Positions 1 through 64,000 of a DNA stretch of 64,000 nucleotides are shown here, one piece after another. The DNA is from Eubacterium sp. AF16-48 (GTDB lineage: Bacteria; Bacillota; Clostridia; Lachnospirales; Lachnospiraceae), in assembly GCF_003479405.1 (NCBI RefSeq), contig NZ_QUHB01000002.1:403981-467980 (forward strand). Direction: 5' to 3'. The notes under the pieces were generated by a model. The model did no database searches and was not told where the DNA came from. It was given only the letters and a program-made list of their open reading frames with translations. The position numbers were made by a program, and so were the translations under genes. The number at the start of each line of letters is the position of its first letter. Position 1 is the stretch's first letter.

Positions 1-1
1 C

Positions 2-379
2 ACGTCATTTACTGACACCGGGATGGGTTATCTTGACATAACAAAGATAATAGAAGACGGACTCGGAAACAGGGACACAACCCTTGACTTTTCAAGTAAA
101 CTTCTTGGAATAACCTACGGATTATACACGGACAAAAACTGCACAAGACCGGTATCCGGACTTGACAACATTGTCCTTGACAGGGACGGACACTTTAAGA
201 GCGGTCCACTGGTTCCGGGAACATACTACTTAAGGGAGAATACCCTTAATTCAGAAATATTTGCAAACAGACCGGGACTTTCAATGGAAGTGACAATATA
301 TCCGGGAAAGACAACATACTTAAACGGAGAAAAGGGATTATCCTATGACAACAGGACATGGGATAACACCATATGGTAA
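2..379 (+). CDS. Partial surface protein, Cna-B/SpaA-like fold (C-terminal end)
   Basis: The reading frame is open to the left edge, so only about the last 125 residues are visible. It contains a stretch of the type YGLYTDKNCTRPV, then LDRDGHFKSGPLVPGTYYLRE, which is the beta-sandwich pattern of SpaA/Cna-B pilin-type modules: a variable strand, a turn with DG, then G-T-Y-Y-L-R-E with the conserved Glu. It ends without an LPxTG motif or membrane helix, so this subunit is either secreted or held by another protein. The stop lies 15 bases before the start of the large LPxTG adhesin, with a GGAGG ribosome site in the gap, so the two genes are probably one transcript. The role as a surface or pilus-like component is inferred from the fold. 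Confidence 0.6.
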   Translation, partial: TSFTDTGMGYLDITKIIEDGLGNRDTTLDFSSKLLGITYGLYTDKNCTRPVSGLDNIVLDRDGHFKSGPLVPGTYYLRENTLNSEIFANRPGLSMEVTIYPGKTTYLNGEKGLSYDNRTWDNTIW

Positions 380-394
380 GGAGGAGAACAACAG

Positions 395-3300
395 ATGAAT
401 GGAATAAAAAGAAAAATAAAGAGAATTTCAGCCATTGTGATGATGTTTGTCCTTACCCTTGGCATGGCAGAGGGCATGACAATGCCCGTAAAGGCAGCGG
501 ATGCCATACTGGTTTCAGGATCAACGGGATACTTTTACATAAAGGTTGTAAATGACACAACAGGGGACACGGATACCTTAAGGGTAAACGTGACGGCAAA
601 AAAGGCATCAGGAAAGAAGTTATCCGCAGGTGATGAAACGGCAACAAGCAACACCGTAACGTATTCGGGAAGTGTGACAAGTCCGAAGCTGGGGCTTAAG
701 CTCAATGCCACACAGTCCCATAAGAACATCGTGACATCACAGGATGGCACCGTTTCGCTTTTAATGTGTGACCTGCAGTTTAGTGTACCGGCACACACCT
801 CATACGTTAAGGTTGAAAAGAACAACAGAAACAATCACACATTCAGACTTGCGGACAAGGTAAAAACACCGATAACCAAGAACTCATACACGGACGTGAC
901 GGTGGCACATAACAGCAGTTCATACACAAAGAGCATGATAATGGCATTAAACCTTTATGAGTGCGGATTGAGACAGGGCAATGCAAGTGTACACAGCACA
1001 ATCACACTTCATATAGGAAGAAACTCATACGGCATAGCCTACAATCTTGACGGCGGAAAGTTTGCAAAGGGTTACAACACCACTTACACAAACCCGTCAA
1101 ACGGAAGAACACAGAAACAGAACCCGACAACCGCACTTGACGGAGGGGAAAAGACATCAGACTACAGCAATTCCTACTTTTACGTGGAAAAACCAACAAA
1201 GGCAGGATACACCTTTAAGGGCTGGAACATAACGGGAATGGATAATGACACCCATTACTTTTACACAAGCGGTGGTGCAAAGACCACAACGGGAACAGCA
1301 CTTAACACAACAACAAATGCGGATGCCATGAAGAGCAGCTACATCCCGACATCATACATGAACCTTAGGGCAACCTCCGGCACCGTCACATTCAACGCAC
1401 TGTTTGACGTGAACAGATACACCGTCATATATGACGGAAACGGTGCAACAGCCGGAACGATGGCAAATCAGGAACACACGTATGACGCAGCCCTTAACCT
1501 TACACAGAATGCATACATAAGAACGGGGCACACCTTCCTTGGATGGAGCAGAAACAGGGATGCCGCAGAGCCGGAGTTCCTAAACGGTGAAAGCGTTAAG
1601 AACCTGACAACGGATGCAGACGGAAAGGTTACACTTTATGCAGTGTGGGTAAAGAATTCATCAGCCCTTAACAATGCAAACATCCTAAAGAACATAAAGA
1701 AGATAATGAAGGTAAACGTTGTAAAGACTGATGAAACGGATGATAAAAAGACACTTGATGCAACATTTGACGTTTATGAGTGGTCAAAGGACCTGAACAA
1801 CGGATACGGAGCATACAAAAACACCCCGTCATTTTCCATTAAGTCAAACGAGGAAAACATCTTTAACTATACTGCAGACAACCTTGGAAAGTTCAAGATA
1901 AAGGAAACGGATGTTGAGGCACCGTACATCAACAATGGTGACGAGGCAGAAATAAGTCTAAAGGACGGACTTGACATGCCATTTTATGAAAACACCATGG
2001 TTGAAGAGGACAAGGGTGTCTTTGTCATGGGTGCAGGATATGCGAAAGGTGACATTGTAAGAGACAGTGCAGACACAAAGAATGCAACCTACTATCAGGC
2101 AAGGGTCGCAAACGTTGGAAAGAGACCGACAGACGGCGATTACTGGTTAAGACTTGATGAAAACAATTACAGTAAGTACAAGAGACTGATAAAGGGTGCC
2201 GGCGAATGGAATGCCGCAAATGCATACGCAAAGACCTTTGGTGTTAAGATTGGGAATGCATCCGAAGGAGCAAAGAATGGAATAATCTTTTCGTTAAGAA
2301 AGAAGGATGAGCGTGGCACACTGCTTACGGGAGCCGGATTCAACGTTTACTATGCAGACGATAACAGCCTGTGCAGGGCGATGAATAAACGTTTAAACAT
2401 AAAGGGTGTTTACTCAACGGATATTGATGCTAAGGGAAAGCCGCTTGAATATCCAGAGATTTCAGTAAATGATGACCAGTCTCATGCAACCCTTAACGCT
2501 GACGGAACAAAGACACTGAAACTCGTTGTAAGGGAAGACAGGGTTCCCGACAACTACGGAAAGATTGAGGACTTCAGGGTTGACGCACATGTGGTTTACA
2601 GTGACATTGAAGCCAAATGGAAGGCAGATAATCTCACGGTTACATTTTCAGACGGAAAGACAGTCACCATTGAAAACGGTGGAACAGTAGATGCAGAGGA
2701 ATTAATTGACGAGTCATACAGACTTAACATAAGTGTCACAAAGCAGTCAAAGAAACAGAACTACAGCGTTGCTGACCTTGAGGGTGCGGAATACACCGTG
2801 TATGAGGACAGCGCACTTTCCCTTCCGGTAACAACCATTATAATAGGAAGAAACGGAAAGGGAGCTGCAGAAAACCTTCCGCTTAAGGACTACTGGATTA
2901 AGGAAACAAAGGCACCAAAGAGTGGAAAGTTCCTGTTTTCAGACGAGGTAAAACAGATAAGGGCAGAAGACATTGCAACCGGAAGCGGCACAACAACCTT
3001 TAATGCCACCGTTACCTTCGAGGAAGACGAGGACAGCGCAAGGTTAAACGTACACAAGGTGGACGACAGGGGAAATGACCTAAACGGTGCAGAGTTTACC
3101 CTGTATGAGTGCCCGGCAGACGTGACAGACAAAAACATTGATGATTACGATTACAGCAATGTAAAGAGCCGTGGAACAGAAAAGGTTGTAAACGGCTACG
3201 CAGCATTTGAAGACATTCCTTTTGGAAAGTACGTCCTTGTTGAAACAAAGGTTCCCGACGGATACAAAAAGGCACCAAACCAGATGGTGGAGCTTACAAC

Positions 3301-5503
3301 GGAAAACGGCGGAAACAGTGACGTGACTGCAAAAACCATAACGGTAGTGAACGAGGAAGAAAAGGCAAGAATAAAGCTGTACAAGGAAGACAGCACGGAC
3401 AATGGAAGAATTGAGGGTGCAGTCTTTAAGATATTTGACGTAAATAACAACAGCTACATCATGCAGGATGTTTCAGGCACCGATGATGAAGGAAACGAAA
3501 TAATCAGTCAGGAAGAAAGACTGTTTGTTACAGATGAAAACGGACTGATCAAGACGGAAGAGCTGACATATGGAACATACAGAATTGAAGAAGTTGAGGC
3601 ACCTGACGGATACGTGAGGGATGACACACCAAGGACAGTGAATCTTGAAAAGGGAAAGGAAGACGGTGTTGATGAAGACGGCATACCGTACTTTAAAGTA
3701 ACCTTTGAGAACAAAAAGACCGAGACATGGATTGACAAGACGGACATCACAACAGGTGAGGAGCTTACAGGCGGTGAGTACACCGTGACAGACATAAGCG
3801 GAAACACTGTTGACCACTGGACCAGTGACGGAAAGACACACAAGATTTACGGACTAAAGGCAGGTGAAAAGTACACACTCACGGAAGAGGTGGCACCTGA
3901 CGGATACACCATTGCCACACCGATTGAATTTACTGTGAATGAAGACGGAAGTGTGACAAAGGTGGAAATGAAGGATGATTACAATAAGTTAGAGCTTAGA
4001 AAGTGTGACATCACCACAGGCGAGGAAATAGAAGGTGCTGAAATGGAACTTTATGACAGCGAGAACAACCTTGTTGACAGCTGGATTTCAGAAAAGACAC
4101 CTCACAGAATAGACAGAATAAAGACGGGTACCTACAGACTTGTTGAGAAAAGGGCACCAAAGGGATACGTGGTTGCTGAAAGCATAACCTTTGAGGTTGG
4201 CGAGAGCAACGAGGTACAGCAGGTCGTGATGAATGATGATTACACAAAGACAAGATTCATAAAACTTGCAACGGATACAGGTGAACCGCTTTCAGGATGT
4301 GTACTGCAGGTGCTTGACAAAAACAGAAACGTTGTTGAACAGTGGACAACCGACGGAAGCGAACACGAGATAGATTATCTCGTAGAAGGTGAGACATACT
4401 ATCTTCATGAGGTGTCGGCACCGGATGATTACCAGAAGGCAGAAGACATAGAGTTTGTTGCAGGAAGACAGTGGAATGACGGAAACGGCGTGACAGAAGA
4501 TGACTACAACAGAATGGATGGCACACAGTTTACGGACCAGGGAGGAAACAAAGTGAACTGGGACGATGGAAAGCTGCCAACGAATGAACCTGCAGACGAC
4601 CTTGAACCGGAAACCGGAAGTGATGATGACATCACAAATCCTGATGACGGGGACGGAGTTGTTGACGAGGTTGACAGGAACGGTGAAACGGGTGATGCTT
4701 ATGATGCGTCAGCTGCGGAAACAGTCACAATCACAATGCTTGACAAGCCGAAACTTGTTTCAATCATAAAGAAAACGGGAAGCGGAGACCTTCTTCCGGG
4801 AGCAAGACTGCAGTTACTTGATGAAAGCGGAAATGTCCTGTATTCATGGACAACGGGAGCAGACACGTCAAGTGTGTTCAGACTTGGAAACGGAAAGTAC
4901 AGGATACATGAAGAGTATGCACCTGAAAACTATGAGCTTGCAAAGGACATAGAGTTTGAGGTAACAGACGATACCACGGAAGTTGAATACGTGATGACTG
5001 ATGAGTATACCGGAGGATCCATTAAGGTATTAAAAACAGATGGTGGCACCGGAAAACCGCTTGAGGGTGCAGAGTTTACCTTAAAGGGTGAAAACGGACT
5101 CACCATTACCGGAAAAACCGACAAGAACGGTGAACTTGTATTCGGAGTTAAAAACGGTGAAAAGACACTTCCACCACAGAAGTACACCTTAACCGAAACA
5201 AAGACGGTAAACGGACACAGCCTGTTAAAGGACCCTGTTGAGATAACACTTCCACTTAAACTCACAAAGGCTGAGGCGGATGCAATGGGAGCAGACACCT
5301 CAAAGGCAAAGTGGGATGAGGAAAACGAAGTGTACAGGTTCTTTGACCTTACATATGAGGTAAAGAATGACGCAACACTTAAACTTCCGGCAACGGGAGC
5401 ACAGGGCATGATTTACGGCATTGCGGGAGCTGTGATAATGATTGTGCTCACACTTCTTTATCTGTTCATTAAAGGTAAGAAGAGAAGATACAGAATTTCA
5501 TAA
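395..5503 (+). CDS. Giant LPxTG cell-wall adhesin with InlB B-repeats and tandem Cna-B modules
   Basis: A 1702-residue secreted, wall-anchored protein. Residues 1-35 form a signal peptide (basic start, hydrophobic core, cut near VKA-AD). Two Listeria-Bacteroides (InlB B) repeats lie near residues 215-290 (YNLDGGKF, GYTFKGW) and 342-420 (YTVIYDGNG, FLGWS, LYAVW). About ten Cna-B-like modules begin near residues 439, 631, 775, 884, 992, 1110, 1198, 1285, 1452 and 1541; many carry the pattern K-x-D, L-x-G-A-x-F/Y and Y-x-L-x-E-x-x-A-P-x-G-Y, the Lys/Glu signature of isopeptide-bonded modules. An acidic linker lies near 1370-1440. LPATG at 1664-1668, a membrane helix and the tail KGKKRRYRIS complete a sortase signal. 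The start at 395 is set by AGGAGG 13 bases upstream. No sortase gene is in the window. The sequence is G/C-rich compared with the core genes, suggesting transfer. Adhesin function is inferred. Confidence 0.85.
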   Translation: MNGIKRKIKRISAIVMMFVLTLGMAEGMTMPVKAADAILVSGSTGYFYIKVVNDTTGDTDTLRVNVTAKKASGKKLSAGDETATSNTVTYSGSVTSPKLGLKLNATQSHKNIVTSQDGTVSLLMCDLQFSVPAHTSYVKVEKNNRNNHTFRLADKVKTPITKNSYTDVTVAHNSSSYTKSMIMALNLYECGLRQGNASVHSTITLHIGRNSYGIAYNLDGGKFAKGYNTTYTNPSNGRTQKQNPTTALDGGEKTSDYSNSYFYVEKPTKAGYTFKGWNITGMDNDTHYFYTSGGAKTTTGTALNTTTNADAMKSSYIPTSYMNLRATSGTVTFNALFDVNRYTVIYDGNGATAGTMANQEHTYDAALNLTQNAYIRTGHTFLGWSRNRDAAEPEFLNGESVKNLTTDADGKVTLYAVWVKNSSALNNANILKNIKKIMKVNVVKTDETDDKKTLDATFDVYEWSKDLNNGYGAYKNTPSFSIKSNEENIFNYTADNLGKFKIKETDVEAPYINNGDEAEISLKDGLDMPFYENTMVEEDKGVFVMGAGYAKGDIVRDSADTKNATYYQARVANVGKRPTDGDYWLRLDENNYSKYKRLIKGAGEWNAANAYAKTFGVKIGNASEGAKNGIIFSLRKKDERGTLLTGAGFNVYYADDNSLCRAMNKRLNIKGVYSTDIDAKGKPLEYPEISVNDDQSHATLNADGTKTLKLVVREDRVPDNYGKIEDFRVDAHVVYSDIEAKWKADNLTVTFSDGKTVTIENGGTVDAEELIDESYRLNISVTKQSKKQNYSVADLEGAEYTVYEDSALSLPVTTIIIGRNGKGAAENLPLKDYWIKETKAPKSGKFLFSDEVKQIRAEDIATGSGTTTFNATVTFEEDEDSARLNVHKVDDRGNDLNGAEFTLYECPADVTDKNIDDYDYSNVKSRGTEKVVNGYAAFEDIPFGKYVLVETKVPDGYKKAPNQMVELTTENGGNSDVTAKTITVVNEEEKARIKLYKEDSTDNGRIEGAVFKIFDVNNNSYIMQDVSGTDDEGNEIISQEERLFVTDENGLIKTEELTYGTYRIEEVEAPDGYVRDDTPRTVNLEKGKEDGVDEDGIPYFKVTFENKKTETWIDKTDITTGEELTGGEYTVTDISGNTVDHWTSDGKTHKIYGLKAGEKYTLTEEVAPDGYTIATPIEFTVNEDGSVTKVEMKDDYNKLELRKCDITTGEEIEGAEMELYDSENNLVDSWISEKTPHRIDRIKTGTYRLVEKRAPKGYVVAESITFEVGESNEVQQVVMNDDYTKTRFIKLATDTGEPLSGCVLQVLDKNRNVVEQWTTDGSEHEIDYLVEGETYYLHEVSAPDDYQKAEDIEFVAGRQWNDGNGVTEDDYNRMDGTQFTDQGGNKVNWDDGKLPTNEPADDLEPETGSDDDITNPDDGDGVVDEVDRNGETGDAYDASAAETVTITMLDKPKLVSIIKKTGSGDLLPGARLQLLDESGNVLYSWTTGADTSSVFRLGNGKYRIHEEYAPENYELAKDIEFEVTDDTTEVEYVMTDEYTGGSIKVLKTDGGTGKPLEGAEFTLKGENGLTITGKTDKNGELVFGVKNGEKTLPPQKYTLTETKTVNGHSLLKDPVEITLPLKLTKAEADAMGADTSKAKWDEENEVYRFFDLTYEVKNDATLKLPATGAQGMIYGIAGAVIMIVLTLLYLFIKGKKRRYRIS

Positions 5504-5510
5504 ACTAAAA

Positions 5511-5543
5511 GCAGATGAGGGGGAGTTTTCCCCCTTGTTCTGC
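5511..5543 (+). terminator. Hairpin after the adhesin gene, likely terminator
   Basis: GCAGA pairs with TCTGC and AGGGGGA pairs with TCCCCCT around a GTTT loop, giving a strong G/C hairpin 8 bases after the adhesin stop. No clean T-run follows, so it may act mainly as an RNA 3' stabiliser. Confidence 0.55.
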
Positions 5544-5839
5544 ATTAACCATAACCATACGGAAAACAAAAACAACCCCAGAGACAGAAAAGTATAAACA
5601 GACATGAAAGGTATTTCCGGACAGTAGGATGTTATGTGGAAGTAACCGGTAACGTTACGGATAAAGAGAAACTTCTTATATAATTATAATATATATAAGG
5701 AAGAAAAAAGACAAAAGTATCCGTAATGCTGACTTTTTATTAATAAGTAAAAAATGTATTGCAAACATAGGTTTAATCAGATATAATAGGATTAACAGAA
5801 CAAATGTTCGAGAGAAATAAAGAGAGGAGATGAGCTGGA
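5544..5839. other. Non-coding stretch between adhesin and transglutaminase-like gene
   Basis: With the hairpin at 5511 this gene-free gap is 336 bases. I see no gene in it. It holds a perfect 10-base palindrome GTAACGTTAC at 5649-5658, which could be an operator, an A/T-rich tract near 5680-5700, and the promoter at 5759-5787 listed separately. Confidence 0.6.
5759..5787 (+). promoter_or_regulatory. SigA-type promoter of the transglutaminase-like gene
   Basis: TTGCAA at 5759-5764 and TATAAT at 5782-5787 are separated by 17 bases. Start of transcription is expected near 5794, giving a leader of about 45 bases ending in the ribosome site GAGAGGAG before the ATG at 5840. Confidence 0.7.
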
Positions 5840-7975
5840 ATGAAAAGGATAATGGCATGGATAATTATTTTCTGCACCGTTATTGTCACTGTCTTACCGG
5901 GCGGAAGTAAGGCAGAGGCATACACCATAACCGAAAAGGGCGGAATGCGTACTGCCAGTGAACTGTCGGAAGCTGCCATAAAGGTACTTGATGAGGTTTC
6001 GGTAACTGACAAGGCCATGCTTGATGACGTGATAAAAAGGTCATATGAGAATGACTTCAGGAATAAAACATACATCATAAAAAACGAGGGCGAAGATATT
6101 GACACGACATACTGGCGTCAGTACGTGTATTCACAGGGAGACTTCAGGGTTTCTCTTAACTGGAGCGTGGATAAATGTGTTGCAGTGACCGGGGATTATC
6201 ATTACTACACCGTAAGAATGGGTTCAAGGGTATCAATATCTCCGTTTGATTATGCCACCAGCACGATAGACCGGTGGGATGAATACATGGACGTGATAAG
6301 GGATGTTGAAAACAGAATCGGAATACTGAATGCTGACCTGTGTGATTATCAGAAGATACAGCTAGCGTACACATGGATAAAACAGAACGTAAAGTACGGT
6401 TATGCAAGTGATGTGTCCGGGCAGCATGTATCCGGAGGACAGGAGCCAATAGAAGCGATACTTTATGGCTATGCCGTATGTGGAGGTTATACACGTGTGT
6501 TCAACCGTTTCATGCATGACTGTGGAATTAAGAGCTACTATCTTTCAAACGTTTCCCATGCATTTAACTTTGTAAGACTTGACGGAAAACATTACAAGAC
6601 GGACTGCCAGGTGGGAACAGTGGATTGCTATGAGGGTTATGAACAGTACAATAAGAATGGCAAGCTACTGTGGGAACTGAACAGGGCACTTGTCGGAACA
6701 ACCAAGAAGATTTCAAGCGAACTTTTTGAGTACAGTGCCATAACGCACTACGATACTGAATTTGAGCATGGCTCAGTTGATAATTGTGTCATGGGTCCGT
6801 TGGCAGAAATAACAGAACCAACCTGTACAACCGACGGGACATTCTTAAAGGAAGGAAAGGTTGATGAGCACTGTGATTACTGTGGTAAAATCCATTCATT
6901 TACCCTTCCTGCAACACATACCTACAAAACGGTAGAAAACAAGCTACCAACCTGTACGGAAGAAGGCGAGATAAAGAAAGTATGCAGTGAGTGTGGCAAT
7001 GAGAAAACGGAAAAAGTTGCCATAAAACCGCATGACTATAAGATTGACACTGCTGACAGTGATTATGACACCGAAGGTTGGTTCAAGATTGTATGTAATA
7101 CCTGTGGAAAGGTCTACTACGAGGAATACAGGGATAAGCTGGAGAGACCAACGCAGTCTGAAACTGAAACCACAACCACTGAGGAATCGGTAACGACACC
7201 TGCATATCAGGAAAGTGACCTTGAAAAAAAAGACAGGGGCTACGGAATAATCACATGGTATGACGCAGAGAAGGAAGACTGGTTCTGTAAACAGGGCCAA
7301 TTTGAAATGTCAATGAAAAGGGAAATAAGTGGAAACGGGGCATACACCGATGGTTTGTGGGTGGAATGCGGAACGCTTGACAAGGGAAGACTTTACGACA
7401 AGCAGGCGGGCAAGTGGGTTAATGCCGGAGACAGTGTTGACTGTTACTTTGACGTGGATAGCCGTACATGGAAGATATACATGAAGTATTACACAGAGGA
7501 ACCGCAGGCTACAACCACGGCACCGGAAGAGGAAGTTACAACAACTTCACCTGCCACGGAAGAAACGGAAACCGTAAAACCGACACAGTCTGCAACAACA
7601 GTAAAGGTAAATCCTACGACAGAGAAACCACAGACACCTACCACACGTAAGCCACAGGTTACAACAAAGAAACCGCAGACCAAAAAACCGGCAAAGCCCA
7701 AACAAATGAAATTTAAGAGTGCAAAGAATGACAAGAAGAAACGGATAAGCCTTAAGTGGAAGAAAGTTAATGGAGCAACAAAGTATCAGATAAAATGGGT
7801 ACTTGGAAGAGGGAAAAAAGCAAAGACGAAAACCAAGAGCTTTAAAGGAAAAACGACTTCATGTGCGTTCAAGAGACTTAAAAAAGGTAAAACCTATAAA
7901 GTGTACATTCGAGCCTATAATAAAAGCGGTTGGGGTAAGTGGAGTAGAGCTAAGAAGGTAAGAATAAAGAAATAA
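5840..7975 (+). CDS. Secreted transglutaminase-fold protein with Cys-pair repeats and C-terminal Fn3 domain
   Basis: 711 residues with a signal peptide ending near residue 27 (GGSKAEA). The middle part (about 170-260) looks like a transglutaminase/CYK3-type cysteine-protease fold: AYTWIKQNVKYGYA, then the Cys of YAVCGGYTRVF (Cys214), the His of SNVSHAFNFV and the Asp of HYKTDC form the expected Cys-His-Asp triad. Residues about 325-430 contain repeated CxxC pairs (CDYCG, CSECG, CNTCG) reminiscent of small zinc-ribbon repeats seen in Clostridial surface proteins. A Thr-rich linker (about 565-615) leads to a very basic fibronectin-III-like domain (ISLKWKKVNGATKYQIKW, then YKVYIRAYNKSGW). No sortase motif is seen; the basic C-terminus may bind the wall. 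It has its own promoter and terminator next to the adhesin gene. Enzymatic activity is inferred only. Confidence 0.75.
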   Translation: MKRIMAWIIIFCTVIVTVLPGGSKAEAYTITEKGGMRTASELSEAAIKVLDEVSVTDKAMLDDVIKRSYENDFRNKTYIIKNEGEDIDTTYWRQYVYSQGDFRVSLNWSVDKCVAVTGDYHYYTVRMGSRVSISPFDYATSTIDRWDEYMDVIRDVENRIGILNADLCDYQKIQLAYTWIKQNVKYGYASDVSGQHVSGGQEPIEAILYGYAVCGGYTRVFNRFMHDCGIKSYYLSNVSHAFNFVRLDGKHYKTDCQVGTVDCYEGYEQYNKNGKLLWELNRALVGTTKKISSELFEYSAITHYDTEFEHGSVDNCVMGPLAEITEPTCTTDGTFLKEGKVDEHCDYCGKIHSFTLPATHTYKTVENKLPTCTEEGEIKKVCSECGNEKTEKVAIKPHDYKIDTADSDYDTEGWFKIVCNTCGKVYYEEYRDKLERPTQSETETTTTEESVTTPAYQESDLEKKDRGYGIITWYDAEKEDWFCKQGQFEMSMKREISGNGAYTDGLWVECGTLDKGRLYDKQAGKWVNAGDSVDCYFDVDSRTWKIYMKYYTEEPQATTTAPEEEVTTTSPATEETETVKPTQSATTVKVNPTTEKPQTPTTRKPQVTTKKPQTKKPAKPKQMKFKSAKNDKKKRISLKWKKVNGATKYQIKWVLGRGKKAKTKTKSFKGKTTSCAFKRLKKGKTYKVYIRAYNKSGWGKWSRAKKVRIKK

Positions 7976-7983
7976 CAGACAGA

Positions 7984-8024
7984 AAAGGGAATGGCATACT
8001 TAGTAGCTGTTCCCTTTGTTTTTT
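7984..8024 (+). terminator. Rho-independent terminator
   Basis: AAAGGGAA (7984-7991) pairs with TTCCCTTT (8010-8017), followed by G and six T. It ends the transglutaminase-like gene. A near copy lies at 8473-8514. Confidence 0.85.
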
Positions 8025-8047
8025 AGAATTAAGGAAAGGAAGAAAAA

Positions 8048-8227
8048 ATGATAATAGTGGCAGATAACGGAGTTGAAACACAAACAAGAAAACTGAAAGA
8101 GGGCGTAACATTAGAGGAAGCCAAAGCCCGGGTGTGGAAACTGTGGGAAGATGACTGGCTGGGACTTGATTACAGACTGGAAGACAATGATGGAAACGTA
8201 ATATTTGAATTAGAGCATGACGATTAG
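8048..8227 (+). CDS. Small acidic protein, unknown function
   Basis: A 59-residue reading frame beginning MIIVADNGVETQTRKL and ending NVIFELEHDD. The ribosome site GGAAAGGAAG lies just before the ATG, and codon choice resembles the neighbouring accessory genes. The protein is acidic, with three Trp near the middle (VWKLWEDDWLG) and no signal peptide or membrane segment. The pattern of short beta strands around one helix suggests a compact alpha/beta fold. I do not recognise the family. It follows directly after a terminator, and no promoter is obvious in the 23-base gap, so expression may rely on read-through. Confidence 0.6.
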   Translation: MIIVADNGVETQTRKLKEGVTLEEAKARVWKLWEDDWLGLDYRLEDNDGNVIFELEHDD

Positions 8228-8624
8228 GATGCTGCAAGAGATTTACATGGAAATAGAACAAAAGAATTACTCACTATTGATTTCAGATGTATTTTAGTAT
8301 TAATTTAGAGGTAACGTCTAATTTATATCTTTTTATACTTGTTTTTCACCCCATATTTTGATAAAATCAGAGTATTAAATTAAACGGTCGTTTATATCGG
8401 TACTATTTAATAAAGATAAATGTATAGGGGTGCTATACAAAGAAATATAAATTAATAAATTTAATTGATGTTAAAGGGAATGACGTGCTTAATGGCTATA
8501 CCCTTTATTTTTTTGTCACAAAATACCTGTCCTTAACTGATTCTTAACCGGTTTATGAATTAGAATAATAGTGTCGGGCGATGGGGGAAAATGTCTTGAA
8601 ATTCTAAAAAATGGGAGAAGATAC
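8228..8624. other. Gene-free stretch with a duplicated terminator
   Basis: A/T-rich, with no convincing reading frame apart from the terminator copy at 8473-8514. Because that terminator is homologous to the one at 7984-8024 but has no intact gene in front of it, this may be the scar of a deleted or decayed gene copy. Confidence 0.5.
8473..8514 (+). terminator. Second copy of the 7984 terminator, no intact gene upstream
   Basis: AAAGGG (8473-8478) pairs with CCCTTT (8501-8506), followed by A and seven T. By eye, 33 of 41 positions match the terminator at 7984-8024, and seven of the eight differences are G/A transitions, so the two are related by descent. Confidence 0.75.
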
Positions 8625-9071
8625 ATGAAGATATACACGATGGGATTTAAGGGGAAAAGTCAGGAAGAATTTATTAAAACAATAAATAAGAAAAAAATTG
8701 AGCTTGTAGTTGACATGAGAGAAAGAAACAGATTTCCGATGTTGGGATTTTGCAACGAAGGAGAACTGAAAAAATGTTTGAAGGAAAAATGTAATTGTGA
8801 CTACTTATATAATTCTATGCTTGCACCAATGTGTGGTTATTATGAAGCCTACACGGAGAGGGCAATTTCGTGGGATGAATATGTGGCAAAATATAAAGAA
8901 ACACTTTCGGAAAGGGGAATTGCAGGGAGATTTCTGATTGACTGTATGGAATATGAAAGGATAATGATAATTTGTCTGGGAAAAACACCGGGTAGGTGTT
9001 CAAGAAAACTGCTGGCAGAGTGGTTACAAGAGAGAATACGTGGAATTGAGATAGAGATAAAGCATTTATAA
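8625..9071 (+). CDS. DUF488 family protein
   Basis: 148 residues from ATG 8625, chosen because GGGAGAAG lies 4 bases before it and the family match begins there; a GTG at 8571 in the same frame would add 18 residues unlike the family. The sequence opens MKIYTMGFKGKSQEEF, close to the IYTIGYSG.s.eeF start of DUF488, followed by LVVDMRERNRF (family VDVR), and ends IICLGKTPGRCSRKLLAEWL, matching the usual C-x(n)-CHR-x-L-AEWL. Here the His of CHR is Ser, a small departure at a conserved site. The family is small, cytoplasmic and of unproven biochemistry. It stands alone between the accessory block and rpsO. Confidence 0.75.
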   Translation: MKIYTMGFKGKSQEEFIKTINKKKIELVVDMRERNRFPMLGFCNEGELKKCLKEKCNCDYLYNSMLAPMCGYYEAYTERAISWDEYVAKYKETLSERGIAGRFLIDCMEYERIMIICLGKTPGRCSRKLLAEWLQERIRGIEIEIKHL

Positions 9072-9380
9072 AAAATATTTGATTTAATAAGAAATGTGTG
9101 TTATAGCAATACGGTTATTTGGAGTTATTATTGATTGATATAAGTGTTCTTAGTTAACTAATGTCTACTTGATGTAGACGTATAGAGCTTGTAGGAAGAA
9201 AAGAACAAGCATATTAAAGAGGATAATTGATTTTTTTAGAACAAATATTAAAATTGTAATAAGTTAGCTGAGAAAACATATCAAGATCAAAAACTCGAAA
9301 TAGCTGATACACCATATTTCTCAATTTTCCTATAGACATTTCAGATATCATGGTGTATACTATCAAAGTATGTTTAACCT
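9072..9380. other. Gap before rpsO with several inverted repeats
   Basis: With the rpsO leader this gene-free gap is 381 bases. Three inverted repeats are visible: GTCTAC/GTAGAC at 9163-9179, GCTTGT/ACAAGC at 9187-9210 and TACACCAT/ATGGTGTA at 9308-9357. None is followed by a T-run, so they are not ordinary terminators. I see no gene. Confidence 0.5.
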
Positions 9381-9440
9381 ACACTAAGCATTTGGATACT
9401 CCAACCGGTGCCTAAGTGTAAGGGGATATTAAGATTTTAG
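9381..9440 (+). promoter_or_regulatory. Possible S15-binding leader of rpsO
   Basis: Just upstream of rpsO, ACACTAAG (9381-9388) can pair with CTAAGTGT (9412-9419) with one mismatch, enclosing a hairpin TTGG/CCAA (9392-9404) and a GGTGC stretch. Nested stems with a GU/GC element are what S15 recognises in 16S rRNA and in known Firmicute rpsO leaders, so translational self-control is plausible. Assignment rests on shape and position only. Confidence 0.4.
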
Positions 9441-9452
9441 GAGGAATAAGAA

Positions 9453-9719
9453 ATGATATCAAAAGAGACAAAAGCTCAGTTAGCAGCAGAATATGGTAAG
9501 ACACCTACTGACACAGGTTCACCTGCAGTTCAGGTAGCAATCTTAACATACAGAATTAAGGAGTTAACAGAACATTTAAAGATTAACCAGAAGGATCATC
9601 ATTCAAGAAGAGGTCTTCTTAAGATGGTAGGTAAGAGAAGAGGCTTACTTGACTACATTAAGGAAAATGACCTTGACGAATATCGTCAGTTAATTGAAAA
9701 ATTAGGAATTCGTAAATAA
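9453..9719 (+). CDS. rpsO: 30S ribosomal protein S15
   Basis: 88 residues, the usual length for S15. It binds helices 20-22 of 16S rRNA in the platform of the small subunit. Family landmarks are visible: [14 protein letters not shown], the loop [23 protein letters not shown] (the His-Ser-Arg RNA contact), and the C-terminal [12 protein letters not shown]. The start follows TAGGAGG by 9 bases. Next comes pnp, the order found in most bacteria, but a strong hairpin and a separate leader lie between them, so the two can be transcribed apart. Certain. Confidence 0.98.
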
Positions 9720-9757
9720 TTTCTTACCGGGTGGTAATATTACATTCGGATTTATAC

Positions 9758-9797
9758 ACAGGGATGAGAGTTTACTCTCATCCCTGTATTGCATTTT
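9758..9797 (+). terminator. Terminator or processing hairpin after rpsO
   Basis: ACAGGGATGAGAG (9758-9770) pairs perfectly with CTCTCATCCCTGT (9775-9787) around a TTTA loop, a 13-bp stem. The following ATTGCATTTTT is an imperfect T-run, so partial read-through into pnp is likely. Confidence 0.75.
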
Positions 9798-9848
9798 TCA
9801 TATAAATAATTTATAATAACATAGATTGTGTGTAAATTTACACAAAAG

Positions 9849-9927
9849 GCAGAAGAACCATGCCGAGACCACTGTAAAGGGCAGTAGCATTGTTACCGGT
9901 TTTTACAGTAGTTTCGGATTCTTCTGC
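9849..9927 (+). promoter_or_regulatory. Long structured 5' leader of pnp
   Basis: Three nested helices are visible: GCAGAAGAA (9849-9857) with TTCTTCTGC (9919-9927), CCGA (9863-9866) with TCGG (9914-9917), and ACTGTAAA (9871-9878) with TTTACAGT (9902-9909), topped by a loop of about 23 bases. No T-run follows, so it is not a terminator. It lies about 50 bases before the pnp start. In Escherichia coli, pnp is self-controlled through RNase III cutting of a leader hairpin; a similar role here is inferred from position. Confidence 0.6.
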
Positions 9928-9978
9928 TATAAAATAAAAAGTAAGGAGAAGTTACTAACAAAGTAACGAAAGAAGATT

Positions 9979-12063
9979 ATGTACAAGAGTTTTAGTATGG
10001 AGCTTGCAGGAAGAACTTTAACAGTTGATGTTGGAAGAGTTGCAAAGCAGGCTAACGGTGCAGCATTTATGCACTATGGAGACACTACGGTATTGTCAAC
10101 AGCTACAGCATCAGACAAGCCTAGGGATGGAATTGATTTCTTCCCACTTTCAGTTGAATTTGAAGAAAAAATGTATTCTGTAGGAAAAATCCCTGGAGGA
10201 TTTAATAAGAGAGAAGGAAAAGCATCAGAGAATTCAGTGCTTACATCAAGAGTTATAGACAGACCTATGAGACCTTTATTCCCAAAGGATTACAGAAATG
10301 ATGTTACACTTAACAACCTTGTTATGTCAGTAGATCCTGAATGCAGACCTGAAATCGTAGCTATGCTTGGTGCAGCTATTGCAACATGTATATCAGATAT
10401 TCCATTTGACGGACCATGTGCCATGACACAGGTAGGTTTAGTTGATGGGGAATTTGTTATTAACCCAAGCCAGAAGCAGTGGAAAGAGGGAGATTTACAG
10501 CTTACAGTAGCTTCAACAAGAGAAAAGGTTATCATGATTGAAGCAGGTGCTAATATTATCCCGGAAGCAAAGATGATAGAAGCTATTTATATGGCACATG
10601 ATGTAAACCAGACTATCATTGAATTTATTGATAAAATTGTGGCAGAAGTAGGAAAAGAAAAGCACTCATATGAAAGCTGTGCTATTCCTGAAGAATTATT
10701 TGCTGCAATTAAGGAAATTGTTCCACCTGCAGATATGGAAGTAGCCGTATTTACAGATGACAAGCAGACAAGAGAAGAAAACATAAGACAGATTACAGAA
10801 AAGTTAGAAGAAGCTTTTGCTGATAATGAAGAATGGCTTGCTGTTTTAGGAGAAGCTATTTATCAGTATCAGAAGAAGACAGTTCGTAAGATGATATTGA
10901 AAGATCACAAGCGTCCTGACGGAAGAGCAATTGATCAGATCAGACCGTTAGCAGCAGAAGTTGATATTATTCCTAGAGTGCATGGCTCTGCAATGTTCAC
11001 AAGAGGACAGACACAGATTTGCAACGTATGTACTTTAGCACCATTATCAGAAGCACAGAAAATAGACGGACTTGATGAAAATGAAACAACAAAGAGATAT
11101 ATGCATCACTACAACTTCCCTTCATACTCAGTTGGTGAGACAAAGCCATCAAGAGGACCGGGAAGACGTGAAATCGGACATGGTGCTTTAGCAGAAAAGG
11201 CACTGGTACCTGTACTTCCTAGCGAAGCAGAGTTCCCATATGCTATTAGAACAGTTTCAGAAACATTTGAGTCAAACGGTTCTACATCAATGGCTTCTAC
11301 ATGTTCATCATGTATGTCATTAATGGCAGCAGGTGTTCCAATTAAGGCTATGGTAGCAGGTATTTCATGTGGTCTTGTTACAGGTGATACAGATGATGAT
11401 TATGTATTGCTTACAGATATCCAGGGACTTGAAGATTTCTTCGGAGACATGGACTTTAAGGTAACAGGTACAACAGAAGGTATCACAGCTATTCAGATGG
11501 ATATTAAGATTCATGGTCTTACAAGAGAAATCGTGGAGGGTGCTATTGCAAGAACAAGAGAAGCAAGATTATTCATTATGGATAATTGCATGAAGCCGGC
11601 AATTTCTGAACCTAGAAAAGAAGTAAATGCATACGCTCCTAAGATTGAAATGATTCAGATTGATCCGGACAAGATTGGTGATGTTGTAGGAAAGAGCGGA
11701 AAGGTTATTAATGCAATTATCGAAGAAACAGGCGTTAAGATTGACATTTCTGATGAAGGAATGGTATCAGTTTGTGGCGTAGATAAGGACATGATAGCTA
11801 AGGCTATAAAATACATTAAGACAATAGTAACAGACTTTGAAGAAGGCATGATTTTAGAAGGTACTGTTGTAAGTATTAAGGAATTTGGTGCATTTATCGA
11901 ATTTGCACCTGGAAAAGAAGGCATGGTTCACATTTCTAAGATTGCAAAAGAAAGAGTTGAACATGTTGAAGACTTCCTTACATTAGGTGATAAGGTTAAA
12001 TGTAAGTGTCTTGGAAAAGATAAGATGGGAAGAATCAGCTTTTCAATTAAAGATGCACAGTAA
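9979..12063 (+). CDS. pnp: Polyribonucleotide nucleotidyltransferase (PNPase)
   Basis: 694 residues, the normal length. This is the trimeric phosphorolytic 3'-5' exoribonuclease of RNA turnover. Domains in order: first RNase PH fold (about 10-145, GDTTVLSTATAS), all-helical linker, second RNase PH fold (about 315-540, GSAMFTRGQTQ, GDTDDDYVLLTDIQGLEDFFGDMDFK with its metal-binding Asp residues), KH domain (about 554-610, VVGKSGKVINAI with the GxxG loop) and S1 domain (about 620-690). The leader hairpin at 9849-9927 suggests post-transcriptional self-control. ATG 9979 agrees with the family start (YKSFSMELAGRTL). Confidence 0.98.
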   Translation: MYKSFSMELAGRTLTVDVGRVAKQANGAAFMHYGDTTVLSTATASDKPRDGIDFFPLSVEFEEKMYSVGKIPGGFNKREGKASENSVLTSRVIDRPMRPLFPKDYRNDVTLNNLVMSVDPECRPEIVAMLGAAIATCISDIPFDGPCAMTQVGLVDGEFVINPSQKQWKEGDLQLTVASTREKVIMIEAGANIIPEAKMIEAIYMAHDVNQTIIEFIDKIVAEVGKEKHSYESCAIPEELFAAIKEIVPPADMEVAVFTDDKQTREENIRQITEKLEEAFADNEEWLAVLGEAIYQYQKKTVRKMILKDHKRPDGRAIDQIRPLAAEVDIIPRVHGSAMFTRGQTQICNVCTLAPLSEAQKIDGLDENETTKRYMHHYNFPSYSVGETKPSRGPGRREIGHGALAEKALVPVLPSEAEFPYAIRTVSETFESNGSTSMASTCSSCMSLMAAGVPIKAMVAGISCGLVTGDTDDDYVLLTDIQGLEDFFGDMDFKVTGTTEGITAIQMDIKIHGLTREIVEGAIARTREARLFIMDNCMKPAISEPRKEVNAYAPKIEMIQIDPDKIGDVVGKSGKVINAIIEETGVKIDISDEGMVSVCGVDKDMIAKAIKYIKTIVTDFEEGMILEGTVVSIKEFGAFIEFAPGKEGMVHISKIAKERVEHVEDFLTLGDKVKCKCLGKDKMGRISFSIKDAQ

Positions 12064-12114
12064 ACAAATTAAATAGAAACGTTGCACAAAATCTTAAATT
12101 TTGTACAAATATGG

Positions 12115-12168
12115 AATATCTCCAGGGCGAATATTATGATATATAATAAAGCTTTGGAGATATTTTAC
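12115..12168 (+). terminator. Weak hairpin after pnp
   Basis: AATATCTCC (12115-12123) pairs with GGAGATATT (12156-12164), followed by TTAC. The loop is long (32 bases) and the T-run is short. It is a candidate terminator for pnp. Confidence 0.4.
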
Positions 12169-12221
12169 TATATCTTAATTGGCTATGTGGTATCATTAAT
12201 CAGATACGAAGGAGAGTGGCT

Positions 12222-13286
12222 ATGGTAAAAGATAAATCATATTTAAAAAATATATTAGTGACAGCGGGAATATTATTAATTTCTTTTGTAATAAGCTTGT
12301 TGTTGCAACATGTGTTTAAGGTACATGAACATATAACAGCAGTGTTTATATTTGCTGTATTTTTGATATCCCTTTTAACAAACGGATATGTATATGGAAT
12401 AGTGGCAGCTTTTATTTCCATGATTGCCGTTAACTATGCTTTTACATTTCCGTTCTTTTCAATTAATTTTATGATACCTGTTAATATGATTTCTGCAATT
12501 ATAATGATAGTTATAGCCATATTAACAAGTACATTAACCACCCAGATAAAAAGGCATGAGGCAATGAAAGCTGAAGGAGAGAAGGAAAGAATGAGAGCCA
12601 ATCTTTTAAGGGCGGTTTCCCATGACTTAAGAACTCCCCTTACCACTATTTATGGTTCAGCAGCTACACTGTTAGAAAACAGGGATACACTAGAGGAAGA
12701 ACAACAAATCAAAATATTACAGGGAATAAAAGAGGATTCGGAATGGCTTGTAAGAATGGTGGAAAATCTTTTATCCATTACAAGAATTGACAGTGGAAAT
12801 GTGAAAATAATAAAAACACCAATAGTTTTAGAGGAACTGATAGATTCAGTAATTGTGAAATTTAGAAAAAGATACCCTGACTTTGATATAACATTGGACT
12901 TGCCGGAGGATATTGTTGTTATACCAATGGATGCAATGCTTATTGAACAGGTTATAGTAAATATATTGGAAAATGCCATACAGCACGCAGAGGGAATGAC
13001 AGAATTAATACTTCGGGTGTTTGTATTGGGGAAGCAGGCTATATTTGAAATAAAGGACAATGGCTGTGGAATCAGTAAAGAAAAATTGCCATACATATTT
13101 TCCGGATATTATGAGAATAAGGAAGAACCTTCAGACGGACAAAAACGCAATACGGGAATAGGATTGTCCGTATGTAAAACCATCATAAAGGCACATGGAG
13201 GGGACATTAGTGCGGAAAATATTAAAGGTGGCGGTGCTGTTTTCAGATTTACATTAGATACGGAGGAAGAAATAGATGCCCAATAA
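12222..13286 (+). CDS. Sensor histidine kinase, short KdpD-like (DUF4118)
   Basis: 354 residues from ATG 12222; AAGGAG is 8 bases before this ATG and too close to the alternative GTG at 12216. The protein starts with a four-helix DUF4118 membrane region (about 10-105), followed by a HisKA domain with the phospho-accepting His134 in AVSHDLRTPL and an ATPase domain with the N box NILENAIQH, DNGCGIS and NTGIGLSVC. This is the C-terminal half of KdpD; the N-terminal KdpD and USP parts that sense K+/ATP in the full protein are absent. It overlaps the response regulator gene by 11 bases. No kdpFABC genes are in the window, so the stimulus and targets are unknown. Confidence 0.9.
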   Translation: MVKDKSYLKNILVTAGILLISFVISLLLQHVFKVHEHITAVFIFAVFLISLLTNGYVYGIVAAFISMIAVNYAFTFPFFSINFMIPVNMISAIIMIVIAILTSTLTTQIKRHEAMKAEGEKERMRANLLRAVSHDLRTPLTTIYGSAATLLENRDTLEEEQQIKILQGIKEDSEWLVRMVENLLSITRIDSGNVKIIKTPIVLEELIDSVIVKFRKRYPDFDITLDLPEDIVVIPMDAMLIEQVIVNILENAIQHAEGMTELILRVFVLGKQAIFEIKDNGCGISKEKLPYIFSGYYENKEEPSDGQKRNTGIGLSVCKTIIKAHGGDISAENIKGGGAVFRFTLDTEEEIDAQ

Positions 13287-13977
13287 TAAATATAAGGTTT
13301 TATTAGTAGAAGATGAAAATAATATTAGAAATCTGGTAACAACCATACTTAAATCGGCAGGTTATCAGGTTGTTGTAGCTGAAACATGTGAGAGAGCCCT
13401 GGGAATGTACACATCTCATCTCCCTGACATTATTATTTTGGACTTAGGTCTTCCTGACAGGGATGGAATGTATTTCTTAAAGGAAGTAAGGGATGACTCA
13501 CTGACTCCTATTATTATATTGTCAGCTCGTTCTAATGAAAGGGATAAGGTAGTTGCTCTTGATGCAGGGGCAAACGATTATGTAACAAAGCCCTTTAGCT
13601 CGGCGGAACTGTTAGCAAGGGTAAGAGCAGCTCTTAGAAATACAAGACACAGCTCTGAGGAGGGAAAACTGCCGGGAGGAAAGTTCACATTAGAGGGACT
13701 TGTTATAGATTATGATGGAAGACAGGTTTTTGTTGATGAAAAAGAAGTAAAATTAACCCAGACAGAGTACAATATTGTGGCGTTTTTATCGGAACATGCC
13801 GGAAAAATGATGACGTATACAGCCATAATTAAGGCAATATGGGGCTATCCTGATGAGGGAAGCGTTAAAAAGCTTCAGGTGAACATGGCAAATATAAGAA
13901 GAAAACTGGGAATAAAGCCGGGAGAAGCAAAGTACATAATAAATGAATTAGGTGTTGGATATAGAATGAATAGTTAG
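13276..13977 (+). CDS. KdpE-like OmpR-family response regulator
   Basis: 233 residues: receiver domain (1-120) with acidic pair EDEN, phospho-acceptor Asp56 in IILDLGLPDRDG, the Ser/Thr switch in IILSARS and Lys in VTKPFSSAELLARVRA; then an OmpR/PhoB winged-helix domain (about 135-232) ending YIINELGVGYRM. The strongest family resemblance is to KdpE. Its start codon lies inside the kinase gene, so translation is coupled. The regulated genes cannot be read from the sequence. A weak inverted repeat (GTTTAA/TTAAAC near 13990) follows the stop. Confidence 0.92.
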   Translation: MPNNKYKVLLVEDENNIRNLVTTILKSAGYQVVVAETCERALGMYTSHLPDIIILDLGLPDRDGMYFLKEVRDDSLTPIIILSARSNERDKVVALDAGANDYVTKPFSSAELLARVRAALRNTRHSSEEGKLPGGKFTLEGLVIDYDGRQVFVDEKEVKLTQTEYNIVAFLSEHAGKMMTYTAIIKAIWGYPDEGSVKKLQVNMANIRRKLGIKPGEAKYIINELGVGYRMNS

Positions 13978-14086
13978 CATATGTGTTTAGTTTAAATTAA
14001 ACTTGCTTAATAGATTGGTTAAAGTTATAATAATACAAGTTGACAAAATTATATAATGTAATAAAGGAACGTTAAGGATATTAGAA

Positions 14087-15016
14087 ATGATTTATAACAA
14101 TGTATTAGAATTTATCGGACATACACCTATGGTGCGTCTTAACCATATGGTTGATGAAGATTCAGCTCAGGTTCTTGTGAAGTTTGAGGGATTAAATGTA
14201 GGTGGCTCAATAAAAACAAGAACGGCTTATGAAATGATTAAGGCGGCAGAAGCAGAAGGCAAAATAAACAAGGATACAATAATAGTTGAACCTACCAGTG
14301 GAAATCAGGGAATCGGACTGGCATTAGTAGGAGCGGTAAAAGGATATAAAACTATTATTATAATGCCTGACTCTGTTAGTGAGGAAAGAAGAAAGCTAGT
14401 TAAACATTATGGAGCAGAGGTTATTCTTATCCATGATGACGGAGACATTGGAAAGTGTATAGATGAATGTCTTAAAACAGCACTTAAAATGGCAGAGGAC
14501 AATCCAAAGGTGTATGTACCACAGCAGTTTGCCAATCCTAACAATGTTAAGGCTCATAAACATCATACCGGATTGGAAATCATGGAGCAGGTAGAGGGAA
14601 ACATAGACGGATTCTGCTCAGGTATAGGAACCGGTGGCACCATTACAGGAATAGGTAAGGTTTTAAAGGCACAAAATCCTGACATTGAAATATGGGCAGT
14701 GGAACCGGAAAATGCAGCCATTTTAGCAGGTGGAAATATCGGAACCCATTTGCAAATGGGAATAGGAGACGGAGTTATACCTGATATTTTAGACCAGAAT
14801 ATATATGATAACATTTATATAGTTACTGACGAAGAGGCAATAAGTACAGCCAAGGACTTAGCCAAAAAAGAGGGGCTTATGTGCGGAATTTCCAGTGGAA
14901 CAAATGTTGCAGCAGCCATAAAGCTGGCAAAAAAGTTAGGAAAAGGAAAAACAGTGGTAACTGTATTGCCAGATACGGCAGAAAGATATTTTTCAACGCC
15001 GTTGTTTGATGAATAA
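14087..15016 (+). CDS. cysK: Cysteine synthase A (O-acetylserine sulfhydrylase)
   Basis: 309 residues, typical of CysK. It makes L-cysteine from O-acetylserine and sulfide with pyridoxal phosphate. The PLP lysine is K43 in GGSIKTRTA; the substrate loop PTSGNQGIGLA and the phosphate-binding GTGGTITG are present. The protein ends PDTAERYFSTPLFDE, as CysK proteins do. It is followed 9 bases later by a small membrane-protein gene and then metY, giving a probable sulfur-assimilation operon. I saw no T-box or SAM riboswitch in the 109-base gap upstream. Confidence 0.95.
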   Translation: MIYNNVLEFIGHTPMVRLNHMVDEDSAQVLVKFEGLNVGGSIKTRTAYEMIKAAEAEGKINKDTIIVEPTSGNQGIGLALVGAVKGYKTIIIMPDSVSEERRKLVKHYGAEVILIHDDGDIGKCIDECLKTALKMAEDNPKVYVPQQFANPNNVKAHKHHTGLEIMEQVEGNIDGFCSGIGTGGTITGIGKVLKAQNPDIEIWAVEPENAAILAGGNIGTHLQMGIGDGVIPDILDQNIYDNIYIVTDEEAISTAKDLAKKEGLMCGISSGTNVAAAIKLAKKLGKGKTVVTVLPDTAERYFSTPLFDE

Positions 15017-15025
15017 GGAGCTAAT

Positions 15026-15238
15026 ATGCAGGAAACAAAGGAAGATAAGAAAATAAAAATAGGACAGATATGTAATAAAATATCAACTGTTTTATTTGTA
15101 TTATTCTTTATTGATGTATGTGTAATACCAATTATGCAAATGGAATTCTTTTTGATTTCAGTGGCAGTTATTGTAGTTTTATTTGCCATTAGTTGTATTG
15201 TGGGACACATATGTCTTAAGGATTATAAACCGGAATAA
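15026..15238 (+). CDS. Small two-helix membrane protein, unknown
   Basis: 70 residues with a charged N-terminus (MQETKEDKKIKIG), two hydrophobic stretches (about 20-36 and 40-61) and a short polar tail (LKDYKPE). The ribosome site AAGGAG is 6 bases before the ATG. It sits between cysK and metY, 9 bases after cysK and 22 before metY, so it is probably co-transcribed with the sulfur genes. I do not recognise the family; a link to sulfur metabolism is inferred only from position. Confidence 0.7.
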   Translation: MQETKEDKKIKIGQICNKISTVLFVLFFIDVCVIPIMQMEFFLISVAVIVVLFAISCIVGHICLKDYKPE

Positions 15239-15260
15239 TGAAAGCACAGGAGGTTAGAAA

Positions 15261-16535
15261 GTGAATAACAACAAAGGAACAATATGCGTACAGGGCGGAT
15301 GGAAGCCTACAAAGGGAGAACCGAGAGTTTTGCCTATTTATCAAAGCACCACATTTAAATATGATACATCAGAGCAAATGGGAAGACTGTTTGATTTAGA
15401 GGATAGCGGATATTTTTATACAAGACTTCAGAACCCTACTAATGATGCAGTAGCTTCAAAAATATGTGAGTTAGAAGGTGGAGTGGCAGCTATGCTTACA
15501 TCATCAGGTCAGGCAGCTAATTTTTACGCAGTTTTTAATATTTGTGAAGCAGGAGACCACTTTATCTGTTCATCAAATGTATATGGAGGAACCTTTAATT
15601 TATTTGGTGTAACCATGAAGAAAATGGGAATAGATGTTACATTTGTAGATCCGGATATTTCACCGGAAGATTTAGAAAAAGAATTTAAAACAAATACAAA
15701 GTGTGTATTTGGTGAATCGGTGTCAAATCCGTCTCTTGTAGTGTTTGATTTTGAAAAATTTGCAAAGGCAGCTCACAGTCATGGTGTTCCTCTTATTGTG
15801 GATAACACATTCCCGACACCTATTAATTGCAGACCTTTTGAATTTGGAGTTGATATAGTAACTCACTCCACAACTAAATATATGGATGGTCATGCCATGG
15901 CAGTAGGTGGAGCAATTGTTGACAGTGGAAACTTTGACTGGATGGCTCATGCTGATAAATTCCCGGGAATGACAGAGCCGGATGAATCATATCATGGGTT
16001 AGTTTATGCAGAAAAATTTGGAAAAAGCGGATATATTACAAAGGCAACAGCACAGGTTATGAGGGATTTAGGATCAATTCCTTCACCTACAAATTCATTT
16101 TTGCTAAATGTAGGCCTTGAAACATTACATTTAAGAGTTCCAAGACACTGTGAAAATGCATTAAAAGTGGCTAAATGGCTTAAGGCAAATGACAAGGTAG
16201 CCTGGGTTAATTATCCTGGATTAGAGGGTGACAAATATTATGATTTGGCGCAGAAGTATATGCCTAATGGAACATGTGGCGTTTTAACATTTGGTATAAA
16301 AGGTGGTCGTGATGCATCCATTAAATTTATGGATAATCTTAAGTTTGTGGCAATAGTGACTCATGTGGCTGATGCCCGTTCATGTGTGCTACATCCTGCA
16401 AGTCACACTCATAGACAGATGACAGATGAACAGTTAATTGAGGCAGGAGTTCAGCCGGATTTAATCAGATTCTCTGTAGGAATTGAAGATGCTGAGGACA
16501 TTATTGCAGATTTAGAGCAGGCATTAAATGCATAA
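15261..16535 (+). CDS. metY: O-acetylhomoserine sulfhydrylase-type PLP enzyme
   Basis: 424 residues from a GTG preceded by CAGGAGG. It belongs to the Cys/Met-metabolism PLP enzymes (MetB/MetC/MetY family). The PLP lysine is K206 in THSTTKYMDGHA, with YTRLQNPTND near the N-terminus and the long C-terminal SHTHRQM and IRFSVGIED motifs. Length and the SHTHRQ region fit O-acetylhomoserine sulfhydrylase, which joins O-acetylhomoserine with sulfide to give homocysteine, though a gamma-synthase or lyase role cannot be excluded by eye. It lies with cysK, which fits direct sulfide assimilation. Confidence 0.88.
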   Translation: MNNNKGTICVQGGWKPTKGEPRVLPIYQSTTFKYDTSEQMGRLFDLEDSGYFYTRLQNPTNDAVASKICELEGGVAAMLTSSGQAANFYAVFNICEAGDHFICSSNVYGGTFNLFGVTMKKMGIDVTFVDPDISPEDLEKEFKTNTKCVFGESVSNPSLVVFDFEKFAKAAHSHGVPLIVDNTFPTPINCRPFEFGVDIVTHSTTKYMDGHAMAVGGAIVDSGNFDWMAHADKFPGMTEPDESYHGLVYAEKFGKSGYITKATAQVMRDLGSIPSPTNSFLLNVGLETLHLRVPRHCENALKVAKWLKANDKVAWVNYPGLEGDKYYDLAQKYMPNGTCGVLTFGIKGGRDASIKFMDNLKFVAIVTHVADARSCVLHPASHTHRQMTDEQLIEAGVQPDLIRFSVGIEDAEDIIADLEQALNA

Positions 16536-16564
16536 CATAAAACTTACGAAATAAGGTAATAAAA

Positions 16565-17335
16565 ATGAAATTCAGACCATGCATAGACATACACAACGGA
16601 AAAGTGAAACAGTTAGTAGGTAGCAGCCTTAAAGACAAGGGAAATCAGGCAGAAGAAAATTTTGTATCTGAAAAAAATGCAGTCTACTATGCTAATCTTT
16701 ATAAAAAAGACGGGCTAAAAGGCGGACATATAATAATATTAAATGCCGGCGGTTCGGAATTTTTTAAGGAATCAAAGAAACAGGCAATAGAGGCGTTGTC
16801 TGCATATCCTAAAGGGATGCAGATAGGCGGCGGCGTTACAGCTGTAAATGCACAGGATTATATAAAGGCAGGGGCATCCCATGTAATTGTCACATCTTAT
16901 GTATTTAAAGATGGAAGAGTTAATTACGGAAATCTTAAAAGTCTTGTGGAAGCTGTGGGAAAAGAGTGTATTGTTTTGGATTTAAGCTGTAGAAAGAAAG
17001 ACGGACAGTATTACATAGTAACAGACAGATGGCAAAAATTCACTGATGAAGTAGTTAATATTGAAACATTGAAAAAACTGTCGGAATATTGTGATGAATT
17101 TCTTATACACGGTGTGGATGTTGAAGGAAAATCAGGTGGAATGGAAGAAGATTTGGTAGCTATGCTATCTGAATTTACTGATATTCCCATAACCTATGCA
17201 GGTGGGATATCCACTATGGAACAAATAGAAAGGTTCAGGGAGATTTCTAATGGTAAAATGGATTTTACCATTGGAAGTGCGCTGGATTTGTTTGGTGGAA
17301 AGTTACCATATGATAAAGTAAAAGAACAGTTTTAA
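16565..17335 (+). CDS. hisA: HisA isomerase, eukaryotic-type branch
   Basis: 256 residues, opening MKFRPCIDIHNGKVKQLVG, a pattern of the eukaryotic/plant-fungal HIS6 branch of ProFAR isomerase rather than the common bacterial MxxxPAIDLxxGKxVRL. It has insertions after the first strand, GGGVTAVNAQDYIKAGASHVIVTSYVF and AGGISTMEQIERF, the (beta/alpha)8 phosphate-binding loops. It would isomerise ProFAR to PRFAR in histidine synthesis. It stands apart from other his genes, behind metY. Some Clostridia carry this branch, so it is not unique, but it suggests old horizontal transfer. Confidence 0.85.
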   Translation: MKFRPCIDIHNGKVKQLVGSSLKDKGNQAEENFVSEKNAVYYANLYKKDGLKGGHIIILNAGGSEFFKESKKQAIEALSAYPKGMQIGGGVTAVNAQDYIKAGASHVIVTSYVFKDGRVNYGNLKSLVEAVGKECIVLDLSCRKKDGQYYIVTDRWQKFTDEVVNIETLKKLSEYCDEFLIHGVDVEGKSGGMEEDLVAMLSEFTDIPITYAGGISTMEQIERFREISNGKMDFTIGSALDLFGGKLPYDKVKEQF

Positions 17336-17351
17336 AATTATATAATAGTAT

Positions 17352-17441
17352 AAAAATCCCCTATATTGGAGAGTATTATATTGTACGGAAAGTTAATTTG
17401 AAAATCCGTACATTGTATATCATCAATATGGGGGATTTTTT
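17352..17441 (+). promoter_or_regulatory. Terminator-like hairpin holding the tepA ribosome site
   Basis: The stretch AATCCCCTATATTG (17355-17368) pairs with CAATATGGGGGATT (17424-17437); flanking A and T residues can extend the helix to 17 bp. An inner helix TGTACGGA/TCCGTACA lies at 17382-17412. Six T (17436-17441) follow and the next three bases are the tepA ATG. The GGGGGA in the right arm is the only Shine-Dalgarno candidate, so the same element may terminate hisA transcripts and hide the tepA ribosome site. Confidence 0.7.
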
Positions 17442-18089
17442 ATGGACGAAATAAAAGAATACGGTCAGACAGACTTAAATAACAACAGCAGACACAAAAA
17501 AATACATCTTTTAAATATAATCGGGGAAATTGAAGGACACGAAAATGTGGCATCAGGAACCAAGGCAACTAAATATGAACACGTGCTTCCTCAGTTAGCA
17601 CAGGTAGAAGATGATGCAGAAACAGATGGGCTTCTGGTAATATTAAATACAGTAGGTGGGGATGTTGAATGTGGTCTTGCAATTGCAGAAATGATATCGG
17701 GACTTAGTAAGCCTACAGTGTCATTAGTTTTAGGAGGCAGCCACTCCATTGGTGTTCCTCTTGCAGTATCAACAGACTATTCCTTTATTGTTAAAACAGG
17801 TACCATGGTTATTCATCCTGTGAGAATGAATGGACTGTTTATAGGAGTTCCCCAGACCTATGATTATTTTAAAAAAATTCAGGAGAGAATTAATTCTTTT
17901 ATATTAGACCATTGTGACATAAAAGAACAAAAGCTTATGGAATTAATGATGGAAACAGAAGTTATGACAAAGGATGTGGGAAGCATTCTTGTAGGTAAGG
18001 AAGCAGTGAATGAAGGAATAATAAATGAAATAGGAAGCCTAAAAGATGCCATAAAAAAGTTGTATGAACTTATTGACAAAAAATCCTGA
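17442..18089 (+). CDS. tepA: ClpP-class serine protease, TepA/YmfB type
   Basis: 215 residues of the ClpP/crotonase-like fold. Visible are ILNTVGGDVECGLAIAEMI (ClpP-type oxyanion loop), the nucleophile Ser in GGSHSIGVPLA and the His in MVIHPVRMNG, which make a reasonable catalytic pair. No signal peptide is seen. In Bacillus subtilis the related tepA/ymfB lies just upstream of spoIIIE/ftsK; here uppP separates them, so the position supports the name. The TepA role in precursor processing or sporulation is family knowledge that is itself uncertain. The start is fixed by the hairpin and GGGGGA upstream. Confidence 0.82.
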   Translation: MDEIKEYGQTDLNNNSRHKKIHLLNIIGEIEGHENVASGTKATKYEHVLPQLAQVEDDAETDGLLVILNTVGGDVECGLAIAEMISGLSKPTVSLVLGGSHSIGVPLAVSTDYSFIVKTGTMVIHPVRMNGLFIGVPQTYDYFKKIQERINSFILDHCDIKEQKLMELMMETEVMTKDVGSILVGKEAVNEGIINEIGSLKDAIKKLYELIDKKS

Positions 18090-18205
18090 TAAATTACATT
18101 GGACACCGGGGCATTACAATACAAAAACTAAATAACTTGAATATAGTGGTGAAAAATAGTAAAATATTATAGATTATGGTTAACTAAAGAAATAAGGAGT
18201 TACAA

Positions 18206-19078
18206 ATGAGTTTATTAGAGTCAATTTTTCTTGGAATAATACAGGGAGTGACGGAATTTCTTCCTGTGAGCAGTTCGGGACATCTTGCTATATTCCAGCA
18301 GATTTTCGGACTTGAAGATGTAGGTACATCTTTTGATGTATTTTTACATTTGGGAACATTAATTGCAGTATTTGTTATATACTGGCGGGATATTGGAAGA
18401 TTAATATATGATGGAATCGGAATAGTGGTGGATTTCGTTGCTAATGTATTTTATTACATAAGATGGAAGACAACCAAAAAGAATCCGGAATACAGAAAAA
18501 TAATCAGAACATCATATAGAAAATTTGCGTTATTAATTATTGTTTCAACCATACCTACGGGAATAATAGGTATTGTAGGTAAGAATTTAGTAGATAATGC
18601 ATCCCATACTCTTATTGTTCCGGGAATTTGTCTTTTAATAACAGCCATATTACTTGTAATTTCAGATAATATACCAAACGGAAATAAAACACCAAAGAAA
18701 ACTACATATTTAAACGCAGTTTTTATAGGAATTTGTCAGGGGATAGCAACTCTTCCGGGATTATCACGTTCAGGAACAACCATTACAGCAGGTCTTTTAT
18801 GTGGACTTAGAAGAGATTTTGTTGTAAAATATTCCTTTATTATGTCAATTCCGGCTATAATGGGTGCCTGTGTGTTAAACATTCCTGATATGCACACAGA
18901 CATTGCAAAAACAGGTGTTGAGTGCTACGTGGCAGGAGCTTTAGTGTCTGCCGTGGTAGGTTACATATGTATTAAAACAATGCTTGTAGTTGTAAGAAAT
19001 AAGCAGTTTAAATATTTTTCAGCTTATTGCGGATTAGTTGGACTGATAGCCATAGTGGCATCATTTTTCGTAAAATAA
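18206..19078 (+). CDS. uppP: Undecaprenyl-diphosphatase
   Basis: 290 residues, polytopic membrane protein of the BacA/UppP family. It removes a phosphate from undecaprenyl diphosphate to recycle the lipid carrier of wall synthesis, and gives bacitracin tolerance in other species. The two active-site signatures are present: GVTEFLPVSSSGHLAI near the N-terminus and GLSRSGTTITAGL in the second half. About eight hydrophobic helices are visible. TAAGGAG is 7 bases before the ATG. It lies 21 bases before ftsK. Confidence 0.96.
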   Translation: MSLLESIFLGIIQGVTEFLPVSSSGHLAIFQQIFGLEDVGTSFDVFLHLGTLIAVFVIYWRDIGRLIYDGIGIVVDFVANVFYYIRWKTTKKNPEYRKIIRTSYRKFALLIIVSTIPTGIIGIVGKNLVDNASHTLIVPGICLLITAILLVISDNIPNGNKTPKKTTYLNAVFIGICQGIATLPGLSRSGTTITAGLLCGLRRDFVVKYSFIMSIPAIMGACVLNIPDMHTDIAKTGVECYVAGALVSAVVGYICIKTMLVVVRNKQFKYFSAYCGLVGLIAIVASFFVK

Positions 19079-19099
19079 ATTAACAGGGGTGAAAATATA

Positions 19100-21739
19100 T
19101 TGGCCGATACGAAGAAAAAAAGTAATGGCAAAAAAACAAATAGCAGTAAAGGTAAGACTGGTGGAAACAAAACCAGTGGCAGTAAAACCGGTGGCAGTAA
19201 GGCTGCGGAAACAAGAAGGAAAAACGCCCAGATGGCTAAGAAACGCAAAATAATCGTAAAGGAGGTTTATTTGTGGATATCCTTAGCTGTGGCACTGTTT
19301 TTATTCTTAAGCAATTTTGGCATTTGTGGCATAGTGGGAAACACATTAAGGGATGCAATGCTTGGATGCTTCGGATGGATGGGATATGTTTTTCCTGTAT
19401 TTCTGGCAGTAACAATAGGACTTGTGGCATATAATAATATGAACACCAAGGTTATCTCTAAGATAGTGGCAGTGGTGCTATTATACATTAATATGTGTCT
19501 GCTGTTTGATTTGTTAAGTTACAGTGACAATAGAATAGATGTTTTAAAATATTATAAATATGGCTCTAAAGGCGAATTTGGCGGAGGTCTTGTAGGGGGA
19601 GCATTAGGAAATCTTATGGATTCCCTGTTAGGACTTACAGGAGCCTACATTGTAACTTTTGTTGTACTTATTATATGCATAGTAATTTTAACGGAAAAGT
19701 CTATTATGTCTTTTCTTAAGAAAAAGGGAAAAAGTGCCTATGAAAGTGCAGTGGAAGATACAAAAGCCAGAAAAGAAGCCACGGCAGTACGAAGAGAGCA
19801 GAAGCGGATTGAAAAGGAAAAAGAAAGAAGTATTGCCAGACAGAAAAAAATCGGTGTGGACTTTAATGAAACTACTGTTGGTGGAGATAGTTTACCAGGG
19901 GAGAAGTTAGAGGATAATAAACAGGAGGTTCACGAAATACATATTGACGGAGTGGATGATACCCCAAGTGACATAGATGAAATGCCCCTTGACCGTGAAA
20001 TTGTATATACCTATGAAGAAAATCAGGGCAATAAGCAGGTTAAAATAGATGGCCTTGACAAACCTGAACCACCAAAAGCTGATAAACATGCTACAGACGG
20101 TGAATTTACACCAAAGGAAAGAGTGATAGTAAGTGAAGAGGCTAAAAAGACTATGAAGAGAAAGCCTTTTGGAGTAGGGGAGGCAGTAGCCACTGAAACA
20201 CCGGCGGCAGAAGAAGTCAGCTCACAACAGCCTAAGGCATCTTCAGAAGGAAAAATAATAGCACCGTCTAAAAAGAAAATGAAATATAAGAAACCACCAT
20301 ACAGTCTTCTTAAGGATAATCCCGGGAGCAAAAGCGGTATAACAAAAGCATCCCTTATGCAGACAGCCAATAAACTAAAACAGGTTTTGGCAAACTTTGG
20401 AGTTAAGGTAGAAGTGACAAATGTAAGTAAGGGACCGTCAGTTACAAGATATGAATTGCAACCTGAAATGGGAACTAAGGTTAGCCGTATAACAGGTCTT
20501 GCAGATGACATAAAGTTAAATATGGCAGCGGCGGACATACGAATTGAAGCACCTATACCGGGAAAAGCTGCCGTAGGAATTGAAATTCCAAATGAGGGAA
20601 GGGATCCTGTATATTTAAAGGAACTTTTAAATTCAAAGGAATTAAGGGAGCATAAGTCGAAGCTGGCATTTCCGGCAGGTAAGGATATTGCAGGAAGAGT
20701 AGTTGTGGCTGATATTGCCAAAATGCCTCATATGCTTATTGCAGGCACTACAGGTTCAGGAAAGTCAGTATTTACAAACTCAATATTAATGAGTATTCTT
20801 TACAGGACAACACCGGAAGACGTAAGGCTTATTGTTATTGATCCTAAGGTTGTGGAATTTCAGGTATACAATAAAATACCTCATTTATTATATGATGTAG
20901 TTACAGACCCTAAAAAAGCGGCAGGCATTCTTAACTGGGCGGTGGCAGAAATGACCACCAGATATAAGAAGTTTGCCAATGTAGGGGCAAGAGATATTGG
21001 AAGTTACAATGCAAAGGTGGAAAGCGGTGATTTTTCAGGAGATAATCCACCGGAAAAAATGCCACAGATACTTATTGTAATTGACGAGTTAGCTGACCTT
21101 ATGATGGTGGCAGCTAAGGAAGTGGAAGAGGCAATATGCCGTTTAGCACAGCTTGCCAGAGCAGCAGGCATTCATATGGTTATTGCAACTCAGCGTCCTT
21201 CAGTAGATGTTATTACGGGACTTATTAAGGCAAATATTCCTTCACGAGTTGCCCTTACTGTGGCATCAGGAACGGATTCAAGAACAATTATAGATATGAA
21301 CGGAGCTGAAAAGCTCTTAGGCAATGGTGACATGTTGTTTTATCCTGCCGGATATGTTAAACCTGTGAGAGTACAGGGAGCATATGTATCGGATAAGGAA
21401 ATTTTTGATACTGTTGAATATATTAAAAACAACAGTGGAGAAGCTGAATATGACGAAACCATTGGTGTAAAATTAACTACGGATATGGAGGCTTCCGGTG
21501 GAGCAGAAGGGGATAAAGACCCGTTATTTGCTGAAGCAGGAAGGCTTTGCATAGAAAAGCAAAAGGGCTCAACTAGTATGATTCAAAGGCAGTTCAGAGT
21601 GGGCTTTAACAGAGCGGCACGTATTATGGAACAGCTTTATGATGCAGGGGTTGTAGGTCAGGAGGAACAGAATAAACCTAGAAAGGTTATTATGAGTTTA
21701 GATGAATTTGAAGCTAGTTTACAAAACGATAATCAATAA
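19100..21739 (+). CDS. ftsK: DNA translocase FtsK/SpoIIIE
   Basis: 879 residues from a TTG preceded by AGGGGTG. N-terminal residues 1-50 are a Lys/Gly/Ser-rich basic stretch, followed by four membrane helices (about 58-205), a charged linker (about 210-410), the alpha/beta motor with Walker A GTTGSGKS near residue 548, LIVIDPKVVEF, Walker B ILIVIDELADLMM and ATQRPSVDVITG, and the gamma winged helix (about 805-865, STSMIQRQFRVGFNRAARIM) that reads the KOPS/SRS skew sequences. It pumps chromosomal DNA through the septum. TTG start and spacing to uppP suggest one transcript. Confidence 0.96.
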   Translation: MADTKKKSNGKKTNSSKGKTGGNKTSGSKTGGSKAAETRRKNAQMAKKRKIIVKEVYLWISLAVALFLFLSNFGICGIVGNTLRDAMLGCFGWMGYVFPVFLAVTIGLVAYNNMNTKVISKIVAVVLLYINMCLLFDLLSYSDNRIDVLKYYKYGSKGEFGGGLVGGALGNLMDSLLGLTGAYIVTFVVLIICIVILTEKSIMSFLKKKGKSAYESAVEDTKARKEATAVRREQKRIEKEKERSIARQKKIGVDFNETTVGGDSLPGEKLEDNKQEVHEIHIDGVDDTPSDIDEMPLDREIVYTYEENQGNKQVKIDGLDKPEPPKADKHATDGEFTPKERVIVSEEAKKTMKRKPFGVGEAVATETPAAEEVSSQQPKASSEGKIIAPSKKKMKYKKPPYSLLKDNPGSKSGITKASLMQTANKLKQVLANFGVKVEVTNVSKGPSVTRYELQPEMGTKVSRITGLADDIKLNMAAADIRIEAPIPGKAAVGIEIPNEGRDPVYLKELLNSKELREHKSKLAFPAGKDIAGRVVVADIAKMPHMLIAGTTGSGKSVFTNSILMSILYRTTPEDVRLIVIDPKVVEFQVYNKIPHLLYDVVTDPKKAAGILNWAVAEMTTRYKKFANVGARDIGSYNAKVESGDFSGDNPPEKMPQILIVIDELADLMMVAAKEVEEAICRLAQLARAAGIHMVIATQRPSVDVITGLIKANIPSRVALTVASGTDSRTIIDMNGAEKLLGNGDMLFYPAGYVKPVRVQGAYVSDKEIFDTVEYIKNNSGEAEYDETIGVKLTTDMEASGGAEGDKDPLFAEAGRLCIEKQKGSTSMIQRQFRVGFNRAARIMEQLYDAGVVGQEEQNKPRKVIMSLDEFEASLQNDNQ

Positions 21740-21757
21740 GAAGGAGATATTAAAATT

Positions 21758-23428
21758 ATGAAATCAGACATTGAAATTGCACAGGAGGCAGTCATGCTTC
21801 CGATTAAAGAGGTAGCACAGAATATAGGTTTAACAGAGGATGATATTGAGTTATATGGAAAGTATAAGGCAAAAATATCCAATGAATACTATGAAAAAAT
21901 CAAAGGTAATGAAGATGGTAAACTTATTCTTGTTACAGCCATAAATCCGACTCCTGCAGGAGAAGGAAAAACAACAGTAACTGTTGGTTTAGGAGAGGCA
22001 TTTGGAAGATTAAATAAAAAAGCAATGATAGCTTTAAGAGAGCCGTCATTAGGACCATGCTTTGGTATTAAAGGTGGTGCTGCAGGTGGCGGATATGCTC
22101 AGGTTGTTCCAATGGAAGATTTAAACCTTCATTTTACAGGAGACTTCCATGCAATAACTTCAGCTAACAATTTACTTGCTGCAATGCTTGACAACTCCAT
22201 CCAGCAGGGAAATGAATTAAATATTGACCCAAATCAGGTTGTATGGAAGAGATGTGTTGACATAAATGACAGAGTTTTAAGAAATATAGTAGTAGGTCTT
22301 GGAAGAAAAGTAGATGGTGTTGTAAGAGAAGATCATTTCGTTATTACCGTGGCATCAGAAATCATGGCAATTCTTTGTCTTGCCAACGATTACGCAGATT
22401 TAAAGGAAAGACTTGGAAAGATAATTGTTGCATACACATATGACGGAGAGCCTGTAACTGCAAAGGATATTAAGGCAGTAGGTTCAATGGCAGTTCTTTT
22501 AAAGGATGCCATGAAGCCAAACCTTATTCAGACATTAGAGCATACACCGGCATTAGTACATGGTGGACCTTTTGCCAATATTGCTCATGGATGTAACTCG
22601 GTAAAGGCTACAAAAACAGCTCTTAAAATGGCAGATTATGTAATAACGGAAGCAGGCTTCGGCGCTGATTTAGGAGCAGAGAAATTTCTTGACATTAAAT
22701 GTAGGAAGGCAGGCCTTAAGCCGGATTGTGTAGTATTAGTTGCTACGGTAAGGGCTTTAAAATATAATGGTGGCGTATCAAAGGATGAATTATCCAACGA
22801 AAATGTTGAAGCTTTAGCAAAGGGTATTGTAAACCTTGAAAAACATATTGAAAATTTACAGCAGTTTGGAGTTCCTGTAGTAGTTACATTAAATCGGTTT
22901 GTAACAGATACGGAAGCTGAATATGAATTTATAAAGAATTTCTGTGAAGAACGTGGATGTGAGTTCGCATTAGCAGAAGTTTGGGCAAAAGGTGGCGAAG
23001 GCGGAGTTGCTTTAGCACAGAAAGTAATTGATACTATTGAAAATAAGCCGTCAAATTACAAGCCTTTATATCCTGATAATATGTCCATTAAAGAAAAAAT
23101 TGAAACTGTTGCCACAAAGATATATGGAGCAGAGGGAGTAACATATTCTCCTGAGGCTGAAAAGGCCATTGCCAATATTGAAAAGTTAGGATATGGAGAT
23201 TATCCTGTATGTATGGCAAAAACACAGTATTCACTGTCAGATGACAAAACTAAGTTAGGACGTCCTACAGGATTTACAATAAATATCCGTGAAGTATATA
23301 TTTCTGCCGGAGCAGGATTTGTAGTTGCAATTACCGGAAGCATTATGACCATGCCTGGATTATCAAAGAAGCCGGCAGCATATGGAATTGATTTGACTGA
23401 TGATGGCAAAATAGAAGGATTATTCTAA
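21758..23428 (+). CDS. fhs: Formate-tetrahydrofolate ligase
   Basis: 556 residues, full length. It makes 10-formyl-THF from formate, ATP and THF, the first folate step of the methyl branch in anaerobes. The ATP loop [17 protein letters not shown] is near residue 68, followed by [26 protein letters not shown] and the DFHAIT region. AAGAAGGAG precedes the ATG, 18 bases after ftsK. folD follows, so the two make and use the formyl-THF/methenyl-THF pool that also feeds Fmt, encoded downstream. Confidence 0.97.
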
Positions 23429-23462
23429 AACATAAAATTTACCGGAAAAGAGGGAAAAGGAA

Positions 23463-24311
23463 ATGGCAAAAATAATAGATGGAAAGGCTATTTCATTAGC
23501 AATAAAGGATGAATTAAAGGAAAAGGTAGCTGAATATAAGAATAAAGGAATTGACATTACATTAGCAGTTGTAAAGGTGGGAAACGACCCGGCATCTGCA
23601 GTTTATGTAAGAAATAAGGAAAAAGCCTGTGAATATGTAGGTATTAATTCAAGAACCTTAGCTTTGCCGGAGGAAACTACTCAGGAAGAGTTACTTAATA
23701 TTGTCAGGGAATTAAATGAAGATGATACCGTAAACGGCATTTTAGTTCAGCTTCCCCTTCCAAAGCATATAGATGAAAGTGAGGTACTTCTTGCAATTAA
23801 CAGCACAAAGGATGTTGATGGATTTCATCCTGTAAATGTAGGAAAAATGGTAATTGGAGAAGATACATTTTTACCATGTACTCCTGCAGGAATTATTGAA
23901 ATGTTAAAACGCAGTGACATAGATATTGAAGGAAAAGAGTGTGTAGTAATTGGAAGAAGCAATATTGTAGGAAAACCTATGTCACTTTTAATGCTTAAGG
24001 AAAATGCCACAGTTACAATTGCTCATTCAAGAACTAAGGATTTAAAGGAAGTTACAAAGCGGGCAGATATTTTAGTTGCTGCTATTGGAAAACCAAAATT
24101 TGTAACAGCTGATTATGTTAAAGAAGGTGCCGTGGTAATTGACGTAGGAATGGATAGAGATGAAAACGGTAAGCTTTGTGGTGATGTGGATTTTGAGTCA
24201 GTGGAGCCAAAGGTATCAGCCATAACACCTGTTCCGGGAGGTGTAGGCCCAATGACAGTTACTATGTTGTTGGTAAACTGTTTAAGAAGTGTAGAGCTAA
24301 ATAAAAAATAA
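23463..24311 (+). CDS. folD: Methylenetetrahydrofolate dehydrogenase/cyclohydrolase
   Basis: 282 residues, the usual bifunctional FolD. It interconverts 5,10-methylene-, methenyl- and 10-formyl-THF using NADP. Family signatures are visible: [14 protein letters not shown] with the catalytic Lys, QLPLPKHID, and the nucleotide loop [18 protein letters not shown]; the C-terminal [11 protein letters not shown] is also present. It starts 35 bases after fhs. The pair fhs-folD is common in acetogenic and butyrate-producing Clostridia. Confidence 0.97.
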
Positions 24312-24366
24312 ATTAATCTATAAAAGCTAATGTCCAAAATGCAGCGGAGATTAAAAGGAGGTCAAA

Positions 24367-26598
24367 ATGAAGTTTGCAAATATTATAATTGATATTTCTC
24401 ACGAAAAGTTAGACCATCCTTTTGGATATATAATACCTGAAGAATTGGAGAACCGCATTTTTGCAGGCACAGGGGTAATGATACCCTTTGGCAGGGGAAA
24501 CAGACAGATAAAGGGATATGTTATTGAGGTAACTGATAAACCATCCTTTGATGTAAGCAAAATGAAAAAAATATCCTCTGTTATTGAAGGTGCAGTGGAA
24601 GTGGAAAGCATGCTTATTAAACTGGCATGGTGGATAAAAGAAAACTACGGTTCAACCATGAATCAGGCATTAAAAACCGTAATACCTGTAAAAAACAAAG
24701 TCAGGGCAAAGGAAAATAAAACCATTGTTCTTAATATGACTAAAGATGAAGCATTAGAGAAGATTGAACAATACACCAAAAAACATGCTACAGCAAGAAT
24801 AAGACTTCTTAAGGAATTAATTGACAATGATAATATTTCTAGGAGGCTTGTAACAGATAAATTAAATATATCTGACAGTACGATAAAATCCATGGAAATC
24901 CAGGGAGATATTGTTGTTAATGCGGATATTGATTATAGAAATCCCGTTACTGTTACCAGTCAGCCGGAGTATGACATTGTTCTTAATAATGAACAAAGAT
25001 GTGTTGCGGAAGAAATAAAAAAAACCATGAATTTTAAACCGTCTAAGTTCCCTAATGTTCATCTGATTCATGGAATTACAGGAAGCGGAAAGACGGAAGT
25101 ATATATGGATTTAATTGACTATACCATTAAAAATGGAAAGTCTGCCATTGTACTTATTCCGGAAATTGCCCTTACCTATCAGACAGTTATGAGATTTACA
25201 AGGCGTTTTAAGGAAAAGGTGTCCATTGTAAATTCCAGAATGTCTGCAGGAGAGAAGTACGACCAGTTTGAAAGGGCTAAGAAGGGTGAAATCAGCATAA
25301 TGATTGGCCCCAGGTCAGCACTTTTTACACCTTTTAAAAATTTGGGACTTATTGTAATAGATGAAGAGCATGAAAGTGCATATAAAAGCGAGTCGGTGCC
25401 TAAGTATCATGCCATAGAAGTAGCACAAAAAAGAGGTGTGGATACGGGAGCTGCCATTGTTTTGGGTTCAGCCACACCGTCTCTTGAGTCATATTACCGG
25501 GCAAAAAAAGGCATATATAAGTTTCATAAACTTACATCAAGGGAAAAAGGAAATCTTCCCACAGTTTCAATTGTGGATTTAAGGGAAGAGTTAAAAAATG
25601 ATAATAAGTCTATATTTAGTGTAAAATTAAGTGAATTAATTAAAGACAGATTACAGAAAAAACAGCAGACAATGCTGTTTATTAACAGAAGAGGATATGC
25701 GGGATTTGTATCCTGCAGGGATTGTGGTGAGGCAATTAAATGTCCCCACTGTGATGTTACCTTAAAACTTCACACCAATAGAAAATTAGTATGTCATTAT
25801 TGTGGACACACGGAAATGATGCCGGGATTGTGTCCGGGATGTGGCTCTAAAAATATTGGTGGCTTTGGAATAGGAACCCAGCAGATAGAACTGGCAGTCA
25901 AGAAAATGTTCCCCACAGCAAAAGTTCTTAGAATGGATGCAGATACCACATCTAAAAAAGGAAGCCATGACAGAATACTTTCAGCTTTTGCCAATCACGA
26001 AGCAGATATACTAGTGGGAACCCAGATGATTGTTAAGGGGCATGATTTCCCTAACGTAACCTTAGTGGGAGTTTTAGCAGCAGATATGTCTTTATATGCA
26101 TCTGATTACAGGGCAGCAGAGAGAACCTTCCAGCTTTTATGTCAGGCGGCAGGAAGAGCCGGAAGAGGAGTAAGCTTAGGAGATGTGGTTATTCAGACAT
26201 ATTCCCCGGATAATTATAGTATAAAAGCTGCAAGTCATCAGGACTATGAGGAGTTTTATCAGGAGGAAATAGCCTACCGCAAGCTTATGTCATATCCTCC
26301 GGTGGCAAATATGATTTCCGTATTTTTACAGGGAAAAGACCAAAAGGAATTAAACATTGCCACGGAATATATTACTGAAATCATAAAGAAGAAAAGAGAT
26401 GAACATTATAATAAGCTTATGATTATAGGCCCGGCAAAACCACCGGTTTCAAAGGTTAATGATGTTCATAGAAGAATAATATATTTAAAGGGAATAACAA
26501 GAAAAGAATTAATAGATTTAAAAGATAGTTTAGAAGATGTAATAAACTGTTCACAAAATTTCAAAAATATTAATGTACAATTTGATTTTAAAGTATAA
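24367..26598 (+). CDS. priA: Primosomal helicase PriA
   Basis: 743 residues, full length. It restarts stalled replication forks. An N-terminal DNA-binding domain (about 1-110) is followed by a DEAH-type helicase core with Walker A HGITGSGKTEVY near residue 235, Walker B VIDEEHESAYK and GSATPSLES, then eight zinc-binding Cys (CRDCGEAIKCPHC and CHYCG, CPGCG) inserted in the second helicase lobe, and QAAGRAGRG (motif VI). AAAGGAGG is 5 bases before the ATG. Confidence 0.97.
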   Translation: MKFANIIIDISHEKLDHPFGYIIPEELENRIFAGTGVMIPFGRGNRQIKGYVIEVTDKPSFDVSKMKKISSVIEGAVEVESMLIKLAWWIKENYGSTMNQALKTVIPVKNKVRAKENKTIVLNMTKDEALEKIEQYTKKHATARIRLLKELIDNDNISRRLVTDKLNISDSTIKSMEIQGDIVVNADIDYRNPVTVTSQPEYDIVLNNEQRCVAEEIKKTMNFKPSKFPNVHLIHGITGSGKTEVYMDLIDYTIKNGKSAIVLIPEIALTYQTVMRFTRRFKEKVSIVNSRMSAGEKYDQFERAKKGEISIMIGPRSALFTPFKNLGLIVIDEEHESAYKSESVPKYHAIEVAQKRGVDTGAAIVLGSATPSLESYYRAKKGIYKFHKLTSREKGNLPTVSIVDLREELKNDNKSIFSVKLSELIKDRLQKKQQTMLFINRRGYAGFVSCRDCGEAIKCPHCDVTLKLHTNRKLVCHYCGHTEMMPGLCPGCGSKNIGGFGIGTQQIELAVKKMFPTAKVLRMDADTTSKKGSHDRILSAFANHEADILVGTQMIVKGHDFPNVTLVGVLAADMSLYASDYRAAERTFQLLCQAAGRAGRGVSLGDVVIQTYSPDNYSIKAASHQDYEEFYQEEIAYRKLMSYPPVANMISVFLQGKDQKELNIATEYITEIIKKKRDEHYNKLMIIGPAKPPVSKVNDVHRRIIYLKGITRKELIDLKDSLEDVINCSQNFKNINVQFDFKV

Positions 26599-26625
26599 AC
26601 TGACAATTTATTTAAGGAGAAGAAA

Positions 26626-27123
26626 ATGGCAATACGAAATATAAGAGAATTAGGAGAACCATGTCTTAGAAAGGTATGCAAGCCGGTTAAGGAAATGAAT
26701 TCCCGTACTAAGATATTAATTGAAGATATGTTTGATACCATGTATGAGGCAAATGGTGTAGGCTTAGCGGCACCACAGGTGGGAATTTTAAAGAGAATAT
26801 TTGTTGTGGACTGTGGAGATGAGGAGGGAAACAGCGTTCCATATGTTTTTATTAATCCTGAAATAATAGACAGAGATGGCATTCAGGCAGGATATGAAGG
26901 ATGCTTGAGCGTTCCTGGAAAATCAGGAATGGTTACAAGAGCTAATAATGTAAAGGTAAAAGCCTTAGACGAAAACATGGAAGAATTTGAATTAGAGGCA
27001 GAAGGATTGTTAGCCAGATGCATACTTCATGAAAATGATCACTTAGATGGAGTTATGTATGTAGATAAGGTGGAAGGAAAATTATACGACAACGAAGAGT
27101 TGTACGAAAATAATGAAGAATAG
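26626..27123 (+). CDS. def: Peptide deformylase
   Basis: 165 residues. It removes the formyl group from nascent N-termini. The three motifs are present: GVGLAAPQVG (motif 1), EGCLSVPG with the metal Cys (motif 2) and HENDHLDGV with the two metal His and catalytic Glu (motif 3). The ribosome site AAGGAG lies 5 bases before the ATG. It is paired with fmt, 15 bases downstream, which adds the formyl group that Def removes. Confidence 0.97.
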   Translation: MAIRNIRELGEPCLRKVCKPVKEMNSRTKILIEDMFDTMYEANGVGLAAPQVGILKRIFVVDCGDEEGNSVPYVFINPEIIDRDGIQAGYEGCLSVPGKSGMVTRANNVKVKALDENMEEFELEAEGLLARCILHENDHLDGVMYVDKVEGKLYDNEELYENNEE

Positions 27124-27138
27124 TCAGGGGGTGAATAC

Positions 27139-28065
27139 ATGAAAGTAGTATTTATGGGAACACCGGATTTTTCCGTACCTGCATTAAAGGCTATAGCCGG
27201 TAAGCATGATGTAACGGCAGTTGTTACCCAGCAGGACAGACCAAAGGGAAGAGGTCACAAAATGCAGTTTACTCCTGTAAAGGAAACGGCAGTGGAGCTT
27301 AATATTCCGGTATATCAGCCACGAAAGGTAAAAGATAAGGAGTTTGTGGAAATTTTAAGAAATCTAAAGCCTGATGTAATTGTGGTGATTGCGTTTGGAC
27401 AGATTTTGTCGAAAGAAATTCTCGATTTGCCAAAATACGGATGCGTTAATGTGCATGCATCGCTTTTACCTAAGTACCGTGGAGCTGCACCTATACAGTG
27501 GGCAGTTATTGATGGTGAAGAGTATTCAGGAGTTACCACAATGTATATGGCAGAAGGTCTTGATACAGGTGACATTATAGATAAAAGTGTAGTTAAATTA
27601 AGAGATGACGAAACAGGAGGGAGCCTGTTTGATGCCTTGTCTCAAGAGGGGGCAAAGCTTATAATAGAAACTCTTGACAAGTTAGAACAAGGCACAGCAG
27701 AAAGAACTAAGCAGGATGATTCCTTATCCACCTATGCGGGAAAAATAACAAAAGAACTGGGAAATATTGATTTTTCAAAGCCTGCAGTGGAAATTGAACG
27801 TTTAATAAGAGGATTAAATCCATGGCCAAGTGCGTATACAACCCTTAATGGAAAAACTCTTAAAATCTGGAAGGCAAAGGTAGAGGAAGGTTCTACAGAT
27901 AAAGCTCCGGGAGAAATAATGGAAGTTTCAAAAAGGGGCATTAAGGTGGCAACAGGAGAAAATTTTCTGATTTTACAGGAAATACAGCTGGAAGGAAAGA
28001 AGAGAATGGAAGTTTCTGCATTTTTAAACGGATATGAAATAAATGCACACCATTTGGGAGATTAA
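27139..28065 (+). CDS. fmt: Methionyl-tRNA formyltransferase
   Basis: 308 residues. It formylates initiator Met-tRNA with 10-formyl-THF. The Rossmann-like half opens MKVVFMGTPDFSVPALKAI and carries the catalytic VNVHASLLPKYRGAAPIQWA and GVTTMYMAEGLDTGD; the C-terminal OB fold contains RGLNPWPSAYT. GGGGGTG precedes the ATG. It lies in the def-fmt-yugP-rsmB-rlmN-stp-prkC-rsgA-rpe order well known in Firmicutes. Confidence 0.97.
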   Translation: MKVVFMGTPDFSVPALKAIAGKHDVTAVVTQQDRPKGRGHKMQFTPVKETAVELNIPVYQPRKVKDKEFVEILRNLKPDVIVVIAFGQILSKEILDLPKYGCVNVHASLLPKYRGAAPIQWAVIDGEEYSGVTTMYMAEGLDTGDIIDKSVVKLRDDETGGSLFDALSQEGAKLIIETLDKLEQGTAERTKQDDSLSTYAGKITKELGNIDFSKPAVEIERLIRGLNPWPSAYTTLNGKTLKIWKAKVEEGSTDKAPGEIMEVSKRGIKVATGENFLILQEIQLEGKKRMEVSAFLNGYEINAHHLGD

Positions 28066-28084
28066 TATACTAGGAGGTGTTTTT

Positions 28085-28792
28085 ATGCTATATGGATTTT
28101 ATTTTGACCCAACATATATTTTGATTATTATAGGTATGGTGATTTGCATGGCAGCTTCAGCACATGTAAACTCAACCTTTAAAAAGTATTCAAGATACAG
28201 AAGTAATTCAGGACTTACGGGGGCACAGGCAGCAGCTAAAATATTGGAATCTCAGGGAATATATGATGTACAGATAAGACATGTTTCAGGGGATTTAACA
28301 GATAACTATAATCCTTCAAATAAGGTACTTAGTCTGTCAGATGCTACTTATAACAGCACCAGTGTGGCAGCCATAGGTGTTGCAGCTCATGAATGTGGTC
28401 ATGCAATGCAGCATCAGAAGGGATATACACCTATTGCAGTGAGAAATGCATTGGTTCCTTTTGCAAACTGGGGAGCAAGATTGTCCTGGGTACTTATAAT
28501 TGCAGGATTAATATTCTTTGGACAGGGAACAGGACAGACAATAATAAATATCGGTATTTTTGCCTTTTCATTGGCAGTAATATTTCAGATAGTAACTCTT
28601 CCTGTAGAGTTTAATGCATCAGGAAGAGCCATAAAAGTATTAGAAAGTACAGGCATATTTGGAAGTCAGGAGCTTAAATATACAAGGAAAGTATTAGGTG
28701 CGGCAGCCCTTACTTATGTGGCAGCGGTAGCATCATCAATTTTACAGCTCTTAAGACTTATAATACTGTTTGGAGGAAGAAAAGATGACTAA
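28085..28792 (+). CDS. yugP: YugP-type neutral zinc metallopeptidase (membrane)
   Basis: 235 residues from ATG 28085, chosen because AGGAGG lies 7 bases before it; a longer frame from 28043 would overlap fmt and lacks a ribosome site. One N-terminal membrane helix (about 8-27), then the zinc motif HECGH at residues 102-106 in VAAHECGHAMQHQ, two more membrane helices (about 125-175), VTLPVEFNASGRAI and a last hydrophobic tail. This matches the Zn_peptidase_2/YugP family, membrane proteases of little-studied function. It overlaps rsmB by 8 bases. Confidence 0.92.
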   Translation: MLYGFYFDPTYILIIIGMVICMAASAHVNSTFKKYSRYRSNSGLTGAQAAAKILESQGIYDVQIRHVSGDLTDNYNPSNKVLSLSDATYNSTSVAAIGVAAHECGHAMQHQKGYTPIAVRNALVPFANWGARLSWVLIIAGLIFFGQGTGQTIINIGIFAFSLAVIFQIVTLPVEFNASGRAIKVLESTGIFGSQELKYTRKVLGAAALTYVAAVASSILQLLRLIILFGGRKDD

Positions 28793-30128
28793 AAATGTCT
28801 CATGTAATGTTAATTCAAGAAATGTGGTATTAACAATGCTTGAAAAAACTGAAAATGGTGAAAAAAGTCATATAGTGCTTAAAAATACACTAGACGGGTA
28901 TCAGGACATTGATAAACAGACAAGAGCATTTATTACCAGATTATTTCAGGGAACATTAGAGAGACAAATTGAACTTGATTATATTATAAACATTTATTCA
29001 AAAACACCTGTTAAAAAAATGAAGCCGGTTATAAGAAATATACTTAGACTTTCTGTTTATCAGTTAAAGTATATGAAATCAGTTCCGGTTTCGGCAGTGT
29101 GTAATGAAGCGGTAAAGTTAGTGGCAAAAAGAAAATTTTCGGGACTTAAGGGCTTTGTAAACGGAGTTCTTAGAAATATTGCAAGAAATATAGAGGATAT
29201 TAAATATCCTGTTAATGAGGAAAAAAAACTTTCAGTGAATTATTCCATGCCGGAATGGATAATTAAATTATGGATACAGGAATATGGCATTAATAAAACA
29301 AAGGAAATGCTTACCTCCATATATTCTGACAGAAGAACCACAGTAAGGGTAAACACCGGCAGGGCTACAGTGGAAGAAGTAATAAGCATCTTAGAAAACG
29401 GTGGTGTTAAGGTGGAAAAAAGCCCACTATATGACAAGGCATTATTAATTTGGGGTTACGATAATTTAAACAGCTTAGAGGCTTTTTCAAAGGGAATGAT
29501 TACAGTTCAGGATTTAAGCTCCATGATGGCGGGACTTAGTGCCAATCCTAAAAAAGGTGATTACATTATAGATGTATGTGCAGCTCCCGGTGGAAAAACC
29601 ATGCATATGGCTGATATTATGGGGCAGACAGGAATGGTTGACTCAAGGGATTTAACACCATATAAAATTAGCCTGATAAATGAAAATATATCACGGATGG
29701 GTTATAAAAATATTAAAACAACCGTGATGGATGCAACAGTCTTAGATGAAAAATCCATAGAAGCTGCTGATGTGGTAATGGCGGATTTGCCCTGCTCAGG
29801 TCTTGGAGTTATGGGAAAGAAAAATGACATAAAATACAATGTGTCATTAGCACAAATAAAGGAACTTGTTAAATTACAGAGACAGATTTTGCAGGTGTCA
29901 TGTAAATATTTAAAAAAAGGCGGGACACTGGTTTTTTCGACCTGTACCGTTAATAAATATGAAAATGATGAAAATGTAAGGTGGATAACGGAAAATCTCC
30001 CCCTTACCCCGGTTTCTCTTGCAGGCATTTTACCAAAGCAACTGGGCGGAGATAAGGGTTATGTACAAATTTATCCGGGAGAATATGGTATGGATGGTTT
30101 TTTCGTATCAGCATTTAAGAAAATATGA
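28785..30128 (+). CDS. rsmB: 16S rRNA m5C967 methyltransferase RsmB
   Basis: 447 residues. An N-terminal NusB-like RNA-binding domain (about 10-145) precedes the Fmu/NOL1/NOP2 catalytic domain, with the SAM loop DVCAAPGGKTMHMA near residue 262, the DLPCSGLG site with the first catalytic Cys and FSTCTVN with the second. ATG 28785 follows GGAGGAAG. The stop overlaps the rlmN start (ATGA), showing coupled translation of two rRNA-modifying enzymes. Confidence 0.94.
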   Translation: MTKNVSCNVNSRNVVLTMLEKTENGEKSHIVLKNTLDGYQDIDKQTRAFITRLFQGTLERQIELDYIINIYSKTPVKKMKPVIRNILRLSVYQLKYMKSVPVSAVCNEAVKLVAKRKFSGLKGFVNGVLRNIARNIEDIKYPVNEEKKLSVNYSMPEWIIKLWIQEYGINKTKEMLTSIYSDRRTTVRVNTGRATVEEVISILENGGVKVEKSPLYDKALLIWGYDNLNSLEAFSKGMITVQDLSSMMAGLSANPKKGDYIIDVCAAPGGKTMHMADIMGQTGMVDSRDLTPYKISLINENISRMGYKNIKTTVMDATVLDEKSIEAADVVMADLPCSGLGVMGKKNDIKYNVSLAQIKELVKLQRQILQVSCKYLKKGGTLVFSTCTVNKYENDENVRWITENLPLTPVSLAGILPKQLGGDKGYVQIYPGEYGMDGFFVSAFKKI

Positions 30129-31177
30129 GTGAATTAAAAGATATTAAGTCATATAATTTAAAAGAATTAAAAGAAGAATTAACGAAAATGGGTGAAAAGC
30201 CCTTTCGGGCAGGTCAGATATACAGATGGCTTCACGTGGAAACCGTAAGAAGCTTTGATGAAATGACTAATATTTCCAAAAGCTTAAGGGAGAAGTTAAG
30301 CAGGGAATATGAAATAAGAAATGTAAATCAGATACAGGTTTTAGTTTCAAAAATTGACGGCACAAGAAAATACATATCAGAAATAAAAGGCGGTTCTGTT
30401 ATTGAAAGTGTTCTGATGCGTTATCATCATGGCAATTCAGTATGTATATCTACCCAGTAAGGATGCCGTATGGGATGTAAGTTTTGTGCTTCAACCCTTA
30501 AGGGATTAGACAGAAACCTGACTCCGTCAGAGATGCTTGATGAAATTTATTCCATTGAAAGAGACATAAATGAAAAGGTATCTAACATTGTTTTAATGGG
30601 CAGTGGTGAGCCTTTGGATAATTTTGATAATGTAACAAAATTTATTGAAATGATTACAGACGAAAACGGAAAGAATTTAAGTCAGAGAAACATAACTCTT
30701 TCAACCTGTGGAATAGTGCCTAACATAAAACGTTTAGCAGATATGCATCCGCAGATTACATTGGCACTTTCCCTTCATGCATCAGATGATGAAACAAGAA
30801 AGAAGTTAATGCCTATAGCATACAAATATTCAATAAATGAAATTTTAGATGCCTGCGTTTATTACTTTAACAAAACTAAAAGAAGAATTACTTTTGAGTA
30901 TAGTTTAGTTGCAGGAGTAAATGACAATACGGAGGAAGCCCTTAAACTGGTAGGTCTTGTTAAGGGAATAAACTGCCACGTTAATCTTATTCCTGTAAAT
31001 CCCATTAAAGAAAGGAAAATGACCCAGCCGGATAAAGCTGCGGTACAACATTTTAAATCAATACTTGAAAAAAATAAGATAAATGTTACTATAAGAAGAG
31101 AAATGGGCAGAGACATTAACGGAGCGTGCGGACAGCTTAGAAATGAGGTTATGTCCGGAAAAATATTAAAGGATTAG
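30125..31177 (+). pseudogene. rlmN: 23S rRNA m2A2503 / tRNA m2A37 methyltransferase RlmN, interrupted by one in-frame TAA
   Basis: Read through, this is a full-length radical SAM methyltransferase of about 350 residues. The first 111 codons hold the N-terminal domain (KPFRAGQIYRWL) and run to VCISTQ, then TAA at 30458-30460 replaces the Val of the family pattern SQVGC; the same frame continues GCRMGCKFCAST with the CxxxCxxC iron-sulfur motif. The first conserved Cys (methyl carrier, seven residues before the cluster), the cluster triad and the second catalytic Cys (NGACGQL) are all present. A restart at ATG 30470 would omit the first cluster Cys. A Val codon needs two changes to become TAA. 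Either a recent pseudogene, read-through, or a base-call error. Loss of RlmN is known to alter linezolid/tiamulin sensitivity in other bacteria. Confidence 0.85.
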
Positions 31178-31192
31178 AAGGGAGGAAAATCA

Positions 31193-31948
31193 TTGGCAGA
31201 TATTAAAATTAATGCATTTGGAAAAACTGATGTAGGTTTAATGAGAACTATTAATCAGGATAGTATTTTTGTATCTACACAACCAATAGGAAAGCTCCCT
31301 AACCTTTTTATTGTTGCAGATGGTATGGGGGGGCATAAGGCAGGAGACGTGGCTTCAAGGGAAGCCATTGAAAGATTTGTAAAATATGCCTGCACTACCC
31401 ATATGTCAGATCCTGCCAACATATTAGATGCGGGAATTATTTCAGTAAATAAAGATATATTTGATATGGCAAATTCCAACAGAGATTACAGTGGTATGGG
31501 AACCACCTTTGTTGCAGCCTCATTAGTTGAGAATCATGTTTATATTGCAAATGTTGGAGACAGCAGGCTCTATTTGATAGGAAGAGACATAAGGCAGATT
31601 ACAAGAGACCATTCACTGGTGGAAGATATGGTTAGAATGGGTGTTTTAGAAAGAGAAGAAGCAAGAACTCATTACAAGAAAAATGTTATTACCAAAGCTA
31701 TAGGAGTGGCAGATGACAAAACATCCACTCCGGACATTTTTGAAATAGAAGTGGAAAATGGTGACAAGTTGCTTTTATGTTCAGACGGACTTACAAATAT
31801 GGTGGAGGACTATGACATAAAGAAAATTGTAAAAGATAATGACAGCATTGAGGATGCAGTCCGTGAACTGATTAAACAGGCAAATGAGAACGGCGGAAAA
31901 GATAATATATCAGCGATTCTGATAGAACCTGAAATTGGCGAGGAGTAG
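31193..31948 (+). CDS. stp: PP2C-type Ser/Thr phosphatase Stp/PrpC
   Basis: 251 residues from a TTG preceded by GGGAGG. Metal-binding motifs of PP2C enzymes are visible: TDVGLMRTINQDS, ADGMGGHKAGDVAS, SGMGTTFVAA, ANVGDSRLYL, LCSDGLTNMVED and GKDNISAIL. It reverses phosphorylation by the PrkC kinase encoded 4 bases downstream. The pair is conserved across Firmicutes and acts on cell-wall, translation and dormancy proteins (family knowledge). Confidence 0.95.
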   Translation: MADIKINAFGKTDVGLMRTINQDSIFVSTQPIGKLPNLFIVADGMGGHKAGDVASREAIERFVKYACTTHMSDPANILDAGIISVNKDIFDMANSNRDYSGMGTTFVAASLVENHVYIANVGDSRLYLIGRDIRQITRDHSLVEDMVRMGVLEREEARTHYKKNVITKAIGVADDKTSTPDIFEIEVENGDKLLLCSDGLTNMVEDYDIKKIVKDNDSIEDAVRELIKQANENGGKDNISAILIEPEIGEE

Positions 31949-31951
31949 AGC

Positions 31952-33961
31952 ATGTTAGAAAAAGGTAATTTTATTAATAACCGTTATGAAATTATAGGCA
32001 GAGTAGGTGCAGGCGGTATGTCTGATGTTTACAAAGCCAAGGATCATAAATTAAATAGAAATGTAGCTATAAAAGTATTAAAAAAGGAATACAGCAAAGA
32101 TAAGAATTTTGTATCAAAATTCAGGGTAGAGGCCCAGTCTGCGGCAAGTCTTATTCACCCAAATATTGTAAATGTATATGATGTAGGTGAAGACAACGGA
32201 CTATATTACATAGTTATGGAATTAATAGAGGGAATTACCCTTAAAAGTTATATACAGAAGAAAGGCAGACTTTCTGCAAGGGAAACCATAAGCATTGCCA
32301 TTCAGATTGCCAATGGAATAGAGTGTGCCCACAATAATCAGATTGTTCACAGGGATATTAAACCTCAGAATATAATGATTTCAAGAGAGGGAAAGGTTAA
32401 GGTTACGGATTTTGGTATTGCAAGGGCTGCAAGTTCCAATACCATTAACGGAAATGCAATGGGTTCAGTTCATTACATTTCACCGGAACAGGCAGGAGGA
32501 AAGTACGTTGACGAAAAAAGCGATATTTATTCTCTTGGAATAACAATGTTTGAAATGATTACAGGCAAGGTTCCTTTTGATGGAGAATCTACTGTTACCA
32601 TTGCCTTAAAACACATTCAGAATTCAGTGCCAAGTATCAGGGAATATATTCCTCAGGCACCGGTAAGCATTGAAAAAATTATTTTAAAATGTACACAAAA
32701 TAAATCAGACAAGAGATATCCGAAAATTTCTCTTCTTATAGCAGATTTAAAGAGGGCTCTTACGGAACCGGATGTGGATTTTGTACAGATTGATGCTACA
32801 AGACCTATAGGAACCACAGTTATGATTACTGATGAGGAGATTAATCAGATAAGAAAAGGAGCCGGAAAAACAAGCCCGGAGAAACCGGAAGAGGACGTGG
32901 ATGATATTGATGCCATGTCGCCTAAAATGGACAAAGCCGTAACTATAGGTGGTGTAATAGCAGGTATTGCGGCATTAATGGTAGTGGCTGTTATTTTGAC
33001 GGTGGTATTAAGTGATAACAGCATAAAGCTTCCAAAGGATATGTCAGGAGATGAAATCCAGACTATTGACCCAAGAAAGACGGTTGTGCCAAAGGTTCTT
33101 GGTATGTCTTCTGATGAAGCTGAAAAAGCTCTTAATGAAAAGAGTCTTGGATTTGAGTATGACTCAAATTATGTATATAGTGATGTTTATGCGGCAGACC
33201 AGATTGTTAATCAGTCTGAGGCACCGGGCAGTGTAGTTAATAAAAATATAACTGTTAAGCTTATTGTCAGCAAAGGTCCTGAAAGAATACAGGTTCCTGC
33301 AGGTATAAGTAGATCTGATTTAGACAGTGCCATTTCTAAATTAGACAGTGTAGGATTAAAATATGAAATAACATACGAATTTAGTGGAAATACCATTGGT
33401 ACTGTTATTTCCTGTTCACCAACAGAAAATGCATCTGTTAATAAGAAAGATATTGTTAAGTTGGTAGTTAGCCGTGGAAGTCAGGAAAGTGAAGAAAAAA
33501 CGGCAACAGTTCCAAGTCTTGTTAATATGAAACTGGCAAAAGCACAGCAGAAAATATCATCTAGTGGATTTGAAATTGGAAATGTAAGTGAAGAATATAG
33601 CGACACTGTAAAGAAAGGTTATGTAATAAGGCAGACTGTTAAGTCAGGTCATCAGATGCCTCTTGGTGGAACCATAGGTCTTGTGGTAAGTAAAGGCTCG
33701 GAAGATGCACCGAAATATACAGGAAGCTATACTTTCGCCCTGGAGGATTTACATGATGCAGACGGAAATCCTATAACTGAAGGTGTTGTTAATGTGGCAC
33801 TTGACGGTGTATTACAAAAGGTTGATCCTAAGTATGCAGATGTTTCAACGTGGCCTGGAGATTACACAATAGAGCTTACAGGAGATAAGAAGGGCAAGGC
33901 TACCATTGAACTTATGGTAAACGGTCAGGTTATTCATACCGGAACAGTTAAGTTAAAATAA
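31952..33961 (+). CDS. prkC: PASTA Ser/Thr protein kinase PrkC
   Basis: 669 residues. Cytoplasmic kinase domain (1-270): glycine loop GRVGAGGMSDVYKA, AIKVLKKEY, HRDIKPQNIM, DFGIARA, and SVHYISPEQAGG. One membrane helix (about 332-356), then three PASTA modules outside (about 370-440, 440-510, 515-585), which in the family bind muropeptides and lipid II, and a further beta-rich tail (about 590-669) that is not a PASTA repeat. It follows stp with 3 bases between. Terminator-like hairpin at 33974-34005 follows. Confidence 0.95.
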   Translation: MLEKGNFINNRYEIIGRVGAGGMSDVYKAKDHKLNRNVAIKVLKKEYSKDKNFVSKFRVEAQSAASLIHPNIVNVYDVGEDNGLYYIVMELIEGITLKSYIQKKGRLSARETISIAIQIANGIECAHNNQIVHRDIKPQNIMISREGKVKVTDFGIARAASSNTINGNAMGSVHYISPEQAGGKYVDEKSDIYSLGITMFEMITGKVPFDGESTVTIALKHIQNSVPSIREYIPQAPVSIEKIILKCTQNKSDKRYPKISLLIADLKRALTEPDVDFVQIDATRPIGTTVMITDEEINQIRKGAGKTSPEKPEEDVDDIDAMSPKMDKAVTIGGVIAGIAALMVVAVILTVVLSDNSIKLPKDMSGDEIQTIDPRKTVVPKVLGMSSDEAEKALNEKSLGFEYDSNYVYSDVYAADQIVNQSEAPGSVVNKNITVKLIVSKGPERIQVPAGISRSDLDSAISKLDSVGLKYEITYEFSGNTIGTVISCSPTENASVNKKDIVKLVVSRGSQESEEKTATVPSLVNMKLAKAQQKISSSGFEIGNVSEEYSDTVKKGYVIRQTVKSGHQMPLGGTIGLVVSKGSEDAPKYTGSYTFALEDLHDADGNPITEGVVNVALDGVLQKVDPKYADVSTWPGDYTIELTGDKKGKATIELMVNGQVIHTGTVKLK

Positions 33962-33973
33962 TATAAAGAATAT

Positions 33974-34005
33974 AAAAGAGCTGAAGCAGTAGCTACAGCT
34001 CTTTT
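33974..34005 (+). terminator. Hairpin after prkC
   Basis: AAAAGAGCTG (33974-33983) pairs with CAGCTCTTTT (33996-34005) around a 12-base loop. The T-run is part of the stem, so termination is probably partial and rsgA may still be reached. Confidence 0.55.
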
Positions 34006-34026
34006 GATGGTTAAAGGAAGTATAAG

Positions 34027-34938
34027 TTGGAAAATCAAAACAATAGACATCAGGTGTCAGGAAAAATTGTAAAAGGAATAGCCGGATTTTATTATGTTTG
34101 CATTGAAAACGGTGATGTTTATGAGTGCAAGGCAAAAGGTGCATTTAGAAATAAAAATATAAAGCCTTTAGTAGGTGATAATGTTGTTATGGACATTATT
34201 AATCAGGAAGAGAAAAAGGGCAATATAATTGAAATATGTGACAGAAAAAACGAGCTTATAAGACCGGCCGTGGCAAATATTGACCAGGCAATGATTATTT
34301 TTGCATTAAAAAAGCCGGATCCTAACCTTAATCTGTTAGATAAATTTCTTGTTATGATGGAATATCAGAATATAGACACCATAATTTGCTTTAATAAGAT
34401 GGATATATCAGACGAAGATTTCATGAATGAGCTAGACAGTATATATTCAAAAGCAGGGTATAAGGTGATGTTTGCCAGTGCCACGGAAGAAAAAGGTGTG
34501 GAAAGCATAATGGAGCTTTTAAAAAATAAAAGTACTGTTTTTGCCGGCCCTTCAGGAGTTGGAAAGTCATCTATGCTTAATGCCTTAACGAAGGATTACA
34601 AAATGGAAACAGGTAGTGTAAGCAGAAAAATAGGACGTGGAAAGCATACCACAAGACATTCTGAAATATTCTATGTAGGTGACGATACTTATATTTTTGA
34701 TACACCGGGATTTAGCTCATTATATGTTCCGGGAATGACTAAGGAAAGTCTTGAGGACTGTTATGGTGAATTTGAAAAGTATAAGGATAAATGCAGGTTT
34801 GTGGGATGTGCCCATATTAGCGAACCGGATTGTGCCGTAAAGGAGGCTTTAGCCGGTGGACATATAGATGAAAGCAGATATGAAAACTATAAATTAATGT
34901 ACAATGAATTAAAGGAAAAGGAGAGGCGTTATGATTAA
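34027..34938 (+). CDS. rsgA: Ribosome small-subunit GTPase RsgA
   Basis: 303 residues from a TTG preceded by AAAGGAAG. N-terminal OB fold (about 10-75), then a circularly permuted GTPase with motif order G4 (NKMD), G1 (GPSGVGKSS), G3 (DTPGFSS), as only this family has. The C-terminal zinc knuckle CRFVGCAHISEPDCAV is seen. It helps the last steps of 30S maturation. It overlaps rpe by 8 bases. Confidence 0.96.
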   Translation: MENQNNRHQVSGKIVKGIAGFYYVCIENGDVYECKAKGAFRNKNIKPLVGDNVVMDIINQEEKKGNIIEICDRKNELIRPAVANIDQAMIIFALKKPDPNLNLLDKFLVMMEYQNIDTIICFNKMDISDEDFMNELDSIYSKAGYKVMFASATEEKGVESIMELLKNKSTVFAGPSGVGKSSMLNALTKDYKMETGSVSRKIGRGKHTTRHSEIFYVGDDTYIFDTPGFSSLYVPGMTKESLEDCYGEFEKYKDKCRFVGCAHISEPDCAVKEALAGGHIDESRYENYKLMYNELKEKERRYD

Positions 34939-35590
34939 ATTAGCACCGTCAATTTTATCAGCGGATTTTGCAAAGTTAGGAGAAGATGTAGTAAGAATAG
35001 ACAAGGCAGGCTGTGACTGGATTCACATAGATGTAATGGATGGTATGTTTGTGCCAAACATTTCCTTTGGAATGCCTGTAATCAAAGCCATAAGAGGTCT
35101 AACTAATAAATTTTTTGACGTACATCTTATGATTGAGGAACCAATACGTTACTTACAGCAGTTTAAAGAGGCAGGAGCAGACATGGTTACTGTTCATGTG
35201 GAGGCATGTGAGGATGTGGAAAAAACCATTGATGAAATTCATAAGTTAGGAATCAAGGCAGGACTGGCATGTAATCCGGAAACTCCCGTTGATGACATTG
35301 TTCCTTACATTAATAAGGTGGATATGATACTTATTATGACTGTTCATCCGGGCTTTGGAGGTCAGTCTTATATAGATGAATGTACGGAAAAGGTTGAAAT
35401 AGTAAATGCCATAGTAAATGAATACAGGTTAGATACCTTGATTCAGGTAGATGGTGGAGTAAATACGGAAAATGTATGTATACCTCTTGATGCAGGAGCA
35501 AATGTAATTGTAGCAGGCTCTGCTGTATATAAGGGAGATGTGGAAAAGAATATAGAAGTATTTAAAAATAAGTTTATTAGCTTTGAATAA
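34931..35590 (+). CDS. rpe: Ribulose-phosphate 3-epimerase
   Basis: 219 residues, a (beta/alpha)8 barrel. It interconverts ribulose 5-phosphate and xylulose 5-phosphate in the pentose phosphate pathway. Landmarks: KLAPSILSADFAKLG, WIHIDVMDGMFVPN, FDVHLMIEEP, MTVHPGFGGQSY and VDGGVNTENV. AAGGAGAGG lies before the ATG inside the rsgA end. It closes the long + strand operon; a bidirectional terminator follows. Confidence 0.97.
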   Translation: MIKLAPSILSADFAKLGEDVVRIDKAGCDWIHIDVMDGMFVPNISFGMPVIKAIRGLTNKFFDVHLMIEEPIRYLQQFKEAGADMVTVHVEACEDVEKTIDEIHKLGIKAGLACNPETPVDDIVPYINKVDMILIMTVHPGFGGQSYIDECTEKVEIVNAIVNEYRLDTLIQVDGGVNTENVCIPLDAGANVIVAGSAVYKGDVEKNIEVFKNKFISFE

Positions 35591-35610
35591 AAAACAAAAA
35601 AACATAATAA

Positions 35611-35659
35611 AAAAGATGCTGTTACCCTTAATTAAAATTTAAAGGTAACAGCATCTTTT
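35611..35659. terminator. Bidirectional terminator between rpe and ychF
   Basis: AAAAGATGCTGTTACC (35611-35626) pairs perfectly with GGTAACAGCATCTTTT (35644-35659). A-run on the left and T-run on the right allow it to serve both convergent genes. Confidence 0.9.
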
Positions 35660-35675
35660 ATAACGCAAAAATATT

Positions 35676-36773
35676 TTAAACGTTAAATCTAAAGAGAATT
35701 ACATCTCCGTCTTTAACTACATAATCTTTTCCCTGAAGTCCTACAAGACCTTTTTCCTTAGCGTCTTTATAGCTACCGCATGCCATTAAGTCATCGTAGC
35801 TTACAACTTCTGCACAGATAAAGCCACGCTCAAAATCGCTGTGGATTTTTCCTGCTGCCTGAGGTGCCTTAGTACCCTTGGTAATAGTCCAGGCTCTTGT
35901 TTCAGTTTCTCCTGCTGTAAGATAACTAATTAAACCAAGAAGTGAATAGCTGGCTTTAATTAATTTATCAAGGCCGGATTCCTTAATTCCCAAATCCTCT
36001 AAAAACATCTGTTTTTCATCATCATCTAATTCTGCAATTTCCTGTTCAATTTCAGCACTAATAACAAAAACCTCAGAATTGTTTTCAGCTGCATATTTTC
36101 TAACTGCTGCAACGTGAGGATTAGAAGCACCGTCATCTGCTAAATCCTCTTCAGAAACATTAGCTGCAAAAATAACCGGCTTTGCTGTAAGAAGATTGTA
36201 TTCAGCCATCCATGCTTGCTCATCTTCATCATCGATTTCATATTTAATGGCTAAATTTCCATCTTCAAGAAATGCCTTCATACGTTGCTGGAAATCAAGT
36301 TCCTTAGCAAGCATTTTATCATTTCTTGCACCACGGGTTGTTTTGGCAATACGTCTTTCTAAAATTTCCACATCTGAAAAGATAAGCTCAAGATTAATAG
36401 TTTCAATGTCTCTTAAAGGGTCAACGCTTCCGTCAACATGAATAACATTGGTATCCTCAAAACATCTTACTACATGTACAATGGCATCAACTTCCCTGAT
36501 GTTAGCAAGAAACTGGTTACCAAGTCCTTCACCCTTTGACGCACCTTTAACCAATCCGGCTATGTCTACAAACTCAATAACGGCAGGAGTAGTTTTAGCT
36601 GAATTATATAATTCAGTAAGTTTGTCAAGTCTCTCATCAGGAACTGCAACTACGCCTACGTTAGGGTCTATTGTACAAAACGGGTAATTGGCTGATTCAG
36701 CCCCCGCTTTAGTTAATGAATTAAATAAAGTACTTTTGCCTACATTAGGAAGGCCAACTATACCTAATTTCAT
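35676..36773 (-). CDS. ychF: Redox/ribosome-associated GTPase/ATPase YchF
   Basis: 365 residues from the ATG at 36773; a TTG five codons further upstream is inside the GGAGG ribosome site and is rejected. YchF/OLA1 family: [15 protein letters not shown] (G1), [20 protein letters not shown] (G3), the altered NxxE G4 (NVSEED) that favours ATP over GTP, a coiled coil and a C-terminal TGS domain (about 280-363). It binds ribosomes in other bacteria. It is the only minus-strand gene between rpsO and ftsZ. Confidence 0.97.
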
Positions 36774-36916
36774 ATTATAATCCTCCAATCTTTGGTAATA
36801 CCAAAAGATAGTTTAACATATTTTAGGCACAGGGGCAATGATAGGGTTGAATAAAATCAAAAATATTGCTAAATTATAATGAGAGAAAATAATGGAAAAT
36901 CCGGAGGCAATATAAA

Positions 36917-37807
36917 ATGATATTATCTACAACAATACAATTTCCTAATTTACATATAAATATAGAGCATCTGCCCAAATCCTTTTCGGTTTTTGGCTTT
37001 GATATAGCATTTTACGGCTGTATTATAGCTTTGGGAATGTTAGCAGGAATTGCCATAGTATGTTATGAGGCAAAAAGAACAGGGCAGGATTATAACCAGT
37101 ATATTGATTTCGCCCTTTATGCCATTGTGTTTAGTGTTATTGGTGCCAGAGTCTATTATGTAATATTCAGGTGGAGCTATTACAGTGCCCATCCCACTGA
37201 AATAATTAACATCCGTGAAGGGGGACTTGCAATATACGGTGGTGTAATTGTGGCAATTCTTACCTGCTTTATTTACACCAAAATAAAGAAAATGTCTTTC
37301 CCTAAGGTATGCGATACAGCAATTTTAGGATTAATACTTGGTCAGATAATTGGAAGATGGGGAAACTTTTTTAACAGAGAAGCATTTGGAGGAGTTGCCA
37401 GAGACAAAAATCCATGGGCAATGCGAATTTATTTTGACGAAAACTATGATATTTCCCAGGTACCGGATGTGGTAAAAAACGGAATGGAAGCCTTAAGAGG
37501 AAAAGCATTAAGTGAAATAGGATATATTCAGGTGCAACCCACATTTTTATATGAATCCCTATGGAATTTGTTTGTACTTGTATTAATGCTTATTTTCAGA
37601 AGAAAGAAAAAGTTTGATGGGGAGGTTATCCTTTGGTACTTAATTGGATATGGCATAGGAAGAGCCGTTATTGAAGGAATGAGAACAGACCAGCTTATTA
37701 TGCCGGTTACCGGATGGCCGGTATCCCAGACATTATCTATAGTAGTGGCAACAGTGTCTGTTATTGTGGTAATAGTAAAAAGAAGAAAAATTGCAAAAGC
37801 AGAATAA
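36917..37807 (+). CDS. lgt: Prolipoprotein diacylglyceryl transferase
   Basis: 296 residues with about seven membrane helices. It moves diacylglycerol from phosphatidylglycerol to the lipobox Cys of prolipoproteins. The essential His/Tyr region FDIAFYGCI, the conserved GGLAIYGGV and the signature GRWGNFFNREAFGG are present, and YLIGYGIGRAVIEGMRTDQ near the end. The ATG follows CCGGAGG. It is the last gene before the dcw cluster and has its own terminator. Confidence 0.96.
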   Translation: MILSTTIQFPNLHINIEHLPKSFSVFGFDIAFYGCIIALGMLAGIAIVCYEAKRTGQDYNQYIDFALYAIVFSVIGARVYYVIFRWSYYSAHPTEIINIREGGLAIYGGVIVAILTCFIYTKIKKMSFPKVCDTAILGLILGQIIGRWGNFFNREAFGGVARDKNPWAMRIYFDENYDISQVPDVVKNGMEALRGKALSEIGYIQVQPTFLYESLWNLFVLVLMLIFRRKKKFDGEVILWYLIGYGIGRAVIEGMRTDQLIMPVTGWPVSQTLSIVVATVSVIVVIVKRRKIAKAE

Positions 37808-37834
37808 AACAGAATATAAAACGTAAAATAAAAG

Positions 37835-37880
37835 AAAACGTTATCAGGTGTTAAAAAAATATCGGATAACGTTTTTTTTA
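37835..37880 (+). terminator. Terminator of lgt
   Basis: AAAACGTTATC (37835-37845) pairs with GATAACGTTTT (37865-37875), with a run of T to 37879. It separates lgt from the mraZ promoter just downstream. Confidence 0.85.
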
Positions 37881-37892
37881 TTTATTTTAGGG

Positions 37893-37921
37893 TTGAAAAG
37901 ATACCTAAAATGGTTTATTAT
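37893..37921 (+). promoter_or_regulatory. Promoter of the mraZ/dcw cluster
   Basis: TTGAAA at 37893-37898 and TATTAT at 37916-37921 with a 17-base spacer. The expected start is near 37928, just before the first GTGGTGA box. Confidence 0.75.
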
Positions 37922-37929
37922 TCATATAT

Positions 37930-37967
37930 GTGGTGATTGAGAGCGTATTTGTGGTGAAAAGTGGTGA
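37930..37967 (+). promoter_or_regulatory. MraZ operator: repeated GTGGTGA boxes
   Basis: Three identical GTGGTGA boxes at 37930-37936, 37951-37957 and 37961-37967. The steps are 21 and 10 bases, i.e. close to whole helical turns, the layout of direct-repeat sites bound by MraZ rings in other bacteria. The boxes cover the predicted start region, which fits self-repression of the cluster. Confidence 0.75.
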
Positions 37968-38004
37968 AATTTCATTAAAAATACCAAAAAGATAGGTGAT
38001 GTTT

Positions 38005-38454
38005 ATGTTTTCAGGAGAGCAGACACAAAAAATGGATACAAAGGGCAGAACAGTCATCCCGTCAAAAATGAGGGATGCTCTTGCCGAAAGACTTGTTGTC
38101 ACAAGAGGTGTGGACAAGTGCTTGTTTGCATACCCTGAATCCACTTGGGAAGCCCTAGAAAAGAAGCTTAGCAGTCTCGCTTTTACAGATAAGAATGTAA
38201 GAAGTTTCAATCGATTTTTCCTCGGTGGTGCAGAACCCCTCGATGCGGACAAGCAAGGAAGAGTATTAATCCCATCTAACTTGAGGGGATATGCATCTTT
38301 AGAAAAGGAAGTTGTATGGGTTGGAATTGGTGACAGAATTGAAATCTGGAATGTAGATAAATGGAATGAACAGCTCAATGAATATATTGAGAGCGAAGAT
38401 GCAGAACAGAAACTTGAAGAACTGGCAGAATATATGGCAGGACTTGGAGTTTAA
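38005..38454 (+). CDS. mraZ: Transcriptional regulator MraZ
   Basis: 149 residues from ATG 38005, 5 bases after AGGTGA; GTG 37996 and ATG 37999 in the same frame lack good spacing. Two AbrB-like swapped-hairpin motifs are visible: DTKGRTVIPSKMRDAL (about 12-27) and DKQGRVLIPSNLR (about 82-94). MraZ proteins form rings that bind direct repeats upstream of their own gene and repress the dcw cluster. It is the first gene of the cluster, behind the GTGGTGA boxes. Confidence 0.96.
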   Translation: MFSGEQTQKMDTKGRTVIPSKMRDALAERLVVTRGVDKCLFAYPESTWEALEKKLSSLAFTDKNVRSFNRFFLGGAEPLDADKQGRVLIPSNLRGYASLEKEVVWVGIGDRIEIWNVDKWNEQLNEYIESEDAEQKLEELAEYMAGLGV

Positions 38455-38498
38455 TATAGAAACGGGAAACAAAAATATAAAAATGAAAAGAGGTCAAT

Positions 38499-39434
38499 AT
38501 GGATTTCAAACATGTATCAGTGTTGTTAAATGAAACCATTGATGGCTTAAATATAAATCCGGATGGTATATACGTTGACGGAACCTTAGGTGGAGGCGGA
38601 CATGCATACGAGGTGTGCAAACGTTTGTCAGACAAGGGCAGACTTATTGGAATAGACCAGGACGGAGAAGCATTAGAAGCCGCAAGGGAACACTTAAAGG
38701 AATTTGAAGATAAAATTACATTGGTTAGAAGTAATTATTGTGAAATAGATACAATTTTAAAAGATTTAGATATAGACAAGGTTGACGGAATTGTTTTAGA
38801 CCTGGGAGTTTCATCATATCAGCTAGACAATTTAGAAAGAGGTTTTTCCTATAAGTCAGATGCACCTCTTGATATGAGAATGGACCAAAGACAGGTGAAA
38901 ACAGCAGCGGATGTGGTAAACACATACAGCGAAAATGAACTATTTAGAATAATAAGAGATTACGGTGAAGATAAATTTGCAAAGAACATAGCAAAGCACA
39001 TTGTTATGGAAAGACAGAAAAAGCCTTTTGAAACAACAGCGCAGTTAAGTGAGGTTATAAAACACTCAATACCAATGAAGTTTCAAAACAAGGGAGGACA
39101 TCCGGCAAAGAAAACTTTTCAGGCAATAAGAATTGAAGTTAATAAGGAACTTACGGTGCTTAGGGACTCAATTGATAAGATGATTGAATTGTTAAATGAA
39201 AACGGACGGATTTGCATTATTACTTTCCATTCCCTTGAGGACAGAATTGTAAAGACGAAATTCAGGGAAAATGAAAATCCATGTACATGTCCACCGGATT
39301 TCCCGGTTTGTGTATGTGGAAAGGTATCTAAGGGTAAAGTGATAACAAGAAAACCTATAGTACCGGGTGATAAGGAAATCACAGAGAATAAGAGAGCAAA
39401 AAGTTCAAAATTAAGAATATTTGAAAGGCATTAA
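38499..39434 (+). CDS. rsmH: 16S rRNA m4C1402 methyltransferase RsmH
   Basis: 311 residues. It methylates N4 of C1402 in the 30S P-site. SAM-binding [14 protein letters not shown] near residue 30, [20 protein letters not shown], and the C-terminal [14 protein letters not shown] identify MraW/RsmH. The small Cys cluster [13 protein letters not shown] is present. AAAGAGGTC is before the ATG. ftsL starts 2 bases after the stop. Confidence 0.97.
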
Positions 39435-39436
39435 GT

Positions 39437-39919
39437 ATGAATAAAGACAGATTATATAATACAAATTTAAGAAATACAGGATATATAGACGGAAACGCTG
39501 TAAGGGCTTTGGAGCCACAAAGAAAAGAACGTATAAAAACTGAAAAAAGGGTAAAGACAGAAAAGAGAGAACAGGTTGCAACAAGGGAAAATGCCCTGCC
39601 AATGAGTGCACCATATGTGTTCTTTTTAATTGCAGTTACATGTATTTGTATAGTAATGTGTGTAACATACCTTAACATTCAGTCAAACATAAGAGCTACA
39701 AGGGACAATATTTCACAGCTTAGAACAAATATTTCCACTGTACAAACTGAAAATAATGCGTTAAGCTATGCTATAAACAGCTATGTTGACGTAAACCACA
39801 TTTGCAAGGTGGCAAAAAGTAAGCTGGGAATGAAACAAGCTTCTGACAACCAGATTATTACATATAAGTCTAGTGACAGCGGCTACACATTGCAGTACGG
39901 AGATATACCAAACAAATAA
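39437..39919 (+). CDS. ftsL: FtsL-like septum protein
   Basis: 160 residues: a basic cytoplasmic tail (1-57, many Lys/Arg/Glu), one membrane helix (about 60-80, YVFFLIAVTCICIVMCVTYL), then a coiled coil (about 83-120) and a short tail. This is the bitopic layout of FtsL/DivIC proteins, which hold FtsW/FtsI and FtsQ together in the divisome. Position between rsmH and the PBP genes is the standard place of ftsL. Sequence identity is low, as is usual, so the name rests on layout and position. Confidence 0.85.
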   Translation: MNKDRLYNTNLRNTGYIDGNAVRALEPQRKERIKTEKRVKTEKREQVATRENALPMSAPYVFFLIAVTCICIVMCVTYLNIQSNIRATRDNISQLRTNISTVQTENNALSYAINSYVDVNHICKVAKSKLGMKQASDNQIITYKSSDSGYTLQYGDIPNK

Positions 39920-39921
39920 TT

Positions 39922-41895
39922 ATGAGTGAAGTAAGAAGAGTTAGAAGAAAAAGAAAAAAGTTAAGATTTGGTAAAGTAGCAAATAGAAATCTGAAAATCA
40001 CCAGTTGGGTGATTATTGGATTTCTATTTATATTGTGCATAAGAATTATTTACATAAATGTAGCTTATGGAGATGAGTATTCTATAGCGGTTCTTAAACA
40101 GCAAAGCTTTACTAACAATATTGTGCCATATAAAAGAGGCGACATAAAGGACAGAAACGGAAATATTCTTGCCACAAGCACTGTAGTTTATAATATGGTA
40201 GTAGATGCAAAGATGTTATCAAAAGAGGAAAATCAGGAGTATTTACAGCCGACAATTGACGCAGTGGTAAAATATTTTGGACTAAATACAGATGACCTTA
40301 AAACAAGTATTAAGGAGCATGGTACTACAAGTTACTGGATTGCCCAAAAAGATATATCATATGACAAGGTAAAAGAATTTAAAAGTTATTGTAATGGGGA
40401 TTATGCTAAAACGGATTTAGAAAAAAAACAGGCAGCAGCAGTGAAATTTATTTACTTTGAGAGGGAGTATAAAAGAGTTTATCCATACGACACATTGGCA
40501 TGTAGTGTCTTAGGCTTTGCTAATAAAAATAACGAGGCAAACATAGGTATTGAAAGCAGCTATAACAGTTATTTAAAGGGAACCGAAGGCAGGGAATATG
40601 GATATATGGATGCTGACAATAATATAGAGACAGTTATAAAGGAAGCTAAAAACGGCGATAATGTTGTATCTTCAATAGATATGAATATACAACGTATTGT
40701 TCAAAAATCCATAAAAAAATATATGAATAAGTACAATCCTCAGAGAATAGCAGTAGTAATTGCGGACCCAAATACCGGGGAAATACTTGCCATGTCTGAT
40801 GATAAAACCTTTGATTTAAATGATCCTACAAATCTGGATGCTTATTTTACAAAGGCACGGCAGAAAAAAATGTCAGATGAAAAGCAGTCGGCATTTCTTA
40901 ATGGAATATGGAACAATTTTTGTATAACAGATTCCTTTGAACCGGGATCCACGGCTAAACCTTTTACAGTGGCAGCTGCCTATGAAGAGGGAGTAGTTGA
41001 TGAAAAATCAACATTTTACTGCGATGGATTTGAAAAGGTAGATAAGTTTACCATTAAATGTCACAAGGTAGACGGACACGGCACCATTAACGTAAAACAG
41101 GCTGTAGCTCAGTCATGTAATGATTACATGATGCATATAGGAAAGCTTTTAGGAGCAAAGAAATTCATTCAGTATCAAAGCAGATTTGGATTTGGAATGA
41201 AAACAGGAATAGATTTGCCTAATGAAACAAGAGGTCTTGTTTATGATGAGTCAAGAGGAATGGGAGCTGCCACTTTGGCAACTAACTCCTTTGGACAGAA
41301 TTTCACGGTAAATATGATACAAATGGTGGCAGGCTTTTCATCTCTTATAAACGGAGGCTATTATTATGAACCTCATGTGGTAAAACAAATAGTGACGGAA
41401 GATGACAGACTGGTAAAAAATTATTCAAAAACTCTGGTAAAACAGACAGTAACAAAAAGCACTTCTGATTATATTAAGCAGTGCTTAAGAGCCGTCGTAA
41501 CAGAAGGAACCGGCTCTACTGCAGCAATTGACGGGTACACCATTGGAGGAAAAACGGGAACGGCGGAAAAAGTTAATACGTCAGGAACAGGAATCGGACG
41601 TCTTAAAAATCAGTATATTTTATCATTTTTAGGATGTGCTCCATGTGAAAATCCACAGGTGGTATGTTACACCCTTATGGATACTCCAAAAGAAAATCCT
41701 CAGGCAACGGCTTTTAACACAGAACTTTGGACTGATATTATGAAGCAGGTTTTACCTTATCTTGGAATTAAAAAGACAGAAAAGATTGAGCAAAAAGCAA
41801 AGAAGCAGTCCTTAGAAACAGAATTTTATTCTGACGGAATCATTGAAGGAGATGACGGGTCTTTAGTGTTAAAGGATAAAACATATACAGAATAA
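39922..41895 (+). CDS. Class B penicillin-binding protein (FtsI/PBP2-like)
   Basis: 657 residues: one membrane helix (about 25-45), a PBP dimer domain (starting near residue 70, KRGDIKDRNGNILA) and a transpeptidase domain with SxxK Ser in FEPGSTAKPFTVA, SxN in QSCNDYM and KTG in IGGKTGTAEK. It crosslinks peptidoglycan, probably at the septum with FtsW. It starts 2 bases after ftsL and has no PASTA domains; a second class B PBP follows. The nearest ribosome site is a weak GGAG about 20 bases upstream, so translation may be coupled to ftsL. Confidence 0.92.
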   Translation: MSEVRRVRRKRKKLRFGKVANRNLKITSWVIIGFLFILCIRIIYINVAYGDEYSIAVLKQQSFTNNIVPYKRGDIKDRNGNILATSTVVYNMVVDAKMLSKEENQEYLQPTIDAVVKYFGLNTDDLKTSIKEHGTTSYWIAQKDISYDKVKEFKSYCNGDYAKTDLEKKQAAAVKFIYFEREYKRVYPYDTLACSVLGFANKNNEANIGIESSYNSYLKGTEGREYGYMDADNNIETVIKEAKNGDNVVSSIDMNIQRIVQKSIKKYMNKYNPQRIAVVIADPNTGEILAMSDDKTFDLNDPTNLDAYFTKARQKKMSDEKQSAFLNGIWNNFCITDSFEPGSTAKPFTVAAAYEEGVVDEKSTFYCDGFEKVDKFTIKCHKVDGHGTINVKQAVAQSCNDYMMHIGKLLGAKKFIQYQSRFGFGMKTGIDLPNETRGLVYDESRGMGAATLATNSFGQNFTVNMIQMVAGFSSLINGGYYYEPHVVKQIVTEDDRLVKNYSKTLVKQTVTKSTSDYIKQCLRAVVTEGTGSTAAIDGYTIGGKTGTAEKVNTSGTGIGRLKNQYILSFLGCAPCENPQVVCYTLMDTPKENPQATAFNTELWTDIMKQVLPYLGIKKTEKIEQKAKKQSLETEFYSDGIIEGDDGSLVLKDKTYTE

Positions 41896-41961
41896 TAAAT
41901 TTATTGAATGTGATATGAAAAAATGAATAAATTATAATAAAAAGCTGTATAGGGAATAAAA

Positions 41962-43695
41962 TTGAATAATGTATTAACAATTAATCGTAAAATGCTTCTG
42001 ATTTACGTTATGGGAATTATTTTAGTGTGTATAGTGGCAACTGGAAAACTGGCATATATAATGATATTTAAGTCTGAATATTACACTGAAAAAGCATTAG
42101 ATGTTCAGGAAAGACAACGTAAAATCAAGGCTCCCAGAGGAAAAATTCTTGACAGAAATGGAAAAGTTATTGCTTCTAACAAAACTGTATGTACCATATC
42201 TGTTATATATAATCAGGTAAAAGAGCCTGAAAAAGTGATAAAAATGCTTGCATCGGAACTTCAAATGGAAGAAAAGGATGTAAGAAAGAAGGTGGAGAAG
42301 ATAAGCTCTCGGGAAAAAATCAAGTCAAATGTGGATAAGAAAACCGGTGATAAAATAAGAGAGTATAATCTATCGGGGGTAAAGGTTGACGAAGATTACA
42401 AAAGGTATTATCCTTATGAGAGTCTTGCTTCAAAAGTTCTGGGATTTACAGGGGCAGATAATCAAGGTATAATCGGTCTTGAAGTAAAATACGAAAAGTA
42501 TTTGAAAGGAATGGATGGTCTGATACTTACTCCAACAGATACAAGAGGTATTGAAATGGAGAATGCATTAGAACAGAGGGAAGAGCCGGTACCGGGAAAC
42601 AATCTTACCACTACCATAGATGTTAATATTCAGCAATATGCCGAGCAGATTGCATATAATACTCTTGAAGCGAAGGGAGCAAATTACGTTTCCATAATAG
42701 TTATGAATCCTAATAATGGGGAAGTATTAGCTATGGTAAATGCACCGGAATTTAATTTAAATGAGCCTTATAAGCTTAATTATGAAATATCCGGTGAGGA
42801 TAAAAAGAAAAAAAAGCAGGATTTGTTAAATAAAATGTGGAGGAACCAGTGCATAAATGATACTTATGAACCAGGTTCCACTTTTAAAGTAGTGACAGCT
42901 ACAGCAGCGTTGGAAAACAATGTTGTTACATTAGACAGCAGATTCAGCTGCCCGGGTTTTAGAATTGTAGATGACAGAAAAATAAGATGCCATAAAACCA
43001 CAGGGCATGGGGCAGAAACATTCCTTCAGGGAACAATGAACTCCTGTAACCCGGTTTTTATAGATGTAGGACTTAAGGTAGGAGTTAAAAAATTTTATAA
43101 GGAGCTGGATAAGTTAGGCCTTTTACAAAAAACAGGTATTGATATACCCGGTGAGGCAGGAACCATAATCCACCAGATAAAAAATGTGGGAAATGTGGAA
43201 CTTGCCACTATGTCTTTTGGACAGTCTTTCCAGATAACACCGGTACAGTATCTTGTAGCTGCAAGTGCGGTAGTAAACGGCGGGAAACTTGTAACACCAC
43301 ATTTTGCCCTTAAGGCAGAAAATGTAGAGGGAGATTTAGTTGAAAAATTTGGTTATAAAGAAAAGAAAGGTGTTGTATCAAAGGAAACATCTGATACAAT
43401 GAAATATGTATTAGAAAAAGTAATTTCTGAGGGAACCGGAAGTAAAGGACAGGTGGAAGGATATAAGGTAGGTGGAAAAACCGCTACATCCCAAAAGCTG
43501 CCCAGAGGTTCAGGAAGATACATAGCATCTTTTATGGGATTTGCACCGGCAGATAATCCCAAGGTCATAGCCATGGCCATTATAGATGAGCCGGAAGGTA
43601 TTTATTATGGAGGTCAGGTAGCAGCACCTGTCATAAGTGAATTATACCGGAATATTCTTCCGTATTTACTGGAGGAAAAAGAACAAGGAGAATAA
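41962..43695 (+). CDS. spoVD: Class B PBP, SpoVD-like, with KTA in place of KTG
   Basis: 577 residues from a TTG after AGGGA. One membrane helix (about 12-32), dimer domain (APRGKILDRNGKVIA), transpeptidase domain with SxxK in YEPGSTFKVVTA, SxN in MNSCNPVFID, and VGGKTATSQKLPRG where the third motif reads KTA rather than KTG. No PASTA repeats. SpoVD acts in spore-cortex synthesis and FtsI in septation; which one this is cannot be read from sequence. It lies between the other PBP and mraY. The KTA variant changes the beta3 strand lining the active site. Confidence 0.9.
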   Translation: MNNVLTINRKMLLIYVMGIILVCIVATGKLAYIMIFKSEYYTEKALDVQERQRKIKAPRGKILDRNGKVIASNKTVCTISVIYNQVKEPEKVIKMLASELQMEEKDVRKKVEKISSREKIKSNVDKKTGDKIREYNLSGVKVDEDYKRYYPYESLASKVLGFTGADNQGIIGLEVKYEKYLKGMDGLILTPTDTRGIEMENALEQREEPVPGNNLTTTIDVNIQQYAEQIAYNTLEAKGANYVSIIVMNPNNGEVLAMVNAPEFNLNEPYKLNYEISGEDKKKKKQDLLNKMWRNQCINDTYEPGSTFKVVTATAALENNVVTLDSRFSCPGFRIVDDRKIRCHKTTGHGAETFLQGTMNSCNPVFIDVGLKVGVKKFYKELDKLGLLQKTGIDIPGEAGTIIHQIKNVGNVELATMSFGQSFQITPVQYLVAASAVVNGGKLVTPHFALKAENVEGDLVEKFGYKEKKGVVSKETSDTMKYVLEKVISEGTGSKGQVEGYKVGGKTATSQKLPRGSGRYIASFMGFAPADNPKVIAMAIIDEPEGIYYGGQVAAPVISELYRNILPYLLEEKEQGE

Positions 43696-43696
43696 G

Positions 43697-44677
43697 ATGA
43701 GTACAAGTACAACAATTATTGTGGCAATTATTATGTCTTTTGCAGTTAGCGTTATTTTATGTCCAATAGTAATTCCACTGTTAAAAAAGATGAAGTTTGG
43801 TCAGTATATAAGAGAAGTAGGTCCGAAATCCCATCAAAGTAAAGCCGGAACTCCAACTATGGGTGGAATGATAATATTAGCCAGTGTTATTGTAACGTCA
43901 CTGGTATTTATGTTTGTTGAAAAAAATACCAAAATAGTGCCAGTGCTTTTTATGGTAATAGGATTTGGTATTATTGGTTTTACTGATGATTACATTAAAG
44001 TAGTGAAAAAAAGAAATCTGGGATTAACTGAAATCCAGAAATTAGTGGCACAATTTGTTGTTACGGCAGTATTTTGTTTTTATATAGTAAAGGTTTCAGG
44101 GCTGGGAACGGCAACCATTATTCCTTTTACTAACGGAATGGAAGTAACAATGCCTATATGGCTTTTTGTTCCCTTTTTGTTTATTGTAGTATTAGGTACA
44201 GTAAATGGTGCTAATTTAACAGACGGTCTTGATGGTCTTGCAACAAGTGTTACTATAATAATAGCAGTATTTTTTACAACGGTAGCCATTGGAACGGGAC
44301 TTGAACCTATAAGTGCAGCTTTTGTGGGAGCATTGCTGGGATTTTTCTTATACAATGTATATCCGGCAAGAGTATTTATGGGAGATACAGGTTCCCTGGC
44401 GTTAGGAGGCTTTGTTTCAGCCATGGCATTTATGCTTAAAATGCCTATTTTTATAGTAATTGTGGCATTTATATACTTAATAGAGGCGCTATCTGATATT
44501 ATTCAGGTAACATGGTTTAAATATACCAAAAAGAAATATGGAAAAGGCAGAAGAGTGTTTAAAATGGCACCTCTTCACCATCATTTTCAGGAAAGCGGTT
44601 ACGCAGAAACACAGGTTGTGGCTGCCTTTGCAGTAGTTACTGCCATATTGTGTCTTGTGGCTTATATTGCAATGTAA
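43697..44677 (+). CDS. mraY: Phospho-MurNAc-pentapeptide transferase MraY
   Basis: 326 residues from ATG 43697, preceded by AAGGAG; a longer frame from 43637 overlaps spoVD and lacks a ribosome site. About ten membrane helices. Signatures: GTPTMGGMIIL, GFTDDYIKV (Asp-Asp), NLTDGLDGLA and MAPLHHHFQ. It joins UDP-MurNAc-pentapeptide to undecaprenyl phosphate, giving lipid I. Encoded beside murD. Confidence 0.97.
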   Translation: MSTSTTIIVAIIMSFAVSVILCPIVIPLLKKMKFGQYIREVGPKSHQSKAGTPTMGGMIILASVIVTSLVFMFVEKNTKIVPVLFMVIGFGIIGFTDDYIKVVKKRNLGLTEIQKLVAQFVVTAVFCFYIVKVSGLGTATIIPFTNGMEVTMPIWLFVPFLFIVVLGTVNGANLTDGLDGLATSVTIIIAVFFTTVAIGTGLEPISAAFVGALLGFFLYNVYPARVFMGDTGSLALGGFVSAMAFMLKMPIFIVIVAFIYLIEALSDIIQVTWFKYTKKKYGKGRRVFKMAPLHHHFQESGYAETQVVAAFAVVTAILCLVAYIAM

Positions 44678-44716
44678 TAATTGCATATATTTATAGATGA
44701 ATGGAGTTATAGAATA

Positions 44717-46078
44717 ATGGAATGGAATAAAAAGAAGGTAATGGTTGCCGGTTCGGGAAAAAGTGGAATCGGGGCAGCTGATTTATTAAAAAAACTTGGG
44801 TCAACTGTTATTATTTATGATGGAAATGAAAAATTAAATAAAGAGGATGTTTTAGCAAAGCTTAGTGACCGGGAGGATGTGAAAGTGATTCTTGGGGAAC
44901 TTGAAGATAGCGTTATTGATAATATTGATTTAATGATATTAAGTCCCGGAATAGCAATAGATGCACCTTTTGTTAATAAGGTAAGGGAAAAAGGTGTTCC
45001 TATCTGGGGAGAAATTGAACTGGCATATGTTGTGGCAAAGGGAAAACTTGCAGCCATTACAGGTACTAATGGTAAAACAACAACAACAGCCCTTACAGGG
45101 GAGATATTAGCTGCATATTATTCCCATGTTGATGTGGTAGGAAATATTGGAAATCCCTATACAACTACAGCCTTTGACACAGACGTGGATTCAGTTACCG
45201 TGGCGGAAATCAGCAGTTTTCAGTTAGAGACCATACATACATTTAAACCGGATGTAAGTGCAGTATTAAACATTACACCGGATCATCTTAACAGACATCA
45301 TACAATGGAGTGCTATACTAACGTAAAAATGAGCATTACAAAAAATCAGGATAGTAACCAGCCTGTTATTCTTAACTATGAAGATGAGATTTTAAGAGAA
45401 TATGCACCAAAGCTTAATAATAGAATTGTGTGGTTTAGCAGTAAAAGAAAGCTTGATAAAGGCATATTTTTAGATGGTAAGAATATTATCTATAAAGATG
45501 ACAATGGGGAAAAAATAATTACAACTACGGAAGATACCAATTTAGTAGGCATTCACAATATAGAAAACATTATGGCTGCAATCGGCATTTCCATTAATAT
45601 GGGAGTTCCTGCAGACATTATTAAAGAAGCTGTTAGAAAGTTTAAGGCTGTTCCCCACAGAATAGAATATGTGGATACAGTGGATGATGTTATTTATTAT
45701 AATGATTCAAAGGGAACTAATACAGATGCTTCAATAAAGGCAATTCAGGCAATGAGCCGTCCTACGGTTCTTATAGCCGGAGGATATGATAAAAAAGTAT
45801 CCTTTGATGATTTTGCAAAGGAATTAAAGGGAAAGGTTAAATGCCTTGTTTTACTGGGTCAGACTGCACAGCAGATAGCAGACACCGTAAAAAAATATGG
45901 TTTTGATAATATTATTTTTACACAGTCTCTTGAAGAAGCAGTAGAGGAATGCAGAAAGGCAGCAAATCCGGGAGATGCAGTTTTACTTTCACCGGCATGT
46001 GCAAGCTGGGGTATGTTTGATAACTATGAGCAGCGTGGTGACATGTTTAAAGAGTTAGTTTATGATATGAAAAAGTAA
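44717..46078 (+). CDS. murD: UDP-MurNAc-L-Ala--D-Glu ligase MurD
   Basis: 453 residues from ATG 44717, with GGAG 11 bases upstream; the ATG at 44681 would add 12 residues unlike the family. N-terminal Rossmann domain (VMVAGSGKSGIGAADLLKK), ATP loop ITGTNGKTTTTAL, HRIEYV and YNDSKGTNTDA, and the C-terminal SPACASWGMFDNYEQRG. It adds D-Glu to UDP-MurNAc-L-Ala. 39 bases after mraY. Confidence 0.97.
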   Translation: MEWNKKKVMVAGSGKSGIGAADLLKKLGSTVIIYDGNEKLNKEDVLAKLSDREDVKVILGELEDSVIDNIDLMILSPGIAIDAPFVNKVREKGVPIWGEIELAYVVAKGKLAAITGTNGKTTTTALTGEILAAYYSHVDVVGNIGNPYTTTAFDTDVDSVTVAEISSFQLETIHTFKPDVSAVLNITPDHLNRHHTMECYTNVKMSITKNQDSNQPVILNYEDEILREYAPKLNNRIVWFSSKRKLDKGIFLDGKNIIYKDDNGEKIITTTEDTNLVGIHNIENIMAAIGISINMGVPADIIKEAVRKFKAVPHRIEYVDTVDDVIYYNDSKGTNTDASIKAIQAMSRPTVLIAGGYDKKVSFDDFAKELKGKVKCLVLLGQTAQQIADTVKKYGFDNIIFTQSLEEAVEECRKAANPGDAVLLSPACASWGMFDNYEQRGDMFKELVYDMKK

Positions 46079-46091
46079 AAGGGAAAGATTT

Positions 46092-47285
46092 ATGGAGCAA
46101 AAGGAATACGAACCTGCAACAGGTGAAGAGGTAACCGTAAAAAGAAAAAGAAATAAAAGGGATGGCTATTTTGATTATAGCCTTCTTTTCGTATGGATTT
46201 TTATAATGTTATTAGGTTATGTTTTACTTTACAGTGCAAGTTCCTATACAGCTCTGAATAAATATAACGATTCAGCCTATTTTCTGAAAAAACAGATACA
46301 GGCAACAGCTTTTGGTGTTGCAGTAATGATACCGGTTATATTATTAGATTACAGACTGCTTAAAAAGTATAAAACATTTATATATTGTTTTTCTTTATTT
46401 ACGGTTCTGTTAATTCTTACACCTTTAGGAAAAGAGGCAAATGGTGCTAAAAGATGGATAAATCTTAAGCTTGTCCAGTTCCAGCCGGCGGAAATAGTAA
46501 AAATCGGCGTTATAATAATGACAGCGGCAATTTTATCTAAATGTGGTCAGCAGGCAATAAAAAAAGGAAAATTATGCTGGCAGATATATTCAATTACATT
46601 ATTAGGGGCAGGACTGGTGTATGTGCTGACTTCTAACTTAAGCTCCGCAATTATAATAGCAGGTATCGGGGCTGTAATGATTATAGTGGCAGGAGCCGGA
46701 AAGTGGTTTACGGGAACTATTTCCGTAGGACTTGTAGGCGGAATTATAGGTCTGTATATTTTAAGAAATATGCCGCAATTGGCGTCATTAAGTTTTAGAT
46801 TTGAAAGAATAGCAGTGTGGAAAAATCCTGAGAATTTCCTTCAGGGAAGAGGTAAGGGATTTCAGCCTCTTCAGGGATTATATGCCATAGGCTCCGGAGG
46901 AATTTTTGGAAAAGGTCTTGGTAACAGCGCACAGAAATTAGGTTTTGTGCCGGAGGCTAACAATGATATGATATTTTCCATAATATGTGAGGAACTGGGA
47001 ATTTTCGGAGCAATTTGTATTATACTTCTGTTTGTATTTATGATTAGAAGAATGAGAGTTATAGCCAGCAATGCACCGGATATGTTTGGCTCCATGATTG
47101 TAGTTGGTGTTTTGGCACATATTTCCATTCAGGTTGTTTTAAATATTGCCGTTGTAACTACATTAATACCAAATACAGGTGTATCGTTGCCTTTTATAAG
47201 CTATGGTGGCACCTCTCTTATGTTTTTAATAATAGAAATGGGTATGGTGCTTTCAGTATCAAGAAGGATTAAAAGAATAAGATAA
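46092..47285 (+). CDS. ftsW: FtsW/SpoVE glycosyltransferase
   Basis: 397 residues, SEDS family with about ten membrane helices. It polymerises lipid II with a partner class B PBP. Seen: SASSYTALNKY, KRWINLKLVQFQPAEIVKIG, GKGLGNSAQKLGFVPEANNDMIFSII (catalytic loop) and PNTGVSLPFISYGGTSL. A charged N-terminal tail of about 25 residues. murG, usual after ftsW, is missing here. Confidence 0.95.
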   Translation: MEQKEYEPATGEEVTVKRKRNKRDGYFDYSLLFVWIFIMLLGYVLLYSASSYTALNKYNDSAYFLKKQIQATAFGVAVMIPVILLDYRLLKKYKTFIYCFSLFTVLLILTPLGKEANGAKRWINLKLVQFQPAEIVKIGVIIMTAAILSKCGQQAIKKGKLCWQIYSITLLGAGLVYVLTSNLSSAIIIAGIGAVMIIVAGAGKWFTGTISVGLVGGIIGLYILRNMPQLASLSFRFERIAVWKNPENFLQGRGKGFQPLQGLYAIGSGGIFGKGLGNSAQKLGFVPEANNDMIFSIICEELGIFGAICIILLFVFMIRRMRVIASNAPDMFGSMIVVGVLAHISIQVVLNIAVVTTLIPNTGVSLPFISYGGTSLMFLIIEMGMVLSVSRRIKRIR

Positions 47286-47306
47286 CAGGATGTACAGGTA
47301 AATTAT

Positions 47307-48083
47307 ATGAAACAAACCAGAAAAATGAAAAGAAGAAGAAGGAGAAGGCTTAGAAAAGGGTTTAAGGTACTTTTTATTGCAACTCCCATTATAGTTGCCC
47401 TTGTGCTTATTGTTGTTTACGGATTTAGTTTAAAGAGTATAGAAACATCTCTTGATTTAAATCAATATACAACAGAGGAAGTAAAAGCATATTTAGATAA
47501 TAAGAAAATTGACAATACTCTTCTTTTCTGGATAAAAAATAAAATAGGAAAAAGTGATGACATAGAACTTTTAAGTAAATATTCCGTTAAAATGTTATCT
47601 CCGTCTAAAGTGAAAATCATCGGATATGAAAACAAATTAAAGGGATATGTAGTTGAAAATAATGTGAATTGTTATTTTGACAGAAATGGAAAGGTGCTAA
47701 AAATAAGCAGTGATAAATTAAAATCCATTCCAAAGGTTGAGGGACTAAGATATAACAAAATAACTCTATATCAGAAAATTGACATGAAAAAGGAAAAGGT
47801 TTTAAACTCACTTCTTACTGTTATTAATTCCATAGAGCAGTATAATTACACCATAAAAAAGGTTATTGTAAATGATTCATCTGAAACATCACTTGTTATG
47901 GACAAGCTACAGGTGGATTTGGGCAAAACAACGAACTTAGACAAGAAGTTAAAAGATTTAAATGATATGTATGATGAAGTAAAGGGTTATGATGGTGTTT
48001 TAAATATGAAAATTGCCAATGAAGAGGGAATGTACACCATCAAAAAGAACGATAATAGTGCAGAAAAGAAATCAAAAAAATAA
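47307..48083 (+). CDS. ftsQ: FtsQ/DivIB cell-division protein
   Basis: 258 residues: basic N-terminus (1-24, MKQTRKMKRRRRRRLRKG), one membrane helix (about 25-46) and an outer POTRA-like/FtsQ domain. DivIB proteins bind FtsL and DivIC/FtsB. Position between ftsW and ftsZ supports the call. A Lys-rich tail. Followed by a 284-base gap before ftsZ. Confidence 0.85.
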   Translation: MKQTRKMKRRRRRRLRKGFKVLFIATPIIVALVLIVVYGFSLKSIETSLDLNQYTTEEVKAYLDNKKIDNTLLFWIKNKIGKSDDIELLSKYSVKMLSPSKVKIIGYENKLKGYVVENNVNCYFDRNGKVLKISSDKLKSIPKVEGLRYNKITLYQKIDMKKEKVLNSLLTVINSIEQYNYTIKKVIVNDSSETSLVMDKLQVDLGKTTNLDKKLKDLNDMYDEVKGYDGVLNMKIANEEGMYTIKKNDNSAEKKSKK

Positions 48084-48367
48084 AACTGTAATAAAAAAAG
48101 AATGATTTTTTTTTAACAAATTAGAAATTTACTGTTGATATTTTCTGCAAAGAATTATATTATATAGTATATATGCAATTATGACTAATCATATGATGTT
48201 TCAGAAGTGCAAAAATTGCATGGCAATTAAGCAGTCCGGATACATCAGTGAATGGCAAAATTAATTTTTGACACTCACATCATTATATATTTACTGAAAA
48301 ATGTTAGTACATATTGTTGTGATATTAAAATAAGTGAAATTTAGATGAAACGAAGGAGGATAAACTC
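48084..48367. other. Gap before ftsZ with a promoter candidate
   Basis: 284 bases, unusual in an otherwise tightly packed cluster. It contains a weak promoter (48135-48163), a short hairpin AATTGC/GCAATT (48214-48228) and a TTGACA (48268) with no well-spaced -10. The ribosome site GAAGGAGG precedes the ftsZ TTG. No gene is seen. Confidence 0.6.
48135..48163 (+). promoter_or_regulatory. Candidate ftsZ promoter
   Basis: TTGATA at 48135-48140 and TATTAT at 48158-48163, spacer 17. It would give a leader of about 200 bases and separate control of ftsZ from the upstream cluster. Confidence 0.5.
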
Positions 48368-49498
48368 TTGTTAGAAATTACTACAAACGAAAGTGAAGCA
48401 GTTGCAAAAATTATAGTTGTAGGTGTTGGTGGAGCAGGAAACAACGCCGTAAACAGAATGATAGATGAAAACATCGGTGGTGTTGAGTTCATATCTGTTA
48501 ACTCAGATGCACAGGTGCTTAAGAGAAGCAAGGCACCTACTACACTACAGATTGGTGAAAAAATTACAAAAGGTCTTGGAGCAGGAGCTAAACCTGAAGT
48601 TGGTGAAGCAGCTGCAGAAGAAAACGTAGAAGAACTTGCACAGTTACTTAAAGGTGCCGACATGGTATTTGTAACATGTGGTATGGGAGGCGGAACAGGA
48701 ACAGGAGCAGCTCCTGTTGTTGCACGTGTCGCTAAGGAGCAGGGAGCTCTTACAGTAGGTGTAGTTACAAAGCCTTTCAGATTTGAGGCTAAGACACGTA
48801 TGAACAATGCTCTTGCAGGAATCGAAAGATTAAAGGAAAACGTTGATACACTTATCGTTATTCCAAATGATAAATTATTAGAAATTGTTGATAAGAGAAC
48901 TACAATGCCTGAAGCATTAAAGAAGGCAGATGAAGTATTACAGCAGTCAGTACAGGGTATTACAGATTTAATTAATGTTCCCGCATTAATTAACTTAGAC
49001 TTTGCCGATGTACAGACAGTTATGAGAGATGCAGGAATTGCACATATCGGTATTGGTGAGGCAAGTGGTGATGAGAAGGCATCAGAAGCTGTACAGCAGG
49101 CTGTTACATCTCCATTACTTGAAACATCAATTAACGGAGCTAAGAATGTTATTATTAACATTACCGGTGACGTTAGTCTTTTTGAAGCAAATGAAGCTGC
49201 AAGTTATGTACAGGAATTAGCAGGAGAAGATGCTAATATTATATTTGGTGTAAGATATGAAGATACATATCCGGATGAATGCTCTATTACAGTTATGGCT
49301 ACAGGTATTGGAGAGCCGGCTGCAGCAAAGGCATCACCATTTGGTATGGGAGCAGCTAAGAAGTCATTTAGCTACAATGCTACACCTTCATCAGCAGCAC
49401 CAAAGAATGACTTTACAAGAAAATCACCTGTTTCACATGCACAGGGAACAGTTGAAGAAAAGCCAATTAAGATTCCTGAATTTTTACAGAACAAATAA
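48368..49498 (+). CDS. ftsZ: Cell-division GTPase FtsZ
   Basis: 376 residues, starting at TTG after the strong site GAAGGAGG. Tubulin-type GTPase: [15 protein letters not shown], tubulin signature [13 protein letters not shown], and the C-terminal IPEFLQNK peptide that binds FtsA/SepF/ZapA. It builds the Z ring. A candidate promoter at 48135 and a terminator at 49521 suggest it can be expressed alone as well as with the cluster. Confidence 0.98.
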
Positions 49499-49520
49499 TT
49501 AATAATATGGAAATAAAAAA

Positions 49521-49552
49521 TGGAGTTATCTTTAAGATAACTCCATTTTAAA
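49521..49552. terminator. Terminator of ftsZ, bidirectional
   Basis: GGAGTTATC (49522-49530) pairs with GATAACTCC (49536-49544), flanked by an A-run and a T/A-run. It lies between ftsZ and the convergent radical SAM gene. Confidence 0.8.
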
Positions 49553-49568
49553 AATGAGTATGAAAAGT

Positions 49569-50477
49569 TTACAAAGTAACATTACTTCCCTGTTTCAAAT
49601 CAATCCGGTCAAATTTACGATTAATATAGTTAAGAACCATCTTCTTGTTACCACTCCATTCAGGGGCAATAAGAAGTGATTTAGGTCCGTCTCCGGTTAT
49701 TCTGTGAATAACCACATTAGGTGGGATATACGTGATACACTTGGCTAAAATATCTGTATATTCTTCAAGAGATAATACAGAAAACTTATTTAAGTAATAA
49801 TCATTAGCCAATGCAGTATCTTTTAATACATGTAAAAGCTGTAATTTTATACCGGAAATATTTTTAGAACAGGCATATTTTACGGTATTTATCATATCTT
49901 TTTCTGTTTCATTAGGAAGCCCTAAGATTATATGAACAATAACATCTACACTGATTCGGTTAAGCTTGTCTACTGCACTATCAAAAACATCCAGGGTGTA
50001 TCCTCGGTTAATATAGCGGGCAGTTTCTTCATTACTGGTTTGAAACCCTAATTCTATCCACACTGGTTTGATTTTATTTAATTCGTCTAATAATTCCAAA
50101 ACCTCATTAGGAAGGCAGTCAGGTCTTGTGCCAATGGACAATGCTACAATATCAGGGTGATTTATGGCTTCAGTAAAGATTTTTCTTAAGTAGGAAACTT
50201 CACCGTAAGTGTTGGTAAAAGACTGAAAATAGGCAATAAATTTGCCGTTCTTAATTTTGTCAGATACCCTTTTTTTAGCATCTTCAATTTGATTAGTGAT
50301 AGTTTCATGGCAGGAGGAGGCAAATTCACCTGAACCTCCGTTACTACAGAAGATACAACCGCCATAACTGATTTTTCCGTCTCTGTTAGGGCAGGAAAGC
50401 CCTGAGGAAAGGGAAAGTTTATATACTTTACATCCGTATTTATTTTTTAAATATGAATTAAGGGAATAATAGTGCAT
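49569..50477 (-). CDS. YhcC-like radical SAM protein (TIGR01212 type)
   Basis: 302 residues from ATG 50477 on the minus strand, with GGAG upstream; the open frame extends further but overlaps the tRNA. The cluster motif is spaced as CPNRDGKISYGGCIFC, the long first gap (C-x10-C-x2-C) of this family, followed by LSIGTRPDCLPNEVLELL, WIELGFQTS, HIILGLPNETEKDM and GIKLQLLHVLKDT. Elp3-like core. The substrate is not known. Downstream of a tRNA-Ser with its own promoter. Confidence 0.9.
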   Translation of the reverse strand: MHYYSLNSYLKNKYGCKVYKLSLSSGLSCPNRDGKISYGGCIFCSNGGSGEFASSCHETITNQIEDAKKRVSDKIKNGKFIAYFQSFTNTYGEVSYLRKIFTEAINHPDIVALSIGTRPDCLPNEVLELLDELNKIKPVWIELGFQTSNEETARYINRGYTLDVFDSAVDKLNRISVDVIVHIILGLPNETEKDMINTVKYACSKNISGIKLQLLHVLKDTALANDYYLNKFSVLSLEEYTDILAKCITYIPPNVVIHRITGDGPKSLLIAPEWSGNKKMVLNYINRKFDRIDLKQGSNVTL

Positions 50478-50505
50478 AATTTGTAATCTCCAGACATAAA
50501 AAAAG

Positions 50506-50595
50506 CGGAGACGAAGGGATTCGAACCCTTGTACCAGAGTAAACTGATAAACTGATTTCGAGTCAGCCCCGTTACGGCCACTTCGGTACGTCTCC
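50506..50595 (-). tRNA. tRNA-Ser(CGA)
   Basis: Acceptor arms GGAGACG and CGTCTCC pair fully; the long variable arm is typical of class II tRNAs; the T arm has GGTTCGAATCC; the anticodon loop CTCGAAA gives anticodon CGA, decoding UCG. The discriminator is G, as in Ser tRNAs. CCA is not encoded. A T-run follows the tRNA 3' end. Confidence 0.95.
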
Positions 50596-50606
50596 GTGTC
50601 ATAAAG

Positions 50607-50635
50607 TTTATAACACATTTTTGACATCCTTTCAA
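50607..50635 (-). promoter_or_regulatory. Promoter of tRNA-Ser
   Basis: On the minus strand, TTGAAA (50635-50630) and TATAAA (50612-50607) are 17 bases apart; transcription would start near 50600, a few bases before the mature 5' end. Confidence 0.75.
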
Positions 50636-50707
50636 GGAAAATAAGAAGTTAAAAGAAGAAAAAAGTAAAAATAGGAGATATTCTAAGGCTTTAATGTATC
50701 ACGGTTA

Positions 50708-50736
50708 TTGACTATGATTGAAAATTGTTTTAATAT
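50708..50736 (+). promoter_or_regulatory. Candidate promoter of leuC
   Basis: TTGACT at 50708-50713 and TAATAT at 50731-50736, spacer 17. The leader of about 55 bases to the ATG is too short for a T-box. Confidence 0.5.
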
Positions 50737-50799
50737 AATAAAGATTGTGTATATAAATACATCTCAGGATGTGGGTATAGATATAAGGAGGAAATCAAC

Positions 50800-52065
50800 A
50801 TGGGAATGACTATGACTCAGAAGATTCTTGCAAAGCATGCAGGACTTGATGAAGTTAAAGCAGGACAGTTAATTGAAGCCGATTTGGATTTGGTTTTAGG
50901 TAATGATGTAACTGCACCTGTAGCTATTGGTGAAATGAAAAAAATGGATGTGGATTGCGTATTTTGCAAGGATAAAATTGCATTAGTACCTGACCATTTC
51001 ACTCCAAATAAGGATATAAAATCAGCAGAGCTTTACAAATGTGTAAAGGATTTTGCAGAAGAAAATGATATAACAAATTACTTTGAAACAGGTCGTGTGG
51101 GAATAGAACATGCCTTACTTCCTGAAAAAGGATTAGTAGTAGCAGGAGATGTGGTAATCGGTGCTGATTCACATACCTGTACATATGGAGCTCTTGGAGC
51201 TTTTTCAACTGGTGTTGGAAGTACGGATATGGCAGCCGGAATGGCAACAGGAAAGGCATGGTTTAAGGTACCTTCAGCCATTAAATTTAACTTAGTTGGA
51301 AAGCCTGGAAAATGGGTTAGTGGAAAGGATGTTATTCTTCACATTATCGGTATGATAGGTGTAGACGGAGCATTATACCGTTCAATGGAATTTATGGGAG
51401 AAGGGGTTAAATACCTTTCGATGGATGACAGATTCGCCATGACTAACATGGCTATTGAAGCAGGTGGAAAAAACGGAATATTTATTGTAGATGATTTAAC
51501 CCGTGAATATATGAAGAAACATTCTACAAAGGAATTTACTGAATATACTCCTGATGAAGATGCAGTATATGATGAAGAATATACTATTGATTTAAGTGAA
51601 TTAAAGCCAACAGTAGCATTTCCTCATCTTCCTGAAAATACAAGAACAATTGACAACGTGGGAGAAGTTAAGGTGGATCAGGTTGTTATCGGTTCATGTA
51701 CCAACGGTAGAATTGAAGATATGAGAATTGCAGCAAAGATTCTTGATGGCAGAGAAGTTAAAAAGGGTGTAAGATGTATTATATTCCCGGCAACTCAGGC
51801 TGTTTATTTACAGTGTATAGAAGAAGGTCTTGCTTCAATATTTATAAAGGCAGGCTGTGCCCTTAGCACTCCTACATGTGGACCTTGTCTTGGTGGACAT
51901 ATGGGTATCCTTGCAAAGGGTGAAAGAGCCATTGCTACAACAAACAGAAACTTTGTAGGCCGTATGGGTGATCCTGAATCAGAGGTTTATCTTGCAAGTC
52001 CTGCCGTAGCAGCAGCAAGTGCCGTAACAGGTAAAATTTCAGGACCTGAAGAGTTAGGATTATAG
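50800..52065 (+). CDS. leuC: 3-Isopropylmalate dehydratase, large subunit
   Basis: 421 residues, the short archaeal/Clostridial type of LeuC. With LeuD it interconverts 2- and 3-isopropylmalate through a [4Fe-4S] cluster in leucine synthesis. Cluster Cys residues are seen in [13 protein letters not shown] and [33 protein letters not shown] is the substrate signature. AAGGAGG precedes the ATG. The related homoaconitase role is possible for this branch, but the paired leuD favours isopropylmalate. Confidence 0.93.
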
Positions 52066-52075
52066 GAGGTAGCAC

Positions 52076-52561
52076 ATGAAAGCAGAAGGAAGAGTATTTA
52101 AATTTGGAAGTAATGTTGATACAGATGTTATTATTCCGGCAAGATATCTTAACGTTCCGGACCCGGAAGAACTGGCAAAACATTGCATGGAAGATATAGA
52201 CAGGGAATTTGTAAATAAAGTAAATAAAGGTGATATTATTGTAGCAGACAAAAACTTTGGCTGCGGTTCCTCAAGAGAGCATGCACCAATAGCTATTAAG
52301 GCTGCCGGTGTAAGCTGTGTTATTGCAGAAACCTTTGCAAGGATTTTTTACAGAAATGCAATTAATATCGGACTTCCTATTATTGAGTGTCCTGAGGCAG
52401 CAAAAGGAATTGCCGATGGAGATGAAGTAGAGGTAGATTTTGACAGCGGAAAAATATATAATAAAACAAAAGGTGAAGAATATCAGGGACAGGCATTCCC
52501 TGAATTTATGCAAAAGATAATCAGCAGTGGCGGATTAATCAATTACATAAATAACAGATAA
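52076..52561 (+). CDS. leuD: 3-Isopropylmalate dehydratase, small subunit
   Basis: 161 residues, the swivel domain of the enzyme. Landmarks: [29 protein letters not shown] and [15 protein letters not shown]. It starts 10 bases after leuC, so the two subunits are made together. leuA and leuB are not in the window. thrC follows 19 bases later. Confidence 0.95.
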
Positions 52562-52580
52562 GAGAGAGAGGATTGTTTTA

Positions 52581-54068
52581 ATGAAAGAGATACTTTACAA
52601 GAGCACAAGAAGTAAAGAAGGAACACTTAAGGCATCAGAGGCTATATTAAAGGGTTTAGCAGATGACGGCGGATTATTTGTTCCATTGGAAATACCGAAG
52701 TTAGATGTTTCAGTGGAAGAATTATCCAAAATGACATATCAGCAGGTAGCATATGAAGTTATGAAGTTATACTTCACTGACTTTACTGAAGGGGAACTTA
52801 AGTATTGCATCAACAATGCATATGACTCAAAGTTTGATACAGAAGAAATTGCACCTTTAGCAGAAGTTCAGGGAACATATTATCTGGAATTATTCCATGG
52901 AAAAACAATTGCATTTAAGGATATGGCATTGTCTATTCTCCCATATCTGCTTACAACATCAGCAAAGAAGAATAATGTAAAAAATGAAATAGTTATTCTT
53001 ACAGCTACATCAGGTGACACGGGAAAAGCTGCCATGGCAGGATTTGCAGATGTGCCGGGAACAAGAATTATAGTATTTTATCCTGATGGCGGAGTCAGCC
53101 CTATTCAGGAAAAACAGATGGTTACACAAAAGGGTGACAATACTTACGTTGTTGCCATAAAAGGTAACTTTGATCAGGCACAAAGCGGTGTTAAGGCAAT
53201 CTTTGGAGACAAGGAACTTGCAGCAGAAATGGATAAGAGAGGATATCAGTTCTCATCAGCTAATTCAATTAATATTGGAAGACTTGTGCCACAGGTTGCA
53301 TATTATGTATATGCATATGCTAAGTTATATGCTGAAGGAAAGTTAGCTAAAGACCAGAAAATGAATGTTGTGGTTCCTACAGGTAACTTTGGAAATATTT
53401 TAGCTGCATATTATGCAAAGAATATGGGACTTCCAATAGCAAAACTTATTTGTGCTTCAAATGAAAATAAAGTATTGTTTGATTTCTTTAAAACAGGAGA
53501 ATACGATAAAAACAGAGAATTTATTCTTACAACATCACCTTCAATGGACATTCTTATTTCCAGCAACCTTGAAAGATTAATTTATAAGATTGCAGGAAAT
53601 GATGCTGATAAGAATAATGAATTAATGAACAGTCTTAAGGTAAACGGAAAATATGACATTACTGATGACATGAAAAAGCAGTTAGATGATTTCTATGGAA
53701 ATTATGCGTCAGAAGAGGAAACAGCAGAAACAATCAGAGACACATATGATAAAACAGGTTATATAATGGATACTCATACATCAGTAGCTGCAAGTGTATA
53801 CAAAAAATACAAGGCAGAAACAAATGATGACACAGTAACCGTTATTGCTTCAACAGCAAGTCCTTTTAAGTTTACAAGAAGTGTTATGGTTGCCATTGAT
53901 CCTAAGTATGATAGCATGGGCGATTTTGAATTAGTGGATGAATTAAGTAAAATAGGAAATGTAAAAGTTCCTAATGCCATTGAAGAAATAAGAAATGCAG
54001 AAGTTCGTCATAACAATTTAGTTGAAGTAGACGGAATGAAGGATATAGTTAAGAAATTTTTAGACTAA
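52581..54068 (+). CDS. thrC: Threonine synthase
   Basis: 495 residues, the long type. It converts O-phosphohomoserine to threonine with PLP. The PLP Lys is in HGKTIAFKDMAL near residue 113; TATSGDTGKAAMAGF and VPTGNFGNILAAYYAKNMGL are PLP-binding loops. The N-terminus (ILYKSTRSKE) is that of fungal/proteobacterial-type ThrC. GAGAGGA lies before the ATG. A strong terminator follows, ending the leuCD-thrC unit. Confidence 0.96.
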   Translation: MKEILYKSTRSKEGTLKASEAILKGLADDGGLFVPLEIPKLDVSVEELSKMTYQQVAYEVMKLYFTDFTEGELKYCINNAYDSKFDTEEIAPLAEVQGTYYLELFHGKTIAFKDMALSILPYLLTTSAKKNNVKNEIVILTATSGDTGKAAMAGFADVPGTRIIVFYPDGGVSPIQEKQMVTQKGDNTYVVAIKGNFDQAQSGVKAIFGDKELAAEMDKRGYQFSSANSINIGRLVPQVAYYVYAYAKLYAEGKLAKDQKMNVVVPTGNFGNILAAYYAKNMGLPIAKLICASNENKVLFDFFKTGEYDKNREFILTTSPSMDILISSNLERLIYKIAGNDADKNNELMNSLKVNGKYDITDDMKKQLDDFYGNYASEEETAETIRDTYDKTGYIMDTHTSVAASVYKKYKAETNDDTVTVIASTASPFKFTRSVMVAIDPKYDSMGDFELVDELSKIGNVKVPNAIEEIRNAEVRHNNLVEVDGMKDIVKKFLD

Positions 54069-54088
54069 TTAGAATTTAACTAATAATA

Positions 54089-54136
54089 AAAGTGTTTAGT
54101 CAGACATATACGTTATGCCTGATTAAGCACTTTTTT
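54089..54136 (+). terminator. Terminator of leuCD-thrC
   Basis: AAGTGTTTAGTCAG pairs with CTGATTAAGCACTT (two G-T pairs), followed by a run of T to 54136. Confidence 0.9.
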
Positions 54137-54223
54137 ACGTTTTGTATGGTATATACTTTTCTTTATTTATTTGTTATACTAAACGTTAAGTGCGCAAATT
54201 TGCAATGGAAGAGGAAATGTATT

Positions 54224-54796
54224 ATGAATAATTTTTTTGGTATGTTGGCCAGAATGAAATATATAAACCGCTGGGGACTTATGAGAAATACAATAAACGA
54301 AAATATTGCAGAGCATAGCCTGGAAGTGGCAATTATTGCTCATTCACTGGCAGTTATAGGAAATACTTATTACAATAAGAATTACAATGCTGAACATATT
54401 GCAATGTTGGGAATTATGCATGATACAACAGAAATCATAACAGGAGATTTGCCAACTCCCATAAAATATTATGCACCGGAAATACGGGATGCCTACAAGG
54501 AAGTGGAACATATTGCAGCAAACCAGCTTTTGTCAGAATTACCGGAAAAAATGAGAGGGGCATATAAGAACATATTAATTGAAGAAGAAAATGATGATTG
54601 GAAAATTGTTAAGGCGGCAGATAAGCTGTCAGCATATATTAAGTGTTTAGAAGAAAAAAATATGGGAAACAGCGATTTCCAAAAGGCAGAGGAAACCATT
54701 AAAAAGTATTTAGAGGATATGAATATGGAGGAAGTGAATAAATTTATGAAGGAATTTCTTCCCTCATATAACAGGACATTAGATGAGATTAACTAG
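54224..54796 (+). CDS. YfbR-like HD-domain phosphohydrolase
   Basis: 190 residues from ATG 54224 (GAGGAAATG upstream); the frame runs open to 54092, but that part covers the thrC terminator. HD-domain metal residues are visible: EHSLEVAIIAHSL, MHDTTEI (His-Asp) and KAADKLSAYIKCLEE. Closest to the 5'-deoxynucleotidase YfbR, which hydrolyses dNMPs to deoxynucleosides. Ends 13 bases before topB. Confidence 0.88.
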   Translation: MNNFFGMLARMKYINRWGLMRNTINENIAEHSLEVAIIAHSLAVIGNTYYNKNYNAEHIAMLGIMHDTTEIITGDLPTPIKYYAPEIRDAYKEVEHIAANQLLSELPEKMRGAYKNILIEEENDDWKIVKAADKLSAYIKCLEEKNMGNSDFQKAEETIKKYLEDMNMEEVNKFMKEFLPSYNRTLDEIN

Positions 54797-54809
54797 ATAG
54801 AGGAATTAA

Positions 54810-56897
54810 ATGGGAAAATCAGTATTTATTGCGGAAAAGCCAAGTGTTGCGGCGGAATTCGCAAAGGCATTAAAGCTTAACACTTCAAGGCGGGACGGAT
54901 ATATGGAAAGTGAAAATGCCATTGTAACATGGTGCGTCGGTCATTTAGTGACTATGAGCTATCCGGAAGTGTATGATGAAAAATATAAAAAATGGAATTT
55001 AAAGGATTTGCCATTCATTCCTGAGGGTGAATGGAAATACGAAGTTATACCGTCAGTAAAAAAGCAGTTTAAAATTGTAAAGGATATTTTAAATAGAGAT
55101 GATGTGGAAACTATTTATGTGTGTACCGACTCGGGACGTGAGGGGGAGTACATATACAGATTAGTTGCTCAGGAAGCAGGGGTAAAAAATAAAAAGGAAA
55201 AGCGTGTGTGGATAGATTCCCAGACAGAGGAGGAAATTCTCAGAGGAATAAGGGAAGCAAAGGATTTAAGTGAATATAATAATCTTTCAGATGCAGCATA
55301 TTTAAGAGCAAAGGAAGATTATCTTATGGGAATTAATTTTTCAAGGCTTTTAACCCTTAAATATGGAAATTCCATTCAAAATTATTTAAAAGACGGATGG
55401 AAGTCCATAAATGTAGGACGGGTTATGACCTGTGTCCTTGGAATGATTTGCAACAGGGAAAGAGAAATAAGAAGCTTTGTAAAAACCCCTTTTTACCGTG
55501 TTTTAGCAGCTACTGATATAGGTGGAAGAAAAATTGACACTGAATGGAAGGCGGTAGAGGGCTCAAAATTTTTTGAAACACCTTATTTGTATAAGGAAAA
55601 CGGGTTTAAGGAAAAGCCGGTAGCAGAGGCTTTAATTAATGCTTTAGAAAGAAACAGCACTAATAATGAAAGCAATGCTTATCCTTTGGAAATGACTGTA
55701 AAATCCATTACCATGAAGGAGGAAAAAAAGCAGGCACCGTTACTTTACAATCTGGCTGAGTTGCAGAATGACTGCTCAAAAATGTTTAAAATAAGCCCTG
55801 ATGAAACTCTTAACGTGGTTCAGGAATTATATGAAAATAAGCTGGTAACTTATCCAAGAACCGATGCCAGAGTGTTATCTACGGCAGTGGCAAAGGAGAT
55901 ACATAAAAATATAGGAGGATTGCAGAATTATTCTCCATGTGGACACTTTGCCGTTAATATATTAAAGGCATCATCTTATAAGGGCATTGAAAAGACAAAA
56001 TATGTGGATGACAGAAAAATTACAGACCATTATGCCATAATACCAACGGGACAGGGACTTAATGGTTTGCAGAAGCAAAAGCCTATAAATCAAAAGGTTT
56101 ATATGGTTATTGTAAGGAGATTCCTTAGCATATTTTATCCCCCTGCCATTTACAAAAAGGCATCTCTTATAGGTATAATGCCGGCAACCTACAGGGATGA
56201 AACTACAACAACGGAACAGTTTAGCTCTAATTTTAAAATCCTTGTAAATAAGGGATATCTGGAAATAGCAGGTGTGCCGAAGGAAAAGAAAAAAAGTGCA
56301 AAACAGGAAGATGTGGAAGGTACAAATGAAGAAAACAGTGAAAATTCCGAATTAAGTTTGGATGAAGATTTCTTTAATCTTTTGCATAATATAAAAAAAG
56401 GTGATAAAATCCCAGTATCGGGAACAGAGATAAAGGAGGGTGAAACTTCACCTCCTAAAAGATATACGTCAGGTTCACTTATTCTGGCAATGGAAAATGC
56501 CGGACAGCTTATTGAGGACGAAGACCTGAGAGCGCAAATTAAAGGGTCGGGAATTGGAACCAGTGCCACAAGGGCTGAAATTATTAAGAAACTGGTAAAT
56601 ATCAAATATTTATCTCTAAACAAAAAAACACAGGTTATTACACCTACCCAGTTAGGTGAAATGATATTTGGTGTGGTACATGGCTCCATTAAGTCATTAC
56701 TAAACCCGGAATTAACCGCCAGTTGGGAATTAGGACTTACTCAGGTGGCAGAAGGCAAAATAACCTCAGATGAGTATATGCATAAGTTAAATGAATTTAT
56801 AAGAGGCAGATTTAACAATGTAATAAATTTAAACAACTCAGGACAAATGACAGGTTATTACAACTACGTAGCGCAGTTTTATAGGAGGAAGAAATAA
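54810..56897 (+). CDS. topB: DNA topoisomerase III
   Basis: 695 residues, type IA topoisomerase. TOPRIM region: VFIAEKPSVAAEFAKAL and CTDSGREGEYIYR. Catalytic Tyr in KLVTYPRTDARVL near residue 350. GTSATRAEII and ITPTQLGEMIF in the last third. No C-terminal zinc fingers. It resolves replication and recombination intermediates. Its stop codon overlaps the glmS start by one base (TAATG). Confidence 0.95.
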   Translation: MGKSVFIAEKPSVAAEFAKALKLNTSRRDGYMESENAIVTWCVGHLVTMSYPEVYDEKYKKWNLKDLPFIPEGEWKYEVIPSVKKQFKIVKDILNRDDVETIYVCTDSGREGEYIYRLVAQEAGVKNKKEKRVWIDSQTEEEILRGIREAKDLSEYNNLSDAAYLRAKEDYLMGINFSRLLTLKYGNSIQNYLKDGWKSINVGRVMTCVLGMICNREREIRSFVKTPFYRVLAATDIGGRKIDTEWKAVEGSKFFETPYLYKENGFKEKPVAEALINALERNSTNNESNAYPLEMTVKSITMKEEKKQAPLLYNLAELQNDCSKMFKISPDETLNVVQELYENKLVTYPRTDARVLSTAVAKEIHKNIGGLQNYSPCGHFAVNILKASSYKGIEKTKYVDDRKITDHYAIIPTGQGLNGLQKQKPINQKVYMVIVRRFLSIFYPPAIYKKASLIGIMPATYRDETTTTEQFSSNFKILVNKGYLEIAGVPKEKKKSAKQEDVEGTNEENSENSELSLDEDFFNLLHNIKKGDKIPVSGTEIKEGETSPPKRYTSGSLILAMENAGQLIEDEDLRAQIKGSGIGTSATRAEIIKKLVNIKYLSLNKKTQVITPTQLGEMIFGVVHGSIKSLLNPELTASWELGLTQVAEGKITSDEYMHKLNEFIRGRFNNVINLNNSGQMTGYYNYVAQFYRRKK

Positions 56898-58717
56898 TGT
56901 GTGGTATTGTTGGATATGTAGGGGAAAGAGATTGTACTGAAGTGCTTTTAGATGCATTATCAAAGCTTGAGTACCGTGGATATGATTCAGCAGGAATTGC
57001 GGTTTTTGAAAAGGACCGTATAATGGTTGAAAAATCAAAAGGTGAATTAAAGAATCTTAGAGAAAAAATAAATAAAGAACATAAACCGGATGGTCATTGC
57101 GGAATTGGTCATACAAGATGGGCAACTCACGGTGAACCGTCAGATATTAACTCTCATCCTCATGGAAGTAAGAGAGTATCAATAGTTCACAATGGAATTA
57201 TTGAAAATTATAAAGATATAAAGAATTTCCTGATTGGAAAGGGTTATACATTTATAAGTGAAACAGACACTGAAACAGTTGCAAAATTATTAGATTACTA
57301 TTATGAAGGTGATCCGGTGGAAGCTATTATTAAGACATTAAATGATATTAGAGGGGCTTATGCTCTTGGAATACTTTTTAAGGATTTCCCGGACAGAATT
57401 TTTGCAGTAAGAAAGGATAGCCCTCTTATTATAGGTGTAGGCGAAGAAGAGAATTTTATAGCTTCTGACGTTCCTGCAATTTTAAAATACACAAGAAAAT
57501 ACTATCTTTTAGAAGAAAATGAAATAGCAACCATTAAGTCAGACAGAATTGAATTTTGTAATATTCACAGAGAACCTATTACTAAGGAAGTGCAGGTTTC
57601 AAATCTGGATATGGATGCAGCTGAAAAAGGCGGATATGAGCATTTTATGCTTAAGGAAATACATGAACAGCCAACAGCGGTAAAAACTACAATTTCCCCA
57701 AGAATTAACAACGGAATGCCTGATTTATCAGAATGTGGTCTTACACCGGAAATGCTTAAGAATTACAGAAAATTCTTTATTGTGGCATGTGGAACAGCAA
57801 TGCATGCAGGAATGGTAGGAAAATATGTAATTGAGAAGTTGGCAAGAACGGAAGTTACAGTTGATATTGCATCAGAGTTCAGATACAGAGATCCTATTGT
57901 GACAAGTGAAGACTTAGTTATTGTTATTTCCCAGTCAGGAGAGACTGCAGATACCAAGGCAGCCCTTCATTTAGCCCATGAAAAAGGTGCAAAGGTGTTA
58001 GCTGTGGTAAATGTTAAAGGTTCATCCATAGCAAGAGAGGCAGACATGGTTTTATATACTCATGCAGGACCGGAGATTTCTGTTGCATCAACTAAGGCAT
58101 TTTCAGTTCAGATGGCAGTAATGTATCTGTTAGCATATGAAATGGCATATGCTAAGGGAACAATAACAGAAGAGGAATGCAGAAGACTCACAGCAGAATT
58201 ACAGAAAATTCCTGAAATGATTGAGAAAACAATGGAATGTGAAGACAGGTGCAAGTATGTTGCCAGCAAGCTTATAACAGCAACCAGCCTTCTTTATATC
58301 GGAAGAGGACTTGACTATACTCTTAGTATGGAAGGTTCACTTAAATTAAAGGAAATATCATACATTCATTCAGAAAGCTATGCAGCGGGAGAATTAAAGC
58401 ATGGAACTATTTCCTTAGTTACAGATGGAATGCCGGTTATTGGTGTGGCAACCCAGTCAGACTTACTGGAAAAGACTGTAAGCAATATTATGGAAGTTAA
58501 ATCAAGAGGCGCCTTTACCATAACAGTATGCAAGGAAGGTACAGAATTTAGTGAAGGGGTTATGGATGAGGTTATAGAAGTTCCTGTCTTAGAGGACATA
58601 TTAATGCCTCTTATTACGGTTATTCCTCTTCAGTTAGTGGCTTATTACACTACAGTATTAAAGGGACTTAATGTTGACAAACCAAGAAACCTTGCAAAAT
58701 CAGTTACAGTTGAGTAA
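56897..58717 (+). CDS. glmS: Glutamine-fructose-6-phosphate aminotransferase
   Basis: 606 residues. N-terminal glutaminase with catalytic Cys at position 2 (MCGIVGYVG), GHTRWATHG and HNGIIENY; two SIS domains (about 285-425, 455-590) with VISQSGETADT, STKAFSVQ and C-terminal NLAKSVTVE. It makes glucosamine 6-phosphate, the start of amino-sugar and peptidoglycan synthesis. It is coupled to topB, so there is no room for a glmS ribozyme upstream. Confidence 0.98.
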   Translation: MCGIVGYVGERDCTEVLLDALSKLEYRGYDSAGIAVFEKDRIMVEKSKGELKNLREKINKEHKPDGHCGIGHTRWATHGEPSDINSHPHGSKRVSIVHNGIIENYKDIKNFLIGKGYTFISETDTETVAKLLDYYYEGDPVEAIIKTLNDIRGAYALGILFKDFPDRIFAVRKDSPLIIGVGEEENFIASDVPAILKYTRKYYLLEENEIATIKSDRIEFCNIHREPITKEVQVSNLDMDAAEKGGYEHFMLKEIHEQPTAVKTTISPRINNGMPDLSECGLTPEMLKNYRKFFIVACGTAMHAGMVGKYVIEKLARTEVTVDIASEFRYRDPIVTSEDLVIVISQSGETADTKAALHLAHEKGAKVLAVVNVKGSSIAREADMVLYTHAGPEISVASTKAFSVQMAVMYLLAYEMAYAKGTITEEECRRLTAELQKIPEMIEKTMECEDRCKYVASKLITATSLLYIGRGLDYTLSMEGSLKLKEISYIHSESYAAGELKHGTISLVTDGMPVIGVATQSDLLEKTVSNIMEVKSRGAFTITVCKEGTEFSEGVMDEVIEVPVLEDILMPLITVIPLQLVAYYTTVLKGLNVDKPRNLAKSVTVE

Positions 58718-58724
58718 TTACCGG

Positions 58725-58765
58725 TGTTATAACATCATAGAATAAACTGCAGCTGTAAGCAGTTT
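58725..58765 (+). promoter_or_regulatory. Palindrome and hairpin between glmS and the beta-helix gene
   Basis: TGTTATAACA (58725-58734) is a perfect 10-base palindrome; AAACTGC (58744-58750) pairs with GCAGTTT (58759-58765). Role unclear: weak terminator, operator or mRNA structure next to the ribosome site. Confidence 0.35.
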
Positions 58766-58780
58766 GGAGAGAAGGATAAT

Positions 58781-59440
58781 ATGTATAAAATAAAGGATTT
58801 ATATGATTTAAATGAAACTATAGCAGCAGAACTTTTTGAAGGAAAGGAATATCCATGGGAAGTGTTAGCTGATATTGGTGATTTTATTTTAAAACTGGGT
58901 GATAAATTACCAAAGGATGAATTTACCAAAAAAGGTGACAATATCTGGATTCACAAGTCAGTTACCATAGCACCTACGGCAACTCTTAATGGACCGTTGA
59001 TAATTGATGAGGGAACAGAGGTAAGACCGGGAGCCTTTATCAGAGGAAAGGCTATTGTTGGAAAGAATTGCGTAGTAGGTAATTCTACAGAGCTTAAGAA
59101 TGTTGTATTATTTAATACTGTTCAGGTGCCACATTATAATTATGTAGGTGACAGTATTTTAGGTACTCACTCTCATATGGGAGCAGGCTCCATTACATCT
59201 AATGTAAAGTCTGATAAAACTCTTGTGGTAGTAAAAGACGGTGATGAAAGAATTGAAACCGGACTTAAAAAGTTTGGTGCCATGCTGGGAGATTATGTTG
59301 AAGTAGGATGCAATTCCGTACTTAATCCGGGAACAATGATAGGAAGACATACAAATGTTTATCCGTTGTCATGTGTAAGAGGAGTTATACCTGAAAATAG
59401 CATTTTCAAAAATAAGGATGAAATAGTATCTAAAAAATAG
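58781..59440 (+). CDS. Left-handed beta-helix protein, GlmU-C/acyltransferase-like
   Basis: 219 residues. The middle (about 50-200) shows hexapeptide repeats of the LbH type: IHKSVTIAPTATLNGPLIID, VRPGAFIRGKAIVG, NCVVGNSTELKNVVL, GDYVEVGCNSVLNPGTMIG. This resembles the acetyltransferase half of GlmU and related nucleotidyltransferases without the pyrophosphorylase half. An acetyl- or sugar-nucleotide role next to glmS would fit amino-sugar synthesis, but the substrate is not shown. GAGAGAAGG precedes the ATG. Confidence 0.8.
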   Translation: MYKIKDLYDLNETIAAELFEGKEYPWEVLADIGDFILKLGDKLPKDEFTKKGDNIWIHKSVTIAPTATLNGPLIIDEGTEVRPGAFIRGKAIVGKNCVVGNSTELKNVVLFNTVQVPHYNYVGDSILGTHSHMGAGSITSNVKSDKTLVVVKDGDERIETGLKKFGAMLGDYVEVGCNSVLNPGTMIGRHTNVYPLSCVRGVIPENSIFKNKDEIVSKK

Positions 59441-59486
59441 TCACGGAATTTTGCGAATTTACACATAATTTGGAAATGAAAACATA

Positions 59487-59515
59487 TTGCAAAAAAAGGT
59501 TTCATAACTTATAAT
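59487..59515 (+). promoter_or_regulatory. Promoter of the 6S RNA candidate
   Basis: TTGCAA (59487-59492) and TATAAT (59510-59515) with a 17-base spacer; the start of transcription is expected at about 59521. Confidence 0.8.
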
Positions 59516-59520
59516 ATAGT

Positions 59521-59695
59521 TACCTGAGATGCTCGTAGGTCCTGTATATTTTGAACCTACAGTTTGATTAAAGGGATTCCTATATCTCTAAGGGGATGAC
59601 ATGCCTCGTTATTTAGTGGACTTCAGAACTTTAGATGCGGTTGCCCACCTGGCAGTTGCTAGGACTCAAAACGCAGGAAGGGCATTTCGGGTATA
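59521..59695 (+). ncRNA. ssrS: 6S RNA (RNA polymerase-binding)
   Basis: About 175 nt. The two ends pair over 12 consecutive positions: TACCTGAGATGC (59521-59532) with GCATTTCGGGTA (59682-59693). The ends resemble those of the Escherichia coli RNA (CTGAGATG.. and ..GGCATCTCGG), and the overall shape (closing stem, internal bulges, open middle) is that of 6S RNA, which copies an open promoter and holds the housekeeping RNA polymerase. An inner hairpin GTAGGT/ACCTAC lies at 59534-59560. A consensus promoter precedes it and a strong terminator follows. Identification is by end pairing and context, not by a model search. Confidence 0.75.
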
Positions 59696-59718
59696 CATAA
59701 CAAACATAGGAAAAGCAG

Positions 59719-59745
59719 TCGGGCAGTTTTTACTGCCCGATTTTT
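59719..59745 (+). terminator. Terminator of the 6S RNA
   Basis: TCGGGCAGT (59719-59727) pairs with ACTGCCCGA (59732-59740), followed by five T. Confidence 0.92.
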
Positions 59746-59792
59746 AAAAGTAAGCCGGAAAAGTATAAAACTTCTCCGGCTTACTTTTATGC
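59746..59792. terminator. Second hairpin with A and T flanks
   Basis: AAAAGTAAGCCGGA pairs with TCCGGCTTACTTTT around a loop of about 15 bases. It follows the 6S terminator and can work in both directions. Confidence 0.8.
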
Positions 59793-59854
59793 TGAATAAT
59801 TTTCTGAGAGTATTAATAGTATGAAACATAGGGACAACATAAATAGGGGGGAGC

Positions 59855-61213
59855 ATGAAAAAGATAATAGTGTTTTTTTCGGTATTTTTTCTTATAACAG
59901 CCATTATAACAGGAAAAAAATGCCGGGAAGTAATACAAAAAATAGATACAATTTCCACTGAAAATACCACAAATATTCTGATTAAAGAAGCAACAACGGA
60001 AGACAAAAAGAAAACAGGTATAAAACAGCTTCAAAAGGTAAGGATTGTAATAATGAGTAACAATTATACATCAATTTATCATTCAAGCCTAACACTAAAA
60101 GGAGACAATCTAAAGGTTTATTACGGTAAAAATTTTGCAAAACAAAAAGGCTGCAAAAAAGTTAGTTTAGATGGAGATAGCAGTTATTTTAAAAACAGTG
60201 ATGTGGTAAAAATTTATGGGAAAACCGGCATCACAATACAGGGGCATAATACTGAAAACGGTTCTCCGGTGTATATGGGGGAATTATATTTATATAGGGA
60301 ACAAAGCGGAATGGTTGTGGTAAATCAGGTGGATATGGAAAATTATATTGCGGCAGTTATATCCAGTGAGATAGGAGAGGAATCTTCATTAGAGGCATTA
60401 AAGGCACAGGCTGTGTGTGCAAGAAATTTTATTATGAAATCTAATGCTTTAAAATATGAAAAGTATAAGGCAAATGCTGATGACAGTACTGATTTTCAGG
60501 TGTACAACAGAATAAAGCCGGGAAAAAACAGCAAAAGGGCGGCAGAAGAAACTAAGGGAGTAGTAATGACTTACAAAAACAAGTTAATAAAGGCTTATTA
60601 TTTTTCCACATCCTGTGGATATACCACCGACTACAAAATATGGGGTAAGGAGAAGATGAATTATTTAAAGGGGGAAAACTTTACGGAAAATTCCAAAAGA
60701 AATGTAAAAAATCAGTGGGAGTTTAAAAAATTTATTAAAAAGAATGTAAAAGGAATTGAAAGCAAATATCCATTTTACAGGTGGAGGGTTTATTATACCA
60801 ATGAGCAGTTAGAAAATTCCATTTATAACACTACAGGGGTAAATGTGGGAAATATAAGCCGTATTGAAGTAAATGAGAGAGGTGCCGGGGGAATTGCTTC
60901 CCAGATTACCGTATACGGTGACAAAAGACAGATTGTTATGCAAAATCAAAATGAAATAAGAAAGGCGTTATGCTCATGTTACGGAAAAATCAAATTATGT
61001 GATGATACCACAAGAGCTGGAATGACTATGTTGCCTAGCGCATTTATTCTGTTGGAAAAGGAAAAGGGAGGCTATACCATATATGGTGGTGGCTTTGGTC
61101 ATGGCAGTGGAATGAGTCAGAATGGAGCCATGGAAATGGCAAAGTCAGGGAAAAATTATAAAGACATCCTAAAAAGCTATTATCATGGCATTGAAATAAA
61201 GAATGCTAATTAG
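59855..61213 (+). CDS. SpoIID/LytB-domain protein
   Basis: 452 residues. N-terminal signal/anchor helix (about 2-20). The SpoIID/LytB domain (about 155-450) shows VVVNQVDMENYIAAVISSEI, LKAQAVCARNFIM, TSCGYTTDYK and GGGFGHGSGMSQNGAMEMA near the end. SpoIID is a lytic transglycosylase used in engulfment; related proteins act in vegetative wall turnover. GGGGGAG precedes the ATG. The gene is convergent with the YihY-type gene, with only 2 bases between the stops. Confidence 0.9.
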   Translation: MKKIIVFFSVFFLITAIITGKKCREVIQKIDTISTENTTNILIKEATTEDKKKTGIKQLQKVRIVIMSNNYTSIYHSSLTLKGDNLKVYYGKNFAKQKGCKKVSLDGDSSYFKNSDVVKIYGKTGITIQGHNTENGSPVYMGELYLYREQSGMVVVNQVDMENYIAAVISSEIGEESSLEALKAQAVCARNFIMKSNALKYEKYKANADDSTDFQVYNRIKPGKNSKRAAEETKGVVMTYKNKLIKAYYFSTSCGYTTDYKIWGKEKMNYLKGENFTENSKRNVKNQWEFKKFIKKNVKGIESKYPFYRWRVYYTNEQLENSIYNTTGVNVGNISRIEVNERGAGGIASQITVYGDKRQIVMQNQNEIRKALCSCYGKIKLCDDTTRAGMTMLPSAFILLEKEKGGYTIYGGGFGHGSGMSQNGAMEMAKSGKNYKDILKSYYHGIEIKNAN

Positions 61214-61215
61214 GA

Positions 61216-62067
61216 TTACTTTTGAACTTTTTCATAGTAAAATGCCTCTGTTTCAGGATGAAGAAGCTTATTTATTTCTGCACCGATAAATAAAATATAG
61301 ATACAGAAATATATCCAAAGCATTATAATAATAAATGCCGTAAGACTTCCGTACATATAGGACATATTCGAAAAATTATCAATGTAAATAGAAAATACAT
61401 ATGAAAAAATCATCCATCCAAGGGCAGAAAAAAGAGCTCCCGGTATACATTTTTTTATTGTTGTAAGCCTGAAGTTAGCTATTTTATACAGTATAATGAA
61501 AAATCCCGATAAAATAACAAAAGAAATAAGATATCTTAATATAAGAGTAAGTATTGTAACATTCTCCAGTATTGGAATAAAGGACAAAAGAAGATTAAAT
61601 ATCCTGTTACCAAATACCAAAAGAACCATGGTTACAATAATTGCCAGTAAAAATAAAATAGTATAGAGCATAGAAACAAAACGTGATATTAAATAGTTCC
61701 TATCACGGTGAATTTTACTGATTTCATATAAACCAAACATTACTGAAAGAACCCCCTTAGAGGCAGACCAAACTGCGGCAATAGCCACAATGGAAAGCAA
61801 CGTTCCTGATACATGGGTATACAGCTCACCAATAATCTGAATGAGAAGGGGCTTAATAACATCCGGTGAATAACTGTTGATAATCCTTATAAGGGCATTT
61901 TTGTCTAAACTTGTCATACCAACTACGTTTAAAAACAAAAGTAAAAAAGGAAATAGTGACAAGGTAATGAAAAATGATGCCTGGGCGGTATATATTCCAA
62001 CTCTGTCTTTTCCCATTCTATAAAAAAATCCATATATATTCAGGGCAAAATTCATAATTTTTTTCAT
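61216..62067 (-). CDS. YihY/BrkB-type membrane protein
   Basis: 283 residues with six hydrophobic segments: FFITLSLFPFLLLFLNVVG, VSGTLLSIVAIAAVWSAS, FVSMLYTILFLLAIIVTMVL, YLISFVILSGFFIILYK, CIPGALFSALGWMIFSYVF and LTAFIIIMLWIYFCIYILF. This is the YihY/virulence factor BrkB (once called RNase BN) family; the true function is unsettled. Minus-strand start ATG at 62067 follows CGGAG. No terminator lies between it and the facing SpoIID-like gene. Confidence 0.88.
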   Translation of the reverse strand: MKKIMNFALNIYGFFYRMGKDRVGIYTAQASFFITLSLFPFLLLFLNVVGMTSLDKNALIRIINSYSPDVIKPLLIQIIGELYTHVSGTLLSIVAIAAVWSASKGVLSVMFGLYEISKIHRDRNYLISRFVSMLYTILFLLAIIVTMVLLVFGNRIFNLLLSFIPILENVTILTLILRYLISFVILSGFFIILYKIANFRLTTIKKCIPGALFSALGWMIFSYVFSIYIDNFSNMSYMYGSLTAFIIIMLWIYFCIYILFIGAEINKLLHPETEAFYYEKVQK

Positions 62068-62168
62068 CTTAATCTCCGTTTATATAAAGTATATGCATTA
62101 GTATAACATTTTTTCACAGGATGGCAAATATGTACAGGGAAAACAAATTATGATAGGATAATGTTATT

Positions 62169-62279
62169 ATGGATTCAGGAAGAGGAAGGTTTGTGAAAAG
62201 TAGCAGAGAGACAATTATAAAAAACATAATATGCATAACATTGGTATGTGCAATAGGAATTGTAAGATTAAACCTATAG
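62169..62279 (+). pseudogene. Possible truncated membrane-protein start next to the IS
   Basis: A 36-codon frame: a charged start MDSGRGRFVKSSRET, then a hydrophobic stretch IICITLVCAIGIV, then RLNL and a stop, 8 bases before the first copy of the IS-edge repeat. The layout (basic head, one membrane helix) is that of a signal-anchored protein cut off by an insertion. A weak AGGA precedes the ATG. It could also be chance. Confidence 0.35.
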
Positions 62280-62286
62280 GCTGACT

Positions 62287-62323
62287 TGTAAAAGTAAATT
62301 CCGTGTGAAAGACTAAATTCCAC
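62287..62323 (+). repeat. Left copies of the TGTRAAAG..TAAATTCC repeat
   Basis: TGTAAAAGTAAATTCC (62287-62302) is followed at once by TGTGAAAGACTAAATTCCAC (62304-62323). The same two repeats return beyond the transposase at 63944-63960 and 63921-63939, in the same orientation. Confidence 0.75.
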
Positions 62324-62452
62324 ACCCTGTTAAAAATTGACCTAAATTTAAAAGTTTTTGGTTGAATAAAGGGGAATAAGTGTTAAAATTTAAGTACATT
62401 TTTCTTTAAATCTGAAAATCAGGGCATAGAAAACAGACCTCTGGAATTCTTG

Positions 62453-62472
62453 TGTGAAAGATTAAATTCCAC
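62453..62472 (+). repeat. Inner copy of the TGTGAAAG..TAAATTCCAC repeat
   Basis: TGTGAAAGATTAAATTCCAC differs from the copy at 62304 in one base. It lies 31 bases outside the proposed left end of the IS30-type unit. Confidence 0.75.
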
Positions 62473-62502
62473 AGGTCGGTGTGAGAAATGTGAAATTTGT
62501 GG

Positions 62503-63862
62503 CTCTGATGACGGATTTATAAAAATGTTATTTTAGCAGCTTTGGTGTGAGGATTACATCATCAGGTGGGATGTATTTAAGCTGCAGGGCCCGGAGAATC
62601 TCCGGGCCAAATTTTTCCAGTGATGCCTGATATGGTGTTTTACCATTCAATCCTTCCCTCACATAAGAATTGATGTGATCAACACATTTTTTAATGTCCC
62701 ATTGTGTAAGATGCGTGAAAACAGTTCCTTTGGGAATAATCATTCTCAACAGGGTATGTGCCTCCTCAATGCCACCCTTCTGATTACTTCTCATGGGATC
62801 ACAGTAATAAATACTCATACGTTCAATGCCGTTAATACCCGTTTCAAGTGATATCGGGTCGCCGAATTCACTGCCACGGTCAGTCAGACAGGTATTGAAA
62901 ACGGATAGAAAGTCATATGTGCCAAGAGCCCTCTCCAATTCATTAACGGCAGCCTTAACAGCTCCTTCAGTACAACGGTTTAGAAGTCTGGCAATAAACA
63001 GTTGTGTTTCAGGGATGTAAAAAGTCAGAATACATTTATTGGAACCCTTAGCCGAAATGACAGTATCCATTTCACAGAAATAATCAGGATTCAGCAACTT
63101 AAAATCAGCATAAGTTCTTCCAATGAAAACTTCCCTGTTTCTGATTGAAGGTTTGGAATCGTCTTTTCGTAACCTAAACTTTACCTTACGTTTTAAATCA
63201 ATGTTTCTGGTAAGAAGGACACCCTGTTCAATGTAGTTGTAAAGTGTTTTCACACTGATGCCCAGTTCCGGATGGTTGGTGACAATTACATATGGAGACT
63301 GTCCCTGTTCTATCAGAGGTGCAACCACGGCATTCATTTGAAGAGCCTGATGTTTTGTGAGATTTACACCGATTCTTGAAGAAGTACGGAGTTCTTCATA
63401 TTTTCGTTGTGCAAAAACAGCATCATAGCGGTATTTATGCGGAATGCTACAGCGATGGAGTGGTTTATCACAACCATTGCAAACGTAAGGAGCCCGGTCC
63501 AGTCGCAAACAGGATTCCTTTACGAAAGACTTGCATACCTGATTACATTTGTTACATGATGAACACTTAATGTCACAGAGGATAATCTTTTCACATACAT
63601 TTGTCCGTTTACACCTAAATCTTCTGGTGCAAAAGTTGTGCGGATTATTAAATATCCGTTTTGGTTGAATGTCATCAACCCGGTGAAGACGAATCTCTTT
63701 TGAAATGGTAGTTGGATCCTTGCAAAGATATTTGGCAATCTCCTTGAAGGAAAGTCCTTCATTTAGAGAGTCTTCAATAAATTTACGGTCATCTAAAGTT
63801 AAGTGTTTCTGGTTTCCCGGTATAAGGTTAGACATGTGTACCTCCTTCTACCGCCATCAGAG
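62503..63862 (-). mobile_element. IS30-type insertion sequence
   Basis: About 1.36 kb. Imperfect terminal inverted repeats of 12 bases: CTCTGATGACGG (62503-62514) and, on the other strand, CTCTGATGGCGG (63862-63851), 11 of 12 matching. They flank one transposase gene closely (14 and 16 bases away). No target duplication is visible to me, so exact ends are provisional; the TGTGAAAG repeats outside may belong to a second, older element. Confidence 0.6.
62528..63835 (-). CDS. IS30-family transposase
   Basis: 435 residues, intact. N-terminal helix-turn-helix (LTLDDRKFIEDSLNEG and EIAKYLCKDPTTISKEI), a Cys-rich segment (about 70-130: CTRRFRCKRTNVC, CDIKCSSCNKC, CNGCDKPLHRC) that probably binds zinc, and a DDE core: the first Asp in FCEMDTVIS, the second in CLTDRGSEF and Glu in GGIEEAHTLLR. 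The Cys-rich insert is a feature of one Clostridial branch of IS30 transposases. The ribosome site AGGAGG precedes the ATG at 63835 on the minus strand. Confidence 0.93.
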   Translation of the reverse strand: MSNLIPGNQKHLTLDDRKFIEDSLNEGLSFKEIAKYLCKDPTTISKEIRLHRVDDIQPKRIFNNPHNFCTRRFRCKRTNVCEKIILCDIKCSSCNKCNQVCKSFVKESCLRLDRAPYVCNGCDKPLHRCSIPHKYRYDAVFAQRKYEELRTSSRIGVNLTKHQALQMNAVVAPLIEQGQSPYVIVTNHPELGISVKTLYNYIEQGVLLTRNIDLKRKVKFRLRKDDSKPSIRNREVFIGRTYADFKLLNPDYFCEMDTVISAKGSNKCILTFYIPETQLFIARLLNRCTEGAVKAAVNELERALGTYDFLSVFNTCLTDRGSEFGDPISLETGINGIERMSIYYCDPMRSNQKGGIEEAHTLLRMIIPKGTVFTHLTQWDIKKCVDHINSYVREGLNGKTPYQASLEKFGPEILRALQLKYIPPDDVILTPKLLK

Positions 63863-63920
63863 AGCATGGAAAAAGCATACAGGGAAAGAGATAAATATGC
63901 AAATGAATGGGAGAAAATGG

Positions 63921-63988
63921 TGTGAAAGGTTAAATTCCATTTATGTAAAAGTAAATTCCACTGTGAGATGGGAGAGTGGAATTTAAAA
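63921..63988. repeat. Right copies of the repeat plus an inverted copy
   Basis: TGTGAAAGGTTAAATTCCA (63921-63939), TGTAAAAGTAAATTCCA (63944-63960) and, inverted, TGGAATTTAAAA (63977-63988). AAATTCCACT (63953-63962) can pair with AGTGGAATTT (63975-63984). The window ends here, so the full element may continue. Confidence 0.7.
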
Positions 63989-64000
63989 TTTTAATTTTGG

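What the first reader, a model, noticed from the sequence alone, without database searches (positions are those of the whole stretch)
30440..30480. Single in-frame TAA splits rlmN exactly before its iron-sulfur motif
Seen: the frame is otherwise open for about 350 codons; TAA (30458-30460) sits where the family has Val in SQVGC, all catalytic Cys are intact, and no other stop or frameshift is present. A restart at ATG 30470 would lose the first cluster Cys (30464-30466), so two half proteins cannot work as they stand. GTA to TAA needs two base changes. Known: loss of RlmN lowers linezolid/tiamulin sensitivity in other bacteria. Inference: recent inactivation (perhaps selected by an antibiotic), stop read-through, or a sequence error.
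Basis: partly seen in the sequence, partly recalled or inferred. Interest (0 to 1): 0.7.

Follow-up and report, generated by a model that had tools for sequence, protein, structure and literature searches.

The report
rlmN gene cut by stop codon
A bacterium of a mostly gut-dwelling family carries a routine ribosome-methylating gene interrupted by one stop codon; it is most likely a recent private loss of a dispensable gene, or else a sequence error, and neither would be new biology.

Summary
The TAA at 30458-30460 is in the given sequence and is the only stop inside an otherwise open rlmN frame (30125-31177) in a syntenic position. The five Cys codons expected in RlmN are present. (1) Near-identical homologues (P0116-P0119, fragment P0001) carry Ser at residue 112, not Val, so 'two changes from GTA' is unsupported; the window's commonest Ser codon is one substitution from TAA. 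(2) The position is not special: 140 of 349 codons are one step from a stop. P0116 differs from the window only at residues 112 and 277, so any inactivation is recent. Of 397 family genomes (388 with a match) none shows an early in-frame stop in rlmN. Neither half can hold the three-Cys cluster, so loss of activity follows unless read-through or another copy helps. No reads or genome are held for the window. Antibiotic selection is untested. Loss of rlmN is a known kind of event.

The parts
30125..31177 (+). rlmN frame (350 codons, one internal stop), overlapping the stop of rsmB upstream (ATGA) and followed by a PP2C-type phosphatase gene (name by my reading)
30125..30460 (+). N-terminal ORF, 111 aa; RlmN N-terminal part, includes Cys107 (codon 30443-30445), ends at the premature stop
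30458..30460 (+). in-frame TAA at codon 112; Ser in near-identical homologues
30464..30487 (+). CX3CX2C cluster motif: Cys114 (30464-30466), Cys118 (30476-30478), Cys121 (30485-30487), all downstream of the stop
   Evidence: sequence read directly; P0116 aligned to a solved RlmN
30459..30463 (+). AAGGA, Shine-Dalgarno-like, 6 nt before ATG 30470; could allow re-initiation of the C-terminal half
   Evidence: sequence read directly; function inferred
30470..31177 (+). C-terminal ORF, 235 aa (radical-SAM domain without the first cluster Cys); C-terminal Cys335 codon 31127-31129 intact

Best explanation
A recent nonsense mutation, private as far as seen, in the housekeeping gene rlmN (m2A2503 of 23S rRNA and m2A37 of some tRNAs) of a Lachnospiraceae bacterium. 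Translation stops after residue 111. A restart at ATG 30470 is plausible because AAGGA lies 6 nt upstream, but that product lacks Cys114 and cannot bind the three-Cys [4Fe-4S] cluster, so the strain should lack RlmN activity unless another copy exists elsewhere in its genome. Shown: the stop, the intact rest of the frame, intact near-identical homologues, synteny. Inferred: the mutation is real in the organism, activity is lost, and it is tolerated because RlmN is dispensable. Not shown: any selective cause.
For: Single stop in an otherwise open 350-codon frame. P0116 differs from the window at only residues 112 and 277, P0118 at 7, P0117 at 8 and P0119 at 10 residues, the stop included, so no decay is visible. 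Ser at 112 in P0001 and P0116-P0119 and in 12 of 20 genus sites; TCA is the commonest Ser codon of the window (356 of 1093 Ser codons in 47 ORFs of at least 150 aa). Where it can be compared the window is clean: of 54 ORFs, 35 hit the fetched syntenic regions of two relatives, and 31 of these align over at least 85% in one piece, two of the 31 being the rlmN halves. Mixing of reads from other species cannot easily give this codon: its second base is T or C in 132 of 132 loci. Loss of rlmN is viable elsewhere: E. faecalis deletion, V. cholerae deletion and insertions, a frameshifted M. tuberculosis lineage.
Against: No reads, coverage or assembly are available; no genome is held for the window. 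None of 397 family genomes (388 with a match) has an early in-frame stop in rlmN, so the gene is normally kept. The motif is an assembly weak spot. The parental codon is unknown: DNA of P0116 could not be fetched, and only 1 of the 12 genus Ser codons is TCA (7 TCC, 4 TCG), from which TAA would need two changes. Loss may not be free of cost: PMC10117853 lists rlmN among three deletions that did affect competition without drug. Copies of rlmN or cfr elsewhere in the genome are unknown; the window holds no second one.
Confidence: 0.62

Rival explanations
1. Consensus or assembly error: the organism has an intact rlmN and the TAA arose in assembly or polishing at the conserved Fe-S motif.
For: The motif is a repeated break point in these data: genome G041 has 164 N there with the same 24 bases on both sides; G213 lacks one base at codons 112-113; in G417 the contig holding rlmN begins in codon 112. 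Among 115 database fragments found with the N half, 10 carry adapter-like tails and several look chimaeric by eye. No protein listed ends at the same place.
Against: Those errors are gaps, indels or chimaeras, not substitutions; both flanks of the stop match one intact homologue; of the window ORFs that could be compared, none but rlmN is visibly broken (19 of 54 had no hit and were not tested); no relative has A at the second codon position (132 of 132).
Confidence: 0.3
2. Stop read-through (or a suppressor tRNA) yields enough full-length RlmN.
For: The frame downstream is intact. A table passage in PMC10117853 links rlmN to UAG read-through (passage cut off there), so reduced RlmN might itself alter termination.
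Against: TAA is the usual stop of this window (36 of 47 ORFs of at least 150 aa), so a general suppressor is implausible. None of 132 loci keeps a stop here, unlike a programmed site. An intact downstream frame is equally expected of a very young mutation.
Confidence: 0.05
3. Loss of rlmN is recurrent in this species, perhaps favoured by a ribosome-targeting antibiotic.
For: Two other near-identical database fragments are disrupted in other ways: P0002 departs after residue 109, P0009 after residue 87.
Against: Their longest contigs are 953 and 1372 bases and they may be artefacts, like P0001 with its adapter-like tail. The intact form dominates by cluster size (P0116, 115 member sequences, against 9 and 1), though members of a cluster could not be inspected. 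No drug exposure is known.
Confidence: 0.03

Closest known systems
RlmN (TIGR00048), dual-specificity 23S rRNA/tRNA m2A methyltransferase
   Same: Sequence, place after rsmB, positions of Cys107, CX3CX2C and Cys335, best family model for both halves
   Different: Interrupted by TAA at codon 112; neither half reaches the family cut-off of 290 bits alone (101.1 and 281.9)
Natural rlmN loss-of-function alleles, e.g. the frameshift of M. tuberculosis lineage 4.10 (PMC13158455; abstract and passages seen)
   Same: A housekeeping rlmN broken in a natural lineage, predicted there to remove cofactor binding
   Different: There a frameshift common to a lineage, with MIC data; here a single nonsense codon in one sequence, no phenotype
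S. aureus rlmN codon-insertion allele (PMC2883592; passages seen)
   Same: rlmN altered in a natural isolate
   Different: In-frame insertion near the C-terminus with raised linezolid MIC; the authors proposed more methylation, not loss

Membership tests
RlmN | Match to the family model above its curated cut-off | tested here: not met
   N half 101.1 and C half 281.9 bits against a cut-off of 290; the frame is RlmN by homology, but no single ORF passes
RlmN | CX3CX2C cluster motif in one translated product | tested here: not met
   Codons for all three Cys present downstream of the stop; the restart at 30470 omits Cys114
RlmN | Two catalytic Cys (here 107 and 335) encoded | tested here: met
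   Both codons present, but in different halves; the same columns are Cys in the solved RlmN aligned; their catalytic role is recalled
RlmN | m2A2503 methylation activity | not testable with these tools
   needs RNA from the organism
Cfr (m8A2503) | Cfr model scores best | tested here: not met
   C half: Cfr models 181-185 bits against 281.9 for RlmN; N half 41-44 against 101.1
Recoded (programmed read-through) gene | Same stop conserved in relatives | tested here: not met
   Sense codon in 132 of 132 loci; no early stop in rlmN of 397 family genomes, 388 with a match

The most novel reading that the evidence does not exclude
The stop is leaky and self-tuned: low RlmN activity changes termination fidelity, raises read-through of its own UAA and so sets a low level of A2503/A37 methylation in this strain.
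Probability: 0.02. Interest if true: 0.65.

Novelty: new member of a known kind. Interest (0 to 1): 0.2.

Why it matters
If real, it is one more natural rlmN-null allele, in a Lachnospiraceae lineage, and would mark a strain whose ribosomes lack m2A2503. It also gives a warning for genome scans: the conserved Fe-S motif of RlmN is a place where assemblies break or err, so lesions reported exactly there need read support.

Tried and rejected
Alternative genetic code: rejected, TAA ends 36 of 47 window ORFs of at least 150 aa. Second rlmN/cfr copy in the window: none found by tblastn. Insertion at the site: nothing lies between the halves but the stop and the motif. G041 first looked like an insertion with a duplicated motif; it is a gap of 164 N. 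A set of N-terminally short RlmN proteins of a related species (P0187 and others) looked like a fixed loss; full-length versions at 97.0-99.6% identity exist (P0200, P0218, P0226). P0002 was considered as a second copy of the TAA allele; by my reading its shifted frame cannot tell TAA from a sense codon. Six family genomes whose rows show one stop were fetched: in all six it is the normal terminal stop (open frames of 345-351 codons holding the motif and the C-terminal Cys). Viral contigs held no relative. Protein searches: one search listed all 115 hits; one search listed 120 of 7998; (rsmB, to learn how often the species is sampled: top cluster 96% identical, 205 members) listed 120 of 7641; clusters could not be opened. 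Papers: the listings show no title on an rlmN nonsense allele in Lachnospiraceae (titles only); two searches were side searches, and PMC8752094 passages were not used. No structure was predicted.

Full report
What is there. The window holds priA, def, fmt, a membrane peptidase, rsmB, rlmN, a PP2C phosphatase and a Ser/Thr kinase in a row (ORFs from 24367 to 33961; names other than rlmN are by my reading of the translations and of the names given to homologues). rlmN starts at ATG 30125, overlapping the rsmB stop. The frame is open for 350 codons except for TAA at 30458-30460. Both halves match RlmN, and neither reaches the family cut-off alone. An intact homologue, P0116, aligns over its whole length in one piece at 99.4% identity.

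What stood at codon 112. Across the 132 loci fetched up to (some genomes twice) the residue is Val 82, Ala 33, Ser 13, Ile 4, and the second base is T or C in 132 of 132. In the nearest genus (23 genomes, 22 with a match, 20 of them with a locus; G417 and G418 gave only partial matches) it is Ser in 12 and Ala in 8. The nearest proteins, P0001 and P0116-P0119, all have Ser. The commonest Ser codon of this window (TCA, 356 of 1093) is a single substitution from TAA; the TCC and TCG codons of 11 of the 12 genus sites are two away.

How rare it is. P0116 was compared with 397 family genomes, drawn evenly from a larger group (388 with a match, the best 150 rows listed). The other 247 were looked at again (29 genomes, chosen for weak or no match; 73, 72 and 73 genomes). 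No rlmN among them has an early in-frame stop. Six rows show one stop (G122, G091, G252, G373, G403, G359); I fetched all six and it is the normal terminal stop each time. A weak 25% match in G207 also has one and is not taken as RlmN. Other lesions: G213, one base missing at codons 112-113; G037, in-frame loss of residues about 124-303; in the genus, G418, a frame change near residue 75. Nine of the 397 had no match in either search, which incomplete assemblies may explain; G332 gave only a short C-terminal piece, G041 has a scaffold gap, G121 is split over two contigs, and in G050 and G171 the fetched flank stops at the match on one side, as at a contig end.

Is it an error? The Fe-S motif is nearly the same DNA in many species, and assemblies in these data break there: G041 has 164 N between two copies of the same 24 bases (codons 111-118), G213 lacks one base, and the G417 contig with rlmN begins inside codon 112. 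Ten of 115 fragments found with the N half carry tails that I recognise from memory as adapter translations. Against an error: those are gaps, indels and chimaeras, while here one codon differs and both flanks match one protein. Of 54 window ORFs, 35 hit the fetched syntenic regions and 31 of these align over at least 85% in one piece (two of the 31 are the rlmN halves). The remaining four are cut by the edge of a fetched region (15261), 81% in one relative and split by a region edge in the other (47307), just under the threshold (49569), or a short partial match (5840). The 19 ORFs without a hit were not tested.

Function. The cluster Cys 114, 118 and 121 lie after the stop; the N half ends at 111; ATG 30470 starts after Cys114. 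AAGGA at 30459-30463 sits 6 nt before that ATG, so the C half may well be made, but with two of three cluster ligands. Loss of activity is therefore the expected result, an inference from the known chemistry of radical-SAM enzymes (recalled). Loss is tolerated elsewhere: in E. faecalis, deletion with a 16-fold higher chloramphenicol MIC and no effect on growth with the other antibiotics tested (PMC10336011, passages); in V. cholerae, insertions and a deletion with drug-dependent fitness effects, though rlmN is also named among three deletions with an effect on competition without drug (PMC10117853, passages); in M. tuberculosis, a frameshift in all isolates known to be of lineage 4.10, 5.3% of those assessed (PMC13158455, abstract and passages). 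PMC2883592 (passages) cites a knock-out as more susceptible to linezolid. LaMarre 2011 and Stojkovic et al. were seen only as reference entries. Whether any drug acted on this strain cannot be told.

Verdict. Best: a young nonsense allele, private as far as seen (0.62). Main rival: sequence error (0.30). Read-through (0.05) and recurrent loss in the species (0.03) are not excluded. Each of these readings belongs to a known kind.

Noticed in passing
L164 (reverse strand), genome G041: Gap of 164 N in rlmN with the same 24 bases of the Fe-S motif on both sides, an assembly misjoin at the conserved motif.
   Followed up: yes
L165, genome G213: One base missing at rlmN codons 112-113, shifting the frame exactly at the motif; real or artefact unknown.
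   Followed up: partly
L172, genome G037: rlmN frame of 192 codons, stop to stop, with an in-frame loss of residues about 124-303, starting beside the cluster motif.
   Followed up: partly
L170 (reverse strand), genome G303: RlmN frame of 462 codons with an in-frame insert of about 94 residues, low-complexity Gly/Ala/Ser/Lys-rich, before the MGCGEP stretch.
   Followed up: no
14 of 218 genomes (e.g. G112, G156): A second RlmN-like frame of 329-380 codons at 37-38% identity, two of them in G112 and in G156, similar in score between genomes; might be a Cfr- or MrmA-like type as in PMC11983580 (passages), not tested.
   Followed up: no
P0030, P0068, P0022, P0025, P0063, P0077: Short RlmN entries that end exactly before one of the three cluster Cys; P0063 is in 18 contigs. 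True stops and contig ends cannot be told apart.
   Followed up: no
P0002 and P0009: Near-identical RlmN fragments with other lesions: departures after residue 109 and after residue 87.
   Followed up: partly
L151, genome G418: The phosphatase gene next to rlmN shows one TAG inside its match, in the same genome whose rlmN changes frame near residue 75; possibly a low-quality assembly.
   Followed up: no
window 59518-59697 (+) and 50506-50595 (-): 6S RNA and one tRNA gene, the only Rfam matches at gathering score in the window.
   Followed up: no
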